Assembly: GCF_900182605.1 (NCBI RefSeq) | Contig: NZ_FXTB01000002.1 | Location: forward strand, 186,001 to 250,000 | Direction of reading: 5' to 3' | DNA from: Saccharicrinis carchari | GTDB lineage: Bacteria; Bacteroidota; Bacteroidia; Bacteroidales; Marinilabiliaceae | Length of the DNA: 64,000 bases | Part shown: piece after piece, positions 1 to 64,000 of the stretch | Numbering within the stretch: the stretch's first letter is position 1 | Layout: each line of letters starts with the position of its first letter | The notes under the pieces: generated by a model | Told to the model about the DNA's origin: nothing | Seen by the model: the letters and a program-made list of their open reading frames with translations, nothing else | The model's database searches: none | Translations under genes and position numbers: made by a program

Positions 1-7
1 TTAGCCT

Positions 8-298
8 TTATTGCCAAATAATATTCTCCGGTTTCCATTTATTTTTGGGTAGGTCTTCGCCGGTAGGATACCCTATGGGTATAACGTTCAAAGGTACGTG
101 GTTCCCGGGCAGATTTAGCCTTTCTATCACCGCTTTCGTTCTGTCATCATAAGGATATGAAGCAGTCCATACCGCACCTAATCCCATACTCTCAGCGGCA
201 ATAAGTATATTTTGGGTGGCTGCCGCACAGTCCTGCACCCAATAGCCTTTTTCTTTTAAATTACCGGCTTTTTCTATATCGCTACCCTTTATCTTCTC
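8..298 (-). pseudogene. Nitroreductase, C-terminal remnant
   Basis: The reading frame encodes the C-terminal half of a nitroreductase-fold flavoenzyme. It contains the family's QDCAAATQNILIAAESMGLG helix, followed by the GAVW and IPIGYP segments. Family members are usually 170-200 residues, but this frame closes at a stop at 299-301 only about 20 codons upstream of that helix, so the FMN-binding N-terminal half is missing. No ATG lies in the open stretch; the only candidate is a GTG at 238. The 5' end overlaps the last codons of the FMN reductase gene upstream in a different frame, which suggests a deletion fused the two genes. It is probably non-functional. Confidence 0.7.
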
Positions 299-854
299 TT
301 ATTCCTTTCAGGCCTTTTGTCCATCTTATTAATTCTTTGAACATAGCCTGTGCAGCTCTGTGCGAAGAATCCGTAACTTCTAATTCATTTTGCTCATTTA
401 TGTTCTGTTGAAAAAACGGAAAATTTACTGCTTCTGTTAAAGGCACTATTTTAAAGGTGGACAAGTCTGCTTTTAAACTGTTTGCAGCTCTGGTGCCCCC
501 GGAAATACCTCCATAGCTCACAATGCCTGCTGCCTTATAATTCCACTCTAAAAAGAGGTATTCCAATGCGTTTCGTAAGGGTGCCGGATAATTATAATCG
601 TACTCGCCCGTCACAAAAATAAAAGCATCAGCTTCCTCTATTTTGGCACTCCACTGTTTGGTATGTTCATGTTGGTACTTTTTTAATACCGGATGATTGG
701 GTTCGTCCATCATGGGCAAGTTAATCTCGCCAAGGTCTATAAGTTCAACGTTAAAGTTTTTATTTTGCTTTGCTAATTCAGTAATCCACCTGGCTACAAT
801 CGGGCCTTTACGACCAGGACGAACGGTAGAAGAAATAATTTTGAGCTTGTACAT
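282..854 (-). CDS. NADPH-dependent FMN reductase family protein
   Basis: This 190-residue flavodoxin-fold oxidoreductase probably transfers electrons from NAD(P)H to FMN or quinones in the cytoplasm. Residues 8-17 (SSTVRPGRKG) form the phosphate-binding loop. Residues 83-99 (GEYDYNYPAPLRNALEY) match the family's second flavin loop, and a GGISGG stretch follows. The start is an ATG at 854. The 3' end runs directly into a truncated nitroreductase, so both were probably once part of a small redox group. The physiological substrate cannot be read from the sequence. Confidence 0.88.
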   Translation of the reverse strand: MYKLKIISSTVRPGRKGPIVARWITELAKQNKNFNVELIDLGEINLPMMDEPNHPVLKKYQHEHTKQWSAKIEEADAFIFVTGEYDYNYPAPLRNALEYLFLEWNYKAAGIVSYGGISGGTRAANSLKADLSTFKIVPLTEAVNFPFFQQNINEQNELEVTDSSHRAAQAMFKELIRWTKGLKGIREDKG

Positions 855-902
855 TACATAAAATTTTTAAGATGAGTGATTATTTTGAAACGGAACTGTT
901 AT

Positions 903-1901
903 TTATGCCCGGATTGCTTCTGCGTTGCGGGGTATTCCGGAACAATTACGTTGCTTGTGTACTACTGTGGGGTAAATGAAAAAATACCACACAATAAAAC
1001 CTAAAGAGCCTAATATAATAAAAAGATTAATGGCCAGCGGAATGGTATTGTAAAAACGGGTAACAAAACTCTCCAGGAACCCGGCTACCAAAAATACAGG
1101 CACTAAACCCATCATAATTTTCATCCCCCTTCCTACTCCTATTTGCAGCGAAGTAATGCGTGGCAGGGTTTTAGGGAACATTAAGCTATTGCCCAGTATT
1201 ATACCGGCACCACCGGCAATTATAATGGCCGGGATCTCCAGTGCCCCATGAATGTAAATGGCGAGTGTGGAGACGGATAAAAGTTGTTTCTGATAAAAAA
1301 ATGCCTGAAAAGCACCAAGCATAATTCCATTTCGGACCAATACAAACCCTACACCGAGTGAGGTGAACATGCCAAAAACAAAAACGATAAAAGAAACCCG
1401 AATGTTATTAAATGTGATGGCAAAAAACATTTCCACTTCTCCCATATGGCCGTATATTCCCATCGGATCGCCCCTTTCAATATTATCCAGTGTGGTGTTA
1501 ACATAGCTGTCGCCCATTATCAAACGCACAAAACCATCATCGTTCAACGCCGAAACAGCACCGAGCAAACCGGCCATTAAAAAAATGACCAGGGAAATAA
1601 TGAAATTCTTACGGCTATGATACAGCTCTATGGGCAGTTCTGTAAGCCAAAAAGATTTAAAACGACTTGATTTTTCTTTTTTGTTTTTATAAATCTCGCG
1701 GTGTGCTTTTACCGTTAGCGCATTAAGATAAGCGATGATATGGGAATGGGGATAGAAGGTTCTGGCAAAGGCCAGATCGTCGGTCAGTTGAATGAATTGG
1801 TCGGCCAGGTTGTCCGGGTGCATCTTAGTAGTCCCCTTTAAATCTTTCTCGAAGCTTTCCCAGCGCATCTTGTTTCGCTTGATAAAAGTGATTTCTTTCA
1901 T
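903..1901 (-). CDS. SpoIIM-family (stage II sporulation protein M) membrane protein
   Basis: This 332-residue polytopic membrane protein has a soluble N-terminal segment of about 95 residues, then several hydrophobic helices (roughly 100-120, 170-205, 210-240, 265-285 and 290-315). The central pattern, with FNNIRVSFIVFVFG followed by IYIHGALEIPAIIIAG, is characteristic of the SpoIIM/DUF95 family. Its role outside sporulating bacteria is unknown. It is transcribed divergently from an RDD-family protein, a pairing often seen in Bacteroidota; the two may work in one membrane process, which is inference. The start is an ATG. Confidence 0.88.
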   Translation of the reverse strand: MKEITFIKRNKMRWESFEKDLKGTTKMHPDNLADQFIQLTDDLAFARTFYPHSHIIAYLNALTVKAHREIYKNKKEKSSRFKSFWLTELPIELYHSRKNFIISLVIFLMAGLLGAVSALNDDGFVRLIMGDSYVNTTLDNIERGDPMGIYGHMGEVEMFFAITFNNIRVSFIVFVFGMFTSLGVGFVLVRNGIMLGAFQAFFYQKQLLSVSTLAIYIHGALEIPAIIIAGGAGIILGNSLMFPKTLPRITSLQIGVGRGMKIMMGLVPVFLVAGFLESFVTRFYNTIPLAINLFIILGSLGFIVWYFFIYPTVVHKQRNCSGIPRNAEAIRA

Positions 1902-1976
1902 GGCTTGTTTTATGTGCGACCAAGGATTATTTAAAACATCTTAAAAATCAAATATAATCATTACATCTAAATTTGC

Positions 1977-1984
1977 TACATTTG
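1977..1984 (+). promoter_or_regulatory. Putative Bacteroidota -7 box for the RDD gene
   Basis: TACATTTG matches the Bacteroidota sigma-70 -7 consensus TAnnTTTG and lies 19 bases before the ATG at 2004. A second match, TAAATTTG, sits at 1968-1975. No clear -33 TTTG is visible, so the call is tentative. Confidence 0.35.
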
Positions 1985-2003
1985 AAAAATGTAAAACTTT
2001 TCT

Positions 2004-2726
2004 ATGGAATATGTACATATTTCCACTACCCAAAATATTGAGTTAGAATATAAGATTGCCGGTATTGGCGACCGTATTCTGGCATTTGCTTTTGATATGC
2101 TTGTGCTGAGTTCGTGGTATATTTTATGGGCTGTGTTGCTGGTGCGCCCCGGTGGTTTTGCACCCTGGCATGTTATTTTTATATTGCCCGCCACTTTTTA
2201 CACTTTGCTCACCGAATTTTTTTTAGATGGGCAAACCTTTGGTAAGATGCTGTTAAAAATAAAAGTAGCCCCTCTCGACGGAGCGGAACTAACGCTGGGC
2301 AAAAGTCTTACTCGATGGTTGTTGCGCATTATAGACATATGGATTATGTGGGGTACGGTAGCCGTAATCGCAATTTTGGTAAGCAACAAGGCGCAGCGTC
2401 TGGGCGATATGCTAAGCAATACCACCGTGGTAAAAGCAACTCGCCCCATATTATTGGAACAAACAAGTTATGTAGAAGTCCCGCCGGATTACATCCCTGT
2501 GTACCCGCAATCGTATATGCTCTCGGATGAGGATGCCGCTACCATTAAAGAAGTGCTGCGATTTGTGGAGGGCCAAAACGATAGTGGAGGCCTAATTGAA
2601 TATCATCCCCTGCACTTAAAAACGCAGAATGCCTTAAAGCAAAAACTTGGTATCACCCGGATTAACGGATCGGCCAAAACTTTTTTAGAAGACTTATTGA
2701 GAGATTTTAATTACTTGCATAAATAA
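2004..2726 (+). CDS. RDD family membrane protein
   Basis: This 240-residue protein has an N-terminal RDD domain of about 140 residues with hydrophobic helices. The conserved Arg and Asp appear in IGDRILAFAFDMLVL, and a GKMLLKIKV segment follows. The C-terminal 100 residues are soluble and include a helical segment. RDD proteins are poorly characterised; some are proposed to transport ions. The gene is divergent from the SpoIIM-family gene, and its stop codon overlaps the next gene's start by one base, so it is translationally coupled to the DUF4369 lipoprotein. Confidence 0.88.
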   Translation: MEYVHISTTQNIELEYKIAGIGDRILAFAFDMLVLSSWYILWAVLLVRPGGFAPWHVIFILPATFYTLLTEFFLDGQTFGKMLLKIKVAPLDGAELTLGKSLTRWLLRIIDIWIMWGTVAVIAILVSNKAQRLGDMLSNTTVVKATRPILLEQTSYVEVPPDYIPVYPQSYMLSDEDAATIKEVLRFVEGQNDSGGLIEYHPLHLKTQNALKQKLGITRINGSAKTFLEDLLRDFNYLHK

Positions 2727-3451
2727 TGAAAAAAATAAAGCACATACTAATTGGGGCACTCATTATTTTAATGGGTTCGTGCACGCAGGAACAAGAGCAA
2801 CAGATACCGCTAATAGAAGGTTTGATTAGTAATTTCCGTCAAACGAATGTTTTTTTATACAGCGATGAAGCTCCTGCTGTAGCTCTCGACACCATCGAAG
2901 TGGATATTCAGGGTTTTTTTTCGGTGCCACAGCGAAGCATTCAGGGGGCCGGGTTTTATTTTCTCACTTTAAATGATTCGGACCGGGTCAATTTATTTCT
3001 AAAGCCCGACGATTACATTAATTTACAGATTGATGCCAATAACGTTTCCGCATCGTGCCGCAGCAATAACTCAAAATTTATGATGGCTCTCTGGGCACTC
3101 GAAAGAAATAACGCCGAATTTAAAGCTGCCATGGAAAAACTAAGCCACGAATTTGACGCTATGTCCGGAAAGCCATACAACAAGCGTTTGTACGAGAAAA
3201 TGTACAGCCTAAAGGACAGCCTTTGTACTTTTTATAAAAATAAAAGCATCGCAATTGCAAAAGAAGTGAACTCACCGGTCATCGACTTTTTTATGCTCAA
3301 TCAAAAAGCAGGGAACATTGCCCAGTTTTCGTTGCAGTCAGATAGCACACTTTTTTTAAATAATGCAGAGCAGTTAAGTGACAATCCACAACTAAAAAAG
3401 TTGTTTCAACAATACGATAATGATATAACTAAGGCCTATTCCGAAAAATAA
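2726..3451 (+). CDS. DUF4369-like lipoprotein without a thioredoxin domain
   Basis: This 241-residue protein has a short signal peptide ending in a lipobox (LMGSC, Cys about residue 19), so it is probably a lipid-anchored envelope protein. The body resembles the N-terminal DUF4369 half of Bacteroidota TlpA-like proteins, with a beta-rich segment (residues 25-105) and a helical stretch. It stops before any thioredoxin fold. The next gene is a longer relative that keeps the thioredoxin fold. The start overlaps the RDD stop by one base. The function is unknown. Confidence 0.7.
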   Translation: MKKIKHILIGALIILMGSCTQEQEQQIPLIEGLISNFRQTNVFLYSDEAPAVALDTIEVDIQGFFSVPQRSIQGAGFYFLTLNDSDRVNLFLKPDDYINLQIDANNVSASCRSNNSKFMMALWALERNNAEFKAAMEKLSHEFDAMSGKPYNKRLYEKMYSLKDSLCTFYKNKSIAIAKEVNSPVIDFFMLNQKAGNIAQFSLQSDSTLFLNNAEQLSDNPQLKKLFQQYDNDITKAYSEK

Positions 3452-3454
3452 AAT

Positions 3455-3462
3455 TATCTTTG
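3455..3462 (+). promoter_or_regulatory. Putative Bacteroidota -7 box
   Basis: TATCTTTG is an exact TAnnTTTG match immediately after the upstream stop codon and about 45 bases before the ATG at 3508. It suggests the thioredoxin-like lipoprotein gene has its own promoter. The -33 element is not obvious. Confidence 0.4.
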
Positions 3463-3507
3463 AGGCCAAAAATTAAGGCAAAGTAAACGTATAATAGCAA
3501 ACAACAA

Positions 3508-4683
3508 ATGAATATATTAAGGACTGTACTTTTTGCGGCAATCCTATTTGCAATGGGAAGCTGTGGTAATAAAAACCAGTTAAAAGTTAGTGGCAAAATT
3601 TTATCAGCTGAAGGAAAAACACTTTATCTTCAACATCTTAATTTAGATGGAGTTACTCCGCTGGATTCGGCTATACTCGGAAAAAAGGGTACTTTCAAAT
3701 TTTCAGTTCCCCGATTGAAACATCCTACTTTTATGTTGCTGAAATTATCGGAAAATAACCTGATAACCCTATTGGCCGACTCGACCGAAAAAATTGAGGT
3801 GTTGGCCGATGCAAAAAACCTTGAAACCAGTTACACGGTATCCGGTTCTATGGGCTCCTCCTATGTAAAAACACTAAACAGTAAGCTTCAATCTACCAAA
3901 AACGATATAGACAGCCTGATTACCAAGTACAATGCACTGCCGCAATCCGAAAGTGAAGATGGCGATAAGTTACGCCAATCACTGCAGGAAACGGTAAATA
4001 AACAAAAGGATTTTATTTACGATTTTGTGATGAACAATCCACGTTCTTTTGCCAGTTACTATGCTATTTTTCAGCGTTTCGACGATGGTACACTCATTCT
4101 CGACCCTAACAATAAAAAGGACTTGAATATGTATGCCACGGTAGCAACCAGCTTAAATTTAATTTATCCCGAAGCGGAGCGTGTGGAGCAACTTAAAAAC
4201 TTTGTGCTTAGTGTTAAAAGAGAGCAGCGATCACAACTTTTGTCGGATAAAATGTTGTCCGAAGCCAAAGGGGTGAGCTCCATTCCCGAAATTGAAGAGG
4301 AAAACCTGCAAGGTGAAAAAGTAAAACTCTCATCGCTTAAGGGTAAATTGGTGCTGCTTTCGTTTTGGGCGTCGTGGGATGCTAAATCGGTGCAAGAGAA
4401 TAAACGCCTCCTAAGCATCTATAAAAAGTACAATTCAAAAGGTTTCGAGATATATCAGGTATCGCTGGATAAAAGCAAGCTGCTATGGGAAGATGCCATT
4501 AAAAAGGACCAACTTCCTTGGATTAATGTGAGCGACCTGCAATACACTAACTCTTATCCTGCACGCTTATATAATGTGCAACAACTGCCTGGCAATTATC
4601 TTATTAGCCGCGAGGGTGAAATTATAGGAAAAAATTTATTCGGCAGGGTGCTGGATGAAAAATTGAACGACCTGCTCAACTAA
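3508..4683 (+). CDS. TlpA-like lipoprotein (DUF4369 + thioredoxin fold) lacking the CXXC
   Basis: This 391-residue protein has a signal peptide with lipobox (MGSC, Cys19), a DUF4369 domain (about residues 25-120), a helical linker and a C-terminal AhpC/TSA-thioredoxin-like domain (about 258-391). In the active-site loop WASWDAKS (287-294), the positions that hold the two redox cysteines in TlpA/ResA proteins are Asp291 and Ser294. Disulfide exchange by the usual mechanism is therefore not possible, and a binding or scaffold role is more likely. The gene follows a shorter DUF4369 relative and ends just before lpxH. Confidence 0.82.
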   Translation: MNILRTVLFAAILFAMGSCGNKNQLKVSGKILSAEGKTLYLQHLNLDGVTPLDSAILGKKGTFKFSVPRLKHPTFMLLKLSENNLITLLADSTEKIEVLADAKNLETSYTVSGSMGSSYVKTLNSKLQSTKNDIDSLITKYNALPQSESEDGDKLRQSLQETVNKQKDFIYDFVMNNPRSFASYYAIFQRFDDGTLILDPNNKKDLNMYATVATSLNLIYPEAERVEQLKNFVLSVKREQRSQLLSDKMLSEAKGVSSIPEIEEENLQGEKVKLSSLKGKLVLLSFWASWDAKSVQENKRLLSIYKKYNSKGFEIYQVSLDKSKLLWEDAIKKDQLPWINVSDLQYTNSYPARLYNVQQLPGNYLISREGEIIGKNLFGRVLDEKLNDLLN

Positions 4684-4688
4684 TAGCT

Positions 4689-5468
4689 TTGTGTGGTGTT
4701 TTAGATAAAAAAAGTTTGGAAAAAGGGAAGAAGATTTATTTTGCCTCGGACGTGCATCTCGGAGCGCCATCAATTAAAGATGGAAGAAAACACGAAAAGA
4801 TATTTGTTGATTGGCTGGACTCCATTAAAACCGATGTAGCCGAATTATACTTGTTGGGAGATATCTTTGATTTTTGGTTTGAATATAAACATGTAGTTCC
4901 ACGCGGATACAGCCGATTTTTGGGTAAAATTTGTGAGTTTACAGACAGTGGTATTCCCGTTCATTTTTTTACCGGTAACCACGATGTATGGGTGTTTGAT
5001 TATCTGCCAAAAGAAACGGGTATGATAGTGCATCACCAACCCTTAAAAACAAAACTCAATGGCAAACGATTTTATTTGGCACATGGCGACGGTTTAGGAC
5101 CCTATGATAAGAACTATAACTTTTTAAAGAAAATATTTACCAATAAAATATTGCAATGGATGTTTGCTCGCCTGCACCCAAATTTTGGAGTTGGTTTTGC
5201 GCGTAAATGGTCTAAACAAAGCAGGCTGAAAAACGAAAATTCAGATGAAGCAAAATTTTTAGGCGAAGAAAAAGAATGGCTAATGCTTCATGCCAGAGAT
5301 ATACTGGAAAAGGAGCATTTCGATTATTTTGTTTTTGGGCACCGACACATAGCACTTAATACGAAATTTAAAGAAAACAGCCATTTTATATATTTGGGCG
5401 ATTGGGTAAACCATCGTTCGTACGGAGTATGGGATGGCAAAAAATTTGAATTAAAATTTTTAAGCTAA
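4689..5468 (+). CDS. lpxH: UDP-2,3-diacylglucosamine diphosphatase (LpxH-like)
   Basis: This calcineurin-like metallophosphoesterase of about 259 residues is expected to hydrolyse UDP-2,3-diacylglucosamine to lipid X in lipid A synthesis at the inner membrane. The metal motifs appear in order: SDVHLG, GDIFDFW, GNHDVW, HGDGLGPYD and FGHRH. No in-frame ATG is near the start. The frame can open at TTG 4689 or TTG 4716, and the conserved KIYFASDVHLG begins shortly after, so the exact start is unresolved. It lies six bases downstream of the TlpA-like gene, so it is probably co-transcribed. Confidence 0.85.
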   Translation: MCGVLDKKSLEKGKKIYFASDVHLGAPSIKDGRKHEKIFVDWLDSIKTDVAELYLLGDIFDFWFEYKHVVPRGYSRFLGKICEFTDSGIPVHFFTGNHDVWVFDYLPKETGMIVHHQPLKTKLNGKRFYLAHGDGLGPYDKNYNFLKKIFTNKILQWMFARLHPNFGVGFARKWSKQSRLKNENSDEAKFLGEEKEWLMLHARDILEKEHFDYFVFGHRHIALNTKFKENSHFIYLGDWVNHRSYGVWDGKKFELKFLS

Positions 5469-5524
5469 GCATTCCATCGGTGTGTGTTTAGTATTGATTT
5501 AATGAGAAAAAACCAGAAAAGAAG

Positions 5525-6601
5525 ATGAAGATTTATGCGGTTGCTACTGGTACAGGGTCGTATATACCACCCGTGGTAATAAAAAACATTGATTTTGCAA
5601 ACAGGCAGTTTTTAAATGATGACGGTACCCCTATAGAAACACCCGGAGAAGAAATTGTCAGTAAATTTGAGCAAATTACAGATATCACGGAAAGAAGATT
5701 TGCCGAAGATAAATACGTAACTTCCGACATAGCTACTTTTGCTGCCGAAAATGCACTCGATGCCGCTAACTTCGACAGAGAAAAGCTGGATTATATTATA
5801 GTTGCTCATAACCTGGGCGACATCAAACATGGTAGTCATTTTCCGGATACACTACCTACCCTGGCCTCCCGGGTAAAGCAAAAACTTAAAATCAAAAACC
5901 CCAAAACGGTTGCTTACGATATTACTTTTGGTTGCCCCGGGTGGACACAAGCCATGGTACAGGCCAAATATTATATTGAGTCCGGTGATGCTAAAAGTGC
6001 TCTGGTTATTGGAGCCGACACGCTTAGCCGTATGATGGACGAACACGACAGGGATGCGATGTTATTTGCAGATGGAGCCGGTGCTGCATTACTACAGGCG
6101 GTAGAGAGTGATACCCCCGTGGGTATTTTAAAACATGCGGCACGTACCGATACTGAAGATCATATGGACCTGCTTCAAATGGGGAATTCATACAATAGCA
6201 CCCTTAAGGACGACCACATGTACCTTAAAATGCATGGCCGAAGGTTGTACAACTACGCCCTCACGTACGTGCCCATGGTAGCCAAAGAGTGTTTGGACGC
6301 CAATAACCTGAGTCTTGGTGATGTTAGTAAAGTGCTTATCCATCAGGCCAATGCCAAAATGGACGAAGGTATACTAAAGCGCTTGTATCGCTTGTATAAC
6401 CAAAAAGAGGTAGATTATGATATAATGCCCATGACCATTAAAACTTTAGGCAACAGCTCCGTGGCCACGGTGCCCACCTTATTCGATCTGATTGTACGTG
6501 GTAAATTAAAAGGACAAAGCCTGCAAAGTGGTGACTACGTAATGATGACCTCCGTGGGGGCGGGCATGAACATTAACGCCTATATGTATAAGATGCCCTA
6601 A
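5525..6601 (+). CDS. 3-oxoacyl-ACP synthase III family protein (FabH-like)
   Basis: This 358-residue thiolase-fold ketosynthase carries the full catalytic triad: Cys137 in FGCPGW, His273 in LIHQANAK and Asn310 in LGNSSVATVP. FabH enzymes condense an acyl-CoA with malonyl-ACP to start fatty acid synthesis. This one is longer than typical FabH (about 320-330 residues) and has an insertion near residues 20-45, so a specialised acyl primer is possible. It stands alone, without other fab genes. The ATG follows a purine-rich stretch that can act as ribosome binding site. Confidence 0.88.
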   Translation: MKIYAVATGTGSYIPPVVIKNIDFANRQFLNDDGTPIETPGEEIVSKFEQITDITERRFAEDKYVTSDIATFAAENALDAANFDREKLDYIIVAHNLGDIKHGSHFPDTLPTLASRVKQKLKIKNPKTVAYDITFGCPGWTQAMVQAKYYIESGDAKSALVIGADTLSRMMDEHDRDAMLFADGAGAALLQAVESDTPVGILKHAARTDTEDHMDLLQMGNSYNSTLKDDHMYLKMHGRRLYNYALTYVPMVAKECLDANNLSLGDVSKVLIHQANAKMDEGILKRLYRLYNQKEVDYDIMPMTIKTLGNSSVATVPTLFDLIVRGKLKGQSLQSGDYVMMTSVGAGMNINAYMYKMP

Positions 6602-6877
6602 TGCGGAATTATGAGCCTGTAAAGTTACAAATTACAACTAAATAGGAAATTGCATAGCAGAGCAGAGCTTGCGTTATGTTTTTCCGGTATAAAGCCTTGT
6701 ATTGGCCATTTTTAAAAGAGCCACACACTAATATCGTATTTTTATGAGGGGCATTAGCGGGTGCTTATTATACTTGCTCTTCAGGTAATTAAGGCTTAAT
6801 TTAGCGCTCTAGCATCTGCTGCGTTTCACTAATATTTTTTTACATTTACAACATGTTTCTCTAACTCGGTCGGCAGC

Positions 6878-8344
6878 ATGTTAAAACCCCCCAAAATATT
6901 TTTATACTATCTTATTGTTTTAATGATGTTTGGGGTGCTCAGTTATTTTATACCTGCGGATGGTGTAAAGTTAGGATCCTCGGAATATAAACTACGATGG
7001 CTTTCTCTGAGTAAAATATTCACACATGAAGAAATGCCCTTGCCTGTTCCGGCGTCGGATACAGCAATGCTAACAATCAATGAATTGGATGACTCCGGGG
7101 CCAATATACTTCAACCATTTGATTCAATTACCACCGACACCCTCACCACCATAAGCCAATTAATTGTGGATACAATTGTCCGGGATAGTGTGGCTCCCGA
7201 ATTACGTCTGATATATCCGCAGGCATTTAAACAGTTATTACAGGCCTTTTACCGTAAAATTGAAACGGCCGACGATTCCGGAAAAGTGATACGCATTTTG
7301 CACATGGGCGATTCGCAAATAGAGGGCGACCGCATATCGCGTTATTTGCGTCAGAGTTTCCAAACGAATTTTAAAGGCTCAGGACCGGGGCTTGTTCCGT
7401 TGTACGATCCGCTTAAACAGTTCCCATCTGTATGGATACGTAACGATGGTTTATGGAGCGAGCATGTGGTGTACAAGTACCCAAGAATGATAAAGGACAA
7501 TCAATACGGCATTATGGGCAAGGTTTCTCTTATCGACTCGGTGGGGGAGTCATCGGTACACGTTACACGTTCGTCCATGGCACAACCGGGTGCATCCCAT
7601 TATTACAAGTCGAGGTTATTCTTAAAAAATATTGTCCACCCGTTCACCATCAAGGCCTATTGGGGCAATGAACTGATTAGCTCCGATTCGCTAAAGACAG
7701 ACGAAAATATCACGGAGATTAACTGGACTTTTCAAAGTGCACCAAAAAAATTTTCCCTCTTTTTTGAGTCGGAGATTAGTCCATTGTTTTTGGGCATGAG
7801 TTTAGACAGCCTGACTGGCATTGCGGTGGACAATATAGCCATGCGCGGCCAATCATCACCCCGGCTGGATAAAACGGATACACTTTTATATAAGCAAATG
7901 GCCGGGCATATGAATATTGGTATGGTAATATTGCAATACGGTACCAATATGGTTCCTACTGTAACTGAAAATTATACTTTTTACCGTCTCACTTTCTACC
8001 GACAACTGCAAATTCTTAAACAGACTATGCCTGGAGTGCCCGTTGTGGTGGTTGGCGTGGGCGATGTGGGCAAGCTTACTGATGGTCGTGCAGAGGCTTA
8101 CACTCATATTTATAAAATTAAAGAGGCGCAAAAAGCAGCAGCAGTAAAAGCGGGTTTTGCTTTTTTTGATTTATTCGAAGCCATGGGCGGACAGGGTTCC
8201 ATGATTGAATGGGTTAATGGAAATCCCAGACTGGCCATGAGTGACTATACGCATTTTAATAAACCCGGTGGCAAAAAAGTGGCCGATTGGTTATATAGCG
8301 CCATTATGAATGAGTATGAAAGGGGTGGGGGAGCGCAGCCATAA
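6878..8344 (+). CDS. SGNH/GDSL-like hydrolase, membrane-anchored
   Basis: This 488-residue protein has one N-terminal membrane helix (residues 8-25), a linker, and an SGNH hydrolase domain from about residue 135. Block I is LHMGDSQIEGD, with the nucleophile Ser146. An oxyanion-type YGTNM follows, and the C-terminal SDYTHFNKPG carries the catalytic Asp-x-x-His. Such proteins act on O-acyl groups of extracytoplasmic polysaccharides or peptidoglycan. An MBOAT acyltransferase is encoded 278 bases downstream, so the two probably form an O-acetylation pair like PatA/PatB or AlgI/AlgX; this is inference from context. Confidence 0.85.
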   Translation: MLKPPKIFLYYLIVLMMFGVLSYFIPADGVKLGSSEYKLRWLSLSKIFTHEEMPLPVPASDTAMLTINELDDSGANILQPFDSITTDTLTTISQLIVDTIVRDSVAPELRLIYPQAFKQLLQAFYRKIETADDSGKVIRILHMGDSQIEGDRISRYLRQSFQTNFKGSGPGLVPLYDPLKQFPSVWIRNDGLWSEHVVYKYPRMIKDNQYGIMGKVSLIDSVGESSVHVTRSSMAQPGASHYYKSRLFLKNIVHPFTIKAYWGNELISSDSLKTDENITEINWTFQSAPKKFSLFFESEISPLFLGMSLDSLTGIAVDNIAMRGQSSPRLDKTDTLLYKQMAGHMNIGMVILQYGTNMVPTVTENYTFYRLTFYRQLQILKQTMPGVPVVVVGVGDVGKLTDGRAEAYTHIYKIKEAQKAAAVKAGFAFFDLFEAMGGQGSMIEWVNGNPRLAMSDYTHFNKPGGKKVADWLYSAIMNEYERGGGAQP

Positions 8345-8622
8345 CAGTGAAATGAGGCATAATAACAGTACTGAATCGTTACTTAAAGATCCGGTTGTTT
8401 TACGAATGGTCAAGATTAAATGTATTTTTACCTTTCTGCGCTGCCCTTCTTATATAGCGCCCGGTATTATAGCAGGATTAGCCTAAGGTATTTGCGATTT
8501 AAAACATTAAATATTACCTGTTTATTATTTGGGTATTTCTTTTCCGTATCTCCACAAATAGAATCGTTAGTTTTAAAAGATATTATTTTATTTTTATCTT
8601 CAAATCTATTTAATCGCTGCTA

Positions 8623-10131
8623 TTGGAACTTCTGCTAAGCTTATTACGACATAACCCAAACGCCAGTTTTGTTTTTACACATTACTTATTTTGGCTGTTT
8701 TATGGCATTGTGCTTTTCGGAAACGCTTTGCTATATAAGCGCAGCGTGTTGCGCAACGCTTTTTTATTTGTTGCCAGTATATTTTTTTATTACAAAGCGG
8801 GTGGATATTACTTTTTTTTACTGCTGTTTTCAACTTTGGTTGATTATTCCATTGGCATAGGTATGGGAACAGCCAGCAAACAAGGACTACGCAAATTATT
8901 ACTTACGCTTAGTTTATTTGTAAACCTTGGGCTGCTGGCCTACTTTAAATACAGCTATTTCATTGCCGACCTCCTACAGCAAACTACGGGAATACAGTTG
9001 CATGTGGCTAACTATTTTTCGGTGTTTACCAATGCTTTGTTTAATGCAAATTTAGATGTAGAGCATATCCTTTTGCCGGTGGGAATTTCGTTTTTTACTT
9101 TTCAAACCATCAGTTATTCCGTGGATGTATATCGGAAAAGGATTGAACCGGTAAAAAACATTCTCGACTTTGGGTTTTACGTTTCGTTTTTCCCACAACT
9201 TGTGGCAGGGCCAATTGTAAGAGCCTGGGAATTTATTCCTCAGCTGCATAAAAAATATGTGTTGTCCGAAAAACGATTTTGGCTGGCGGTTTGGCTTATT
9301 ATGGGAGGCCTGTTTAAAAAAATGGTGATATCCGATTATCTGTCTGTAAATCTTGTGGATAGGGTTTTTGACGCACCCATGATGTACAGTGGCGTAGAAC
9401 TGCTGATGGCAGCCTATGCATATACCATGCAAATTTATTGTGATTTTTCGGGTTATACCGATATTGCCATCGGTGTAGCTTTGATATTAGGATTTAAACT
9501 GCCCGATAATTTTAATCTGCCTTATGTTGCTACTTCGGTGACCGATTTTTGGCGACGATGGCACATCTCTCTTTCATCGTGGTTGCGCGATTACCTTTAT
9601 ATACCTCTGGGCGGGAACAGGAGAGGGTTGGTGCGTACGGGTATTAATTTGATGATTACTATGCTACTGGGCGGATTATGGCACGGCGCCGGATGGCTTT
9701 TTGTAATATGGGGTGCACTGCACGGACTGGCCCTGTTATTTGAGAAATTAATTTTCGCGGGTATAAAAAATACCAGGTTTAAAATACCCGGGTTTATTGG
9801 CTTTCTGTTCACCTTTCATTTTATTGTGGGCACCTGGATAGTGTTTCGCTCCCCCGACGTGGAAACACTGCAATTGTTTTTTATACGTTTGTTATCTGCC
9901 TTTTCTATATACGATATGGCCAAGCTTTTCAATTCTTATTCGGGCGTTCTGCTCATCCTGTTTCTGGGGTATATGATTCATTGGTTGCCCTCGGAGCTCG
10001 AAAGGTTGTTGAAATGGAAACTTGTTAAAGCCAATATAATCGTTAAAATACTGGCGGTAGTTATTTTTGGCGTAATTATATATCAATTTAGTTTGTTGGA
10101 CATCAAACCATTTATTTATTTTAGATTTTAA
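8623..10131 (+). CDS. MBOAT family O-acyltransferase (AlgI/PatA/DltB-like)
   Basis: This polytopic membrane O-acyltransferase of about 502 residues should carry acyl groups across the inner membrane to an envelope acceptor. Characteristic segments are FFYYKAGGYYFFLLLFSTL, the DFWRRWHISLSSWLRDYLY block and the catalytic-histidine block GGLWHGAGWLFVIWGALHG. The frame opens after a stop at 8611-8613 and has no nearby ATG. The likely start is TTG 8623 (CTG 8617 is the alternative). The first 20 residues align with the usual N-terminus of Bacteroidota relatives, so the gene looks intact despite the weak start. The partner is the SGNH hydrolase upstream. Confidence 0.87.
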   Translation: MELLLSLLRHNPNASFVFTHYLFWLFYGIVLFGNALLYKRSVLRNAFLFVASIFFYYKAGGYYFFLLLFSTLVDYSIGIGMGTASKQGLRKLLLTLSLFVNLGLLAYFKYSYFIADLLQQTTGIQLHVANYFSVFTNALFNANLDVEHILLPVGISFFTFQTISYSVDVYRKRIEPVKNILDFGFYVSFFPQLVAGPIVRAWEFIPQLHKKYVLSEKRFWLAVWLIMGGLFKKMVISDYLSVNLVDRVFDAPMMYSGVELLMAAYAYTMQIYCDFSGYTDIAIGVALILGFKLPDNFNLPYVATSVTDFWRRWHISLSSWLRDYLYIPLGGNRRGLVRTGINLMITMLLGGLWHGAGWLFVIWGALHGLALLFEKLIFAGIKNTRFKIPGFIGFLFTFHFIVGTWIVFRSPDVETLQLFFIRLLSAFSIYDMAKLFNSYSGVLLILFLGYMIHWLPSELERLLKWKLVKANIIVKILAVVIFGVIIYQFSLLDIKPFIYFRF

Positions 10132-10657
10132 TAAGTGGGTTGTGCTAATTGTAACCTGAGCTATTGATAAATGCACGGGAACATGAATGCAGGCCTGGTT
10201 AACCCGGTGTAGCAGTACTTCAATTTTAGAAAAGAATATTAGTGAATTGAAAATAAACCACCTGCCCAGCTCGTTAAATTTCTGCTTGTAAAATTTAGTG
10301 GCTAATAGAAATAGAACTTCAAGATTTATTTTAGATAAGTAAAAGATAACAGTACAGCCATTCAAATCCATGAGGTAAATGCGTGGATAATGCGGTGTAA
10401 TAGGAAATATTTTACAGAAATATCCACTTAACTACCTTTCCCAATACCTTTAGAGTAGTAAGTGACTGAAAAATTGTCAGTAGTTTTACAGGCGGTTTCA
10501 AAATTGCAGGTCTAATGTAGCCACTTTATGGCTGTGGCAAACTTTTTGATGGAAAGTGGATTTGTAAAGGAGAGGTTTATTTTTATGCCGATTATGGCAT
10601 CAAATAAGCTACTCTGATAATTATATAAGTAACAAATGAAAATTTAACAATACAATT
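10132..10657. other. Intergenic region, no gene seen
   Basis: These 526 bases separate the MBOAT gene from the zinc peptidase. They contain no convincing coding frame. A small inverted pair (atgcc/ggcat near 10,586-10,601) is the only structure noticed. It probably holds the peptidase promoter. Confidence 0.5.
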
Positions 10658-11353
10658 ATGGGCTTATTATTTATTTTTGGTGTGTTTTTATTGTTGAGCT
10701 GGGCTGTTAGTTCAACATTAAAATCAAAGTTTAAAAAGTATGCTAAAATCCCGATGGCGTACGGGATGACGGGTAAGGATGTGGCAGAAAAAATGTTGCG
10801 CGACAACGATATCCACGATGTAAAAGTGGTTTCGGTACCAGGACAGTTGACCGACCATTATAATCCGGCCAACAAAACGGTAAATTTAAGTCCCGAAGTA
10901 TACAGAGGGTACGGTGTATCATCGGCTGCAGTAGCTGCGCACGAGTGCGGTCACGCCGTACAGCATGCACACGGGTATGCCGCTTTGGAGCTACGTTCGG
11001 CACTGGTGCCTATTCAAAATGTAAGCGCCAATGTTTTAAATGTTATATTTATGGTAATGATATTTGGCGGACTTTTGTTGCCTGAACTGCTGCCATATAA
11101 GCTGGCTTTGCAAATCATCATTGCCTGTTATGCTGTTTTTACCTTATTTGCATTCATTACACTGCCGGTAGAAATCAATGCATCGCACAGAGCCTTGGTT
11201 TGGTTAGACAGTAGCGGTGTAGCAACCGGCGCCATCCATCACAAAGCCAAAGACGCCCTTAAATGGGCCTCTTATACCTACGTGGTAGCGGCGCTATCAT
11301 CCTTGGTTACACTTTTATATTATGTGCTTAGCTATATTGGGATGAATGACTAA
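10658..11353 (+). CDS. Neutral zinc metallopeptidase, YugP family
   Basis: This 231-residue membrane protease has an N-terminal helix, the gluzincin-type motif HECGHAVQHAHGY near residues 94-106 (HExxH variant HECGH), and hydrophobic helices around residues 120-170 and near 205-225. This matches the zinc metallopeptidase 2/YugP family. Its cellular substrate is unknown; it probably acts at the cytoplasmic membrane. The gene is followed by a strong rho-independent terminator, so it appears monocistronic. Confidence 0.87.
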   Translation: MGLLFIFGVFLLLSWAVSSTLKSKFKKYAKIPMAYGMTGKDVAEKMLRDNDIHDVKVVSVPGQLTDHYNPANKTVNLSPEVYRGYGVSSAAVAAHECGHAVQHAHGYAALELRSALVPIQNVSANVLNVIFMVMIFGGLLLPELLPYKLALQIIIACYAVFTLFAFITLPVEINASHRALVWLDSSGVATGAIHHKAKDALKWASYTYVVAALSSLVTLLYYVLSYIGMND

Positions 11354-11375
11354 TAAGATGGTGTTAAAACAATTG

Positions 11376-11409
11376 AACCTCTTTTTCGTTAGGGAAAAGA
11401 GGTTTTTTT
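11376..11409 (+). terminator. Rho-independent terminator after the YugP-like gene
   Basis: A perfect 10-bp stem (aacctctttt, 11376-11385, with aaaagaggtt, 11395-11404) encloses a 9-base loop and runs into a T-tract. Confidence 0.85.
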
Positions 11410-11472
11410 GTATTTGAGGGAATTTCTTAGTTGTATTAGGGGTAATCATGAGCGCTTAAAATATATATACAC

Positions 11473-12612
11473 ATGAGAGGGTTTTTAAAGTGGTGCATAG
11501 GGTTATTGTTTATGAGTTATGGCACATTGTATGCGCAAGATTCAGAACCTACAAATCAATTCAGGTTTTTTGAGATTAAAGGGCATTCGGGTGCCCATTT
11601 ATATACAGGTGAAAAATTAAAAGAAGCCCTGGAAAATGGTTACGGGGCGATTGAGGTTCGCTATGGTTGGCAGAGCAACAATCCGGATGCCTGGCAGAGT
11701 TATTTTGCCTACCCGGCCTACGGTATAGGATGGTATAGCGGTTTTATAGGAAATCCTGATTTATTGGGTCAACCCGGCGCTTTTTATGGATTCATCTCTT
11801 TTCCGCTATTAAAGCCCAACAGACACCAAATGGTAATTGAACCAGCATTTGGATTGAGTTACGATTTAAACCCGTACAATCCGGAAACGAATATAAGCAA
11901 TGATGCTATTGGCTCCCGATTTAATGTTTATTTTAACCTGAACCTGGGTGCCAAATACAGGCTAAATCGGGAGATGGATTTAATTTACGGGCTCGACTTT
12001 ACGCATTTTAGCAATGGCCGAATGTTTAAGCCCAATGCAGGATTAAATATGTGGGGATTAAACCTTGGGTTTAGATATCATTTTAATGCGCAACAAAAAA
12101 GGGTGGATAATGCGGAATTTCCACAACAAATTTTAAATGTTCGTCCTAAGCCTATTCCCAAACAAAAGGCGCCATCCATTCGTAAATCTACAATAGCTGT
12201 TTATGGCGCCGGAGGATTGGTGCAAAACGATGAAAACAGTGGTACCACCAAGCAATATGTCACTGTTAGCACCATGGCCGAATATATGTATATTTTGAAT
12301 GCGAAAAGTGGTTTTGCCGTAGGATTAGATGCCTTTTACGATTCCAGCTTAGAGAAATATTTTCCAAATGATAATTTATATTTCTTTGGATTTCATGGTG
12401 GTTACGATCTAATGTTTTGGAAAATGGCGCTTCGTTTTCAGGTGGGAAGCTACTTGCACCAAAGAGCCAGAAAATACAAAGGCAAGTTCTTTATCAGACC
12501 GGCCCTAAAGTTTCATGCAACGGAGCATCTGTTTGCTCAAATCGGCTTGAAAACACAAGATGGTTTTAAAGCCGATTGGATAGAGTTGGGATTAGGCGTC
12601 AGGTTATGGTGA
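11473..12612 (+). CDS. Acyloxyacyl hydrolase / PagL-like lipid A deacylase
   Basis: This 379-residue protein has a signal peptide (cleavage after about residue 21, TLYAQ) and an outer-membrane beta-barrel-like sequence. The central block LDFTHFSNGRMFKPNAGLNMWGLNLGFRY contains the His-Ser pair (THFSNG) typical of the PagL family, which removes the 3-position acyl chain from lipid A. It is about twice the length of PagL (roughly 170 residues). The C-terminal half continues with further beta-strand-like segments, as seen in Bacteroidota acyloxyacyl hydrolase annotations. It has flanking terminators on both sides and probably its own promoter. Confidence 0.8.
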   Translation: MRGFLKWCIGLLFMSYGTLYAQDSEPTNQFRFFEIKGHSGAHLYTGEKLKEALENGYGAIEVRYGWQSNNPDAWQSYFAYPAYGIGWYSGFIGNPDLLGQPGAFYGFISFPLLKPNRHQMVIEPAFGLSYDLNPYNPETNISNDAIGSRFNVYFNLNLGAKYRLNREMDLIYGLDFTHFSNGRMFKPNAGLNMWGLNLGFRYHFNAQQKRVDNAEFPQQILNVRPKPIPKQKAPSIRKSTIAVYGAGGLVQNDENSGTTKQYVTVSTMAEYMYILNAKSGFAVGLDAFYDSSLEKYFPNDNLYFFGFHGGYDLMFWKMALRFQVGSYLHQRARKYKGKFFIRPALKFHATEHLFAQIGLKTQDGFKADWIELGLGVRLW

Positions 12613-12640
12613 TGCATAGGAAAATATTGATTTTGACCAT

Positions 12641-12679
12641 AAAAAAAACTTCCGCCAAAATTTAATTCGACGGAAGTTT
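12641..12679. terminator. Bidirectional terminator
   Basis: A 9-bp stem (aaacttccg, 12646-12654, with cggaagttt, 12671-12679) lies between convergent genes. On the minus strand it is followed by a run of T (the plus-strand A-run 12641-12648), so it can end the winged-helix transcript as well as the PagL-like one. Confidence 0.75.
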
Positions 12680-12726
12680 AATACTGTGGTTTGGAAAAAA
12701 ATATTAAATTTTTCCCATCCGGGTTT

Positions 12727-12927
12727 TTAAATAACGTTAACCTGATTGTGAGACGCATAAATTAATTTACCTTGATTTATCATTGATGTTACGTAGTTCA
12801 ACCCTTTGGTCTGTGATATTTTTAAATTCTTAAAAATCTCACCAATATGTACCGGTTGCTCCTTGCTAACGAATGAAATAATTTTGTCTTCCAGGTTGTT
12901 GGTAGTTTTCCGTTCCTCTCTAATCAT
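12727..12927 (-). CDS. Small winged-helix-like protein
   Basis: The probable product is 66 residues starting at ATG 12927 (MIREERK...); an upstream TTG at 12936 is less likely. The pattern, with EDKIISFVSKEQPVHIGEIFKNL followed by a recognition-type helix and a hydrophobic GKLIYASHNQVNVI wing, resembles a compact winged helix-turn-helix domain. It could be a DNA-binding regulator, but no family is recognised with certainty. A 460-base upstream region without genes precedes it. Confidence 0.6.
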   Translation of the reverse strand: MIREERKTTNNLEDKIISFVSKEQPVHIGEIFKNLKISQTKGLNYVTSMINQGKLIYASHNQVNVI

Positions 12928-13387
12928 AATACACAAAAAATTTAAAAGTGAATGTTTATTTACGCTGGTTATGGTAATACCTTAAGAGTATAACAACAAT
13001 AATTCCATTAAAAATGATACCGTGCTTACTTTCTGTAGTATTAACATCTGTTAACCTTTTGGCTCTTTCACAAATATAATAAAAATGATATAGCTAAACG
13101 AACAAAAGGCGGCAATTATTCGGGTTATATTACATTTTTGACGAGCAACACTTTTACATAGTTTAACTATTCACTGGCTAAGGTATGTCCATGAAAGATA
13201 AAAAATGTGTAGAAATTAGATTGTAAAATGTAGAACCGCCTGGTCGAAGTGTAGAAATACCACCTCATCGCATTATGTTAATCGCCATGCGCCCTACATT
13301 TGGAATTTATGCTTGGGTTAATTGCCAGAGAACCGATGCGTTTCTGTGGCAAAATAATAGGCCATCTTTTTTGTAAAAATTAATTTT
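12928..13387. other. Intergenic region upstream of the winged-helix gene
   Basis: About 460 bases without a gene. Near the DUF3109 end it holds three TGTAGAA direct repeats at 13208, 13229 and 13250, spaced exactly 21 bases apart. Nothing else was identified. Confidence 0.5.
13208..13256. repeat. Three TGTAGAA repeats at 21-base spacing
   Basis: Identical heptamers start at 13208, 13229 and 13250. A period of 21 bases is two helical turns, as expected if a protein binds one DNA face repeatedly. The function is speculative. Confidence 0.45.
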
Positions 13388-13972
13388 CTACTTGAGCAGA
13401 GCCCGTTTCTCAAGTTCCTTTTCTGCTGCTTCCATTTCGGCATAAAAGGCTTCCCCATATTTACGTATAATTGGTTCCTTGAGGAACTTGTAAACCGACA
13501 CCCCTTCTCTTTTGCCCAGCACTACGGCATCTTTACATATAGGCCAAACATCGTAGTTTAATGCTTCGCCCTGGCTAAGCTTCCGGGTGCGTATGGGGTA
13601 CAGATGACACGATATAGGTTTACGGAAAGGTACCAGGCCTTGTTTCCAGGCCATTTCGATGGCACAATGAACACCTCCTTTGCTATCGAAGTAAGTATAA
13701 ACGCACTCCTTTCCATTTACAATTGGTGTAACCAGATCTTTGTCAAAATCTATCACCGAGGTGCCTTCCTCTTCAATTGTTTTAATGGCATCGGGCGATA
13801 GTAAATGTTTAATTTTGGGATATATTTCCTCGATGATTTTCCCCTCATCCTCTTCCAGCGGCGCTCCGGAGTCACCTTCAACACAACAAACACCATGACA
13901 TTTGGCTATGTTGCATATAAACTTATTGGTGAATAGCTCCAGGCTAATTATTTTATCATCAATCTGAATCAT
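13388..13972 (-). CDS. DUF3109 family cysteine-rich protein
   Basis: This 194-residue protein matches the Bacteroidota DUF3109 family. Conserved cysteines fall in CNIAKCHGVCC (residues 20-30), CVYTYF, HCAIEMAW, ISCHLYPIR and WPICKDA. The arrangement resembles YkgJ-type metal-binding cysteine clusters, so iron-sulfur or zinc binding is plausible but unproven. It lies upstream of nothing obvious and just beyond the gpmI terminator, transcribed in the same direction as gpmI but separately. Confidence 0.82.
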   Translation of the reverse strand: MIQIDDKIISLELFTNKFICNIAKCHGVCCVEGDSGAPLEEDEGKIIEEIYPKIKHLLSPDAIKTIEEEGTSVIDFDKDLVTPIVNGKECVYTYFDSKGGVHCAIEMAWKQGLVPFRKPISCHLYPIRTRKLSQGEALNYDVWPICKDAVVLGKREGVSVYKFLKEPIIRKYGEAFYAEMEAAEKELEKRALLK

Positions 13973-14022
13973 ACGGCCATTTTAAAATCTTAGTCATTCG
14001 CTGATAAACCCTGCAGCAAATG

Positions 14023-14053
14023 AAAAAAAGCGGTAGCCGCTACGACTACCGCT
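14023..14053 (-). terminator. Rho-independent terminator of gpmI
   Basis: An 8-bp stem (agcggtag 14029-14036 with ctaccgct 14046-14053) encloses a 9-base loop. On the minus strand it is followed by seven T (plus-strand A-run 14023-14029), directly after the gpmI stop. Confidence 0.82.
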
Positions 14054-14077
14054 ATCAGTTATATATTTGTTAAACTC

Positions 14078-15607
14078 TTATTTTAACTCTATCAAGCACT
14101 CACCTGTCATGTCTTCGGGCTGTTCTATTCCCATTAACTTAAGCAGTGACGGCGCCACATCGGCCAGTACGCCATCCTTAACAGCGCCTTTACTGTCGCT
14201 TACCCATATAAATGGTACGGGATTCAGGGAGTGTGCTGTGTTAGGTGATCCATCCGCGTTAACGGCATTATCGGCGTTGCCGTGGTCGGCAATGATAATA
14301 GCATCGTAACCATTAGCTTTTGCTGCTTCCACAACGGCTTCTAAGCAAGTGTCTACTGCTACAATAGCTTTTTGAATTGCCTCGTACACGCCGGTATGTC
14401 CTACCATGTCGCCGTTGGCAAAGTTTAGTGCGATAAAATCATATTTCCCGGTATTCAGTTCGGCCACTACTTTATCCTTTACCTCAAAAGCACTCATTTC
14501 GGGCTGCAAATCGTAGGTAGCCACTTTCGGAGAATTTACCAAAATACGGTCTTCTCCTTCAAAAACAGCCTCGCGCCCACCTGAGAAAAAGAAGGTAACG
14601 TGTGCATACTTCTCTGTTTCTGCAATCCTCAATTGTTTTAATCCGGCGTTGGCCACCACTTCGCCAATGGTGTTTTGTACGTTATCCTTGTCAAAAAGCA
14701 CATGCATACCCTTAAATGTAGCATCATAAGGTGTCATGGTAACATAATGTAACGGTATGGTTTTCATCCCGTGTTCCGGCATGTCGCTTTGTGTAAGAGC
14801 AATGGTAAGCTCTTTAGCTCTGTCGTTACGGAAATTAAAAAATAGAACCACATCGCCTTCTTCAATGTTGCCCACGGGCTTACCATCGGCATCTACATGA
14901 ACAATGGGCTTAATAAATTCGTCGGTTACATTTGCATCATACGATGCCTGAATGGCATCCAATACGTCCGTTGTTGTAGACTCACCAATGCCTGCAATCA
15001 TAGCATCGTAGGCAATTTTAATACGTTCCCATCGCTTGTCGCGATCCATGGCATAATATCGTCCGGTAACACTAGCTACTTGTCCAACGGTTTTGTCCAT
15101 GTGCGCCAAGAGCTCCTTCATAAATCCCTTTCCACTCATCGGGTCTGTATCTCTACCATCCATAAAAGCATGAACAAAAACATCGTTCAAGCCATAGTCC
15201 TTGGCCACGCTAATTAATTTATGGATATGATCCTGACTGCTGTGTACACCACCTTTAGACATTAAACCCAGCAAATGCACTTTTTTACCATTGTCTTTGG
15301 CATAATTATAAGCTCTCGACAATTCTTTATTTGTAGCGATAGTGCCATCGGCACAGGCACGGTTTATCTTCACTAAATCCTGATACAAAACTCTGCCGGC
15401 ACCAATATTTAAATGGCCTACCTCCGAATTGCCCATTTGTCCATCGGGTAACCCCACATACTCCCCCGACGCATTTAATTTTGAGTTGGGATAGTTTTTT
15501 ATCAAACTGTCCCAATACGGTGTTTTAACGGTTGAAATTACATCTGATGCCGATTTGTCGCCAATTCCCCATCCATCCAGTATGACAAGTATTGTTTTTT
15601 TATTCAT
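14078..15607 (-). CDS. gpmI: 2,3-bisphosphoglycerate-independent phosphoglycerate mutase
   Basis: GpmI interconverts 3- and 2-phosphoglycerate in glycolysis and gluconeogenesis using two metal ions in an alkaline-phosphatase-like fold. The N-terminal [16 protein letters not shown] supplies metal ligands. The catalytic serine lies in [15 protein letters not shown]. Later blocks include [29 protein letters not shown] and IIADHGNAD, covering both the phosphatase and transferase domains. The length of 509 residues is normal. I chose ATG 15607; the longer frame opens at an upstream TTG. A hairpin terminator follows the stop. Confidence 0.97.
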
Positions 15608-15699
15608 TGTTTTTATTTTTGTTTTCAATTAAATCTTCCTACCCAAACATTCAGCAAATAAGGATATTTTGCCCTTGCTAATTCGGCTGAAAGAAGGTG

Positions 15700-15707
15700 C
15701 AAAAATA
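15700..15707 (-). promoter_or_regulatory. Putative Bacteroidota -7 box for gpmI
   Basis: On the minus strand this reads TATTTTTG, an exact TAnnTTTG match about 90 bases upstream of the gpmI ATG. No clear -33 box is seen. It lies in the divergent region shared with the histidine kinase. Confidence 0.35.
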
Positions 15708-15907
15708 TCCAATTTTAAGCTAAAAAAAAAGTTTAATTCCTTATACTTTAGGTATAAGCCCTTTCGTTGAAATTAATTATACTGAACAAAGTATAAAGCG
15801 AATGGTTTAAACATTGGGCTGTCGTATTCGTATTTTTACCAAATAACGGGTCGTAAAACAGCAAAGAGTTTATGCAGCTCAGTACAGACAAGTAACATCA
15901 ATAAAAA

Positions 15908-17419
15908 ATGGGTAGTACCAAAAATTATAACAACCAAGCATTACATACTACATCACACGAACTAAACGAGCTAAGGGAAAGATGGGATGTTCTTTCCGAA
16001 TTAACATCCGAGGGTTTTTTTATACTGGAAGGCGGTTATTGTATTTACGCCAGCCCTAAGGGTTGCGAAATATTAGGATACAGTGCCGAGGAAATAATAG
16101 GTTTGCACGCTACACAAGTTGTTTCGGAAGAGTATGTAGAAGAGGTTCAGCATAGAATAGATTTTAATATTGAGAAAACCTTTGCGCCGAAATTAAAACG
16201 AAAGGACGGCACTTCTTTTTTTGCAGAAATTACGTCCCGAAATCGGGAATATAAAGACAGACCGGTGAAAATAGTTATTCTCCGGGATATTTCAGACTAT
16301 AAATTATCGCTCCAAAAACTTACGGAAAGTAATAACAAATACCGCACAGTGATAGAAAATGCCGGCGATGGAATAATTGTAGGCGATAAAAATGGTAATA
16401 TACTTGAGGTTAACAACAGTTTTTTGCAAATGACGGGTTTTTTGCGCGAAGAGCTTCTCCATAAACACATATCATCTATTTTCACTCGCGAATGCTTAGA
16501 ACAAACTCCTTTGCGATTCGATCGAGTTGACTCCGGCGAAACCATAATAATAGAAAGAACTATCTGCGGCAAAAACGGGGAGTTTATACCCGTAGAGATG
16601 AACTCGAAAAAACCGGATAGCAATCACTATTTGACTATTGCCAGGGATTTGCGGGAACGGAAAAAAGCACAAGATGAACTGCTGAGAAAAAATGAAGAAC
16701 TAAAGGCAGCAAAAGATAAGGCAGAAGAAAGCGATAGGTTAAAATCATCATTTTTAACCAATATGAGCCACGAGATTCGCACGCCTATGAATGGCATCTT
16801 AGGCTTTGCCGAGCTTTTAAAAAAACAGAATTTAACACCCGAACAGCGAAAAGATTACCTGAATATTATTCTTTCGAGCGGTCAGCAGCTGTTAAGCATT
16901 ATTAATGATGTGCTGGAGATTTCGAAAATTGAAACGGGATACATTACCATTGAAACAATACCCTTTGATATTATGGGGATGCTGAAAGAGATTATTACTT
17001 TTTTTAAGCCTATAGCCGAACGGGAAAACAACACCATAAGCATTAATACCTCAAAGTGTAATTTAGCTATTTTGAGCGGCGATCCGGCAAAAATTCAACA
17101 GGTGCTTACCAATTTGATTAACAACAGCCTGAAATTTACAAGGAATGGACAGGTGGAGGTAGGTATTGTTACCCGAAGCAGCGAAACCATGTTTTACGTT
17201 AAAGATACCGGCGTGGGCATACCTCCCGAATCCATCGATACTATATTTGAGCGTTTTACCCAGGCGCAGCATCCCGGTATTGAAAAATCCAAAGGAACGG
17301 GTTTGGGTTTGTCCATCTGCAAAAAATTGGTGGAAATAATGGATGGAAACATTTGGGTTGAATCAACGGTTGGGGAGGGATCTACCTTTTATTTTGAAAT
17401 ACCGTTTGTGATGGTTTAA
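15908..17419 (+). CDS. PAS-PAS sensor histidine kinase
   Basis: This 503-residue protein has no clear membrane helix, so it is probably a cytoplasmic sensor. Two PAS domains (about residues 25-135 and 140-255) are followed by a coiled linker. The HisKA domain has the phospho-acceptor His288 in FLTNMSHEIRTPMNG. The HATPase domain has NLINNSLKFT (N box), VKDTGVGIPPE (G1) and GTGLGLSICKKL (G2). There is no receiver domain and no adjacent response regulator gene, so its partner is encoded elsewhere. The signal is unknown. Confidence 0.93.
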   Translation: MGSTKNYNNQALHTTSHELNELRERWDVLSELTSEGFFILEGGYCIYASPKGCEILGYSAEEIIGLHATQVVSEEYVEEVQHRIDFNIEKTFAPKLKRKDGTSFFAEITSRNREYKDRPVKIVILRDISDYKLSLQKLTESNNKYRTVIENAGDGIIVGDKNGNILEVNNSFLQMTGFLREELLHKHISSIFTRECLEQTPLRFDRVDSGETIIIERTICGKNGEFIPVEMNSKKPDSNHYLTIARDLRERKKAQDELLRKNEELKAAKDKAEESDRLKSSFLTNMSHEIRTPMNGILGFAELLKKQNLTPEQRKDYLNIILSSGQQLLSIINDVLEISKIETGYITIETIPFDIMGMLKEIITFFKPIAERENNTISINTSKCNLAILSGDPAKIQQVLTNLINNSLKFTRNGQVEVGIVTRSSETMFYVKDTGVGIPPESIDTIFERFTQAQHPGIEKSKGTGLGLSICKKLVEIMDGNIWVESTVGEGSTFYFEIPFVMV

Positions 17420-17573
17420 ATAGAGAGTTAACAGTGGGCAGTTAGTCTCAATAATCGAAACTATAAAATACCATTCTTCGTTTATATCCTACTAAACCTT
17501 CAATTAGGTAAAAGATAAGATCGATACAGCTCTTTGAGAGCAGAAGCTCCTATGAGCAGGGCTATTGCAACTT

Positions 17574-18392
17574 TTATTTTGTTTGTATATTTCGATTGAG
17601 TTTACCCGAAACCAGTCCTTCTTCATCAATCCCGGCATCGGTAAATCCCATATCTGTTATTTGTTTTTTAAACTCGGCGGTGAACATCGATTGTAAAGTG
17701 TTTATTTCATTTTTGGGTACTTCTAAACTGGCCATGCCATTTATATACCTTACACGTACCTCGTCAAAACCATTGGTGTTTAGGTAATCTTCTGCTTTTT
17801 CTACCATTAAAAGCTTGGCAGCGCTAATAGCTTCGCCATAAGGGAAGCGGCTGCTCAGGCAAGGACTGGCCGGCTTGTCCCAAACGCTTAAATTAAAATG
17901 CTTACTCATGTGCCGTATGCTGTCCTTGTTTATTTTGCATTCTAACAAAGGACTGTAAACCTTAAATTCATCTGCCGCCTGCATTCCTGGTCGGTAATCG
18001 CCCAGGTCGTCGTGATTATTGCCATTAATAATCACATAATCAGGATAAGCGTTTTGAGCCAATTCCTGCATTGTTTGGTACAGATTGGTTTTGCAAAAAT
18101 AACAACGGTTAACCGGATTGGCTCGGTAATTTTTGTCGTTAATTTCGTTGGCATCAATTTCAATCAATTCAATGTCGTACCTATCGGCAAACTGCCGGGC
18201 ATCGCTTAAGTCTTTGTTTTTTAAACTCGCCGAATTACTAATTACTGCAACAGCATTTTGTTTGCCCAGCTCCCGGCGAGCCATATAGGCCATTAAACAT
18301 GAATCTACCCCACCCGAAAGTGCAACCAGTACCCTGGGGTGTTTTTTAAACCAGGTATTAAGCGTATTTATATTGGCTATCGTATTTGGCAT
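17574..18392 (-). CDS. larE: ATP-dependent sacrificial sulfur transferase LarE
   Basis: LarE supplies sulfur for the nickel-pincer cofactor of lactate racemase-type enzymes. In the longer frame's numbering, the PP-loop is ALSGGVDS (residues 28-34), with Cys100 and Cys103 in NRCYFCK and Cys181 in SPCLSSRFPYG. Cys181 corresponds to the sacrificial or cluster-ligand position. The three-cysteine arrangement is the type linked to [4Fe-4S] LarE proteins rather than single-use ones. Start chosen at ATG 18392; a TTG lies nine bases upstream. No larB, larC or larA is nearby, so it is an orphan in this window. Confidence 0.9.
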   Translation of the reverse strand: MPNTIANINTLNTWFKKHPRVLVALSGGVDSCLMAYMARRELGKQNAVAVISNSASLKNKDLSDARQFADRYDIELIEIDANEINDKNYRANPVNRCYFCKTNLYQTMQELAQNAYPDYVIINGNNHDDLGDYRPGMQAADEFKVYSPLLECKINKDSIRHMSKHFNLSVWDKPASPCLSSRFPYGEAISAAKLLMVEKAEDYLNTNGFDEVRVRYINGMASLEVPKNEINTLQSMFTAEFKKQITDMGFTDAGIDEEGLVSGKLNRNIQTK

Positions 18393-18450
18393 ATGTAACA
18401 AACGTAATAAAAATAAAAAAGTGGAGTAGCGTGTTCGCTAAACGTAGCAA

Positions 18451-18488
18451 TTAATAAAACACAATCCAGGTGGATTGCGTTTTATTAA
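18451..18488 (-). terminator. 18-bp inverted repeat after the aconitase gene
   Basis: Arms 18451-18468 and 18471-18488 pair over 18 positions with one G-U, with only two bases between them. It lies 14 bases beyond the aconitase stop and is AT-rich at the base, with T-runs on both strands. It is probably the aconitase terminator. Confidence 0.65.
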
Positions 18489-18501
18489 TATTAATCCCTG
18501 A

Positions 18502-20763
18502 TTACCCGTTTTGCTTTTTAATTAAATTGAGCGCGCTGCCATTTTTAAACCACTCAATCTGTTGCTGATTGTAGCTGTGGTTGGCTTTAATTAGTTCCGG
18601 ACTTCCGTTGGTATGAATCAGCTCAATGGTGAGTTGCTTGCCGGGTGCAAAATCCTTTAAATCAATAAAGTTAAAGGTGTCGTCTTCCTGTATTTTATCG
18701 TAATCGGCTTCGTTAGCAAAGGTAATGCCTAACATGCCCTGCTTTTTTAGGTTTGTTTCGTGTATACGGGCAAAGCTTTTTACCAACACCACTTTAACAC
18801 CCAGGTGGCGGGGCTCCATAGCAGCATGTTCGCGCGATGATCCCTCGCCATAATTATGATCGCCCACCACAACAGTTGGGATGCCTTCCTTTTTGTAGGC
18901 TCTTTGCGTAGCTGGTACCTCGCCATACAAACCGGTAAGCTGGGATTTAACTTTATTGGTTTCGCCATTGAATTTGTTTACGGCCCCAATGAGCATGTTA
19001 TTGGAAATATTATCCAGGTGACCACGGTATTTTAGCCATGGTCCGGCCATCGAAATGTGGTCAGTGGTACATTTTCCTTCTGCTTTAATCAGCAGTTTGG
19101 CACCAATAATATTTTCGCCATCCCAAGGCGCAAAAGGCTCCAAAAGCTGTAATCTGTCGCTCTCGCTCGATACCGCCACCTTTATGTTTGTAGTATCCTG
19201 TGCCGGAGCCTGATAGCCCGGGTCTTCCACATCAAAACCTTTAGGGGGCAGCTCATTGCCGTGAGGAGCAGCCAGAAAAACCTGCTCGCCTTTATGGTTG
19301 GTTAACTTATCTTTTAAGGGGTTAAAGCCAAGGTCGCCGGCAATGGCCAGAGCGGTAACCAACTCGGGCGATCCCACAAAAGCATAAGTATTGGGGTTAC
19401 CGTCGGCTCGTTTGGCAAAGTTGCGGTTAAAAGAGTGTACAATGGTGTTTTTCTCTTGTTTTTCGGCTCCCATGCGCGCCCACATGCCAATGCAAGGTCC
19501 GCAGGCATTGGCAAAAACAACACCATCAATCTTTTTAAATATATCCACCATGCCGTCGCGGTCGATGGTGTAGCGCACCTGCTCACTACCGGGCGTTATG
19601 GAGAACTCGGCTTTTGCTTTTAAACCTTTTTTTACTGCATCCTCCGCTACGGAGGCTGCCCTGGAAATATCTTCGTATGAGGAGTTGGTACACGAGCCAA
19701 TCAACCCTACTTCAACTTTTGTAGGCCATCCGTTTTTGCTGGCTTCCGCGCGCATCTTACTGATGGGCGTTGCCTTGTCAGGGGTAAAGGGACCGTTGAG
19801 GTGTGGTTCTAATTTGTTTAGGTCGATTTCTATCACCTGGTCAAAATATTTTTCGGGCTCCTCATATACCTCGTGATCTGCCGTGAGCAGGCTTTTTACC
19901 TCGTTGGCTGCATCGGCCACATCGTGGCGGTTGGTGGCCCGCAGGTAACGCTCCATAGAAAAATCGTAGCCAAAGGTAGAAGTAGTAGCTCCTATTTCGG
20001 CACCCATGTTGCAAATGGTTCCTTTGCCCGTACACGAAAGTGATTTGGCGCCTTCGCCAAAATATTCAACTATACAGCCTGTTCCGCCTTTAACGCTGAG
20101 GATACCGGCTACTTTTAAAATAATATCTTTGGGGGCTGTCCATCCGTTAAGTTTTCCGCTAAGCTTTACGCCTATCAGTTTAGGAAATTTGAGTTCCCAC
20201 GGCATACCTGCCATTACATCAACGGCATCGGCACCGCCTACACCAATGGCAATCATTCCCAAGCCACCGGCATTAACGGTATGCGAATCGGTGCCTATCA
20301 TCATTCCGCCGGGGAAAGCATAGTTTTCCAGCACAACCTGATGGATAATTCCTGCTCCGGGCTTCCAAAACCCGATACCATACTTACTGGTTACCGAACT
20401 CAAAAAGTCATAAACCTCTTTGTTGGTTGTTTTTGCCGTAGCTAAGTCTTTTGCAGCATCTACTTTTGCTTGTATCAGGTGGTCGGCATGCACTGTTGTG
20501 GGCACCGCCACCTTATCTTTTCCGGCTTGCATAAATTGCAATAAAGCCATTTGTGCCGTAGCATCCTGCATGGCTACCCTATCGGGGTTAAAGTTTACGT
20601 AGGATTCGCCCCTTGTAAAAGCTTCGTTTGTATCCTCGGCCAAATGGGCATATAGAATTTTTTCGGTAAGTGTTAAGGGTTTATTCAAAACAGAACGTGC
20701 TTTATCGACTTTAGCACCCATTTGGGCATACACCTTCTTAATCATTTCAATGTCGAACGCCAT
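18502..20763 (-). CDS. Aconitate hydratase (mitochondrial type)
   Basis: This 753-residue protein converts citrate to isocitrate in the TCA cycle. The [4Fe-4S] ligands appear in [10 protein letters not shown] and ACGPCIGMW. The substrate-binding [11 protein letters not shown] block lies near residue 158, and the swivel domain carries [21 protein letters not shown]. The length and sequence style match the mitochondrial ACO2-like class rather than the roughly 890-residue AcnA. The gene has its own terminator-like hairpin and is divergent from an ABC permease. The start is an ATG. Confidence 0.97.
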
Positions 20764-20941
20764 ATTATTCAGTTATTTTAGTTTTTTTTAATTATAGGTC
20801 AAGATGCATAAAAGCGGTAATCTGGATGGATAGTAGCTCATTCTTGCAGCTTTATATGTCATTTATTAATGACGAACAAACTTAGTAAAAAATAAAAATA
20901 AAAACTATTTACTTATCTTTAGTATTTAATTCAAACGGTTT

Positions 20942-22186
20942 ATGCTATCAAAACTCTTTTATGAAAACGTACAGGTTGCTGCCGGAGCCATTTGGTCCAA
21001 TAAACTGCGTACCATACTAACCATCGTCATCATCACAATTGGTATCATGGCGCTCATTGGCATCATTACAGCAGTTCAATCTATCGAAACTGCTATCTCG
21101 TCCAATTTTACAGGTATGGGTGCTAATTCGTTTACCATCGAAAACCGGGGACAAAACATTAGGATTGGAAAGGAGCGGAGCCGAACCAGGGATTACGGTT
21201 TTATATCGTACAAGGAAGCAAAAGAGTTTAAGGAAAGGTTTTCTTTTCCGGCAACGGTAACCATATCGCATCAGGCATCGGGCAATGCAACGGTTAAAAT
21301 TGGATCGCTAAAAACCAACCCCAATGTAAGTGTTTATGGTGTAGATGAGGATTTTATTGCAACCAGCGGACACAAATTAAAAATAGGCAGAGGTTTTTCG
21401 TTGAATGACATAAAAGATGGTAAGCATGTAGCCATTTTGGGATCGGCGTTATATAAAAAAATATTCCCATCGCAGCAAAAAGCAATTGGTCAGGTGGTTT
21501 CTCTCGCTGCCGGCAAATATAAGGTAATAGGGGTATTAGCAGAAAAAGGATCGGGTTTTGGCGGACAGGGCGATAATATATTATTACTTCCCGTAAGTAA
21601 TGTGAGGCAGTATTTTAGTCGCCCAAAAATGTCGTATAACATTGAGGTGATGGCTAATGATCCAACCCAGGTGGAGGCCGCTGTGAGTGAAGCTACCGGC
21701 ACTTTTAGGCTGGTGCGTAGGCTTGAGGTGAGCGACGAAAACAATTTTAACATTGTTAAAAGCGACAATCTTTCGAGGATGTTAATTGAAAATCTGAGCA
21801 GTGTTACCATTATTGCCAATGCCATTGGTTTCATCACCTTGTTTGGTGCTGCTATAGGGCTTATGAATATTATGCTGGTAGCCGTGGCCGAACGAACAAG
21901 GGAGATAGGTATACGCAAAGCAACCGGTGCAACACGCAAGGCCATCCGCGACCAGTTTCTGCTGGAGTCTGTTATGATTGGTTTGATAGGCGGAGCATGT
22001 GGTGTGGTGCTGGGTATTATGGTGGGAAACATCCTGTCTATGGTAATGGATTCGGGTTTTGTAGTGCCCTGGAACTGGATTTCGATAAGCCTTGTGCTTT
22101 GCCTTTTGGTGGGGTTATTATCGGGATTAATGCCGGCTCTCAAAGCCGCTAAGCTCGACCCCATTGAATCGTTACGCTACGAGTAA
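20942..22186 (+). CDS. ABC transporter permease, MacB/FtsX type
   Basis: This 414-residue protein has the MacB layout. A first membrane helix (about residues 22-45, [21 protein letters not shown]) is followed by a large periplasmic MacB-PCD domain (46-270), then three helices (about 275-305, 335-365 and 378-400) within an FtsX domain. The signature [19 protein letters not shown] lies near residue 320. It likely works in mechanotransmission or export of a lipoprotein, peptide or small molecule. No ATPase or adaptor gene is adjacent, so its partners are elsewhere. Confidence 0.93.
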
Positions 22187-22253
22187 GTTAAAATGTAATT
22201 TCTAAAAAAATGGATTAATCCAAAAGTTTTATATTGGTATAATAAATTACACA

Positions 22254-23147
22254 ATGAAAACATCAGCCTTTAAGTTTAAGGATTTTACCGATTTTTTGTC
22301 GCGACGCACCCTGTTGGCTATACTGATTGTTTTTGCCGTAGCCATGGTTGTTAATCTGGTGCAGCCATCATTCGAAGAAAAAGAGGAGACGGTTTTTATC
22401 CGCGTGTGCAAAAGCACCAGCAAGGATTCCATATTGGCTGTTGCAGATAGTGTAGTATGGCCGGTGCTATATCAAAATGTTCCCAATTTACAGGATATGG
22501 ATTACAAGGAGAGGATGCAAAAATTCATTGATATGATGCTCCCTTCGGTTTTAATGGCAAGAGAAAAAATTATACAACAGCGCCACAAGGTATTGGAAAT
22601 TAATGCCGCCGTAAAATCCGGCAGGGCTACAGTGCAGGATTCCTTGTATCTGGAGGAAATGAAGCTTACCTTTAAAACAAACAGGGTGAGCGAAGTGCTG
22701 CGACGTCTTCATCCCCATCCGGTTTCTATCGTTCTGGCACAGGCAGCCATCGAAAGCGGTTGGGGTACATCAAGATTTGTTAGGGAGGCAAACAATATAT
22801 TTGGTATATGGTCGTACAATAGAAACGAAAAGCGTATTAAGGCAAGTGAGTCGCGTGGCGAAACCAGTGTTTACCTGAGAAAGTACGATTCCTTGTTCGA
22901 GTCTATCTATGATTATTATCTTACTATTGCCAAGGCCAATGCTTATAAAGAATTTCGTGAAGCACGTTTGTATTCCGACAATCCCTACAGGTTGATTTGG
23001 TATTTGAGTAGATATTCGGAAAAGCGTTATGAATATGTACGCTCCTTGCGCAATGTTATTGAATTTAATGATTTACATAATTATGATGATTATCAGCTGG
23101 CGAAAATTAATAAAAACGATGCAATTTGGCAGAACCTGCTCGATTAA
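22254..23147 (+). CDS. Glucosaminidase domain protein (Bax-like)
   Basis: This 297-residue protein has an N-terminal membrane helix (residues 20-37) and a glucosaminidase domain in the C-terminal half. The catalytic glutamate lies in LAQAAIESGWGTSRF, followed by NNIFGIWSY and SIYDYYLTI typical of the family. It probably cleaves peptidoglycan glycan strands in the periplasm. The downstream polysaccharide deacetylase gene overlaps its 3' end by 29 bases, so the two may be co-translated and act together on cell-wall sugars. Confidence 0.9.
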   Translation: MKTSAFKFKDFTDFLSRRTLLAILIVFAVAMVVNLVQPSFEEKEETVFIRVCKSTSKDSILAVADSVVWPVLYQNVPNLQDMDYKERMQKFIDMMLPSVLMAREKIIQQRHKVLEINAAVKSGRATVQDSLYLEEMKLTFKTNRVSEVLRRLHPHPVSIVLAQAAIESGWGTSRFVREANNIFGIWSYNRNEKRIKASESRGETSVYLRKYDSLFESIYDYYLTIAKANAYKEFREARLYSDNPYRLIWYLSRYSEKRYEYVRSLRNVIEFNDLHNYDDYQLAKINKNDAIWQNLLD

Positions 23148-24198
23148 TTGCTTTGTTGTTTTATTATTGATTAATGCAACTTCTTGTCGTTCCGGTTCCA
23201 AAAAAACAGATGCACATCAAAAGCAGCTGGTTATTGCAACAACGGAGCTGCCTGCTGATTTTTATGCTGTGGGGATAGTTTATCACCGTTTTGGGGATAA
23301 GCGTTATCCCAGCACTAACACGCCCCCGGATAAGTTTGAAGAGCAGCTTAAATATCTAAACCAGAATGACTTTAAAACCTACACGGCTTCGGGTTTATTT
23401 AAAAATCCGGACAATACGCAAAAAAAAGTGGTTATTACCATAGACGACGGCTTAAAATCGTTTTATACACACGGATGGCCTCTGTTGCAAAAGTACAATT
23501 GTAAAGCCACTTTATTTGTGAACACAGAAAGTGTAGGCTGGAGCGATTACATGAGCTGGCCGCAGCTGAGGGAGCTGCACAAGGAGGGGGTGGAGATAGG
23601 TTCCCACTCGCATAAGCACATGTATTTTTTAAATGTGCCTGAGGGGCAACGGGTGCAAACTTTTTTGGCAGACCTGGCCGTTTCGGAACAGCTTTTTAAG
23701 GATAGCCTGGGGTTTGTTCCTAAAGTATATGCTTATCCGTATGGCGAGTTTGACGAATCAATGGCCAACGTGTTAAAAAGTAGAGGATATACGCTGGCCT
23801 TTGCCCAAAACTCAGGTGTTTGGGGTAATCAAACGCACCTATATGCGATACCCAGGTTTCCGGTGGCCGGTAATTTTGTAAACCTGGATTCATTTAAATC
23901 AAAAGTAAACATGAAACCTCTTTTAGTAAGCGGCTTATCGGATTTTCCGATTGAAAAGGACGTATCATCTGCTGTATCCCTAAATCTCCAATTGCATTTC
24001 TCAGATCGAATCCCGGCCATCAACTGTTTTTTCAATAATAAGTCGAACAATGCTATTTGCAAACGGCTAAACGATTCCATCTACATTAATACTACTATGC
24101 CCTCTGATTCTCGTAGGGTTTTATTAACGCTCACAGCAAAAGATAACTCCGGCCAATGGCTATGGTGGAGCAAGCTGCTGGTAAATACCCAAAAATAA
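23119..24198 (+). CDS. Polysaccharide deacetylase lipoprotein (NodB domain)
   Basis: I place the start at ATG 23119, giving about 359 residues. This start exposes a signal peptide with lipobox (INATSC), while the longer frame only reads back through the upstream gene. The NodB domain shows motif 1 (VVITIDDG), motif 2 (GSHSHKHMY) and motif 3 (AYPYGEFDES). It should remove N-acetyl groups from peptidoglycan or another polysaccharide at the envelope. The C-terminal 90 residues form an extra beta-rich region. It overlaps the glucosaminidase gene by 29 bases. Confidence 0.9.
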   Translation: MQFGRTCSINCFVVLLLINATSCRSGSKKTDAHQKQLVIATTELPADFYAVGIVYHRFGDKRYPSTNTPPDKFEEQLKYLNQNDFKTYTASGLFKNPDNTQKKVVITIDDGLKSFYTHGWPLLQKYNCKATLFVNTESVGWSDYMSWPQLRELHKEGVEIGSHSHKHMYFLNVPEGQRVQTFLADLAVSEQLFKDSLGFVPKVYAYPYGEFDESMANVLKSRGYTLAFAQNSGVWGNQTHLYAIPRFPVAGNFVNLDSFKSKVNMKPLLVSGLSDFPIEKDVSSAVSLNLQLHFSDRIPAINCFFNNKSNNAICKRLNDSIYINTTMPSDSRRVLLTLTAKDNSGQWLWWSKLLVNTQK

Positions 24199-24551
24199 TT
24201 CTCCTAAAATCTGCTGTAAATTATTTTGTTTATCTAATTGAACGAAACTTTTCACCAGTACTTTCGTACTTAAGATAAGTTTTGCCTTGGGGTATCAGGA
24301 AAAATCATTACAAAAGCTACAAAACATAAAGGATAGCAATAAATACCTTGTTAAATTATGTTGGCACACAGGAGCTGCATAGCTGTACCGTAGTTTTTAA
24401 GTTTTTTACCCACTAAAAAGTGCACAATTTTACAAATCAACCTGCCTTTCCTATACTTATTTTGTATGGTTTTTATTGCGGAGTTGAAAAGGGTGAGGTA
24501 GAAGGTATTCGATTCTACCCACGCTGTAGTATAACATCAAAAAAACGACAG

Positions 24552-24569
24552 ATGAAACGAGCCATGAGA
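24552..24569 (+). repeat. 18-base dispersed repeat, copy 1
   Basis: atgaaacgagccatgaga is identical at 24,552 and 35,097, and the following 30 bases are loosely similar. Both copies lie in intergenic DNA close to repeat or mobile-element remnants. Confidence 0.6.
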
Positions 24570-24609
24570 GTTTTCTCTCACAAAGGGGAATGATTATAAT
24601 GGCGAGTTC

Positions 24610-24633
24610 CCCCGATAAAAAATCGGGGCAGGC
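24610..24633. repeat. CCCCGAT/ATCGGGG micro-palindrome with a GGCAGGC-type tail
   Basis: Stem 24610-24616 pairs with 24622-24628 across five A. Together with the five-base tail it matches, reverse-complemented and with one loop base different, the 23-base insertion at 63151-63173 inside a degenerate tRNA copy. Confidence 0.75.
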
Positions 24634-24663
24634 TATATGGCAAATTAAATCAATTATAAACAT

Positions 24664-27600
24664 ATGAAATTTCCGCATCAATTTGCATTGGTTTTTCTAT
24701 GCCTGTTAGGTGTAAGTTTAAAGGCACAGACCGGTACAGACTTTTGGTTTGTAGCTCCAGATGCCATACACGCCCATGGCGATGAACCTTTGTATTTTAG
24801 GATTACCACCTTTGACAAGGCAGCATCAGTTACCATTTCGATGCCGGCAGACAATGGTTTTAAAAAAATAAAAAAAAATATTGGCAAAAATGAACTTGCT
24901 ACTATTGAGGTGCCCAGGAGTAGTGTGGAAAACAGACCGGTGGACAGGGTTAATAACAAAGGAATACGCATAGAATCGTCGGCAAATATTACGGTATATT
25001 ATGAGATTGCCGATGATGGCAACCCGGATAAGTTTACTTTAAAGGGTGATAATGCCATGGGAACAGAGTTTTATGTGCCTTCGCAGAATGTGTACCCCAA
25101 CATGGCCAAATACAAAGGCGATGCAAATGAGAAAGCAGACATCGTAGCAACAGCAGACAATACGGTGGTGACTATTGTTCCAACAGTTGATGTTACCGGA
25201 CATAAAAAGGATATTCCTTTTCAAATTACCCTTAACCGGGGACAAAGCTATTGCATTGAATACCGCAACATCAGTCCATCGGCTTCTATGGCTGGCACCT
25301 ATATCACTTCCAACAAACCGATTGCCGTAACTATTTCCGACGATTCCATCAACGAAACGGATCACCCTCATGATATTATAGGCGATCAGTTAATTCCCAC
25401 CTCTATAATCGGTTCTGAATACATTGCAGTGAAAACCAATAGGGATAAAAATGGTGCCCAAAAAGTATTTGTGCTGGCTACAGAAGATGATACTTATGTA
25501 TTTATCAATAATGATAATAATTTGGTACGCCATCTTAAACGGGGAGAGCTGACCGGTTTTGATATAACGGACAATGCCATTTACATAAGTGCCACTAAGC
25601 CGGTATACGCCTACCAGGTATCCGGACTGGCAAATATAAAATCAAAAGATAATGCCAACGAGTTAGGTTCGGCACTTTTGCCTTGCATCGAATGTACGGG
25701 CTCGTCAAAGGTAGCTTTTACGCGGGTTTTTGTACGCGACTTTTGGGTGCAGATACTTACGCAACAAAAAAATGTAGACAGCTTTGTAATGTACGACAAT
25801 AATAAAGGCAGTGTTGATTATGTTGATAACTTACAATGGGTTAAAGTGAAAGGAACAGATACAGGTGACCCCGCAGAAACGTGGTTTACCGCAATTGCTA
25901 ATATGAATATTTCCACCGGAACTCCATATACAATTGAAAATACCAAAGGACTTTTTCATTTGAGTATTCTGGACGAGAATGACCCAAGAACCTCTGTTGG
26001 CAGTGTGAGCTACGGTTATTTTTCGTCCTATGGCCGAATGCATATCGAAGGTCCTTCACAGGAGTGCCAGGGTAAAGAGGTTGTGTTGTCTACCAGTATA
26101 GATATGAATGATTACCGTTGGTATTCTAAATCAACAGGCAATACCGTCCTATCAACGGATAAAGAATGCAGAATTACCCGTTCTGATACCTACTGGGTAA
26201 CAGCTCAAATGTTGCATGGAGGTTGTGTTATTACAGATAGTCTGGATGTTACCTTTGTAATGCCCGATATTTCCCTGGGCAATGATACTGTTGTTTGTCC
26301 CGGAGAAGTAGTTAATTACGATTTGCCAGCGGGTTACCCAAGTTACGTATGGAGTAATGCTGCTACGGGTAACAGCACATCGGTTACAGCAGGATCAGGT
26401 TTTTCGGAAAATCTTTCTGTAGTAGTAACCGATGGATATGGGTGTGAAGCCGAAGATACGGTTCGTGTTGAGGCATTTGCAACACCAGTCATCCGTATTA
26501 ACAAAACGGTAGTTTGTGAAGGGGAGCGTGTGGTAAACACTACCGCTTTTATGCGTTATCAATGGGAGTTTAAGGGTAAAGTAATTAATTCTGACGACAG
26601 TAAAAACTTTATTATACCAAGCGAATCCGGAACATATACCTTAACGGTTTGGAGCGCAAATGGGTGCATGCAAACCCGTGATATTGATATTACCGTAAAC
26701 CCATTACCCAATTTTACCTTAGCAGATGAGTGGTCGTGTTATAATAGTGCTAAACGTATTAACGGGCCGGTGGGTGATGGATATTCATACCGCTGGAGTT
26801 CCGGAGAAATAGCACCGTACATTGACTTGGCAAGTCCTGCGGATTATGCGCTGGAAATAACCGATGCCAATGGTTGTGTAGCCCACGATGAGGCACGTTT
26901 CGATTGGTACGATCCCCAGGTAATCGATTTAGGTGATGATAGGGAGGAGTGTTCCGGAATTACTTTGCATATTGATGGCTTAACATCGCATACTGATTTT
27001 GTGTGGAAGTATAAAAAAACGGCTGTGGATGATGAAGTATTACTCCCAATACCTATGCCTGAAAATGTTTACCAAATTGCAAATGCCGTCGAAGAAAGTT
27101 CAGGCATTTATAAGGTTGAAGCCATAGATGAAAATGGCTGTCCCGTTTCCGACTCAATAAAAGTAAAATTCTACCGTGCCGATCCGCCAGTACTTAAATT
27201 GGAAAGAGATTTATGTGATGGGGAGCAAATACAGATTCACGCATCGAGCGGATACGATTCCTATACCTGGTATCGTGATGGTATTAATTTATCAATACCG
27301 TCCTCTCAAAATTCAATAGAAGTGTCGGCTCATGGTAAATATCAAGTTGAGGCCACTTATTTAGGATGTGTTAAAAGAAACGATATTGACGTTACCTCTT
27401 ACGCTCTTCCGACGGTTTCAATTACCGATGACCTCACTATTTGTAAGGGGGATGTAGCCTTAATACGGATGGATTCTTTTACTTCGCCCGATGGTTCCAA
27501 TTTTGATTATTTAATTTGGAACATAGATAAGAAAAAGTATTACGATGAAACATCGGTTTTACAGATAACAGAGGAAGGGATTTATTCTGTAACCGCCTTT

Positions 27601-29205
27601 GATGAGCACGGCTGTTCTGCAAGCGACCAGGTTGAAGTAGGTGTGTTTTCACCAACCCTTATAGCGGATGAACCCCCGGTAGAAGCTTGTGAGAATATTT
27701 CTGTAACTCTAAGCAATCCCGTGCCCAATGCACAGTCGTATGCCTGGCATAAAGTGGAGTCGACTGGCAATGTGCCCGGACCAAGCAATGCTCCCTGGAC
27801 AGTAAATCAATCGGGCACTTATGGCATTCAGCTGGTGGATGTAAACGGCTGCTCCAGCTATGCCGAAAGGGTGATAAAACTTTTACCTGTACCCAGTTTA
27901 GACCTTGGCCCGGATATCGGCTTGTGCAGTGGTGAATCGGCTATATTAAAGGCGCCAGACGTCTATGCCCAATACCAATGGAACGGCGATCCTTTATTAA
28001 ATTCTCCCGGCATTCGTATTAATAATACCGGAGTATATACGCTGGTGGTAAAAAATACCGAAGGTTGCGAGGCGCAAGATCAGGTAAGTGTACACCTTAA
28101 TCCATCACCCGCATTTGAGGTGACTGACCAGGAAGTATGCCCGGGTACAAATGTAATATTAACAGCGCCGGCTAATGTTTCGGATTTTCTGTGGTCAACA
28201 GGCGAAACCACCCGAAGCATTTCTGCTACAAAAGGAACTTATTGGGTAAGTGTAAAAAACAGCTATGGATGCACAGGTGCAGATACGGCAAGCGTAAAAT
28301 GGCATCCCGTACCTAAAGTAAATTTAGGTGCAGATACGCTTATTTGCCCGGTAGATTATTTGTATTTGGATGCGGGTGAGGGTTTTGCTTCTTATTTATG
28401 GCACAGTGGTGCTGCTACACAAAAAATTAAGGCGCAAATGCAGGATACCATCAATCTGGTTCAGGTTCAAAATGAACACGGCTGCTATGGCTTTGATACC
28501 AAAACAGTCCGGTATATGATCCGACCCGACATTGTACTCTGTTCAGACACTTCGGTATGCAAAAAAGATACTTTTGATATTGATGCAGGGGCGGGTTACA
28601 TAAGTTACCTGTGGAATGATGGAAGCAGTGAGCAAACGATGCGTATTGCCGAACCGGGAGAGTATTGGGTAGAGGTGTCGGATGGTTGTATGATAATGAG
28701 GGACACGGCCAATGTTGTTTACCAGGAAAATCCCATCATTACACGTGTTGATACAAGTATTTATTCGCGTGTGGCAGTATGGGTAGAAGGAGGTACGAAA
28801 CCTTATCGATACAGCATCAATAACAATGCATATGGATCGGACAATGTATTCGAAAACCTAAAAGCAGGAGATCATACTATTGAAATAGAGGACTTCTATG
28901 GTTGTAAGGCGCTGGCAACAATATCATTAAATAATTATTTTGATGTTGTTGTACCACCGTTTTTTACACCCAATAATGATGGGATAAACGACAGATGGGA
29001 GATAGAAGGTATTGACAGGTATCCGGATTGCATTATAAAAATATTCGACAGATACGGAAAGCTCTTAAAAAAATACCCGGCCTCGGATCCCGGCTGGGAC
29101 GGACGCTACCTGGGCCAGCCGGTACCAACCGATGATTACTGGTACGTTATTGAGGTGCCTGGCAATACAAAAGTGTTAAAGGGGCATATCACCTTAAAAC
29201 GCTAA
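24664..29205 (+). CDS. Large type IX-secreted adhesin-like protein (IgGFc-binding N-terminus, type B sorting domain)
   Basis: This 1513-residue protein has a signal peptide (to about residue 21). Its N-terminal domain is of the IgGFc-binding protein type, starting TGTDFWFVAPDA and spanning about 400 residues. Next come roughly ten Ig/PKD-like repeats of 80-90 residues, most with the pattern LGxD...C.G..., W..G and a closing GC...D. The C-terminus carries the gliding-motility-associated (CHU_C/type B) sorting domain, beginning FFTPNNDGINDRWEIEGI and ending with a VLKGHITLKR strand. It should be exported through the outer membrane by the type IX system and attach to the surface. The two PorP/SprF genes downstream are its expected export partners. 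Confidence 0.9.
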   Translation: MKFPHQFALVFLCLLGVSLKAQTGTDFWFVAPDAIHAHGDEPLYFRITTFDKAASVTISMPADNGFKKIKKNIGKNELATIEVPRSSVENRPVDRVNNKGIRIESSANITVYYEIADDGNPDKFTLKGDNAMGTEFYVPSQNVYPNMAKYKGDANEKADIVATADNTVVTIVPTVDVTGHKKDIPFQITLNRGQSYCIEYRNISPSASMAGTYITSNKPIAVTISDDSINETDHPHDIIGDQLIPTSIIGSEYIAVKTNRDKNGAQKVFVLATEDDTYVFINNDNNLVRHLKRGELTGFDITDNAIYISATKPVYAYQVSGLANIKSKDNANELGSALLPCIECTGSSKVAFTRVFVRDFWVQILTQQKNVDSFVMYDNNKGSVDYVDNLQWVKVKGTDTGDPAETWFTAIANMNISTGTPYTIENTKGLFHLSILDENDPRTSVGSVSYGYFSSYGRMHIEGPSQECQGKEVVLSTSIDMNDYRWYSKSTGNTVLSTDKECRITRSDTYWVTAQMLHGGCVITDSLDVTFVMPDISLGNDTVVCPGEVVNYDLPAGYPSYVWSNAATGNSTSVTAGSGFSENLSVVVTDGYGCEAEDTVRVEAFATPVIRINKTVVCEGERVVNTTAFMRYQWEFKGKVINSDDSKNFIIPSESGTYTLTVWSANGCMQTRDIDITVNPLPNFTLADEWSCYNSAKRINGPVGDGYSYRWSSGEIAPYIDLASPADYALEITDANGCVAHDEARFDWYDPQVIDLGDDREECSGITLHIDGLTSHTDFVWKYKKTAVDDEVLLPIPMPENVYQIANAVEESSGIYKVEAIDENGCPVSDSIKVKFYRADPPVLKLERDLCDGEQIQIHASSGYDSYTWYRDGINLSIPSSQNSIEVSAHGKYQVEATYLGCVKRNDIDVTSYALPTVSITDDLTICKGDVALIRMDSFTSPDGSNFDYLIWNIDKKKYYDETSVLQITEEGIYSVTAFDEHGCSASDQVEVGVFSPTLIADEPPVEACENISVTLSNPVPNAQSYAWHKVESTGNVPGPSNAPWTVNQSGTYGIQLVDVNGCSSYAERVIKLLPVPSLDLGPDIGLCSGESAILKAPDVYAQYQWNGDPLLNSPGIRINNTGVYTLVVKNTEGCEAQDQVSVHLNPSPAFEVTDQEVCPGTNVILTAPANVSDFLWSTGETTRSISATKGTYWVSVKNSYGCTGADTASVKWHPVPKVNLGADTLICPVDYLYLDAGEGFASYLWHSGAATQKIKAQMQDTINLVQVQNEHGCYGFDTKTVRYMIRPDIVLCSDTSVCKKDTFDIDAGAGYISYLWNDGSSEQTMRIAEPGEYWVEVSDGCMIMRDTANVVYQENPIITRVDTSIYSRVAVWVEGGTKPYRYSINNNAYGSDNVFENLKAGDHTIEIEDFYGCKALATISLNNYFDVVVPPFFTPNNDGINDRWEIEGIDRYPDCIIKIFDRYGKLLKKYPASDPGWDGRYLGQPVPTDDYWYVIEVPGNTKVLKGHITLKR

Positions 29206-29265
29206 GTTCTGGCTTAATTGAAGCAACTCCTGAATCAAACCATAAAAAACCATAAAACTAAACTA

Positions 29266-30276
29266 ATGAAAAGCCTCTTGGCCATATTTGTCCTGCTTGG
29301 GGTGTTTAAAGTTGCAGAAGCACAAAGGTATTTTGTTACAAATCTGTATATGTACGATATCTTTTTAATGAACCCCGCAGCTGCCGGCATCGATAAATCA
29401 TGCTATAATTTTGGTGCGAACTATCAAAACCAGTGGCTGGGAATGGATAGGGCACCTACCACACAAATGTTAAACTTTCAAGGGCCCTTAATGCAAAACA
29501 TGGGAATGGGCACCTATATGTATAACGATCGAAATGGAAATATGGGCCAATTTGGTTTGCATCAGTCTCTTTCGTACGAAGTAGTCCTCAAAAAATCTCT
29601 ACGCAGGGTAATAACAATGGCGTTTGGATTAGGTGTATTGCTTGAGCAGTCCCGCATTGACGAAAGTAATTTAAACAACCATTTAGGCATTCTGGATCCG
29701 GCAATAGGAGGGGGTGTTACTTCGGGTTGGGGCATGAATGCCAATTCGGGAGTGTTGTTCAAACTCAACGATTACCAGATGGGCTTTTCTGTAAGTAACA
29801 TGTTAGGGCAATTAAATCCACTCTACTTAAATGATGGGGAGCCGAGCCTGGCAATGGACTTTCACCTTCATCTTTCCTCCTTATACAAAGTAGTAAACAG
29901 AGATGTTTACCTGGAGCCATTGATTATGTACCGTCAAAACCAAAATGACGATCAACGACTGGATCTTACATTAAAAGGAACTTTTCCAACACCCAATCCC
30001 GATTATGCTTTATGGGGTGTGGCTTCATACAGAAGAAGCATGGACCATAGGCTGGGCAAGAGTCTGGGGCTTGGAACAACCCTGGGTGTTAATTATCACA
30101 GTTTAAGTTTTGGTATGGAGTTTCAGTTAGGATTAACCGGAGCACAACTTGAATATGGGAGTGCCTATAAATTACTTGTACGATACACTATATGTAATAA
30201 TTTAAAAAACAAAGCCATCCCTTGTTCCGAGATACGCAGAAATAAAAGATCGAGATATGATGGTTTAAGTTGGTAA
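29266..30276 (+). CDS. PorP/SprF family type IX secretion membrane protein (first copy)
   Basis: I chose ATG 29266 (MKSLLAIFVLLG), which gives a clean signal peptide and about 336 residues; the longer frame opens at a TTG. The mature start RYFVTNLYMYDIFLMNPAAAG is the PorP/SprF hallmark, followed by a beta-barrel-like sequence. PorP/SprF proteins sit in the outer membrane and help secrete or anchor type B sorted proteins. It follows the large adhesin gene and lies four bases before the next gene, so this is one operon. Confidence 0.92.
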   Translation: MKSLLAIFVLLGVFKVAEAQRYFVTNLYMYDIFLMNPAAAGIDKSCYNFGANYQNQWLGMDRAPTTQMLNFQGPLMQNMGMGTYMYNDRNGNMGQFGLHQSLSYEVVLKKSLRRVITMAFGLGVLLEQSRIDESNLNNHLGILDPAIGGGVTSGWGMNANSGVLFKLNDYQMGFSVSNMLGQLNPLYLNDGEPSLAMDFHLHLSSLYKVVNRDVYLEPLIMYRQNQNDDQRLDLTLKGTFPTPNPDYALWGVASYRRSMDHRLGKSLGLGTTLGVNYHSLSFGMEFQLGLTGAQLEYGSAYKLLVRYTICNNLKNKAIPCSEIRRNKRSRYDGLSW

Positions 30277-30280
30277 GCAA

Positions 30281-31222
30281 ATGAAAGTACAAAAATGCAT
30301 TAAAATATCCCTTATTTTTTTGGCTGCATGTGTATATGTGCAAGGTTTGTATGCCGTTTCGTCAGGTATGGGAGCCGGTAAGGACCAGGTGCGTGCCTAT
30401 GCCGATTATACTTTAGTAAAAGAAGGTCATTCAGTAATTATAAATGTACTGCACAACGATCAGGGAATTGGGCAAGGGATAAGCGCTTTGCAAATAACCA
30501 TTCAACCCCAAAGAGGCAATGCCGAGGTGGTGGATGGCATTGCAATAAAGTACACATCTATTCATGGTGATATAGGGTCTGATGAATTAACCTATCGCGT
30601 ATGTGCAAAAAATGGAACTTGTGACGAAGCAAAAGTACGTATCGATATTTCAGATTATGATTTTAAGCCGGTTGCCCATAACGATTCACTTGTTCTGAAC
30701 CCCCGTGATATTGCAGCTGTAAATGTATTGGCTAACGACAGTGGTTTATTTGATACCCCCATTGAACTGAAAATAGTGCAAGATGTTAACAATGGCTATA
30801 GCCAGCTTAATGACGACGGTTGGGTGAGAACCACTTTCAACACTGCTTACAATGGGCCGGACTCTTTGCTATATGGGATATCCGACAAAGAAGGGGACTA
30901 TGCACAGGCATGGGTGATGTACCGGGTAAATTCAGGTGTGGAGGATAAAATTTTTATTCCTCAAGGGATTTCTCCAAATGGAGATGGTTTAAACGATAAA
31001 TTTACCATCCCTGATTTGGAAGGTGAGCGCATGCAAATTAAAGTTTTTGATGTGTTTGGTGGCATGGTGTTTTCCGAAAATAATTATCGTAACAATTGGG
31101 ATGCGATAGGCAATAGGGGGAAATATGCAGGCAAGTTGTGCGATAACGGCACCTATTACTATGTTTTAAAGCTGCCTGAAGTAAGTAAGGAGTATGCCGG
31201 CTTTATTTATATCAACAAATAG
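30281..31222 (+). CDS. Small type IX-secreted protein with type B sorting domain
   Basis: This 313-residue protein has a signal peptide (to about residue 25) and two tandem cadherin/Ig-like segments of the VxxNDxG type (about residues 35-130 and 130-215). A complete type B sorting domain follows from IFIPQGISPNGDGLNDKFTI to YAGFIYINK. It is a compact counterpart of the upstream 1513-residue protein. Spacing of four and thirteen bases to its neighbours shows that it is within the adhesin-PorP operon. Confidence 0.9.
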   Translation: MKVQKCIKISLIFLAACVYVQGLYAVSSGMGAGKDQVRAYADYTLVKEGHSVIINVLHNDQGIGQGISALQITIQPQRGNAEVVDGIAIKYTSIHGDIGSDELTYRVCAKNGTCDEAKVRIDISDYDFKPVAHNDSLVLNPRDIAAVNVLANDSGLFDTPIELKIVQDVNNGYSQLNDDGWVRTTFNTAYNGPDSLLYGISDKEGDYAQAWVMYRVNSGVEDKIFIPQGISPNGDGLNDKFTIPDLEGERMQIKVFDVFGGMVFSENNYRNNWDAIGNRGKYAGKLCDNGTYYYVLKLPEVSKEYAGFIYINK

Positions 31223-31234
31223 TGACTATCGAAA

Positions 31235-32227
31235 ATGAAATTGCACATAAATATAACAAAGCGTGTATTAATGTTAGCATTTGCCAGTCTGGTTTATGTA
31301 GTGCTATTTGCCCAGCATAGAGCCTCACCATCAGGGTACATGCAAACGCAATATTTTATAAATCCGGCGTATTCGGCAACTTCAAATACTATGGCTGTTA
31401 ATTTAATGGCACGCAAGCAATGGTGGGGAATAGAGGGTGCGCCAACAAGTTACCGCTTGGCAGCCTATTCGCCCATCAATAACACGCTTATGTCGGTTGG
31501 TGGCGCCCTGAGTTTGGAGGAATATGGTGTTTATAAAGCGTATATGGCAATAATTAGCTATGCCTATTTATTAAAAATATCGCCTGTAACTTTTTTATCC
31601 CTCGGAATTAACACAAATGTGCACAGCCACCAAATAGCATTCAACGAACTAAAGCTGGTAAATAATAACGATCCTTATTTTTCAAATGCTTCCGAAAGCG
31701 AAACGCAAGTAAATATGGCAAGCGGGGCGTTTTTGTATTCGCGAAAATTTTATCTGGGTTTTTCCGTGTCAAACCTGCTGGAGGCTACTAAGGTGTTGCG
31801 AAGCTACGAACCAGATCAAATGCATCAAAAACGCCAATTTTACATGACAATGGGCTATACCTTTCGTCCTAATCAAGAGATAGGTATTCGACCTTCCTTT
31901 TTGAGCCAATACCAAAAACAGGATGCATACAGCCTAACCGGAGGTGTTCAACTAATTTATAAAGATTTATTTTGGGTGGGTGCAGCCTATAGCAAGGGTG
32001 GTTGGATGGGGAGCCTGATTAACCTAAAAGTACAAAAAGATTTTTGGATAGCTTATGCTTTTGACTTTGCGGTGGGCAACAACTTAATAAATCGAAGCAA
32101 TCATGAAATTGCAATTTCGTGCAATATCTATGCTTTCTACAAAAAAAATAAAAAACGTGCCTTCGGTAAGCGAAAGATCAAAAAAGATAAACACAAAGAA
32201 AGTATGAAATCTCTGCGTAACTTCTAA
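31235..32227 (+). CDS. PorP/SprF family type IX secretion membrane protein (second copy)
   Basis: This 330-residue protein has a signal peptide and the mature motif SGYMQTQYFINPAYSATSN, the PorP/SprF equivalent of MNPAAAG. A barrel-like sequence follows, and the C-terminus is a basic Lys-rich tail (about residues 305-330), which is unusual for an outer-membrane protein. It follows the second sorted protein by 13 bases. The order adhesin, PorP, adhesin, PorP suggests each secreted protein has a dedicated partner. Confidence 0.9.
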   Translation: MKLHINITKRVLMLAFASLVYVVLFAQHRASPSGYMQTQYFINPAYSATSNTMAVNLMARKQWWGIEGAPTSYRLAAYSPINNTLMSVGGALSLEEYGVYKAYMAIISYAYLLKISPVTFLSLGINTNVHSHQIAFNELKLVNNNDPYFSNASESETQVNMASGAFLYSRKFYLGFSVSNLLEATKVLRSYEPDQMHQKRQFYMTMGYTFRPNQEIGIRPSFLSQYQKQDAYSLTGGVQLIYKDLFWVGAAYSKGGWMGSLINLKVQKDFWIAYAFDFAVGNNLINRSNHEIAISCNIYAFYKKNKKRAFGKRKIKKDKHKESMKSLRNF

Positions 32228-32257
32228 TTTTGTATGTTTAAAGAAAATTATGCCGCA

Positions 32258-33523
32258 ATGAAAATTAAAGTACTGATTACAATATCTATATTAGTAATAG
32301 TTTTAGTATTTACAGGCAACTGGATTTATGGAAACATATCAGCTAAAAAATTAGATGTACATTTACAGCAACTAAGCGAAAGTGCCCGCCCTTTATATTC
32401 CGATATAAAAGTAAATCCTCTTTGCTCAAAAATTATTTTCAAAAACTTTTCAATTCCCTACCCCAATTCAACATATAAAATAGAAAGCGATGTACTGTGT
32501 GTGAATATAAAGCACAGGGAAGCCATGGAGATAGCCAAAACACAAAAAGTAGATAAGCTCACTGGCTTGAGCCTGGATTTTAAGAATATAAAACTAAGCG
32601 GGGATGGTATGCCCACCTTTGTGAGTGAGGAGCTGTTGTTTGATTTTGAGGGGGATATGAGCCAGGTAAAACTTGCTAAGCTTGAAGAACAGTTTCCGGA
32701 GCAAAAACAAATGATAAGTGTAGAGATTAAAGAGGGGGACTGGATAAAGCCAAAATTAAAAAATACCAACTTTGTTGACCTGCCCATTGAGCTTCCTGAG
32801 ATTGAATATGCCTACATTGTTCTATTATTTAACCATGCCAACAAAACCATGGAACTTGAAAAAATTAGGTTGGAAACTGCCGGATTAGAATTTGAAGGAG
32901 AAACAGAGTTGAGCTATTTTGGTGAGGGTCTCAATGATATTTCTATATCGCAAATTAATATGGAATACAATTGTGTGCTTTCTGATAGCCTAAGCTGGGG
33001 CGATAGTAATAGCTCCGGCAGATATACCGTTCAATCGTTTAGTTCAGCGCTTGAGGGATATATGGAATTAAATGAGAATGGTGAGTTGCAGCCGGCCTTA
33101 TCGCAATTGAGCTTTAACCTTGATTTAAAAGATATAAAAGTTGAATATCAGGGGGCAGCCCGGATGAATATGGAAGCGCAGCTCTCGATGTTGGGTATAA
33201 GCCCTCAGGACTTATGGGTAGATGAAATATCGCTTAATGCAAAAATTGGCGATGGACGGTGTGTAGTAAAAAATACAAAATTACGACTCCCTTTGCTGGA
33301 AGCAACATTAGATGCCAATATAAAATTATTGGGTGATGGCATAGATAGTACAGATATCGAAAATATGGAGTTGAGGCTAAGTAATATAGATTCGGATTTT
33401 AAAATGCACATGAAAAATATTGAACGGGCATTTGGTTTAAAAATACCTTCTGAAGGTGAGGATATTGTATTGCAGATAACAGGTTCGTTAAAAAATCCAA
33501 AAATAAAAGGAATTCATTATTAA
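32258..33523 (+). CDS. AsmA-like membrane-anchored protein
   Basis: The likely start is ATG 32258 (MKIKVLITISILVIVLVF), giving about 421 residues with one N-terminal membrane helix. The rest is beta-rich, with repeated hydrophobic-polar strands. It ends with LQITGSLKNPKIKG, which resembles the closing segment of AsmA-like or GspN-like proteins. It may act in lipid transport or envelope assembly, but no firm family can be assigned. It follows the second PorP gene by about 30 bases and may belong to the same operon. Confidence 0.6.
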   Translation: MKIKVLITISILVIVLVFTGNWIYGNISAKKLDVHLQQLSESARPLYSDIKVNPLCSKIIFKNFSIPYPNSTYKIESDVLCVNIKHREAMEIAKTQKVDKLTGLSLDFKNIKLSGDGMPTFVSEELLFDFEGDMSQVKLAKLEEQFPEQKQMISVEIKEGDWIKPKLKNTNFVDLPIELPEIEYAYIVLLFNHANKTMELEKIRLETAGLEFEGETELSYFGEGLNDISISQINMEYNCVLSDSLSWGDSNSSGRYTVQSFSSALEGYMELNENGELQPALSQLSFNLDLKDIKVEYQGAARMNMEAQLSMLGISPQDLWVDEISLNAKIGDGRCVVKNTKLRLPLLEATLDANIKLLGDGIDSTDIENMELRLSNIDSDFKMHMKNIERAFGLKIPSEGEDIVLQITGSLKNPKIKGIHY

Positions 33524-34158
33524 AAACCGTGGCTTCAATTTTAGCATGCGCGTAACATGTCGCCTTTAATCTTGCTGTGTAGTTTTTATAACAGTTTTAA
33601 ACAATCCGGCTCTTGTATATTGTGCTATATGAAAAGTATAATACGCTGTTGTATTCTTGTTAAAAACAGCCTGTTGGTAAGTAATCTCCTTGATTAATAG
33701 GATCTACTCCGCTGCTAATTCTTTCGCCAAGCTCCTGCTTTGAAGCTGTGGTGCCAGCGTAAGGCGATGGTCGGTGAAGAAAGTTTAGGTGGCACACAGT
33801 CAAATGCTCCAGGCAAATCGGGACAGACATAGGCTTTGGCGTTTTGTTATCGCGCTACACAGAAATACCTGAGTTTTCTTAGATGCACTAATATTACCAA
33901 CATAATTGTTATAAACTATGTTTTGATTAATACATACATTGTTAAATAAGATGGCGCATTGAGTTGCATATCATGTACTACAAAAACTAATTCTTGAAAT
34001 TTGGATATCAGATTAATGCAACTTGAAAGTGGTGAAAAATACTTGAATTCAACAAATAAAAGGAGTAAAATTCCAAATAAATCATCAATTGCATATCGTT
34101 GATATACATATATTTGCGGGTTTGTTGGCAGTCGTTGAAATAATTCTCTACCATTTTA
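33524..34158. other. Long intergenic region, no gene seen
   Basis: These 635 bases lie between the AsmA-like gene and the convergent AraC regulator. No convincing coding frame, tRNA or strong terminator hairpin was found. The composition is AT-rich, with one more GC-rich stretch near 33,700-33,860 that could be decayed coding sequence. Confidence 0.45.
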
Positions 34159-35022
34159 TTATATGTAGTCCGAAGGATTTTTGCTCGTGTATTTTTTAAA
34201 AACAGTAGCGAAGTACGATGGCGAGCTAAAATTTAATTCATACGCGACACCTGAAACTGATTTTTGTTCGGGAAGCATTATTTTGGCAGTATTAATTTTA
34301 TTTTTCATAATGAAATCCATGGGTGTAGTTCCTATTTCTTTTTTAAACCGGTGCTTAAAGTGAGAGAGGGAAAGATTTGCTTTATCTGCAAGGTGGGTAA
34401 GACTGATTTCTTCCTTTATATTGTCGCAGATAAACGTACATATATTGGCGAAGGTATCACTAATGGTTATTTTTGAAGATTTCTCACCGTATGCTATAAT
34501 ATTTAATAAAAAGCTTAACAACAGGTTTGTTATTTTAATCTTTTTATAAACATCGTTCTCATTGTTGTTATAGATTTGAAATATTTTTTCAATATCATTT
34601 TTAACCCCATGCGGCACTTTAAACAAACGGTTTTTATTTAATTGCAGCAGCCTATCCACTAATAGTTTGGTTTCAATGCTTCTAAGGTTAAGTAATTTTT
34701 GTTCATTTCGGGGAATATGGATAATCAACCAAAACAATTGGCCTTTTTCCTCCGGAAAACCTTTGGTTCCATGCTCTTCTCCGGGAAACGTTAGCAGAAT
34801 ATTTCCGCCCGTCATATGGTAATCCTTCCCTTCTATATAATAGTACTGTGAACCTTTGTCAAGAAAGACTATTTCAAGCATATCATTGTGTCTGTGCATT
34901 TCCAGGCCTTTTTTCATTTCCCGATAATTGTACTTCCCGATTACTTTTGCACTCCGAAAACCTAAGCGTTCTAAATCAATTATAAAACGTTCTTTTGTTG
35001 ATTGCTTATCTAGCCCTTTCAT
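34159..35022 (-). CDS. AraC family transcriptional regulator
   Basis: This 287-residue protein has an N-terminal cupin-like sensor region (about residues 25-110, with HRHNDMLEIVFLDKGSQYYYIEG and LLTFPGEEHG) and a C-terminal AraC double helix-turn-helix (about 190-287). The second helix region reads SVSGVAYELNFSSPSYFATVFKKYTSKNPSDY. Cupin-AraC regulators often sense sugars. It sits at the left border of the glycoside hydrolase cluster in the opposite orientation, so it is a good candidate regulator of that cluster, although this is inferred from position only. Confidence 0.92.
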   Translation of the reverse strand: MKGLDKQSTKERFIIDLERLGFRSAKVIGKYNYREMKKGLEMHRHNDMLEIVFLDKGSQYYYIEGKDYHMTGGNILLTFPGEEHGTKGFPEEKGQLFWLIIHIPRNEQKLLNLRSIETKLLVDRLLQLNKNRLFKVPHGVKNDIEKIFQIYNNNENDVYKKIKITNLLLSFLLNIIAYGEKSSKITISDTFANICTFICDNIKEEISLTHLADKANLSLSHFKHRFKKEIGTTPMDFIMKNKINTAKIMLPEQKSVSGVAYELNFSSPSYFATVFKKYTSKNPSDYI

Positions 35023-35096
35023 CTTTGAATTAGTATTGTCGCACTAAAATTAACAATATCTATTGAAACCATCGGTATGTTTGTGAATGAAACGAG

Positions 35097-35114
35097 CCAT
35101 GAGACCATTTCACA
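35097..35114 (+). repeat. 18-base dispersed repeat, copy 2
   Basis: Identical to 24,552-24,569. It lies just before the broken EEP gene. Confidence 0.6.
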
Positions 35115-35255
35115 CACAGCGAGGTCATTTTGGTTGAGTGCCCTTTTTGTCAACAGAAAAGCCCGTCTGTAGAAAGGACACGCAAAAAAGCATCTAGAAA
35201 TGAAGTTCTTGCGAATGCGTTTAAAATAAGAGTATTTATAAGTTATAGTATTATC

Positions 35256-35515
35256 ATGAAGAAAGAGAGTGTCCTACTTGTTACCATCTTGCTTCTGTTA
35301 TCACCTTACGTTGCTTCAAAAGGCACGAGCTTTAAGAGTGATCATAATCCCGGGCATAAAGCAGAGTTACGCATATTAACTATGAATGTTTTAAACTCGA
35401 AGATGCATGAGGGCTGGAATGATACCGGTTGGAACGGAGCAGGGTGTTCCAGAGGGGAGCAGGTAGTAAAAGTGATGATTAAAACAAAGGCGGATATTAT
35501 TTGTGTGTAAGAATA
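35256..35515 (+). pseudogene. Endonuclease/exonuclease/phosphatase (EEP) family protein, N-terminal fragment
   Basis: From ATG 35256 there is a signal peptide (MKKESVLLVTILLLLSPYVAS) and the first EEP motifs: LRILTMNVLN (metal-binding Asn) and ADIICV. The next codon, where the family has Gln of the VQE motif, is TAA. Reading past it gives EYLHN before similarity ends in a scrap of a GH89 gene. The roughly 86 residues kept are less than a third of an EEP enzyme. The matching C-terminal part appears 4 kb downstream at 39,483-39,786. Confidence 0.75.
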
Positions 35516-35520
35516 TTTGC

Positions 35521-35572
35521 ACAATGATTTTGGGACTGGGAAACATGGGAGCAGGAAATTGACTGGATAGCC
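35521..35572 (+). pseudogene. Fragment of a GH89 alpha-N-acetylglucosaminidase gene
   Basis: These 52 bases closely match 40,216-40,269 inside the first GH89 gene (the segment encoding WDWERWEQEIDWMA). There are two substitutions and a small indel. They lie out of frame at the breakpoint of the EEP fragment. This is a relic of a rearrangement or duplication, not a gene. Confidence 0.8.
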
Positions 35573-35713
35573 CTCAAAAACTACAAAAAGCATAACCACG
35601 ACATGGTGGTAGGTCGTGATTTTTTTTACATCCCGCTCTGCACCATGTTCTTTGGCTATTTTTCTAATATCGCTCTTGTCAAGGAACTTTAATAGTTGAT
35701 TAAATATTGGCAT
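35567..35713 (-). pseudogene. IS4-type transposase, N-terminal fragment
   Basis: On the minus strand the frame starts MPIFNQLLKFLDKSDIRKIA and continues through a DVKKITTYHHVVVMLFVVFEGY segment. This resembles the N-terminal DUF4372 domain of IS4-family transposases. Similarity stops after about 49 residues, where it runs into the GH89 scrap. It marks a lost insertion sequence at the rearrangement point. Confidence 0.6.
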
Positions 35714-35848
35714 CGGCTAAAAATTGTACTTTTACCCATGGCTAAATTTTTGTCTCGAAAACTCAAAGATAGCCAAACCGGGTTGGTCTGAAAAATGACC
35801 GCCCGGTTAAATGTTTCTGCCGGACACTAATGTAAATAAATAAGGAGT

Positions 35849-37666
35849 ATGACACATGTTCGTTTTATTTTAATTCAGTTAATTTTTCTGATTTCTGTTT
35901 CAGGATTTTCAGAAGAACTTAAACTAACCGACTTTGGTGTTAAACCCTGGTCTTTTCAAAATGCCTCCCCTGCCATTGCTAAAGCACTTGAGTCAGTGAG
36001 AGGCCGGGAAAATGTGGTTCTGAAATTTCCCGGCGGGCGCATTGATCTGTGGCCTGAAGCTGCGGTGAAAAAGGAGCTCTATATTTCCAACACGACTGAA
36101 AACGATACCCTGTCAAAAGTAAAAAACCTGGGTATCTGCATCGAAGACTTTTCTAATATAACCCTTGAAGGAAATAATACCCTGGTTGTGTTGCATGGCA
36201 AAATGGTTTCATTTGCCGTTTTAAATAGCCGAAACGTTACCATCCGAAATATCCGATTCGACTACGAGCATCCTACCATGGCGGAATTAAAGATAGTTGA
36301 AGTCTCCAATGACCGGACAAAACTGGAGACCCACCCGGATACAAAATTTGAAGTACACGATGGGCAGTTACTGTTTTACGGTGAAGGGTGGGGGACCAGG
36401 CCGATGCACACGGTTATTGTAAAACCGGCAGAGGACAAAGTGTTTCGTAGTTCATGGGCACCTTTTGCTCAATTTAAGGCAACAAAGGAGTCATTTAACA
36501 CCATTGCTTTTGATGGCGATGTTTCAGAAGCAGGTTTTGAAACTGGTGATATCCTTACTATTCGCAATCCATACCGCGACAATTGTGGCGGGTTTATCAA
36601 CCTCAGCCAAAATGTTGTGCTTGAAAATGTGAAGATGCACTACATTCACGGGATGGGCATTGTGTCGCAGTTCTCCGAAAATATAACATTCAAGAAAGTG
36701 GAAGTGGCCCCCCGTGAAGAATCCGGGCGAACCATTGCAGCTTTTGCCGATTGTTTTCATTTCTCGGGCTGCAAAGGATTGATTGAAGTGGATAGCTGTC
36801 GCACTTCGGGTTCGCACGACGACCCGATGAACGTGCACGGCACCCATCTTAAAATTACAAAGATTGAAGAAAAGCAGCTCACACTCCGTTTTATGCACCA
36901 TCAAACCTATGGATTCAAGGCCTTTTTTGCCGGTGATTCAGTGGCTTTCGTGAGACCGGAAAACTTATTGGTCTATGATTTTGGAATAGTGAAAAGAGCC
37001 CACCTTATCTCCAAACGCGAAATGGTGCTGGAAATGGTGGACAGCCTACCCACAGATTTAAAAGAAGACGATTGTCTCGAAAATATAACCTGGACGCCGG
37101 AGGTAATCGTACGTAACAATCATTTTGAACGGACCAGTACCCGCGGATTGCTGGTAACCACCCGGCGAAGAGTTTTAATAGAGAATAACACCTTCTACCG
37201 TACAGGGATGCACGGTATTTTAATTACCAACGATTGTAATTTTTGGTACGAATCCGGTCCGGTACGCGATTTAACCATTCGCGGGAACCGATTTGCGCAA
37301 TGCCCTTTCAAACAAGGGGATAGAGGGTATGTTATTTCCATTCAACCCGAAACCCATAATTTTCCGAAAGGCAAATACATCCATTCCAATATCCGCATTG
37401 AGGATAATGTTTTTGAATGCGCCGGTAGCGCTGTATTGTTTGCCCGCTCGGTGAATCATTTGAAATTTAAGAATAACGACGTAAACTTAAAACCCTTCAA
37501 TCCATCAGAGAATGCCACGGTTGCCACCTTTGATCTAGAACATTGCAGAGATGTAGAGATAGATAATAATCGGTTTACCGGATTTGAAGGGGAAAAATTG
37601 AACGTCAAATACATGTCAAAAACGGAAATCAAGACCGGGAGGAGAGTATTTAAGCAGGGTTTTTAG
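35849..37666 (+). CDS. GH110 alpha-1,3-galactosidase
   Basis: This 605-residue secreted protein has a signal peptide (to about residue 21) and a right-handed parallel beta-helix with many N-x-x-I/V-x-x-N turns. It matches the GH110 family, which removes terminal alpha-1,3-linked galactose, including from blood group B-type structures. A conserved acidic motif, SHDDPMNVHGT, lies near residues 322-332 (Asp324, Asp325). It would act early in trimming capped animal glycans. The ribosome-binding AAGGAG lies only one base before the ATG, so initiation may be inefficient or the start slightly different. It is the first intact gene of the cluster. Confidence 0.85.
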   Translation: MTHVRFILIQLIFLISVSGFSEELKLTDFGVKPWSFQNASPAIAKALESVRGRENVVLKFPGGRIDLWPEAAVKKELYISNTTENDTLSKVKNLGICIEDFSNITLEGNNTLVVLHGKMVSFAVLNSRNVTIRNIRFDYEHPTMAELKIVEVSNDRTKLETHPDTKFEVHDGQLLFYGEGWGTRPMHTVIVKPAEDKVFRSSWAPFAQFKATKESFNTIAFDGDVSEAGFETGDILTIRNPYRDNCGGFINLSQNVVLENVKMHYIHGMGIVSQFSENITFKKVEVAPREESGRTIAAFADCFHFSGCKGLIEVDSCRTSGSHDDPMNVHGTHLKITKIEEKQLTLRFMHHQTYGFKAFFAGDSVAFVRPENLLVYDFGIVKRAHLISKREMVLEMVDSLPTDLKEDDCLENITWTPEVIVRNNHFERTSTRGLLVTTRRRVLIENNTFYRTGMHGILITNDCNFWYESGPVRDLTIRGNRFAQCPFKQGDRGYVISIQPETHNFPKGKYIHSNIRIEDNVFECAGSAVLFARSVNHLKFKNNDVNLKPFNPSENATVATFDLEHCRDVEIDNNRFTGFEGEKLNVKYMSKTEIKTGRRVFKQGF

Positions 37667-38026
37667 TCCATATGCTTTTTGCCAAACATGCTCAACCCCT
37701 TGTCGGTTCGAACCGCTACCCAAGTTTTATTGGAAACTAAAAGGAAATGACAGCGCATTGGGCAGCTTTTTTTTGGCCTGAAGGACCTGAATCAATAATA
37801 TAGGGCATCGCACTTTACCGACCCTGAAGGGGCTCTCGCTCAACACGCTGGAATTGTGGATGTTATAAAATTATGTCATTGGCAGTTCTTTAAAGCGAGT
37901 AATCTGTTGATGATAAGTGTTTTATTTGGTGCAGTTATGTGTCCAAAAAGCTAAATAAGTCATATGGATCAGCTATTAATACGGATATCAATTAAAAATA
38001 ATTAGAGAATATAAAAATTACAAATT
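37667..38026. other. Intergenic region, no gene seen
   Basis: These 360 bases between GH110 and the metallophosphoesterase gene hold no coding frame that I can support. A T-run near 37,766 (eight T after a GC-rich stretch) may be part of a weak terminator. Confidence 0.45.
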
Positions 38027-39199
38027 ATGAAAAAGAGCTTTTATTTAGTTGCATTTATTGTCATGGCTTCCTGGTCTTCGTTTGCGCAAGAGCCGGCCTT
38101 CACTATCACACATGGCCCATACCTTCAGGCACTGACCGAAAGCGAAGTAACGATCGTATGGACTACCAACCGCAAGGCCATTTCATGGGTAGAATTGGCG
38201 CCCGACGACGACACCCATTATTATCAGACTGAGCGGCCACGGTCGTATGCCGAATCTTATGGATTTAAATCGGTAGATTCGGTGCATGCAGTTACACTTT
38301 CCGGGTTGAATCCGAACACGACCTATCGCTATCGGATCTATTCCCAGGAGGTGCTGAGTCACGTAGGCACCAAAGTGCTGTATGGTGATATTGCAGCAAG
38401 TAATGTTTACCGCCAAAAACCATTAAAATTCACCACCAGTAATCCTTCAAATAGTGAAGTTTCCTTTCTGGTATTGAACGATATTCACGGAAACAACGAT
38501 TTAATGGAAACTTTGCTGGAAAATACCGATTGGGAACAAACCGATATGGTGTTTTTTAATGGGGACATGACCAATGATATCCGCTCGGAACAACAGCTAT
38601 TTGGAGACTTTCTGGATAAAGCGGTTGAACTGTTTGCCGGCGAAACTCCCATGTATTATGCCAGGGGGAACCATGAAACCCGTGGCAACTTCGCGACTAC
38701 TTTTCCCCGCTATTTCCCCACCCCCACCAACCAATTGTATTACATGTTCCGTCAGGGGCCGGTTTGTTTCGTGGTGCTCGATAGTGGCGAGGACAAGCCT
38801 GATTCGGACCTGGAATACAGCGGGATTGTTGCGTTCGATAATTACCGTACCCAACAGGCCGAATGGCTGAAAAAAGCCGTAAAGCAGGATGTTTTCCGGG
38901 ATGCTTCTTACCGAGTGGTGATTGTTCACATGCCCCCGTTTGGTGGGTGGCATGGTGAGGAAGAAGTCGCACGAAAATTTGTGCCCGTGCTGAACGATGC
39001 CGGAATAGATGTCATGTTATGTGGCCACCTTCACCGTCATGTTCATAAGAAGGCAGGCGAAGGGCAAAAATTCCCGGTCATAGCCAATTCAAATAAAGCC
39101 ATTATCAAAGCTCAAACTAAAAACGCAACATTAAATATCAATATCTTCGGAGCAGATGGAAAGTTGGTAGATTCATTACAGATTCAATCAAGAAAATGA
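38027..39199 (+). CDS. Secreted metallophosphoesterase with an N-terminal Fn3-like domain
   Basis: This 390-residue protein has a signal peptide (to about residue 20), a purple-acid-phosphatase-like Fn3 domain (about 25-125, with LSGLNPNTTYRYRI) and a calcineurin-like phosphoesterase domain. The metal motifs are LNDIHGN, FNGDMTND, RGNHETRG, IVHMPPF and CGHLHRH. It should release phosphate from phosphomonoesters or diesters outside the cytoplasm. Within this cluster it may remove phosphate groups from glycans or glycolipids; that role is inference. Confidence 0.9.
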   Translation: MKKSFYLVAFIVMASWSSFAQEPAFTITHGPYLQALTESEVTIVWTTNRKAISWVELAPDDDTHYYQTERPRSYAESYGFKSVDSVHAVTLSGLNPNTTYRYRIYSQEVLSHVGTKVLYGDIAASNVYRQKPLKFTTSNPSNSEVSFLVLNDIHGNNDLMETLLENTDWEQTDMVFFNGDMTNDIRSEQQLFGDFLDKAVELFAGETPMYYARGNHETRGNFATTFPRYFPTPTNQLYYMFRQGPVCFVVLDSGEDKPDSDLEYSGIVAFDNYRTQQAEWLKKAVKQDVFRDASYRVVIVHMPPFGGWHGEEEVARKFVPVLNDAGIDVMLCGHLHRHVHKKAGEGQKFPVIANSNKAIIKAQTKNATLNINIFGADGKLVDSLQIQSRK

Positions 39200-39206
39200 A
39201 GACATC

Positions 39207-39473
39207 ATGAAATTATCACTCTTGTATGTTTTGGTTTTATTTTCTGTAACATTAAGCCTTGCACAAATACCCTACCTCGTGCTCACTGAGCCCTGGTCCG
39301 AATCTTTTGGGAACCATCGGGTGGTGCTGGAGGGGAACCGAAGTGCTCCGGCTGCTTCCCCCGATCTTTTGTGGTGGTGGCACAATCGTGATTCTCAGGT
39401 TAAAAGATTCCTCATTGTGCATACCGTTCTTCTCTTTACCTCAATAAGAGCTGTTCAGTATAAAATAGTTTAA
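39207..39473 (+). pseudogene. Glycoside hydrolase (DUF6067-like) N-terminal fragment
   Basis: The 88-residue frame has a signal peptide and then ESFGNHRVVLEGNRSAP..., WWWHNRDSQVKRFLIVH. This resembles the N-terminal region of Bacteroidota DUF6067/GH123-like glycosidases, with the NHR and WRRxD patterns altered. It ends abruptly with no domain completed, and the next sequence belongs to an EEP gene. I treat it as a truncated remnant; the family assignment is tentative. Confidence 0.45.
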
Positions 39474-39482
39474 TATTTTATC

Positions 39483-39786
39483 ATGATAGATAGTTTAGAT
39501 ACGTATGATGCCTGGCAGGGGTATCGGAAAATGACAGGCTCTACAAAGTTGACATCCAGAGGATTTACATGGTCTTATACTACTTGGGATTATAAGGAAA
39601 AAACGGACGACGATCGCATTGACTTTATTTAATTATAAGTCTAACGGGAATAGGATTAAACTAAAGGAATCATTATTGGTGGGAGAAACACCAAAATATA
39701 AAATTGAAGGAGATGGTGTGGATATTCAGGTTAATCCATGGCCTTCGGACCATAGGGCCGTATTAAGTATATTCGAAGTTCAATAA
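39483..39786 (+). pseudogene. EEP family protein, C-terminal fragment
   Basis: Read in two frames, this stretch encodes the end of an endonuclease/exonuclease/phosphatase protein: SLDTYDAWQGYRKMTGSTKL, GFTWSY, DDDRIDFI, then after a frameshift near 39,628 a continuation ending NPWPSDHRAVLSIFEVQ. These are the family's RID and PSDHR motifs. It is followed by GH89 ten bases later. It complements the N-terminal EEP fragment at 35,256, with about 100 middle residues missing. Confidence 0.75.
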
Positions 39787-39795
39787 ATATCAGAT

Positions 39796-41994
39796 ATGTT
39801 TAAAAAAAATAAACAAAGGCAAATCATTCTGCGTATTGTGCTATTATCAATGATGGCTTTTTCTATAAGCAGCTGTTCTGCTAAAAACAGCTCCAATATG
39901 ACGGTGCAAAATTTGACCAACCGCTTATTATCTCCGGAAGAATCAAAGCATTTTATTTTTGAGGATATAGATTCATCCGGGAAGGATAGGTTTGAGTTAA
40001 GTACCCGGGATGGCAAAATTTTAATTAAAGGAACTAGTCCTGTGGCCATGGCTTCCGGACTAAATTGGTATCTAAAATATTATTGCAATAGCAGTGTTTC
40101 ATGGAGCGGCAATCAGATAAATATTCCGAAACCATTGCCGGCAATAGATGGCATGGTGAGCAAGCAGTCGGCGTTTAAATACGCCTATTACCTCAATTAT
40201 TGCACCTTTAATTATACAATGTCGTTTTGGGACTGGGAAAGATGGGAGCAGGAAATTGACTGGATGGCCATGAACGGGGTTAACCTACCCCTCGCCATAA
40301 CCGGGACGGAGGCGGTTTGGTACAATGTGCTAAAAAGGCTCGACTATTCCGACGAGGATATCCTGAAATTTATTCCCGGACCGGCATTCACGAGCTGGTG
40401 GCTGATGACGAACCTGGAAGGTTGGGGAGGTCCTATATCAATGGAGTACATGAGCCAGCAGGTGGAGTTGCAAAAGAAAATATTAAAAAGAATGCGCGAA
40501 TACGGCATGGATCCCGTACTGCCCGGATTTTACGGGATGGTGCCCAATTATCTGAAAGATAAATATCCTGATGCCGATATTCGCGACCAGGGCGTGTGGG
40601 CCGGAGGTTTTAAAAGACCTGCCTTCCTAATGCCCACCGATTCATTGTTTTTAGAAATTGCAAATATCTTTTACGAAGAACAAAAAAAGCTTTTTGGCGA
40701 GACGGAGTATTTCTCGGGTGACCCTTTTCATGAGGGAGGGAGTACCACGGGAATTGATCTGCCTGCTGCCGGCAAGAACTTGATCGGGAGTGTGAAGAAT
40801 GTTTATCCCAAGGCAAAATGGATTTTTCAGGCATGGCACGCCAATCCGAGATCGGAGATGTTATCTAAAATAGATGGAGAAGATATTTTGATCCTGGATT
40901 TAGACGCCGACAACAATCCGCAATGGTCTCAAAAGAACGCATGGGACAATAAAAACTGGATATGGTCCACTATCACTAATTATGGCGGTAATGTGGGAAT
41001 GTTCGGACGATTGGACGTCATTAACCGTGAGCTGCTGAAGGCATTGCAGAAACACCCACAAAGCTTAAAAGGCATTGGGGTTATGCCCGAGGCAATAGAG
41101 AATAACCCGGTGGTATATGAGCTTCTGTATGAATTCAGATGGAGAAATTCCAGTGTAGATATGGATGCCTGGCTGGCAGATTATGCACACAGGCGATATG
41201 GCCCTTTCAATGCAAACATAAACAAAGCATGGGAAGTTTTAAATAAAACTGTGTATGGAAAAACATTAGGATTTTCCAATCAGCAAGGAACAAATGAATC
41301 CCTATTTTGTGCCCGTCCTTCTAAAAATATCACCGGCGTATCTACCTGGGGAACAACAAAAATCCATTACAATCCAAAAGATTTGCTCGAAGCATGGCAT
41401 TTGTTCGTCCGGGAATCAGCGGTTTTAAAAGAGAGCAGAAATTTCCAATACGATTTGGTGGACATCACCCGGCAGGTGCTGGCAAACTATGCACAGGTTT
41501 TGTATGCCGATATGATGCACCATTATAAAAATAAAAACCTGGACGCTTTTGTCGTGGCAAGTAAAAAATTTACTGATTTAGTAAAGGAACAGAACCAGCT
41601 GCTGAATTCAAAAAAGGATTTTATGCTGGGATTTTGGTTAGAGGCCGCAAAGTCAAGAGCTACCAATACTGCCGAGAAAGCTTTGTTCGAGTACAATGCA
41701 CGGGCGCAAATTACCACCTGGAGCTTTCAGGATTCAAATTTACACGACTATGCCCACAGGGAATGGGGTGGTATGCTGTCTGACTTTTACCTGCCGAGAT
41801 GGGAAATGTTTATATCTAAGCTTGCCTCAGAGTTAAAAGGAGGAAACCCCGGGGAACTCGATTATTATTCCTTTGAAGATAGTTGGAATAAAGAACATAA
41901 GAATTTTCCAACTAAAGAACAAGGTGATTGCATAGTCATTGCAAATGAATTATACAGTAAATACTACGATGAGATAATAGCATCGTATAAGTAA
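39796..41994 (+). CDS. GH89 alpha-N-acetylglucosaminidase, lipoprotein (first copy)
   Basis: This 732-residue protein has a signal peptide with lipobox (SISSC, Cys27), so it is probably surface or periplasm anchored. The NAGLU N-terminal, TIM-barrel and C-terminal domains are all present. The probable acid/base is Glu313 (GDPFHEGG) and the nucleophile Glu432 (VMPEAIENN), both matching the GH89 pattern. It hydrolyses terminal alpha-linked GlcNAc, as found in gastric mucin caps and heparan sulfate. The next gene is a second GH89 25 bases downstream, so the two are likely co-transcribed. Confidence 0.93.
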   Translation: MFKKNKQRQIILRIVLLSMMAFSISSCSAKNSSNMTVQNLTNRLLSPEESKHFIFEDIDSSGKDRFELSTRDGKILIKGTSPVAMASGLNWYLKYYCNSSVSWSGNQINIPKPLPAIDGMVSKQSAFKYAYYLNYCTFNYTMSFWDWERWEQEIDWMAMNGVNLPLAITGTEAVWYNVLKRLDYSDEDILKFIPGPAFTSWWLMTNLEGWGGPISMEYMSQQVELQKKILKRMREYGMDPVLPGFYGMVPNYLKDKYPDADIRDQGVWAGGFKRPAFLMPTDSLFLEIANIFYEEQKKLFGETEYFSGDPFHEGGSTTGIDLPAAGKNLIGSVKNVYPKAKWIFQAWHANPRSEMLSKIDGEDILILDLDADNNPQWSQKNAWDNKNWIWSTITNYGGNVGMFGRLDVINRELLKALQKHPQSLKGIGVMPEAIENNPVVYELLYEFRWRNSSVDMDAWLADYAHRRYGPFNANINKAWEVLNKTVYGKTLGFSNQQGTNESLFCARPSKNITGVSTWGTTKIHYNPKDLLEAWHLFVRESAVLKESRNFQYDLVDITRQVLANYAQVLYADMMHHYKNKNLDAFVVASKKFTDLVKEQNQLLNSKKDFMLGFWLEAAKSRATNTAEKALFEYNARAQITTWSFQDSNLHDYAHREWGGMLSDFYLPRWEMFISKLASELKGGNPGELDYYSFEDSWNKEHKNFPTKEQGDCIVIANELYSKYYDEIIASYK

Positions 41995-42019
41995 AGGATT
42001 TTTATATTTTTTAAAAAAC

Positions 42020-44539
42020 ATGAAACACACTTTAGTTTTTATCTGGATTTTGATTGTATCAGTCGGAGTTTATGCTAGTGAAAAAGGACAAATAAATAAG
42101 ATTGAAGAACAGTCAATCATTCATTCGGCCAGAGGGGTATTAAGCCGTGTTTTAGGCGAACGGGCAGCTTCAATTCAGCTGAGGGTTTTACCGACAAAAA
42201 ACGGCGCTGACACCTACAAATATGTATGTGATAATGGCGTATTAAAAGTCAGTGGATCCAGCGTGTCCGCGATTGCCCGGGGAGTGTACGATTACCTGAA
42301 AAGCAATCACCTGGGCATGCTCGACTGGAGCGGTCCGCAATTTCGTTTGCCCGGGCAATGGCCTAAGGCCCAGTTGACGAAAAATACAACTCCCTTTCGC
42401 ATCCGTCATGCCTATAACGTTGTTATATCGGGTTATACCACACCCTACTGGGATTGGGAGCGATGGGAGCAGGAGCTGGACTGGCAGGCCATGCATGGTT
42501 TTAATATGCTCATGGCGCCGGTTGCTACTGAAGCGATAGCCCAACGGGTATGGAAACGGTTGGGACTTACCCAGGAAGAAATCGATGAATTCAATACCGG
42601 TCCGGCACACTTACCTTGGTCGCGAATGGGGAGTATCTGCCAGGTGGGAGGCCCTTTGCCTTCGCATTGGCACGAGGATCAAATAGCCCTTCAGCATCAA
42701 TTGTTAAAGCGGATGAAAGAACTGGATATCAAACCGGTAATCCAGTCGTTTTGTGGATTCGTACCCAAAGGATTGAAACGGATTTATCCCAACACGGTAT
42801 TTCATAATACTTTGTGGAATCCCGGTTTCCCCGAATCACAACGACCGGTGCTCATCATGCCCAATGATGATTTATTTGCCACAATTACCAGGATGTACAT
42901 GGAGGAATGGCAAAAGGAGTTTGGCACGGCGGATTATTTCCTGGTAGATAGTTTTAACGAGTTGGAACTTCCCAAAACGGGTAAGCCGGTAACTGAAATG
43001 CTTGCCGACTACGGCGAGAAAACTTTTAATGCCATAAAAGCTGCAGCCCCCAATGCAACCTGGGTAATTCAGGGCTGGATGTTTGCTTATCAACGTCATA
43101 TCTGGAATCCCGAGACGGTAAAAGCGCTCTTTAGCCGGATTCCCGACGATCGGGTGCTGATACTGGATTATGCCAATGATTACAACAACAACTGGGAGCC
43201 GATGAATGCATTTAACGGTAAGCAGTGGGTGTATGGATTTGTGCCCAACATGGGAGGAAAAACAGCTTATACGGGCGATCTCTCGTTATACGCTGCGGGG
43301 GCCGCCCGGGCATTTCATTCCCCTGACAAGAAAAACCTGATGGGGTTTACAATATCTGGCGAAGGACTGGAAAACAACAATGTGGTGTATGAATTATTGA
43401 CTGATGTTGCATGGTCCAACGATTCTATAGACTTGGACAATTGGTTGGTGCAATATAGTTTGAACCGATATGGGGGATGTCCCGATGCCATAAAAAAGTC
43501 CTGGGATATGTTGCGGAAGAGCTGTTATAAAAATCTGGTGGATCATCCGCAAATGGGCTGGCAAACCGGCAAATGTGCTTATGGAAGGGTGAATCGCGAT
43601 CCGGAGTTTTTTAAAGCTGTAGCGCTTTTTTTATCGTGTAGCGAGCAGTTGCAGCATTCGCCTAATTATCGGGCAGATGCCATCGAAAGAGCTTCCCTTG
43701 TTTTAGGATTGAAAGCTGATGGATGGTTTAAGGCAGCCAAAGAGGCTTATGCCGAAGGGAAAACGGCGGTAGGCGACCGGGCCGGGAAACGCGGATTGGA
43801 ATTATTGACGGAGTTGGATCGCCTGTTGGAATCGCATCCGCTCAATAGGCTCGATCTGTGGCTGGATTTTGCCCGTGCTAAAAGCGATAATCCGGAGCTT
43901 CAACAGTTTTATGAGTCCAATGCCCGTCAGATTATCACAGTATGGGGGCCTCCGGTAAACGATTACTCCTGCCGTATTTGGAGTGGCCTGGTGCGCGATT
44001 TTTACCGGGAACGAATGGTTCAGGTACTTGCATCGTTGAAAGGGGGCCAACCTTTCCATAAAAATGCCTGGGAGCTGGCCTGGGTTGCGAAATCAGGAGT
44101 AAGTAAAATTCAGCCTTATGACGATCCCCTTGCTGCGGCCGGCCAATTGGTTCAAAAAGCATTGGATGAAGAATTGCCCAATTTGTCCGTTGTCGGCGAA
44201 AATGTGGTGGGCCAATGGTCTCCTGCTAATGTTTCTGAAGAGTGGAAAACCATTGAATGGGTTATATCTTCAGACCAGCTTAAAAAGATAAGGGCTGTAC
44301 GTTTTGTTTATGCACAGGGCAATCATCGACTCGATATCCGGGAGGTCTCCATTGTTGCCGATGGAAAAATTGTCGCAACAGATAAGCATGATGGCTTTGC
44401 GGGTAAACCATCTCGTAAAAATCGATATCACTTAAATATTCCGGCTGAAGCTACCGGAAATAATGGATGCAGTATCAAGGCCGTAATAAAAAGCAATGGA
44501 GGAACGGACTCGTATGGTAGCGTGGAGATTAAAAATTGA
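42020..44539 (+). CDS. GH89 alpha-N-acetylglucosaminidase with C-terminal extension (second copy)
   Basis: This 839-residue protein has a signal peptide (to about residue 19) without a lipobox. The catalytic residues are Glu314 (VDSFNELELP) and Glu448 (ISGEGLENN). Compared with the first copy it carries about 100 extra C-terminal residues, from QWSPANVSEEWKTIEW onward. They are beta-rich and may form a carbohydrate-binding or Fn3-like domain. Sequence identity with copy one is moderate, so this is an old duplication or separate acquisition rather than a recent tandem copy. Confidence 0.92.
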   Translation: MKHTLVFIWILIVSVGVYASEKGQINKIEEQSIIHSARGVLSRVLGERAASIQLRVLPTKNGADTYKYVCDNGVLKVSGSSVSAIARGVYDYLKSNHLGMLDWSGPQFRLPGQWPKAQLTKNTTPFRIRHAYNVVISGYTTPYWDWERWEQELDWQAMHGFNMLMAPVATEAIAQRVWKRLGLTQEEIDEFNTGPAHLPWSRMGSICQVGGPLPSHWHEDQIALQHQLLKRMKELDIKPVIQSFCGFVPKGLKRIYPNTVFHNTLWNPGFPESQRPVLIMPNDDLFATITRMYMEEWQKEFGTADYFLVDSFNELELPKTGKPVTEMLADYGEKTFNAIKAAAPNATWVIQGWMFAYQRHIWNPETVKALFSRIPDDRVLILDYANDYNNNWEPMNAFNGKQWVYGFVPNMGGKTAYTGDLSLYAAGAARAFHSPDKKNLMGFTISGEGLENNNVVYELLTDVAWSNDSIDLDNWLVQYSLNRYGGCPDAIKKSWDMLRKSCYKNLVDHPQMGWQTGKCAYGRVNRDPEFFKAVALFLSCSEQLQHSPNYRADAIERASLVLGLKADGWFKAAKEAYAEGKTAVGDRAGKRGLELLTELDRLLESHPLNRLDLWLDFARAKSDNPELQQFYESNARQIITVWGPPVNDYSCRIWSGLVRDFYRERMVQVLASLKGGQPFHKNAWELAWVAKSGVSKIQPYDDPLAAAGQLVQKALDEELPNLSVVGENVVGQWSPANVSEEWKTIEWVISSDQLKKIRAVRFVYAQGNHRLDIREVSIVADGKIVATDKHDGFAGKPSRKNRYHLNIPAEATGNNGCSIKAVIKSNGGTDSYGSVEIKN

Positions 44540-44600
44540 AAACTGTAAATGTTGTCAGCTTCCTTTTCGATCCATCGGCATTTAAACCCAATGAATATAA

Positions 44601-47774
<3,174 letters not shown>

Positions 47775-47803
47775 ACTTAAAACATACACTTAAAACAATT
47801 AAA

Positions 47804-50155
47804 ATGAACAATTACTTTTCCAAATTTATTGTGTTGTTTTCAATCATTGGTATGCTTGCTTGCACGGCATCAAATAAAGATGAAAAACAGCTCAAACTTT
47901 GGTACGACAAACCTGCTAGCGATTGGATGACGGAAGCCCTTCCCATTGGCAATGCTTACATGGGTGCCATGTTTTTTGGAGGCATCGAAACGGAGCAAAT
48001 CCAATTCGCTGAAGCAACACTTTGGGCTGGAGGCCCGGAGGCACACCCCGACTATAATTTTGGCGTACGGAAAGATGCCTGGAAACATCTGGAGAAGATA
48101 AGGCAATTGCTAGAAGAGGGAAAATTGACTGAAGCCCATCGCATGGCTGAGCGTCAGCTAACGGGTGTTACGCACAAAACAGCAGACGGCTCTATGTTTG
48201 GCGATTATGGGGCCCAGCAAACAATGGGCGACCTTTTTGTAACAATAGGCCATAATGGGGAGCCCGAAAACTATAAACGCGAAATTGACCTGAACACAGG
48301 TGAAGGCAGGGTTTATTATCAGATTGATGGAGAAAGCCATCGTCGCCATTTTTTTGGAAGTTACCCGGACAAAGTGCTTGTCTATCGTTTCGAGAGTAGC
48401 ACGCCCACAAGCTATCAACTCAAATATGAAACCCCGCATAAAAAAGTGTCGGACACATTTAACCAGGGCCTTTATTCGTTCACGGGCGAGGTAGCAGGCA
48501 ATGGAATGGCTTTTGAAACCTGTCTGAAGGTTCAATCGGATGGAGAGGTGGCATTCCGAGATGGAGAGATACAAATATCTGATGCCAGGTATTGTAATGT
48601 GTATCATGTGGCCGCTACCGACTATCTCCCCGAATTTCCGCATTACAAAGGAGCTGATTACCGGGGAGCCAATAAAGCCACATTGGCCGGCCTTGAAGGC
48701 AGGAGCTATGAGGAAATTCGGGAAAAACACCTGCACGATTATCAAAATTTATTCTCCAGGGTGCAACTTAAATTGGGTAGTTCAAACCGCGACAACGTGC
48801 CCACCGATGTACGCTTAAAAGCATATGCCGAGGGTATGGTGGATGCAGCATTTGAGGAACTCTATTTTCAGTACAGCCGGTATCTTATGATATCAGGTTC
48901 GCGCCCGGGCTCCATGCCGCTCAACCTGCAAGGAAAATGGAACAACAGCACCAATCCGCCCTGGGCTTGCGATTATCACATGAATATCAATCAGCAGATG
49001 TTATACTGGCCCGCAGAAGTAACCAACCTTTCGGAATGTCATCTACCACTTTTCGATTATATGGAAAGCCTGGTAGAACCCGGGAAAATATCGGCAAAAG
49101 AATTTTTCAACACACGTGGCTGGATTGTAAATACCATGAATAATCCGTTTGGCTTTACGGCCCCCGGTTGGGGATTTCCATGGGGATTTTTCCCGGGGGG
49201 CGCCGCGTGGTTGTGCCAGCATGCCTGGGAGCATTACGACTTTACCCGCGATAAAATCTTTTTGGAAGAAACCGCTTACCCATTGATGAAAGAAGCTGCT
49301 TTGTTTTGGATCGATTATCTGATTGAGGATGAAAATGGGCAACTGGTTTCGTCACCATCTTATTCTCCCGAACATGGTGGGATATCGCGCGGCGCTTCAA
49401 TGGACCACCAAATGGCTTGGGATTTACTGAACAACTGCATTGAGGCCTGTAATGTATTGGGCGTTGACGAAGCGTTTAAAACTAAAGCAATAGCCGTACG
49501 CGATAAAATTTGTCCGCCCGCCATTGGAAAATGGGGCCAATTGCAAGAGTGGAAAGAGGACGTTGACGACCCGGAAAACAAACACCGCCATGTTTCGCAT
49601 TTATATGCATTGCACCCAGGAAAACAAATAACTGTTGAAACAACACCTAATCTTGCCGAAGCAGCAAAGGTTAGCCTCAATGCACGCGGTGATGACGGAA
49701 CGGGCTGGTCGCTGGCATGGAAAGTGAATTTTTGGGCCCGTTTAAAGGATGGTGACCGGGCATACAGATTGTTTAAAAGGCTATTGCGCCCAACCGGTCA
49801 GAAAGGAACAGAAATGATGAGCGGTGGCGGGAGCTATTCTAATTTGTTGTGCGCACACCCACCATTTCAATTGGATGGGAACATGGGTGGTTGTGCAGGA
49901 GTTGCTGAGCTATTATTGCAGTCTCACACCGGAACCATAGAATTACTGCCTGCGTTGCCTTCAGCATGGAAAGATGGAAATGTAAAAGGATTAAAGGCAC
50001 GTGGAGGTTTCGAGGTGAAAATGGAATGGAAGGAAAACAAATTGTTTTCTGCCCAAATTTCAGGCAAAGACGGCACTACGGGAACATATAAATATCAGGA
50101 TACGGTGAAAGAGTTTGAAATTCCCGAGAATGGAATCTATACCGTGATTTTGTAA
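47804..50155 (+). CDS. GH95 alpha-L-fucosidase lipoprotein
   Basis: I place the start at ATG 47804, which gives a lipobox (GMLAC) and about 783 residues. The upstream frame reads through the GH2 stop from a TTG. The N-terminal domain starts LWYDKPASDWMTEALPIGN. The (alpha/alpha)6 catalytic core includes NLQGKWNNSTNPPWACDYH, the N-N motif region, and GWSLAWKVNFWARLKDGDRA. The family cleaves alpha-1,2-linked fucose, for example on H-antigen structures, and some members act on alpha-galactose. A 350-base repeat follows the gene. Confidence 0.93.
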   Translation: MNNYFSKFIVLFSIIGMLACTASNKDEKQLKLWYDKPASDWMTEALPIGNAYMGAMFFGGIETEQIQFAEATLWAGGPEAHPDYNFGVRKDAWKHLEKIRQLLEEGKLTEAHRMAERQLTGVTHKTADGSMFGDYGAQQTMGDLFVTIGHNGEPENYKREIDLNTGEGRVYYQIDGESHRRHFFGSYPDKVLVYRFESSTPTSYQLKYETPHKKVSDTFNQGLYSFTGEVAGNGMAFETCLKVQSDGEVAFRDGEIQISDARYCNVYHVAATDYLPEFPHYKGADYRGANKATLAGLEGRSYEEIREKHLHDYQNLFSRVQLKLGSSNRDNVPTDVRLKAYAEGMVDAAFEELYFQYSRYLMISGSRPGSMPLNLQGKWNNSTNPPWACDYHMNINQQMLYWPAEVTNLSECHLPLFDYMESLVEPGKISAKEFFNTRGWIVNTMNNPFGFTAPGWGFPWGFFPGGAAWLCQHAWEHYDFTRDKIFLEETAYPLMKEAALFWIDYLIEDENGQLVSSPSYSPEHGGISRGASMDHQMAWDLLNNCIEACNVLGVDEAFKTKAIAVRDKICPPAIGKWGQLQEWKEDVDDPENKHRHVSHLYALHPGKQITVETTPNLAEAAKVSLNARGDDGTGWSLAWKVNFWARLKDGDRAYRLFKRLLRPTGQKGTEMMSGGGSYSNLLCAHPPFQLDGNMGGCAGVAELLLQSHTGTIELLPALPSAWKDGNVKGLKARGGFEVKMEWKENKLFSAQISGKDGTTGTYKYQDTVKEFEIPENGIYTVIL

Positions 50156-50196
50156 TATTTTGATTAGGCTCTTGATTGCCAGTGTGTTCCGGGTGG

Positions 50197-50545
50197 TTGT
50201 TGTGAATGTTTTGATTCTCGGACAGATGTTTGAAGCTTGCGTGATCGGCCTCCTGCAAAATAATATTTGGCTCAAAGCGATGCCTTAGTAAGGATGGGAA
50301 GCTCCGAACCGGTTCGGAGATCACTCGACCGCACTTAGGCATGGCAAAGAGACAGATGATGTTTTTCGGGCAGCTCCCGATACAATGGGAACAAGAAAGT
50401 AAGAGCCTCTGCGGCTAGAGAAGTGAGGAGAAATTTCAAGAAATAGCGTTGGGATTGCCTGCGACGCATCCGCCCCGCAGAGCCTGCTCCGCTGAATTGC
50501 GGAGGCTTTTGCCGACGTAGGAAACCTAGATGCTTTTTAAGTAAC
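50197..50545. repeat. Dispersed 350-400 base intergenic repeat, copy A
   Basis: This gap sequence matches 59,792-60,160 over most of its length, with shared landmarks such as ttctcggaca, aagctccgaac, gagacagatgatgtttttcg and tgcctgcgacgcatcc. Unlike the other copies it lacks the left arm of the internal hairpin; an imperfect tcccgat...atggga palindrome stands there instead (about 50,386-50,401). No coding frame is credible. Confidence 0.8.
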
Positions 50546-50619
50546 AAAGAATATAATTTTAATCGGCTAATTTAGGCATAACTATAAATCGTGACTTCAA
50601 AAAAACACCTTTTTTTTAA

Positions 50620-53718
<3,099 letters not shown>

Positions 53719-54053
53719 AAGATAAATTCTTTGTCAGGCTAAGTCTAATACATAGTCTATGCAAGAAAACTAATAACTTTAGAAAGTGGCGTAACAAAAA
53801 ACGGCAAGAACAAGGCTTGCGAGGTCTGATTGGCAGGAGTCCCGAAATAGCTTTTGTAAGATTTTAGCTAAAAATCAACAAAAAGCATAATCGGGATGAC
53901 TGTCAAGCAGGGCGAGCATAACGCAGTTAATGACGTTTTCTTGCAGCCACTACTTAGCTAACTTTGCCTGGAGATGCCTAGAAGAGCTATAGTAAATAGC
54001 CAAAACCAGATAGGTAAAATCATTAACAACACATTGTTAATAAAAATATCCAC
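53719..54053. other. Intergenic region with a long imperfect hairpin
   Basis: This gap of 335 bases has no gene. Arms tcccga (53,840-53,845) and tcggga (53,891-53,896) enclose a second inner pair (gcttttgt/acaaaaagc), giving an imperfect 57-base hairpin. It resembles the CCCGAT-type palindromes elsewhere but with a long insert. The rest shows nothing clear. Confidence 0.5.
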
Positions 54054-54656
54054 ATGGAACGACGTAAATTTATTAAACTGACAGGAAGCTTTTCGGCTCT
54101 GGCAACTTCGGGGCTGATATTTTCATGCAGCAATACCCCAACCAATGCTTATGAGGAAGAATTAAAAATACGGTCGCTTGCCCCTTTTAACGTGGGGGAA
54201 TTTGAGGATAGGGTATCTTATCACATCAAATTAATTGGGAATGGCGTAAAAACGGGATTGACGGGAGCCGACGATAACATTATCTGCGAGGCGCCGTGCC
54301 TATCGAGCTTTGGGCCAAATCATGGAAACGACTATCTGGCCGGGCGTGGCATCTTAGTGCGCTATTTCGGGTCTCCCGAAGCAAAAGAGCTGCTAGATAT
54401 TGATTTTAAGAAAAATATTGTTTCAACCGCCGATGCAATTTGGCAAACCCGCAAGCCCTCCAATAACCAGTTCAAGCCTGAGTTTACAAGCAGGCAGAAC
54501 GATAAGGCATACATTGATAAGTTCAGAAGTCTGTGGGCTTTGGCCGACGAGGTGTACGAATGGGACATAGACCGGATGAAAGATCAAAATAAATATGGCG
54601 TATGCCAATCCATAGGGTTGGATGCCTTTGGGGCTGCAATAAAATATTTAAAATAA
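54054..54656 (+). CDS. Unrecognised lipoprotein with twin-arginine-like leader
   Basis: This 200-residue protein has the leader [20 protein letters not shown], which carries an RRKFIK twin-arginine-like motif and then FSCSN, a possible lipobox. The mature part has two cysteines in [10 protein letters not shown] and several acidic and aromatic clusters. I do not recognise the family. Its location between GH2 and an EEP hydrolase suggests an accessory role in glycan breakdown, but no function can be given. It could also be a truncated version of a larger protein. Confidence 0.65.
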
Positions 54657-54836
54657 AATTTTCTATTATAAAATTAAAAGCAATAGTGTTCACCCTAATT
54701 TTTTAAGTGTTAAGCTCTCTAAAGCAAATAATCACATTTTCATGTGGGGTTTCTTGTTCGTAACCGCTCTTACTTAATGTATGATATGAGACCGTGCCGA
54801 AATAAATTATTAAATATCAACTTCATATTTAGTACT

Positions 54837-55685
54837 ATGATGAAATATGTGTTAATCAAGGGCCTTTTTGTTGCAAGTCTGCTGTTAATTATTTTTAGTT
54901 TTGATTATAGATCGTCAGATTCTCGCGCATATGATAAATCAGATTCCGTCAAAGATGAAGTAAATAAATTTTCGAAAGACCCTTCTGCAATCCGCATTCT
55001 ATCCTACAATGTTAAGCATTGTGAGGGGATGGACCGTATTATCAACTACAACAGGATAGGTCATATTATTTCATCGTTAAACGCAGATTTTATATGTCTC
55101 CAGGAATTGGATAGTTGTACTACCCGCAGCAATAACATCGACCAGTTGTTGATGCTTTCAGAAGAAACGCAAATGAATGGCTATTTTGGGAAAGCTATTT
55201 TCTTTCAAAACGGTAAATACGGAGTGGGTATCCTATCAAAAGAAAGCGCAATTTCAACGTACAATTATTCATTGCCCGGGGATGAGGCCAGAACTGTGTT
55301 AGTGGCTGAGTACCCCAACCTAGTCATTATGTCGACTCACTTAGGTTTAAAAGAAGAAAATCGTTTAGAGTCTATAAAAATTTTAACCGATAAAGCTAAG
55401 GAGTTTAGTAAACCTGTTTTTATGGCAGGCGATTTCAATGAAAATAATTTCACAGGTGATGTTTTTAACGAATTGAATAAAAACTGGACTTTAATAAGTG
55501 CCAAAGAAAACACCTTCTCAACCGGCAGCCCAAAGGTATGCATTGACTTTGTTTTTTCACTGAATAATAAAGAGATGAACACAACGGAAAATTTGGGTTC
55601 ATCGGTTGTTTATGCTTTGCCAGATGTAAATGTCTCGATAGCTTCAGATCATTACCCGGTGTTTACTGATGTAAAAATCAATTAA
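54837..55685 (+). CDS. EEP family hydrolase (second in the cluster)
   Basis: The start is ATG 54837, giving about 282 residues with an N-terminal signal or anchor helix. The EEP motifs are intact: ILSYNVKHCEGM (Asn), FICLQELDS (Glu), STHLGL, GDFNEN, CIDFVF and SDHYPV. EEP enzymes cleave phosphodiester or phosphomonoester bonds in nucleic acids, phosphoinositides or sphingolipids. This subfamily is common near Bacteroidota glycosidases, with unknown substrate. It is the intact relative of the broken EEP gene at 35.3/39.5 kb. Confidence 0.88.
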   Translation: MMKYVLIKGLFVASLLLIIFSFDYRSSDSRAYDKSDSVKDEVNKFSKDPSAIRILSYNVKHCEGMDRIINYNRIGHIISSLNADFICLQELDSCTTRSNNIDQLLMLSEETQMNGYFGKAIFFQNGKYGVGILSKESAISTYNYSLPGDEARTVLVAEYPNLVIMSTHLGLKEENRLESIKILTDKAKEFSKPVFMAGDFNENNFTGDVFNELNKNWTLISAKENTFSTGSPKVCIDFVFSLNNKEMNTTENLGSSVVYALPDVNVSIASDHYPVFTDVKIN

Positions 55686-55765
55686 ATATATTCATGAATT
55701 GAGTTGTTTTTATGATTGCATGGTTCGCCATGCTATTTTATTATTGCTTACTAAAACTGTTTCTA

Positions 55766-57238
55766 ATGAAGAATCCATTAATTATTTTGATGGGCTTGCT
55801 TTTTTTGGCGGCCTTACCAGGTTTTTCGCAAGCCATTTATGAGGATGAACGCTATGTTCCGGAGACGGATCCCCTGGTGCTCGAAAAATTATCGCAATGG
55901 CAGGATATTAAGTTTGGTCTGCTGATGCATTGGGGGGCTTACAGCCAATGGGGTATCGTAGAGTCATGGAGCATTTGTGCCGAGGACGAAGGTTGGTGTC
56001 GTCGTCCGGATGAGGACTATACCGCTTATAAGAAACGTTATGAGCGTTTACAAACCACGTTTAACCCGGTAAAGTTTAATCCTGAGCGATGGGCCAAAGC
56101 AGCCAAAGATGCCGGGATGAAATATGTTGTTTTTACAACCAAGCATCACGACGGGTTTTGTATGTTCGACAGTAAATATACCGATTATAAGGTTACATCA
56201 CCCGCATGTCCATTCTCTACCCATCCCAAAGCCAATATCGCAAAAAATGTATTTGATGCCTTCAGGGATGAGGGGATGTGGGTAGGTGCTTATTTTTCGA
56301 AACCCGACTGGCACCATAAGGACTACTGGTCGCCCGAGTTTGCTACGCCCGACCGTAACGTGAACTACGATCCTGCCGCTTATCCCGATAGGTGGGAAAA
56401 TTTCGTTCAGTTTACGCATAATCAAATAATGGAGCTGATGAGCGATTATGGTAAGATGGATATTCTTTGGCTTGATGGCGGTTGGGTTGCAAAAAAGGAG
56501 AAAGACGTTATTTTGAAAGCCTATGCCCGCAGGTTAGAGAATAGTTCCACAGGTTTTATAAAGGCACAGGTGATTAACCAGGATATTCGGATGGATGAGT
56601 TGGCTGCCAAGGCCAGGGTAAAACAACCCGGCTTAATAGTGGTTGACCGCGCTGTCCACGGCAAGAATCAAAATTACTTAACGCCCGAGAACCGCGTTCC
56701 GGAAGCCACCCTCCCCTATCCATGGGAGTCGTGTATCATTTCCGGGGGAGGATGGTCCTATACGCCCGATGCAAAATATATGACGGGCCGCCAAGCCATT
56801 CACATGCTGATTGATATTGTGGCAAAAGGTGGGAACCTGCTCTATAACATTGCCCCCGGGCCTGATGGGGAGTGGCAACAAGGCGCCTACGATTTATTAA
56901 AAGAAATGGGGACCTGGATTAAAGTTAATGGTGAGGCCATCTATAATTCCAAACCCTTATACCCGTATAAGGAAGACAAAATAGCCATGACACAGCAAAA
57001 AGATGGTTCAGCTAATTTCCTCTATCTGGCTTCTGAAGGCGAAAAAATGCCATCAAAAATAGTGATTCGATCGCACAAGCCGGTTTCCGGTGCAGAAGTA
57101 ACCCTGCTGGGAAGTGACCAAGCATTAAAGTGGAAAGCCGAAGATGATGGTTTTGTTGTGAATATACCTGCCAAACAAAGAAACAATCCGCCATGCGATT
57201 TAGCCTGGACCTTGCGGGTTTCGCAAATTGTGCGGTAG
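55766..57238 (+). CDS. GH29 alpha-L-fucosidase
   Basis: The start is ATG 55766, which gives a standard signal peptide (to FSQA) and about 490 residues; the longer frame reads from an upstream ATG at 55712. The TIM barrel shows FGLLMHWGAYSQWG, FTTKHHDGFCMFDS and the nucleophile Asp in DILWLDGGW (residue 237 from the chosen start). GH29 enzymes release alpha-1,3/4- or 1,6-linked fucose and so complement the GH95 enzyme in the same cluster. The C-terminal beta-sandwich is present. Confidence 0.93.
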   Translation: MKNPLIILMGLLFLAALPGFSQAIYEDERYVPETDPLVLEKLSQWQDIKFGLLMHWGAYSQWGIVESWSICAEDEGWCRRPDEDYTAYKKRYERLQTTFNPVKFNPERWAKAAKDAGMKYVVFTTKHHDGFCMFDSKYTDYKVTSPACPFSTHPKANIAKNVFDAFRDEGMWVGAYFSKPDWHHKDYWSPEFATPDRNVNYDPAAYPDRWENFVQFTHNQIMELMSDYGKMDILWLDGGWVAKKEKDVILKAYARRLENSSTGFIKAQVINQDIRMDELAAKARVKQPGLIVVDRAVHGKNQNYLTPENRVPEATLPYPWESCIISGGGWSYTPDAKYMTGRQAIHMLIDIVAKGGNLLYNIAPGPDGEWQQGAYDLLKEMGTWIKVNGEAIYNSKPLYPYKEDKIAMTQQKDGSANFLYLASEGEKMPSKIVIRSHKPVSGAEVTLLGSDQALKWKAEDDGFVVNIPAKQRNNPPCDLAWTLRVSQIVR

Positions 57239-57351
57239 TGTTACCAGAGGTCAGTAGGTTAATAAGTTAGTAGGTTAATACATACATTTATATCTTATCG
57301 TTATGAAATTTATGATTGATGAGAGATTATATAATTAATTAAAGTTAAAAC

Positions 57352-59682
57352 ATGAAAAATCAACGCTGGCTACTTGTATTCCTATTTGCCCTGAGCATTC
57401 AAGTTGCCCATTCGCAAAAGTATAAAGATGCGCGCCTAAGTGTACATGAGCGTACAAATGATCTTTTGGGGCGTATGACCCTTGAAGAAAAAATTGGGCA
57501 GATGCTCTGTCCCTTAGGCTGGGAGATGTACCAGAAGAAAGGTGCCGACGTAAGCCATTCCCCCAAATTTGAACGCTTTGTGCAAGAGCGTCATATTGGA
57601 ATGCTATGGGCTACGTACCGTGCCGACCCATGGACCAAAAAAACCATTGAAACGGGACTTAATCCTGCATTGGCCGCAAAAGCAGGTAATGCGCTTCAGC
57701 GGTATATCATGGAGAACACCCGTTTGGGTATCCCCATCTTTTTGGCCGAAGAGGCGCCGCACGGCCACATGGCCATTGGCACTACCGTATTCCCCTCGGG
57801 AATAGGTATGGCGGCCACCTGGTCGGCACCTACGATTGAAGCGACAGGGCAGATCATTTCAAAGGAAATCAGATTACAGGGCGGTCATATTGGCTACGGG
57901 CCTGTGCTGGATTTAACGCGCGATCCCCGATGGTCGAGGGTGGAGGAAACTTTTGGGGAGGATCCTGTATTGAGCGCCACACTGGGTGCAGCAATGGTCA
58001 GGGGCACGGGCAAAGGCGATTTGACCCAGCCATATAGCGTCATCTCTACCCTAAAGCACTTTTTGGCTTATGGCATCCCCGAGGGCGGGCACAATGGCAA
58101 CACCACTATTATTGGCCCCCGCGATTTGCACGAAAATTTCCTCCCTCCCTTTGAGGCGGCTATTAAAGCCGGCGCCTTATCGGTTATGACGTCCTATAAC
58201 TCCATTGATGGGGTACCTTGCACTGCCAATGGCTATCTTTTAAACGATGTTTTACGGAACCATTGGGCTTTCAGGGGTTATGTTGTTTCAGATTTGGGGA
58301 GCATCGAAGGTCTAAAAGGATCGCATTATGTTGCAGAAACAATGGAAGATGCTGCCATAATGGCTACAAAGGCGGGTGTCGATTCCGACTTGGGCGGGGA
58401 GGCCTATCGTAACCTTGTCAGTGCAGTTAAAAATGGCCGTATTGCCGAATCGCTCATCGATACGGCTGTCGCGCGTTTGTTACGACTGAAGTTTGAGATG
58501 GGTTTATTCGAAAATCCTTATGTGGATCCCGAAAAAGCCCGCGGAAACACAAGAACAAGCAATCACATTGCACATGCCCGAAAAGTGGCCCAACAATCGG
58601 TGGTGCTGTTAAAAAACAATAATCTGCTGCCATTAAATAAGGATGTTAAAAAGGTGGCCGTTATCGGACCCAATGCCGATAACCGGTACAATATGCTGGG
58701 AGATTATACCGCGCCGCAGGAGCCCGGCAACATAAAAACGGTGCTCCACGGTGTCCGGTCAAAACTGAAGGGCGCCACGGTTGAGTACGTTAAAGGATGT
58801 GCCATACGCGACACTTTAAACACCGATATAGATAAAGCGGTTGCCGCTGCCCGAAGGGCCGATGTTGCCATTGTGGTGGTAGGAGGATCCAGTGCCCGGG
58901 ATTTTAAAACGCAATATATCGAAACGGGGGCTGCCGTTGCTTCTTCCGAAAGTATCAGTGATATGGAAAGTGGCGAAGGTTTTGACAGGGCAACGCTGGG
59001 TTTGTTAGGAAAACAAATGAGTTTGTTGCAAGCGATAAAGGCTACCGGAATACCAATGGTGGTCATTTACATCCAGGGCCGTCCGTTAAATATGAATTGG
59101 GCCGCCGAAAATGCCGACGCGCTCCTAACGGCTTGGTACCCGGGCCAGGAGGGCGGAAATGCCATTGCCGATGTTCTTTTTGGCGATTATAATCCGGCCG
59201 GGCGCTTGCCCATCTCAGTCCCCCGGCATGTGGGTCAGATTCCGGTGTATTACAACAAAAAGAATCCCAAGGGACATGACTATGTTGAATTACCGGCCGC
59301 CCCGCTTTATTCCTTTGGTTATGGGATGAGTTATTCGCAATTCGATTATTCAAATCTATTGGTTAGCAAAAAAGACCGGTTTACATTTGAAGTATCATTC
59401 TTAATTAAAAACACTGGTGCCTTCGATGGAGATGAGGTGGTTCAGCTATATATGAGAGATGAGTATGCTTCTACCGTTCAGCCCATAAAACAGTTAAAGC
59501 ACTTTAACAGACTCTTTTTGAAAAAAGGAGAGGCGCGAACCATCAAGTTTACCATTACCGAGCACGACCTGTCCATCATTAATGCCGATATGGAACGGGT
59601 GGTTGAGCCGGGAAGCTTCTCTGTAATGATTGGCGCTTCATCCGATGATATAAGGCTCGATACAAAAATTAGCGTGCAATAA
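57352..59682 (+). CDS. GH3 glycosidase (beta-glucosidase type)
   Basis: This 776-residue exported protein has a signal peptide to about residue 22, an N-terminal TIM barrel, a five-stranded alpha/beta domain and a C-terminal Fn3-like domain (from about 690). The nucleophile is Asp314 in GYVVSDLGSIEG. The family includes beta-glucosidases and beta-xylosidases; the substrate cannot be settled from sequence. Given its neighbours it may act on a beta-linked residue released later in the degradation order. Confidence 0.92.
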   Translation: MKNQRWLLVFLFALSIQVAHSQKYKDARLSVHERTNDLLGRMTLEEKIGQMLCPLGWEMYQKKGADVSHSPKFERFVQERHIGMLWATYRADPWTKKTIETGLNPALAAKAGNALQRYIMENTRLGIPIFLAEEAPHGHMAIGTTVFPSGIGMAATWSAPTIEATGQIISKEIRLQGGHIGYGPVLDLTRDPRWSRVEETFGEDPVLSATLGAAMVRGTGKGDLTQPYSVISTLKHFLAYGIPEGGHNGNTTIIGPRDLHENFLPPFEAAIKAGALSVMTSYNSIDGVPCTANGYLLNDVLRNHWAFRGYVVSDLGSIEGLKGSHYVAETMEDAAIMATKAGVDSDLGGEAYRNLVSAVKNGRIAESLIDTAVARLLRLKFEMGLFENPYVDPEKARGNTRTSNHIAHARKVAQQSVVLLKNNNLLPLNKDVKKVAVIGPNADNRYNMLGDYTAPQEPGNIKTVLHGVRSKLKGATVEYVKGCAIRDTLNTDIDKAVAAARRADVAIVVVGGSSARDFKTQYIETGAAVASSESISDMESGEGFDRATLGLLGKQMSLLQAIKATGIPMVVIYIQGRPLNMNWAAENADALLTAWYPGQEGGNAIADVLFGDYNPAGRLPISVPRHVGQIPVYYNKKNPKGHDYVELPAAPLYSFGYGMSYSQFDYSNLLVSKKDRFTFEVSFLIKNTGAFDGDEVVQLYMRDEYASTVQPIKQLKHFNRLFLKKGEARTIKFTITEHDLSIINADMERVVEPGSFSVMIGASSDDIRLDTKISVQ

Positions 59683-59748
59683 ATAAGAGTGATGTGGATA
59701 GGTACATCCAAAGTGTTAAAATCGAAATAGGCAATTCCCCATCTCAAT

Positions 59749-60136
59749 TAGACTCTTAAAAAGCAACTAATGCCAACATGTTAACGATAATTTGTTGTGA
59801 AAACATTTATTCTCGGACAAGTGCTTGATGCTTGCGAGACCGGCCTCCTGAAAAACATTATTTGGCTCGAAGCGGTGCCTTAGTAAGGACGGGAAGCTCC
59901 GAACTGGTTCGGAGATCGCCCGACCGCACTTGGGCAGCGGAAAGAGACAGATGATGTTTTTCGGGCAGCCTTGAATTTCTTTGCTTACTTTCTTGTTTCA
60001 AGACAAGAAAGTAAGAGCCCTCCGCTAGGAGCGGAGCAGGCTCTGCGGCTAGAGCAGTAAGGAGAAGTTTCAAGCAATAGAGTTGTAATTGCCTGCGACG
60101 CATCCTCCCCGCAGGGCTTTTGCCGACGCGGGAAAC
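59749..60136. repeat. Dispersed intergenic repeat, copy B (first of a tandem pair)
   Basis: This copy shows the full architecture. A 13-bp hairpin (59,984-59,996 with 60,003-60,015, loop ttcaag) is built from ttactttcttgt/acaagaaagtaa. Flanks shared with copy A follow. The boundary ttagactcttaaaaa recurs at 60,137, so copies B and C are a tandem duplication. Confidence 0.8.
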
Positions 60137-60565
60137 TTAGACTCTTAAAAACCAATAAATGCCAATGCCGTCGAAATGTTGGCATAGGCTCCCGCTTGGC
60201 AGGACAGGTTATGTTGAGGATAATTTGCTTCATGTATTTATTGCGTACCAGGAAGCTTGCACTATCCTCCAAGTCCGGGCACCGACATCAGCAACGCAGC
60301 TTGGGACCCACTTGTTGAAGACGATGAAAGAACAGAAAGTTGTTTGAGCGTAGCGAGTTCTTTCTGTTCCATCGTCGAGATATTAGTGGGTAAGCGAGTG
60401 GTGCAGTCGGCGGGCTTTTTTGTTTACTTTTTTTGGCTTTAGAAAAAAAGTAAAAGCCACTCCGGCTTGAGGAGAGGAAGAAATTTAAATAATCAACATC
60501 TCCGATGCTTGCGCACGGACCATTCCCCGCAGAGCTATTTCTTGTCAGGGAAAGCCTAGGTACTT
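60137..60565. repeat. Dispersed intergenic repeat, copy C (diverged)
   Basis: It starts with the same boundary as copy B and then diverges. The internal hairpin is replaced in sequence but kept in form (12-bp stem 60,423-60,434 with 60,443-60,454). A second large hairpin (60,320-60,339 with 60,360-60,376, gaacagaaag/ctttctgttc core) is unique to this copy. No gene is credible in this 960-base gap. Confidence 0.65.
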
Positions 60566-60643
60566 CCGTATCGGATCGACTGTATAGATATGCCATTTGA
60601 ATAAAGTTGGTGTAACTTTTAACTATTTATAAACACCGAAGCA

Positions 60644-61600
60644 ATGAAACGTATAAAAATAATGATTGCGCTGTCGGTTTGCTCTATGATGGGTTTATCT
60701 TTCAGTTGTATGGATCAGCCCCGGACGGCGAAAGCTGAACAAACGGATACGCTGAAAGTGCTGGCCTGGAATATATGGCATGGCGGGCATTCAAAGGCCT
60801 ATCCCGGCATAGGTTGCGAGGGAACCATAGGAATATTGAAACATAGCAATGCCGATGTTATTTTGATGGTAGAAACGTATGGGGCTGTGCACCAGGTGGC
60901 CGATTCACTCGGCTATTATCATCGCTTATTGTCGAGCAACCTGTCGGTTTTCAGCCGTTACCCCATTACAAAAACCTACACTTTCCCCGACAGTATCAGT
61001 ACTTTTAATTTCGGCGGGGTACAGATAGACGTGGAAGGTCAACCGGTCCGTGTGTTCGATACATGGCTACATTACCTGCCCGACACACGTTTGGCTCCCG
61101 TAGAAAAGAGCGAAGAGCAAATCATTGCATGGGAAGAGGCCGGATCGCGCGACGAGGAAATCAGGACAATACTGAATGTGCTGCAACCCTTCCTGGTCCA
61201 AAGCGACAGCATCCCCGTAATTATTGGCGGCGATTTCAACAGCCACTCCCATCTCGACTGGACAGTGGCTGCCCGCGATATGTACCATCATGGCGGGGCG
61301 GTGGTGCGATGGCCTGTTTCGGCCATGCTGGAAGAGGCAGGATTCAAAGATTCATTCCGGGAAATCCACCCAAACCCAGCTCAATATCCCGGCGTTACCT
61401 GGCTAAGCGGCATAGGAGAAGATGCGCCCCAACGATTCGACCGTATCGACTACATTTATTCTCACGGTAACAGTATAAAAACAATCCACTCAGAAACTTA
61501 CAATGCCAACTTGGGGGATACGTTGCAGATGGAAGGAAGAGATTTCTTTTATGCCTCCGATCATGGTTTCGTATTGTCAACCTTTAAAATAAACCGATGA
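60644..61600 (+). CDS. EEP family hydrolase lipoprotein
   Basis: This 318-residue protein has a signal peptide with lipobox (LSFSC, about Cys22). The EEP motifs are LAWNIWHGG (Asn), VILMVETY (Glu), GDFNSHSHLD, RFDRIDYIYS and ASDHGFV. It is clearly different from the EEP gene at 54.8 kb, so the cluster kept at least two types of EEP enzyme. Phosphodiester or phosphomonoester hydrolysis at the envelope is expected; the substrate is unknown. Confidence 0.88.
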   Translation: MKRIKIMIALSVCSMMGLSFSCMDQPRTAKAEQTDTLKVLAWNIWHGGHSKAYPGIGCEGTIGILKHSNADVILMVETYGAVHQVADSLGYYHRLLSSNLSVFSRYPITKTYTFPDSISTFNFGGVQIDVEGQPVRVFDTWLHYLPDTRLAPVEKSEEQIIAWEEAGSRDEEIRTILNVLQPFLVQSDSIPVIIGGDFNSHSHLDWTVAARDMYHHGGAVVRWPVSAMLEEAGFKDSFREIHPNPAQYPGVTWLSGIGEDAPQRFDRIDYIYSHGNSIKTIHSETYNANLGDTLQMEGRDFFYASDHGFVLSTFKINR

Positions 61601-61724
61601 ACTCTGGCGTATGAAAAGATTCTTTCTTTCAACTTATTCTTCAAATCTCTAATGGAGCAACGCGACATCCCGCCGCCTAAAATTTAATCAGTCGGGACCT
61701 CTAATTTCTAACATCTAATTAATT

Positions 61725-62675
61725 ATGCAGATTTTAAATATTTTTTTAGTGATGACCTTTTTGCTTGTTGCGAACATACATGCACAAAAGGTAAAAAAAG
61801 TTCTTTTTATCGGGGTAGACGGAGTGCGGGGAGATGCCCTTCAGGAAGCACCTACCCCTAATATCGACCTGTTGAATAAACGGGCCACGTATAGCTACCA
61901 CGCTTTAAATACATGTATTACAGTGAGCGGACCGGGTTGGAGCAACATATTTACCGGCGTTTTGGACGATAAGCATAAAGTGGTGGACAATGGATTTAAA
62001 AATACAAACCTGGACAAGCATCCCGATATTTTATCCATCATAAAGGAGAAAAAACCAGAGTTCCAAACCGCCGCTTTCTATACCTGGGTGCCCATCGGCA
62101 TCATCCTTAATCGTGCCGATATGCGCATTGAGCGCGAATACGCAATGGGTGGCGATGCGTATATCCATCGCTTGGCACAAGATTATCTGACAAATGAAAC
62201 TGCCGACGCTACGGTGGTTTATTATGCCGATCCCGATATTGCGGGCCATAATCATGGCTTCACCATCGAAGCACATGAATATTACCGCGAAATAGTCCAA
62301 TTCGACCGTTATGTTGGTGATTTAATGGATGCCATTAACGCTCGCCCTAACCGGGCAAATGAGGAGTGGCTCATCGTTTCCACTTCCGATCATGGGGGTT
62401 TTAAAACCTGGCACGGGGGTGAACATCTCAGCGAGCGCAATGTATTTGTGATAGTGGCCGGGGATAATATAGTATCCCGGGAAATAAAAAGGAGTAACAC
62501 AATGCCGATTAAACCGGAAGATACCCTCCCGGTGGTGGAGCTCGAAAAATATGGTTTTCAAAATGTACCCACAACCTTTGACATAGCGCCAACGATATTA
62601 CAATTTTTGGATATCGAAATCTCAGGATATAATTTTGATGGTAAATCATTGTTAAAATTATATGCTGAACCTTAG
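61725..62675 (+). CDS. Alkaline phosphatase/nucleotide pyrophosphatase-like phosphodiesterase
   Basis: This 316-residue secreted protein has a signal peptide to about residue 20. The type I phosphodiesterase/nucleotide pyrophosphatase fold is indicated by FIGVDGVRGDAL, the nucleophile loop ITVSGPGWSNIFTG, DIAGHNHGF and STSDHGGFK...WHGG metal ligands. It should hydrolyse phosphodiester bonds extracellularly. Together with the metallophosphoesterase and EEP genes it gives the cluster four phosphate-removing enzymes, which points to a phosphorylated glycan or glycolipid substrate (inference). Confidence 0.88.
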   Translation: MQILNIFLVMTFLLVANIHAQKVKKVLFIGVDGVRGDALQEAPTPNIDLLNKRATYSYHALNTCITVSGPGWSNIFTGVLDDKHKVVDNGFKNTNLDKHPDILSIIKEKKPEFQTAAFYTWVPIGIILNRADMRIEREYAMGGDAYIHRLAQDYLTNETADATVVYYADPDIAGHNHGFTIEAHEYYREIVQFDRYVGDLMDAINARPNRANEEWLIVSTSDHGGFKTWHGGEHLSERNVFVIVAGDNIVSREIKRSNTMPIKPEDTLPVVELEKYGFQNVPTTFDIAPTILQFLDIEISGYNFDGKSLLKLYAEP

Positions 62676-62824
62676 GGCAAATGGGAGTGTAAATTGAACT
62701 CTGTCTGATGTTTATTTTACGTTTTCAAATAAACTTATATTTTTTCGTTGAACCAATTTCTAAAAGCCCGACCTTCCCGATGTTAATCGGGACGCTCTGC
62801 GCTTGTAGCCTCTGGTAACAGAAT

Positions 62825-63076
62825 CTATTTTGCATCGAGTATTAGTTTTTCGATATACTTTCTGCTTTTCATCCTTTTGATATAGTTTTCCCTTTTCAAC
62901 GCATCTGATTTATTGGGGAATACCTCTGAATATACCACCGTCCATGGGCGATATGGTTTTGTAGACGGTGTCGCTCCTGCGTTGTGCTTGTCAATTCTTT
63001 TTTTTATGTCGGCACAGGAGCCTATGTAGTATCTGTCCTTGGATTGACTGTGGATTATGTAAACGAAGTGGGGCAT
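62825..63076 (-). CDS. GIY-YIG nuclease family protein (first copy)
   Basis: The start is ATG 63076, giving 83 residues. The domain has HFVYIIHSQ followed by YYIGSCADIKKRIDKHNAG, the GIY-YIG core. A RPWTVVYSEVFPNKSDALKRENYIKRMKS tail carries the usual catalytic Arg/Glu region. Stand-alone proteins of this size are common in Bacteroidota, often near tRNA or rRNA genes, with unknown role. The second copy lies 411 bases away and differs by only a few residues. A tRNA terminator sits just before it. Confidence 0.85.
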   Translation of the reverse strand: MPHFVYIIHSQSKDRYYIGSCADIKKRIDKHNAGATPSTKPYRPWTVVYSEVFPNKSDALKRENYIKRMKSRKYIEKLILDAK

Positions 63077-63095
63077 GCTGGGTGTTTTTGATAAC

Positions 63096-63130
63096 AAAAA
63101 AAGGGAACAGAAATATATATCTGTTCCCTT
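63096..63130 (-). terminator. Duplicated tRNA terminator
   Basis: A perfect 10-bp stem (aagggaacag 63101-63110 with ctgttccctt 63121-63130) is followed by T on the minus strand (plus-strand A-run 63096-63102). It is the copy of the tRNA-Met terminator at 63,507-63,539 but now follows a degenerate tRNA. Confidence 0.8.
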
Positions 63131-63132
63131 CG

Positions 63133-63230
63133 TAGCGAGAGGGCGACTTGGCCTGCCCCGATTTTTATCGGGGAACGCCCGACCTTCCCGATGTTAATCG
63201 GGACGCTCTGCGCTTGTAGCCTCCGGGAAC
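63133..63230 (-). pseudogene. Degenerate tRNA-Met copy with two palindrome insertions
   Basis: The tRNA 3' end tagcgagagggcgactt is kept exactly at 63133-63149. A 23-base palindrome with tail (63151-63173) interrupts the T-loop. The sequence then continues as in the tRNA (63174-63185). The anticodon stem-loop is replaced by TCCCGATGTTAATCGGGA (63186-63203), and the D-arm side is diverged. It cannot be a working tRNA. Confidence 0.8.
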
Positions 63231-63235
63231 AGAAT

Positions 63236-63487
63236 CTATTTTGCATCGAGTATTAGTTTTTCGATATACTTTCTGCTTTTCATCCTTTTGATATAGATTT
63301 CCCTTTTAAACGCATCTGATTTATTGGGGAATACCTCTGAATATACCACCGTCCATGGGCGGTGGGGTTTTGTGGATGGTGTTGCTCCTGCGTTGTGCCT
63401 GTCAATTCTTTTTTTTATGTCGGCACAGGAGCCTATGTAGTATCTGTCCTTGGATTGACTGTGGATTATGTAAACGAAGTGGGGCAT
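63236..63487 (-). CDS. GIY-YIG nuclease family protein (second copy)
   Basis: It is nearly identical to the first copy, with a handful of substitutions (for example Lys to Arg in KKRIDRHNAG, and DAFKREI for DALKREN). The start is ATG 63487. It follows the tRNA-Met and its terminator directly, so it must be expressed from read-through or its own promoter. The high identity to the first copy means the duplication is recent. Confidence 0.85.
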   Translation of the reverse strand: MPHFVYIIHSQSKDRYYIGSCADIKKRIDRHNAGATPSTKPHRPWTVVYSEVFPNKSDAFKREIYIKRMKSRKYIEKLILDAK

Positions 63488-63506
63488 GCTGGGTGTTTTT
63501 GATAAC

Positions 63507-63539
63507 AAAAAAAGGGAACAGACATATATCTGTTCCCTT
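63507..63539 (-). terminator. Rho-independent terminator of tRNA-Met
   Basis: A perfect 10-bp stem (aagggaacag 63512-63521 with ctgttccctt 63530-63539) runs into a T-tract on the minus strand (63507-63513). It begins two bases after the tRNA 3' end. Confidence 0.88.
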
Positions 63540-63541
63540 CG

Positions 63542-63615
63542 TAGCGAGAGGGCGACTTGAACGCCCGACCTCGTGATTATGAATCACGCGCTCTAACCTG
63601 CTGAGCTACCTCGCC
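63542..63615 (-). tRNA. tRNA-Met (CAT)
   Basis: This is a 74-base cloverleaf on the minus strand, without an encoded CCA. The acceptor GGCGAGG pairs with TCTCGCT (two G-U), the D arm contains GCTC...GAGC, the anticodon arm is CGTGA-TTCATAA-TCACG with anticodon CAT, and the T arm is GGGCG-TTCAAGT-CGCCC. The anticodon stem lacks the three G-C pairs of initiator tRNA, so it is an elongator. A tRNA-Ile with modified CAT anticodon is not excluded. A terminator follows directly, and an 84-base tandem array starts at its 5' side. Confidence 0.92.
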
Positions 63616-64000
63616 ATTATTTCAATTATCGAGTTGAAGTTTCCCAGCCGACCTTCCCGATGTTTATCGGGACGCTCTAACCTGCTGAGCTACCTCGCCA
63701 TTATTTCAATTATCGAGTTGAAGTTTCCCAGCCGACCTTCCCGATGTTTATCGGGACGCTCTAACCTGCTGAGCTACCTCGCCATTATTTCAATTATCGA
63801 GTTGAAGTTTCCCAGCCGACCTTCCCGATGTTTATCGGGACGCTCTAACCTGCTGAGCTACCTCGCCATTATTTCAATTATCGAGTTGAAGTTTCCCAGC
63901 CGACCTTCCCGATGTTTATCGGGACGCTCTAACCTGCTGAGCTACCTCGCCATTATTTCAATTATCGAGTTGAAGTTTCCCAACCGACCTTCCCGATGTT
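63588..64000 (-). repeat. 84-base tandem array carrying the tRNA-Met 5' part with a replaced anticodon arm
   Basis: Complete units run 63647-63730, 63731-63814, 63815-63898 and 63899-63982, all identical by eye, plus 18 bases of a fifth unit cut by the window end. The fifth unit differs by one base at 63983. The tRNA's own 5' part and flank (63588-63646) are the same sequence. Each unit, read on the minus strand, has the tRNA acceptor strand and D arm (about 27 bases), then TCCCGATAAACATCGGGA in place of the anticodon arm, the variable-loop bases, and the tRNA 5' flank, without a T arm. Confidence 0.92.

Follow-up and report, generated by a model that had tools for sequence, protein, structure and literature searches.

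Why should an intact tRNA-Met gene stand at the end of a row of copies of its own 5' half, in each of which the anticodon arm has given way to a palindrome? This arrangement lies near the end of the window analysed here, by which we mean the whole 64,000-nt stretch of Saccharicrinis carchari DNA at positions 186,001-250,000 of the forward strand of NZ_FXTB01000002.1 (assembly GCF_900182605.1). Together with the recurrence of the pattern beside a family of small nuclease genes that adjoin tRNA genes in many related bacteria, the row of broken copies suggests a tRNA-gene parasite of a type not yet described. Among the openly licensed PMC papers listed by literature searches, none described the swap pattern in its title or the beginning of its abstract.

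Results

Eight hairpin-bearing tRNA halves precede the intact tRNA-Met gene

The intact gene (anticodon CAT) was called by ARAGORN at 63541..63615 on the minus strand and by Rfam at 63542-63615 (RF00005, 66 bits), the tRNA family being the only one to reach the Rfam threshold in the window. It is the sole full-length match to itself in its own genome, and ARAGORN reads it as continuous, with no group I intron in the anticodon. On its 3' side, at 63507..63540 of the minus strand, stands a terminator-like inverted repeat, AAGGGAACAGA...TCTGTTCCCTT followed by a T run, which was read by eye from the sequence.

On the 5' side, Tandem Repeats Finder reported a period of 84, 4.9 copies and 99% matches at 63589-64000 of the window, in agreement with the sequence-only reading, which had described an 84-base unit repeated at least 4.9 times just upstream of tRNA-Met. 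That reading had proposed extending the sequence past position 64,000; in a longer stretch of the same contig (L007), the array indeed ran on to coordinate 64284, giving a total of 8.3 copies and eight hairpin units 5' of the intact gene. Read on the minus strand, each unit consists of a 27-nt tRNA 5' half, an 18-nt hairpin, AGGTCGG and about 32 nt of leader, and it lacks the T arm and the 3' acceptor strand. The tRNA sequence ends at position 27 and restarts at 45, which bears out the earlier description of a 17-base anticodon stem-loop exchanged for an 18-base palindrome, here TCCCGAT-N4-ATCGGGA.

Unit 8, nearest the tRNA (63616..63699, minus strand), was delimited by repeat analysis as a 5' half, hairpin, AGGTCGG and short leader. 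Its hairpin, TCCCGAT-GTTT-ATCGGGA, occupies the place of the anticodon arm at 63655..63672 (no strand assigned) and is the first of a series continued at 63739, 63823, 63907 and 63991. Unit alignment showed that units 7 (63700..63783), 6 (63784..63867) and 5 (63868..63951), all on the minus strand, are identical to unit 8. Unit 4 (63952..64000, minus strand) is split by the window end and continues to 64035 in the contig sequence past it; units 3-1 and the promoter motif described below lie outside the window, in L007. The perfect identity noted earlier therefore holds for the tRNA-proximal units 5-8 and fails for units 4, 3, 2 and 1, which differ from them at 2, 3, 2 and 8 bases. Unit 1, the most distal, has its first three tRNA bases changed and a mismatch in the hairpin stem.

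Neither ARAGORN nor Rfam called any window unit as a tRNA, the intact gene alone being recognised, and the window units do not provide a tRNA fold with a T arm and a closed acceptor stem. The predicted RNA fold of unit 8 has an energy of -26.4 kcal/mol (z -2.9), matched by 1 of 200 shuffles. The exact number of identical units is taken from the assembly, which comprises 31 contigs and holds the array inside a 561-kb contig. An assembly artefact is unlikely to be the sole cause of the array, because the swap is seen in other genomes too and an 84-bp period recurs in the tRNA-Met array of one Salinivirgaceae MAG (L093). Outside the window, L007 contains a 269-bp tandem unit in 4.8 copies with 94% matches (L007:9041-10321, about 70940-72220 in window coordinates) and a 374-bp tandem array up to its end (L007:12846-14101).

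The array lies between a promoter motif and the tRNA

We scanned 1 kb on the array strand for TAnnTTTG, which we take to be the Bacteroidota -7 promoter element. The motif occurred once, as TACATTTG at about 64331-64338, 46 nt before the distal-most unit, and was absent from within the 84-bp unit. DNA around this promoter aligned with the region directly before tRNA-Met in array-less relatives, best in G006. The array sits between promoter and tRNA and would therefore be transcribed as the tRNA leader, as, judging by the position of the motif, it probably is.

Among loci with orphan tRNA 5' halves (accepted with up to 6 mismatches, some perhaps chance matches), the motif, sought 10-90 nt upstream and with hairpin-free tRNA calls alone included, preceded the first orphan in 19 of 40 cases, inner orphans in 2 of 21 and the intact tRNA behind orphans in 4 of 50, compared with 54 of 84 tRNAs without orphans. 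Fisher tests on the motif counts as they stood before hairpin-bearing tRNA calls were removed gave p = 4e-6 and 2e-10. The arrays at these loci would thus likewise lie downstream of a promoter and be transcribed as tRNA leaders. The suggestion that each unit may carry a promoter found no backing, given a single motif past the distal end of the array and the 2 of 21 inner orphans. The unit as a tRNA or promoter-bearing gene in its own right was rejected for the window, where there is neither a tRNA call nor a TAnnTTTG in it. The 21 of 40 first orphans lacking a recognisable TAnnTTTG count against the nuclease-based interpretation given in the Discussion.

Two GIY-YIG genes and further tRNA-Met remnants lie on the 3' side

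Downstream of tRNA-Met and on the same strand are two GIY-YIG nuclease ORFs, 94% identical to each other. The nearer, at 63236..63508 on the minus strand (90 aa from TTG, or 83 aa from an ATG at 63487), matched PF01541 with E=3.8e-17 and, weakly, PHROG 5123, 'homing endonuclease with GIY-YIG motif', with E=2.5e-4. The second (62825..63097, minus strand, 90 aa) matched PF01541 with E=9.9e-19. Hairpin-bearing tRNA-Met remnants occur between and after these ORFs. One of them, with two hairpins, at 63131..63209 on the minus strand, was resolved by sequence reading, hairpin scan and flank alignment into a 3' acceptor strand, a T arm invaded by CCCCGATAAAAATCGGGG, a variable loop and TCCCGATTAACATCGGGA in place of the anticodon arm; a near copy of the terminator-like repeat at 63507..63540 adjoins this remnant. 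The last remnant (62767..62798, minus strand; sequence reading and hairpin scan) comprises the end of the D stem, the hairpin TCCCGATTAACATCGGGA and the variable loop. The loop TAAC of the 3'-side hairpins recurs in the 5' array (units 3 and 4), and the array and the 3' remnants therefore share hairpin variants. The two nuclease genes and the remnants downstream, which the earlier reading had not included, give the array its context. The 84-bp units of the window hold no nuclease gene, a fact that counts against the nuclease-based interpretation.

The same genome has a second such locus at the start of contig C10 (C10:1-530, L251), where a GIY-YIG gene is followed by a tRNA-Val-like 3' half, its kind read by eye from the sequence, and then by a truncated nuclease copy. 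The hairpin of this half, TCCCGTGG...CCACGGGA, has a different inner stem, and a tandem repeat that the assembly left unresolved may account for the end of the contig here.

The exchange of arm for hairpin recurs at fixed positions in tRNA genes

GAGCG joined to the array hairpin pattern was present in 16 of 395 genomes of the phylum, including that of S. carchari, and one control stem of other sequence in 0 of 395; chance is therefore an unlikely cause of the swap. A search of related genomes for the unit beside tRNA-Met, also proposed in the sequence-only reading, yielded tRNA-Met copies of the array kind in three of the 60 relatives searched (G029, G060 and, with an imperfect stem, G053). 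The hairpin-marked copies of G060 (L025) had no nuclease within the stretch examined, and this too counts against the nuclease-based interpretation.

The pattern scan of species genomes returned at least 118 stretches, and the following figures refer to the 80 among them that were listed: 61 were labelled Bacteroidota, 60 had tRNA-like flanks, and in 47 an intact tRNA was matched within 1500 nt. The 20 without tRNA-like flanks comprised 10 Bacteroidota and 10 of the 19 with other labels. Among the tRNAs affected are Met, Ala, Val, Lys, Arg, Thr, Pro, Gly, Leu and Ile. Copies with a swapped-in hairpin were also observed next to the matching tRNA in the MAGs at L063, L108, L118, L121 and L125, labelled Armatimonadetes, Acidobacteria, Patescibacteria, Ignavibacteria and Kiritimatiellae, for which mis-binning is possible.

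Flank alignment to the neighbouring tRNA placed the breakpoints of anticodon-arm swaps (17-nt arm) mostly at 25-28 on the left and 43-47 on the right. Val copies mostly broke at 28/46 and Ala copies at 26-27/45; at two Ala loci the breakpoints were 35/42, the anticodon loop alone having been replaced. The tRNA pieces outside the window include both 5' halves and 3' halves, with the hairpin also in the T arm or the D arm: Asp copies mostly broke at 51/60, within the T arm and T loop, and Gly copies mostly at 25/34 and 48/64. Arm totals in the nuclease sample described below (39 anticodon, 31 T and 8 D) are rough, because automatic assignment takes in terminators and intact arms.

At the 58 nuclease loci chosen by protein similarity and described below, 43 orphan halves of the neighbouring tRNA were detected. 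An inverted repeat without mismatch, 6 bp or longer, stood at the arm position in 37 of these 43 and occurred in 86 of 1242 control 40-mers, the 3'-half orphan segments being, at 46 nt, slightly over the control length. The six of 43 without a hairpin weigh against the nuclease-based interpretation, as does a hairpin-free orphan arm at L226. Hairpins of the TCCCG...CGGGA type were found in 34 of the 58 nuclease loci, with 65 in the 74 kb lying at most 450 nt from a nuclease gene and 4 in the 103 kb elsewhere in the same loci.

Two accounts of the hairpin were rejected. It is not fixed as TCCCGAT, for the inner stems vary in the sample chosen by protein, and the apparent constancy was one of ascertainment by the search pattern; nor is it unique to the window locus, to which 9 of 16 TCCCGAT hairpins in its own genome belong when a wider loop range is allowed, the other 7 lying in another repeat. 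These seven TCCCGAT...ATCGGGA palindromes (L245-L250) form part of a longer dispersed repeat with no tRNA called near. Genome G085 contains 46 hairpins of the general pattern, those listed being spread over many contigs, and its dispersed palindrome TCCCGATAGCTATCGGGA (L256-L259) is a possible source of the tRNA hairpins. That such hairpins are not confined to tRNA copies in these two genomes also counts against the nuclease-based interpretation.

Across the loci examined, ARAGORN made ten tRNA calls that include the hairpin (at L069, L075, L111, L120, L129, L177, L201, L211 and L222), the anticodon mostly being read from the hairpin loop. Some copies therefore probably stand as tRNAs in public annotation.

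The nuclease genes adjoin tRNA genes and form tRNA-specific lineages

Searched by protein alone, the nuclease matched in 43 of 119 genomes of the class and 143 of 395 of the phylum. We examined 58 loci from other genomes, chosen by nuclease similarity alone; as the best-scoring matches, they are biased towards the window nuclease. A tRNA on the same strand was called at most 50 nt from the nuclease in 37 of the 58, at most 200 nt away in 50 and at most 400 nt away in 52, and none of the 58 had a tRNA call on the opposite strand. These counts were unchanged after hairpin-bearing tRNA calls had been removed. The eight loci without a same-strand tRNA within 200 nt count against the nuclease-based interpretation. 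The proteins have a GIY-YIG domain, and the active-site Tyr, Gly, Arg and Glu are each conserved in at least 99% of the aligned rows. The nuclease stop codon often falls inside a tRNA piece, as the TAG of TAGAGC in 16 of 94 cases and in others within TAGCTCAG or the hairpin.

The nuclease lineages are specific to particular tRNAs. A tree of 95 rows and 91 columns, with many unresolved forks and with host kinship ignored, requires 30 changes of tRNA identity over the 78 rows with an assigned tRNA, whereas 300 shuffles required 55.7 on average and never fewer than 51; before one tRNA label was corrected, the figures were 31 changes against 56.5 in shuffles. Groups within it are dominated by Gly-gcc, Asp-gtc, Lys-ttt, Val-tac, Ala-ggc and Ser-gct. 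The window nuclease clusters with Asp-linked ones though it lies beside tRNA-Met, which again counts against the nuclease-based interpretation. The nuclease stood solely 5' of the intact tRNA at nine loci, from which L222 was left out, its downstream tRNA call being a hairpin copy. Since all nine fall in one 19-row clade (SH-aLRT 91), a free choice of side by single crossover is less likely.

At L227 (G547 C9:906052-910389), ten nuclease genes were seen in tandem with a 457-bp period, together with a second tandem of four genes with a 379-bp period. A defence system and plasmid carriage were rejected, PADLOC and the plasmid collection having yielded no match. The swap pattern occurred in three viral contigs (viral_contigs); a scan for viral carriage reaching close relatives alone found no nuclease relative. 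By tblastn, ten phage records matched the nuclease, all Rhizobium phage.

Discussion

We favour, with a probability of roughly 55%, the reading that the array is a short, nuclease-less part of a tRNA-gene-targeting GIY-YIG element working like phage SegB. Members of this family have a small nuclease gene set flush against a single tRNA gene, and the nuclease would cut inside its own kind of tRNA gene, so that the neighbouring tRNA gene would be its target. Recombinational repair between neighbouring copies would then insert and multiply the unit, as with phage SegB, and insertion and amplification would leave one intact tRNA with at least one partial copy on either side. In most partial copies a hairpin, commonly of the TCCCG...CGGGA type, stands where an arm should be, and by displacing the stretch that the nuclease needs, the hairpin would leave these copies dead as tRNAs and cut-proof. 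New units would arise next to the intact tRNA, the array leader would be removed by tRNA processing, and the 84-bp units of the window would be derivatives that lack the nuclease and were amplified 5' of the tRNA. Proximal units are identical and distal ones decayed, a gradient in keeping with addition at the tRNA; ordinary decay at the edge of an array predicts much the same. Support for this reading comes from the adjacency of nuclease and tRNA, the hairpins of the orphan halves, the hairpin density, the breakpoints, the conserved catalytic residues, the tree, the promoter position and the precedent of SegB. The anatomy likewise fits a chromosomal element, with a nuclease devoted to one kind of tRNA, duplications that start or end inside the tRNA, and one intact copy. 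The weak point of the reading is the intact gene: were the nuclease restricted to tRNA sequence, it would cut that copy as well. The earlier idea of a selfish satellite came near to this reading and wanted the GIY-YIG genes and the downstream remnants.

A plainer history would have the tRNA 5' half duplicated locally in tandem, by slippage or unequal crossing-over, together with a dispersed palindrome, the nuclease being a bystander and palindromes being tolerated only in dead pieces. Tandem arrays typically show a decayed edge around a homogeneous core, several genomes contain dispersed TCCCGAT hairpins, the S. carchari genome has other tandem arrays, and some arrays have no nuclease in the stretch examined. 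We nonetheless judge this history unlikely: across many tRNA kinds and organisms the breakpoints fall repeatedly at the same arm boundaries, hairpin density near the nuclease is about 22 times that in the rest of the loci, nuclease and tRNA share one strand in every locus with a tRNA call, and chance pick-up would not yield 37 hairpins among 43 orphan halves. An exchange at the DNA level would account for the boundaries in another way, if extruded cruciform arms were swapped for a mobile TCCCG...CGGGA hairpin and the GIY-YIG protein were a structure-specific nuclease. Most anticodon-arm removals do fall at stem boundaries (27/45) with a hairpin as the replacement, and the hairpins often agree in their outer pairs and differ in inner stem and loop; yet in the Gly and Asp lineages only part of an arm is replaced, and at two Ala loci the loop alone, and we hold such an exchange to be quite improbable.

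It is also very doubtful that the hairpin-swapped copies are functional RNAs in the leader or trailer, whether they were to serve in processing or regulation or to lure tRNA-binding enzymes as decoys. The place of the array between promoter motif and tRNA makes transcription probable, the unit folds better than its shuffles (z -2.9), the arm is swapped for another stem and not deleted, and some full-length swapped copies elsewhere pass ARAGORN, accounting for the ten calls. Against a function as RNA, the window units are not recognised as tRNA, the distal units decay, and the range of 5' halves, 3' halves and hairpins in the D, anticodon or T arm leaves no evident common retained part. The decoy idea of the sequence-only reading gains little from these data, which offer nothing positive beyond probable transcription of units that have neither T arm nor 3' acceptor strand.

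Returning to the GIY-YIG element, we tentatively propose, as a broader possibility with less than even odds, a class of chromosomal tRNA parasites, mainly in Bacteroidota and occasionally beyond, in which a tRNA-type-specific GIY-YIG nuclease would bring about the exchange of arm for hairpin in nearly all copies but one; the host would keep one working tRNA while cut-proof copies multiplied in its leader and trailer. If this is true, the exact exchange of an arm for a hairpin would be a new kind of DNA rearrangement, and how a tRNA arm is exchanged so exactly would become a sharp mechanistic question. The nuclease family (143 of 395 sampled phylum genomes) would consist of tRNA-specific selfish elements, which would prey on tRNA genes, in the present case on a gene with no second copy, and persist by sparing one. 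It would also explain a class of tRNA-gene fragments, some of them taken for tRNAs by annotation software, and would supply a chromosomal counterpart to SegB-driven amplification.

Several known systems resemble parts of this arrangement. In cyanobacteria, very small mobile palindromes have inserted into the stem-loops of structured RNA genes. The likeness lies in tiny palindromes within RNA-gene stem-loops; set against that general description, the palindromes here replace an arm, in dead copies beside a nuclease. REP and other small palindromic repeats, among them GTAG-tagged REPs (PMC3733652), are likewise short and GC-rich, and palindromes are also dispersed in some of the present genomes; the hairpins described here, however, adjoin a GIY-YIG gene and lie at set arm positions of a tRNA, with tRNA sequence on both sides. 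In the window units, neither the GTAG nor the CGTC tag named in the title of PMC3733652 is found at the palindrome foot, the flanks being tRNA (AGAGCG before the palindrome, AGGTC after it). Integrated mobile elements leave partial tRNA genes next to an intact one (PMC9897764); unlike those fragments, the ones described here are multi-copy, hairpin-swapped and accompanied by a GIY-YIG gene.

Intronless homing is a familiar property of free-standing GIY-YIG enzymes. Among these, the closest comparison is with SegB of T-even phages, which is reported to cut within tRNA genes and to amplify the tRNA and segB segment in tandem (PMC13096335). The Asp lineage removes GGTTCGAG, as read from the sequence. 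The SegB motif is given as RAWTSGAAC (PMC13096335), whose reverse complement is GTTCSAWTY, and the stretch removed in the Asp lineage therefore resembles a SegB site; the terms T-loop and T arm were not found in a search of PMC13096335. By their presumed manner of working, we would place the present nucleases with the free-standing GIY-YIG homing endonucleases, a placement that makes no claim of membership in the SegB family. What they share with SegB is a small free-standing GIY-YIG gene beside tRNA genes (PMC13096335). They differ from it in their bacterial genomes, in their many tRNA-specific lineages and in extra tRNA copies that are partial and hairpin-marked, not full-length.
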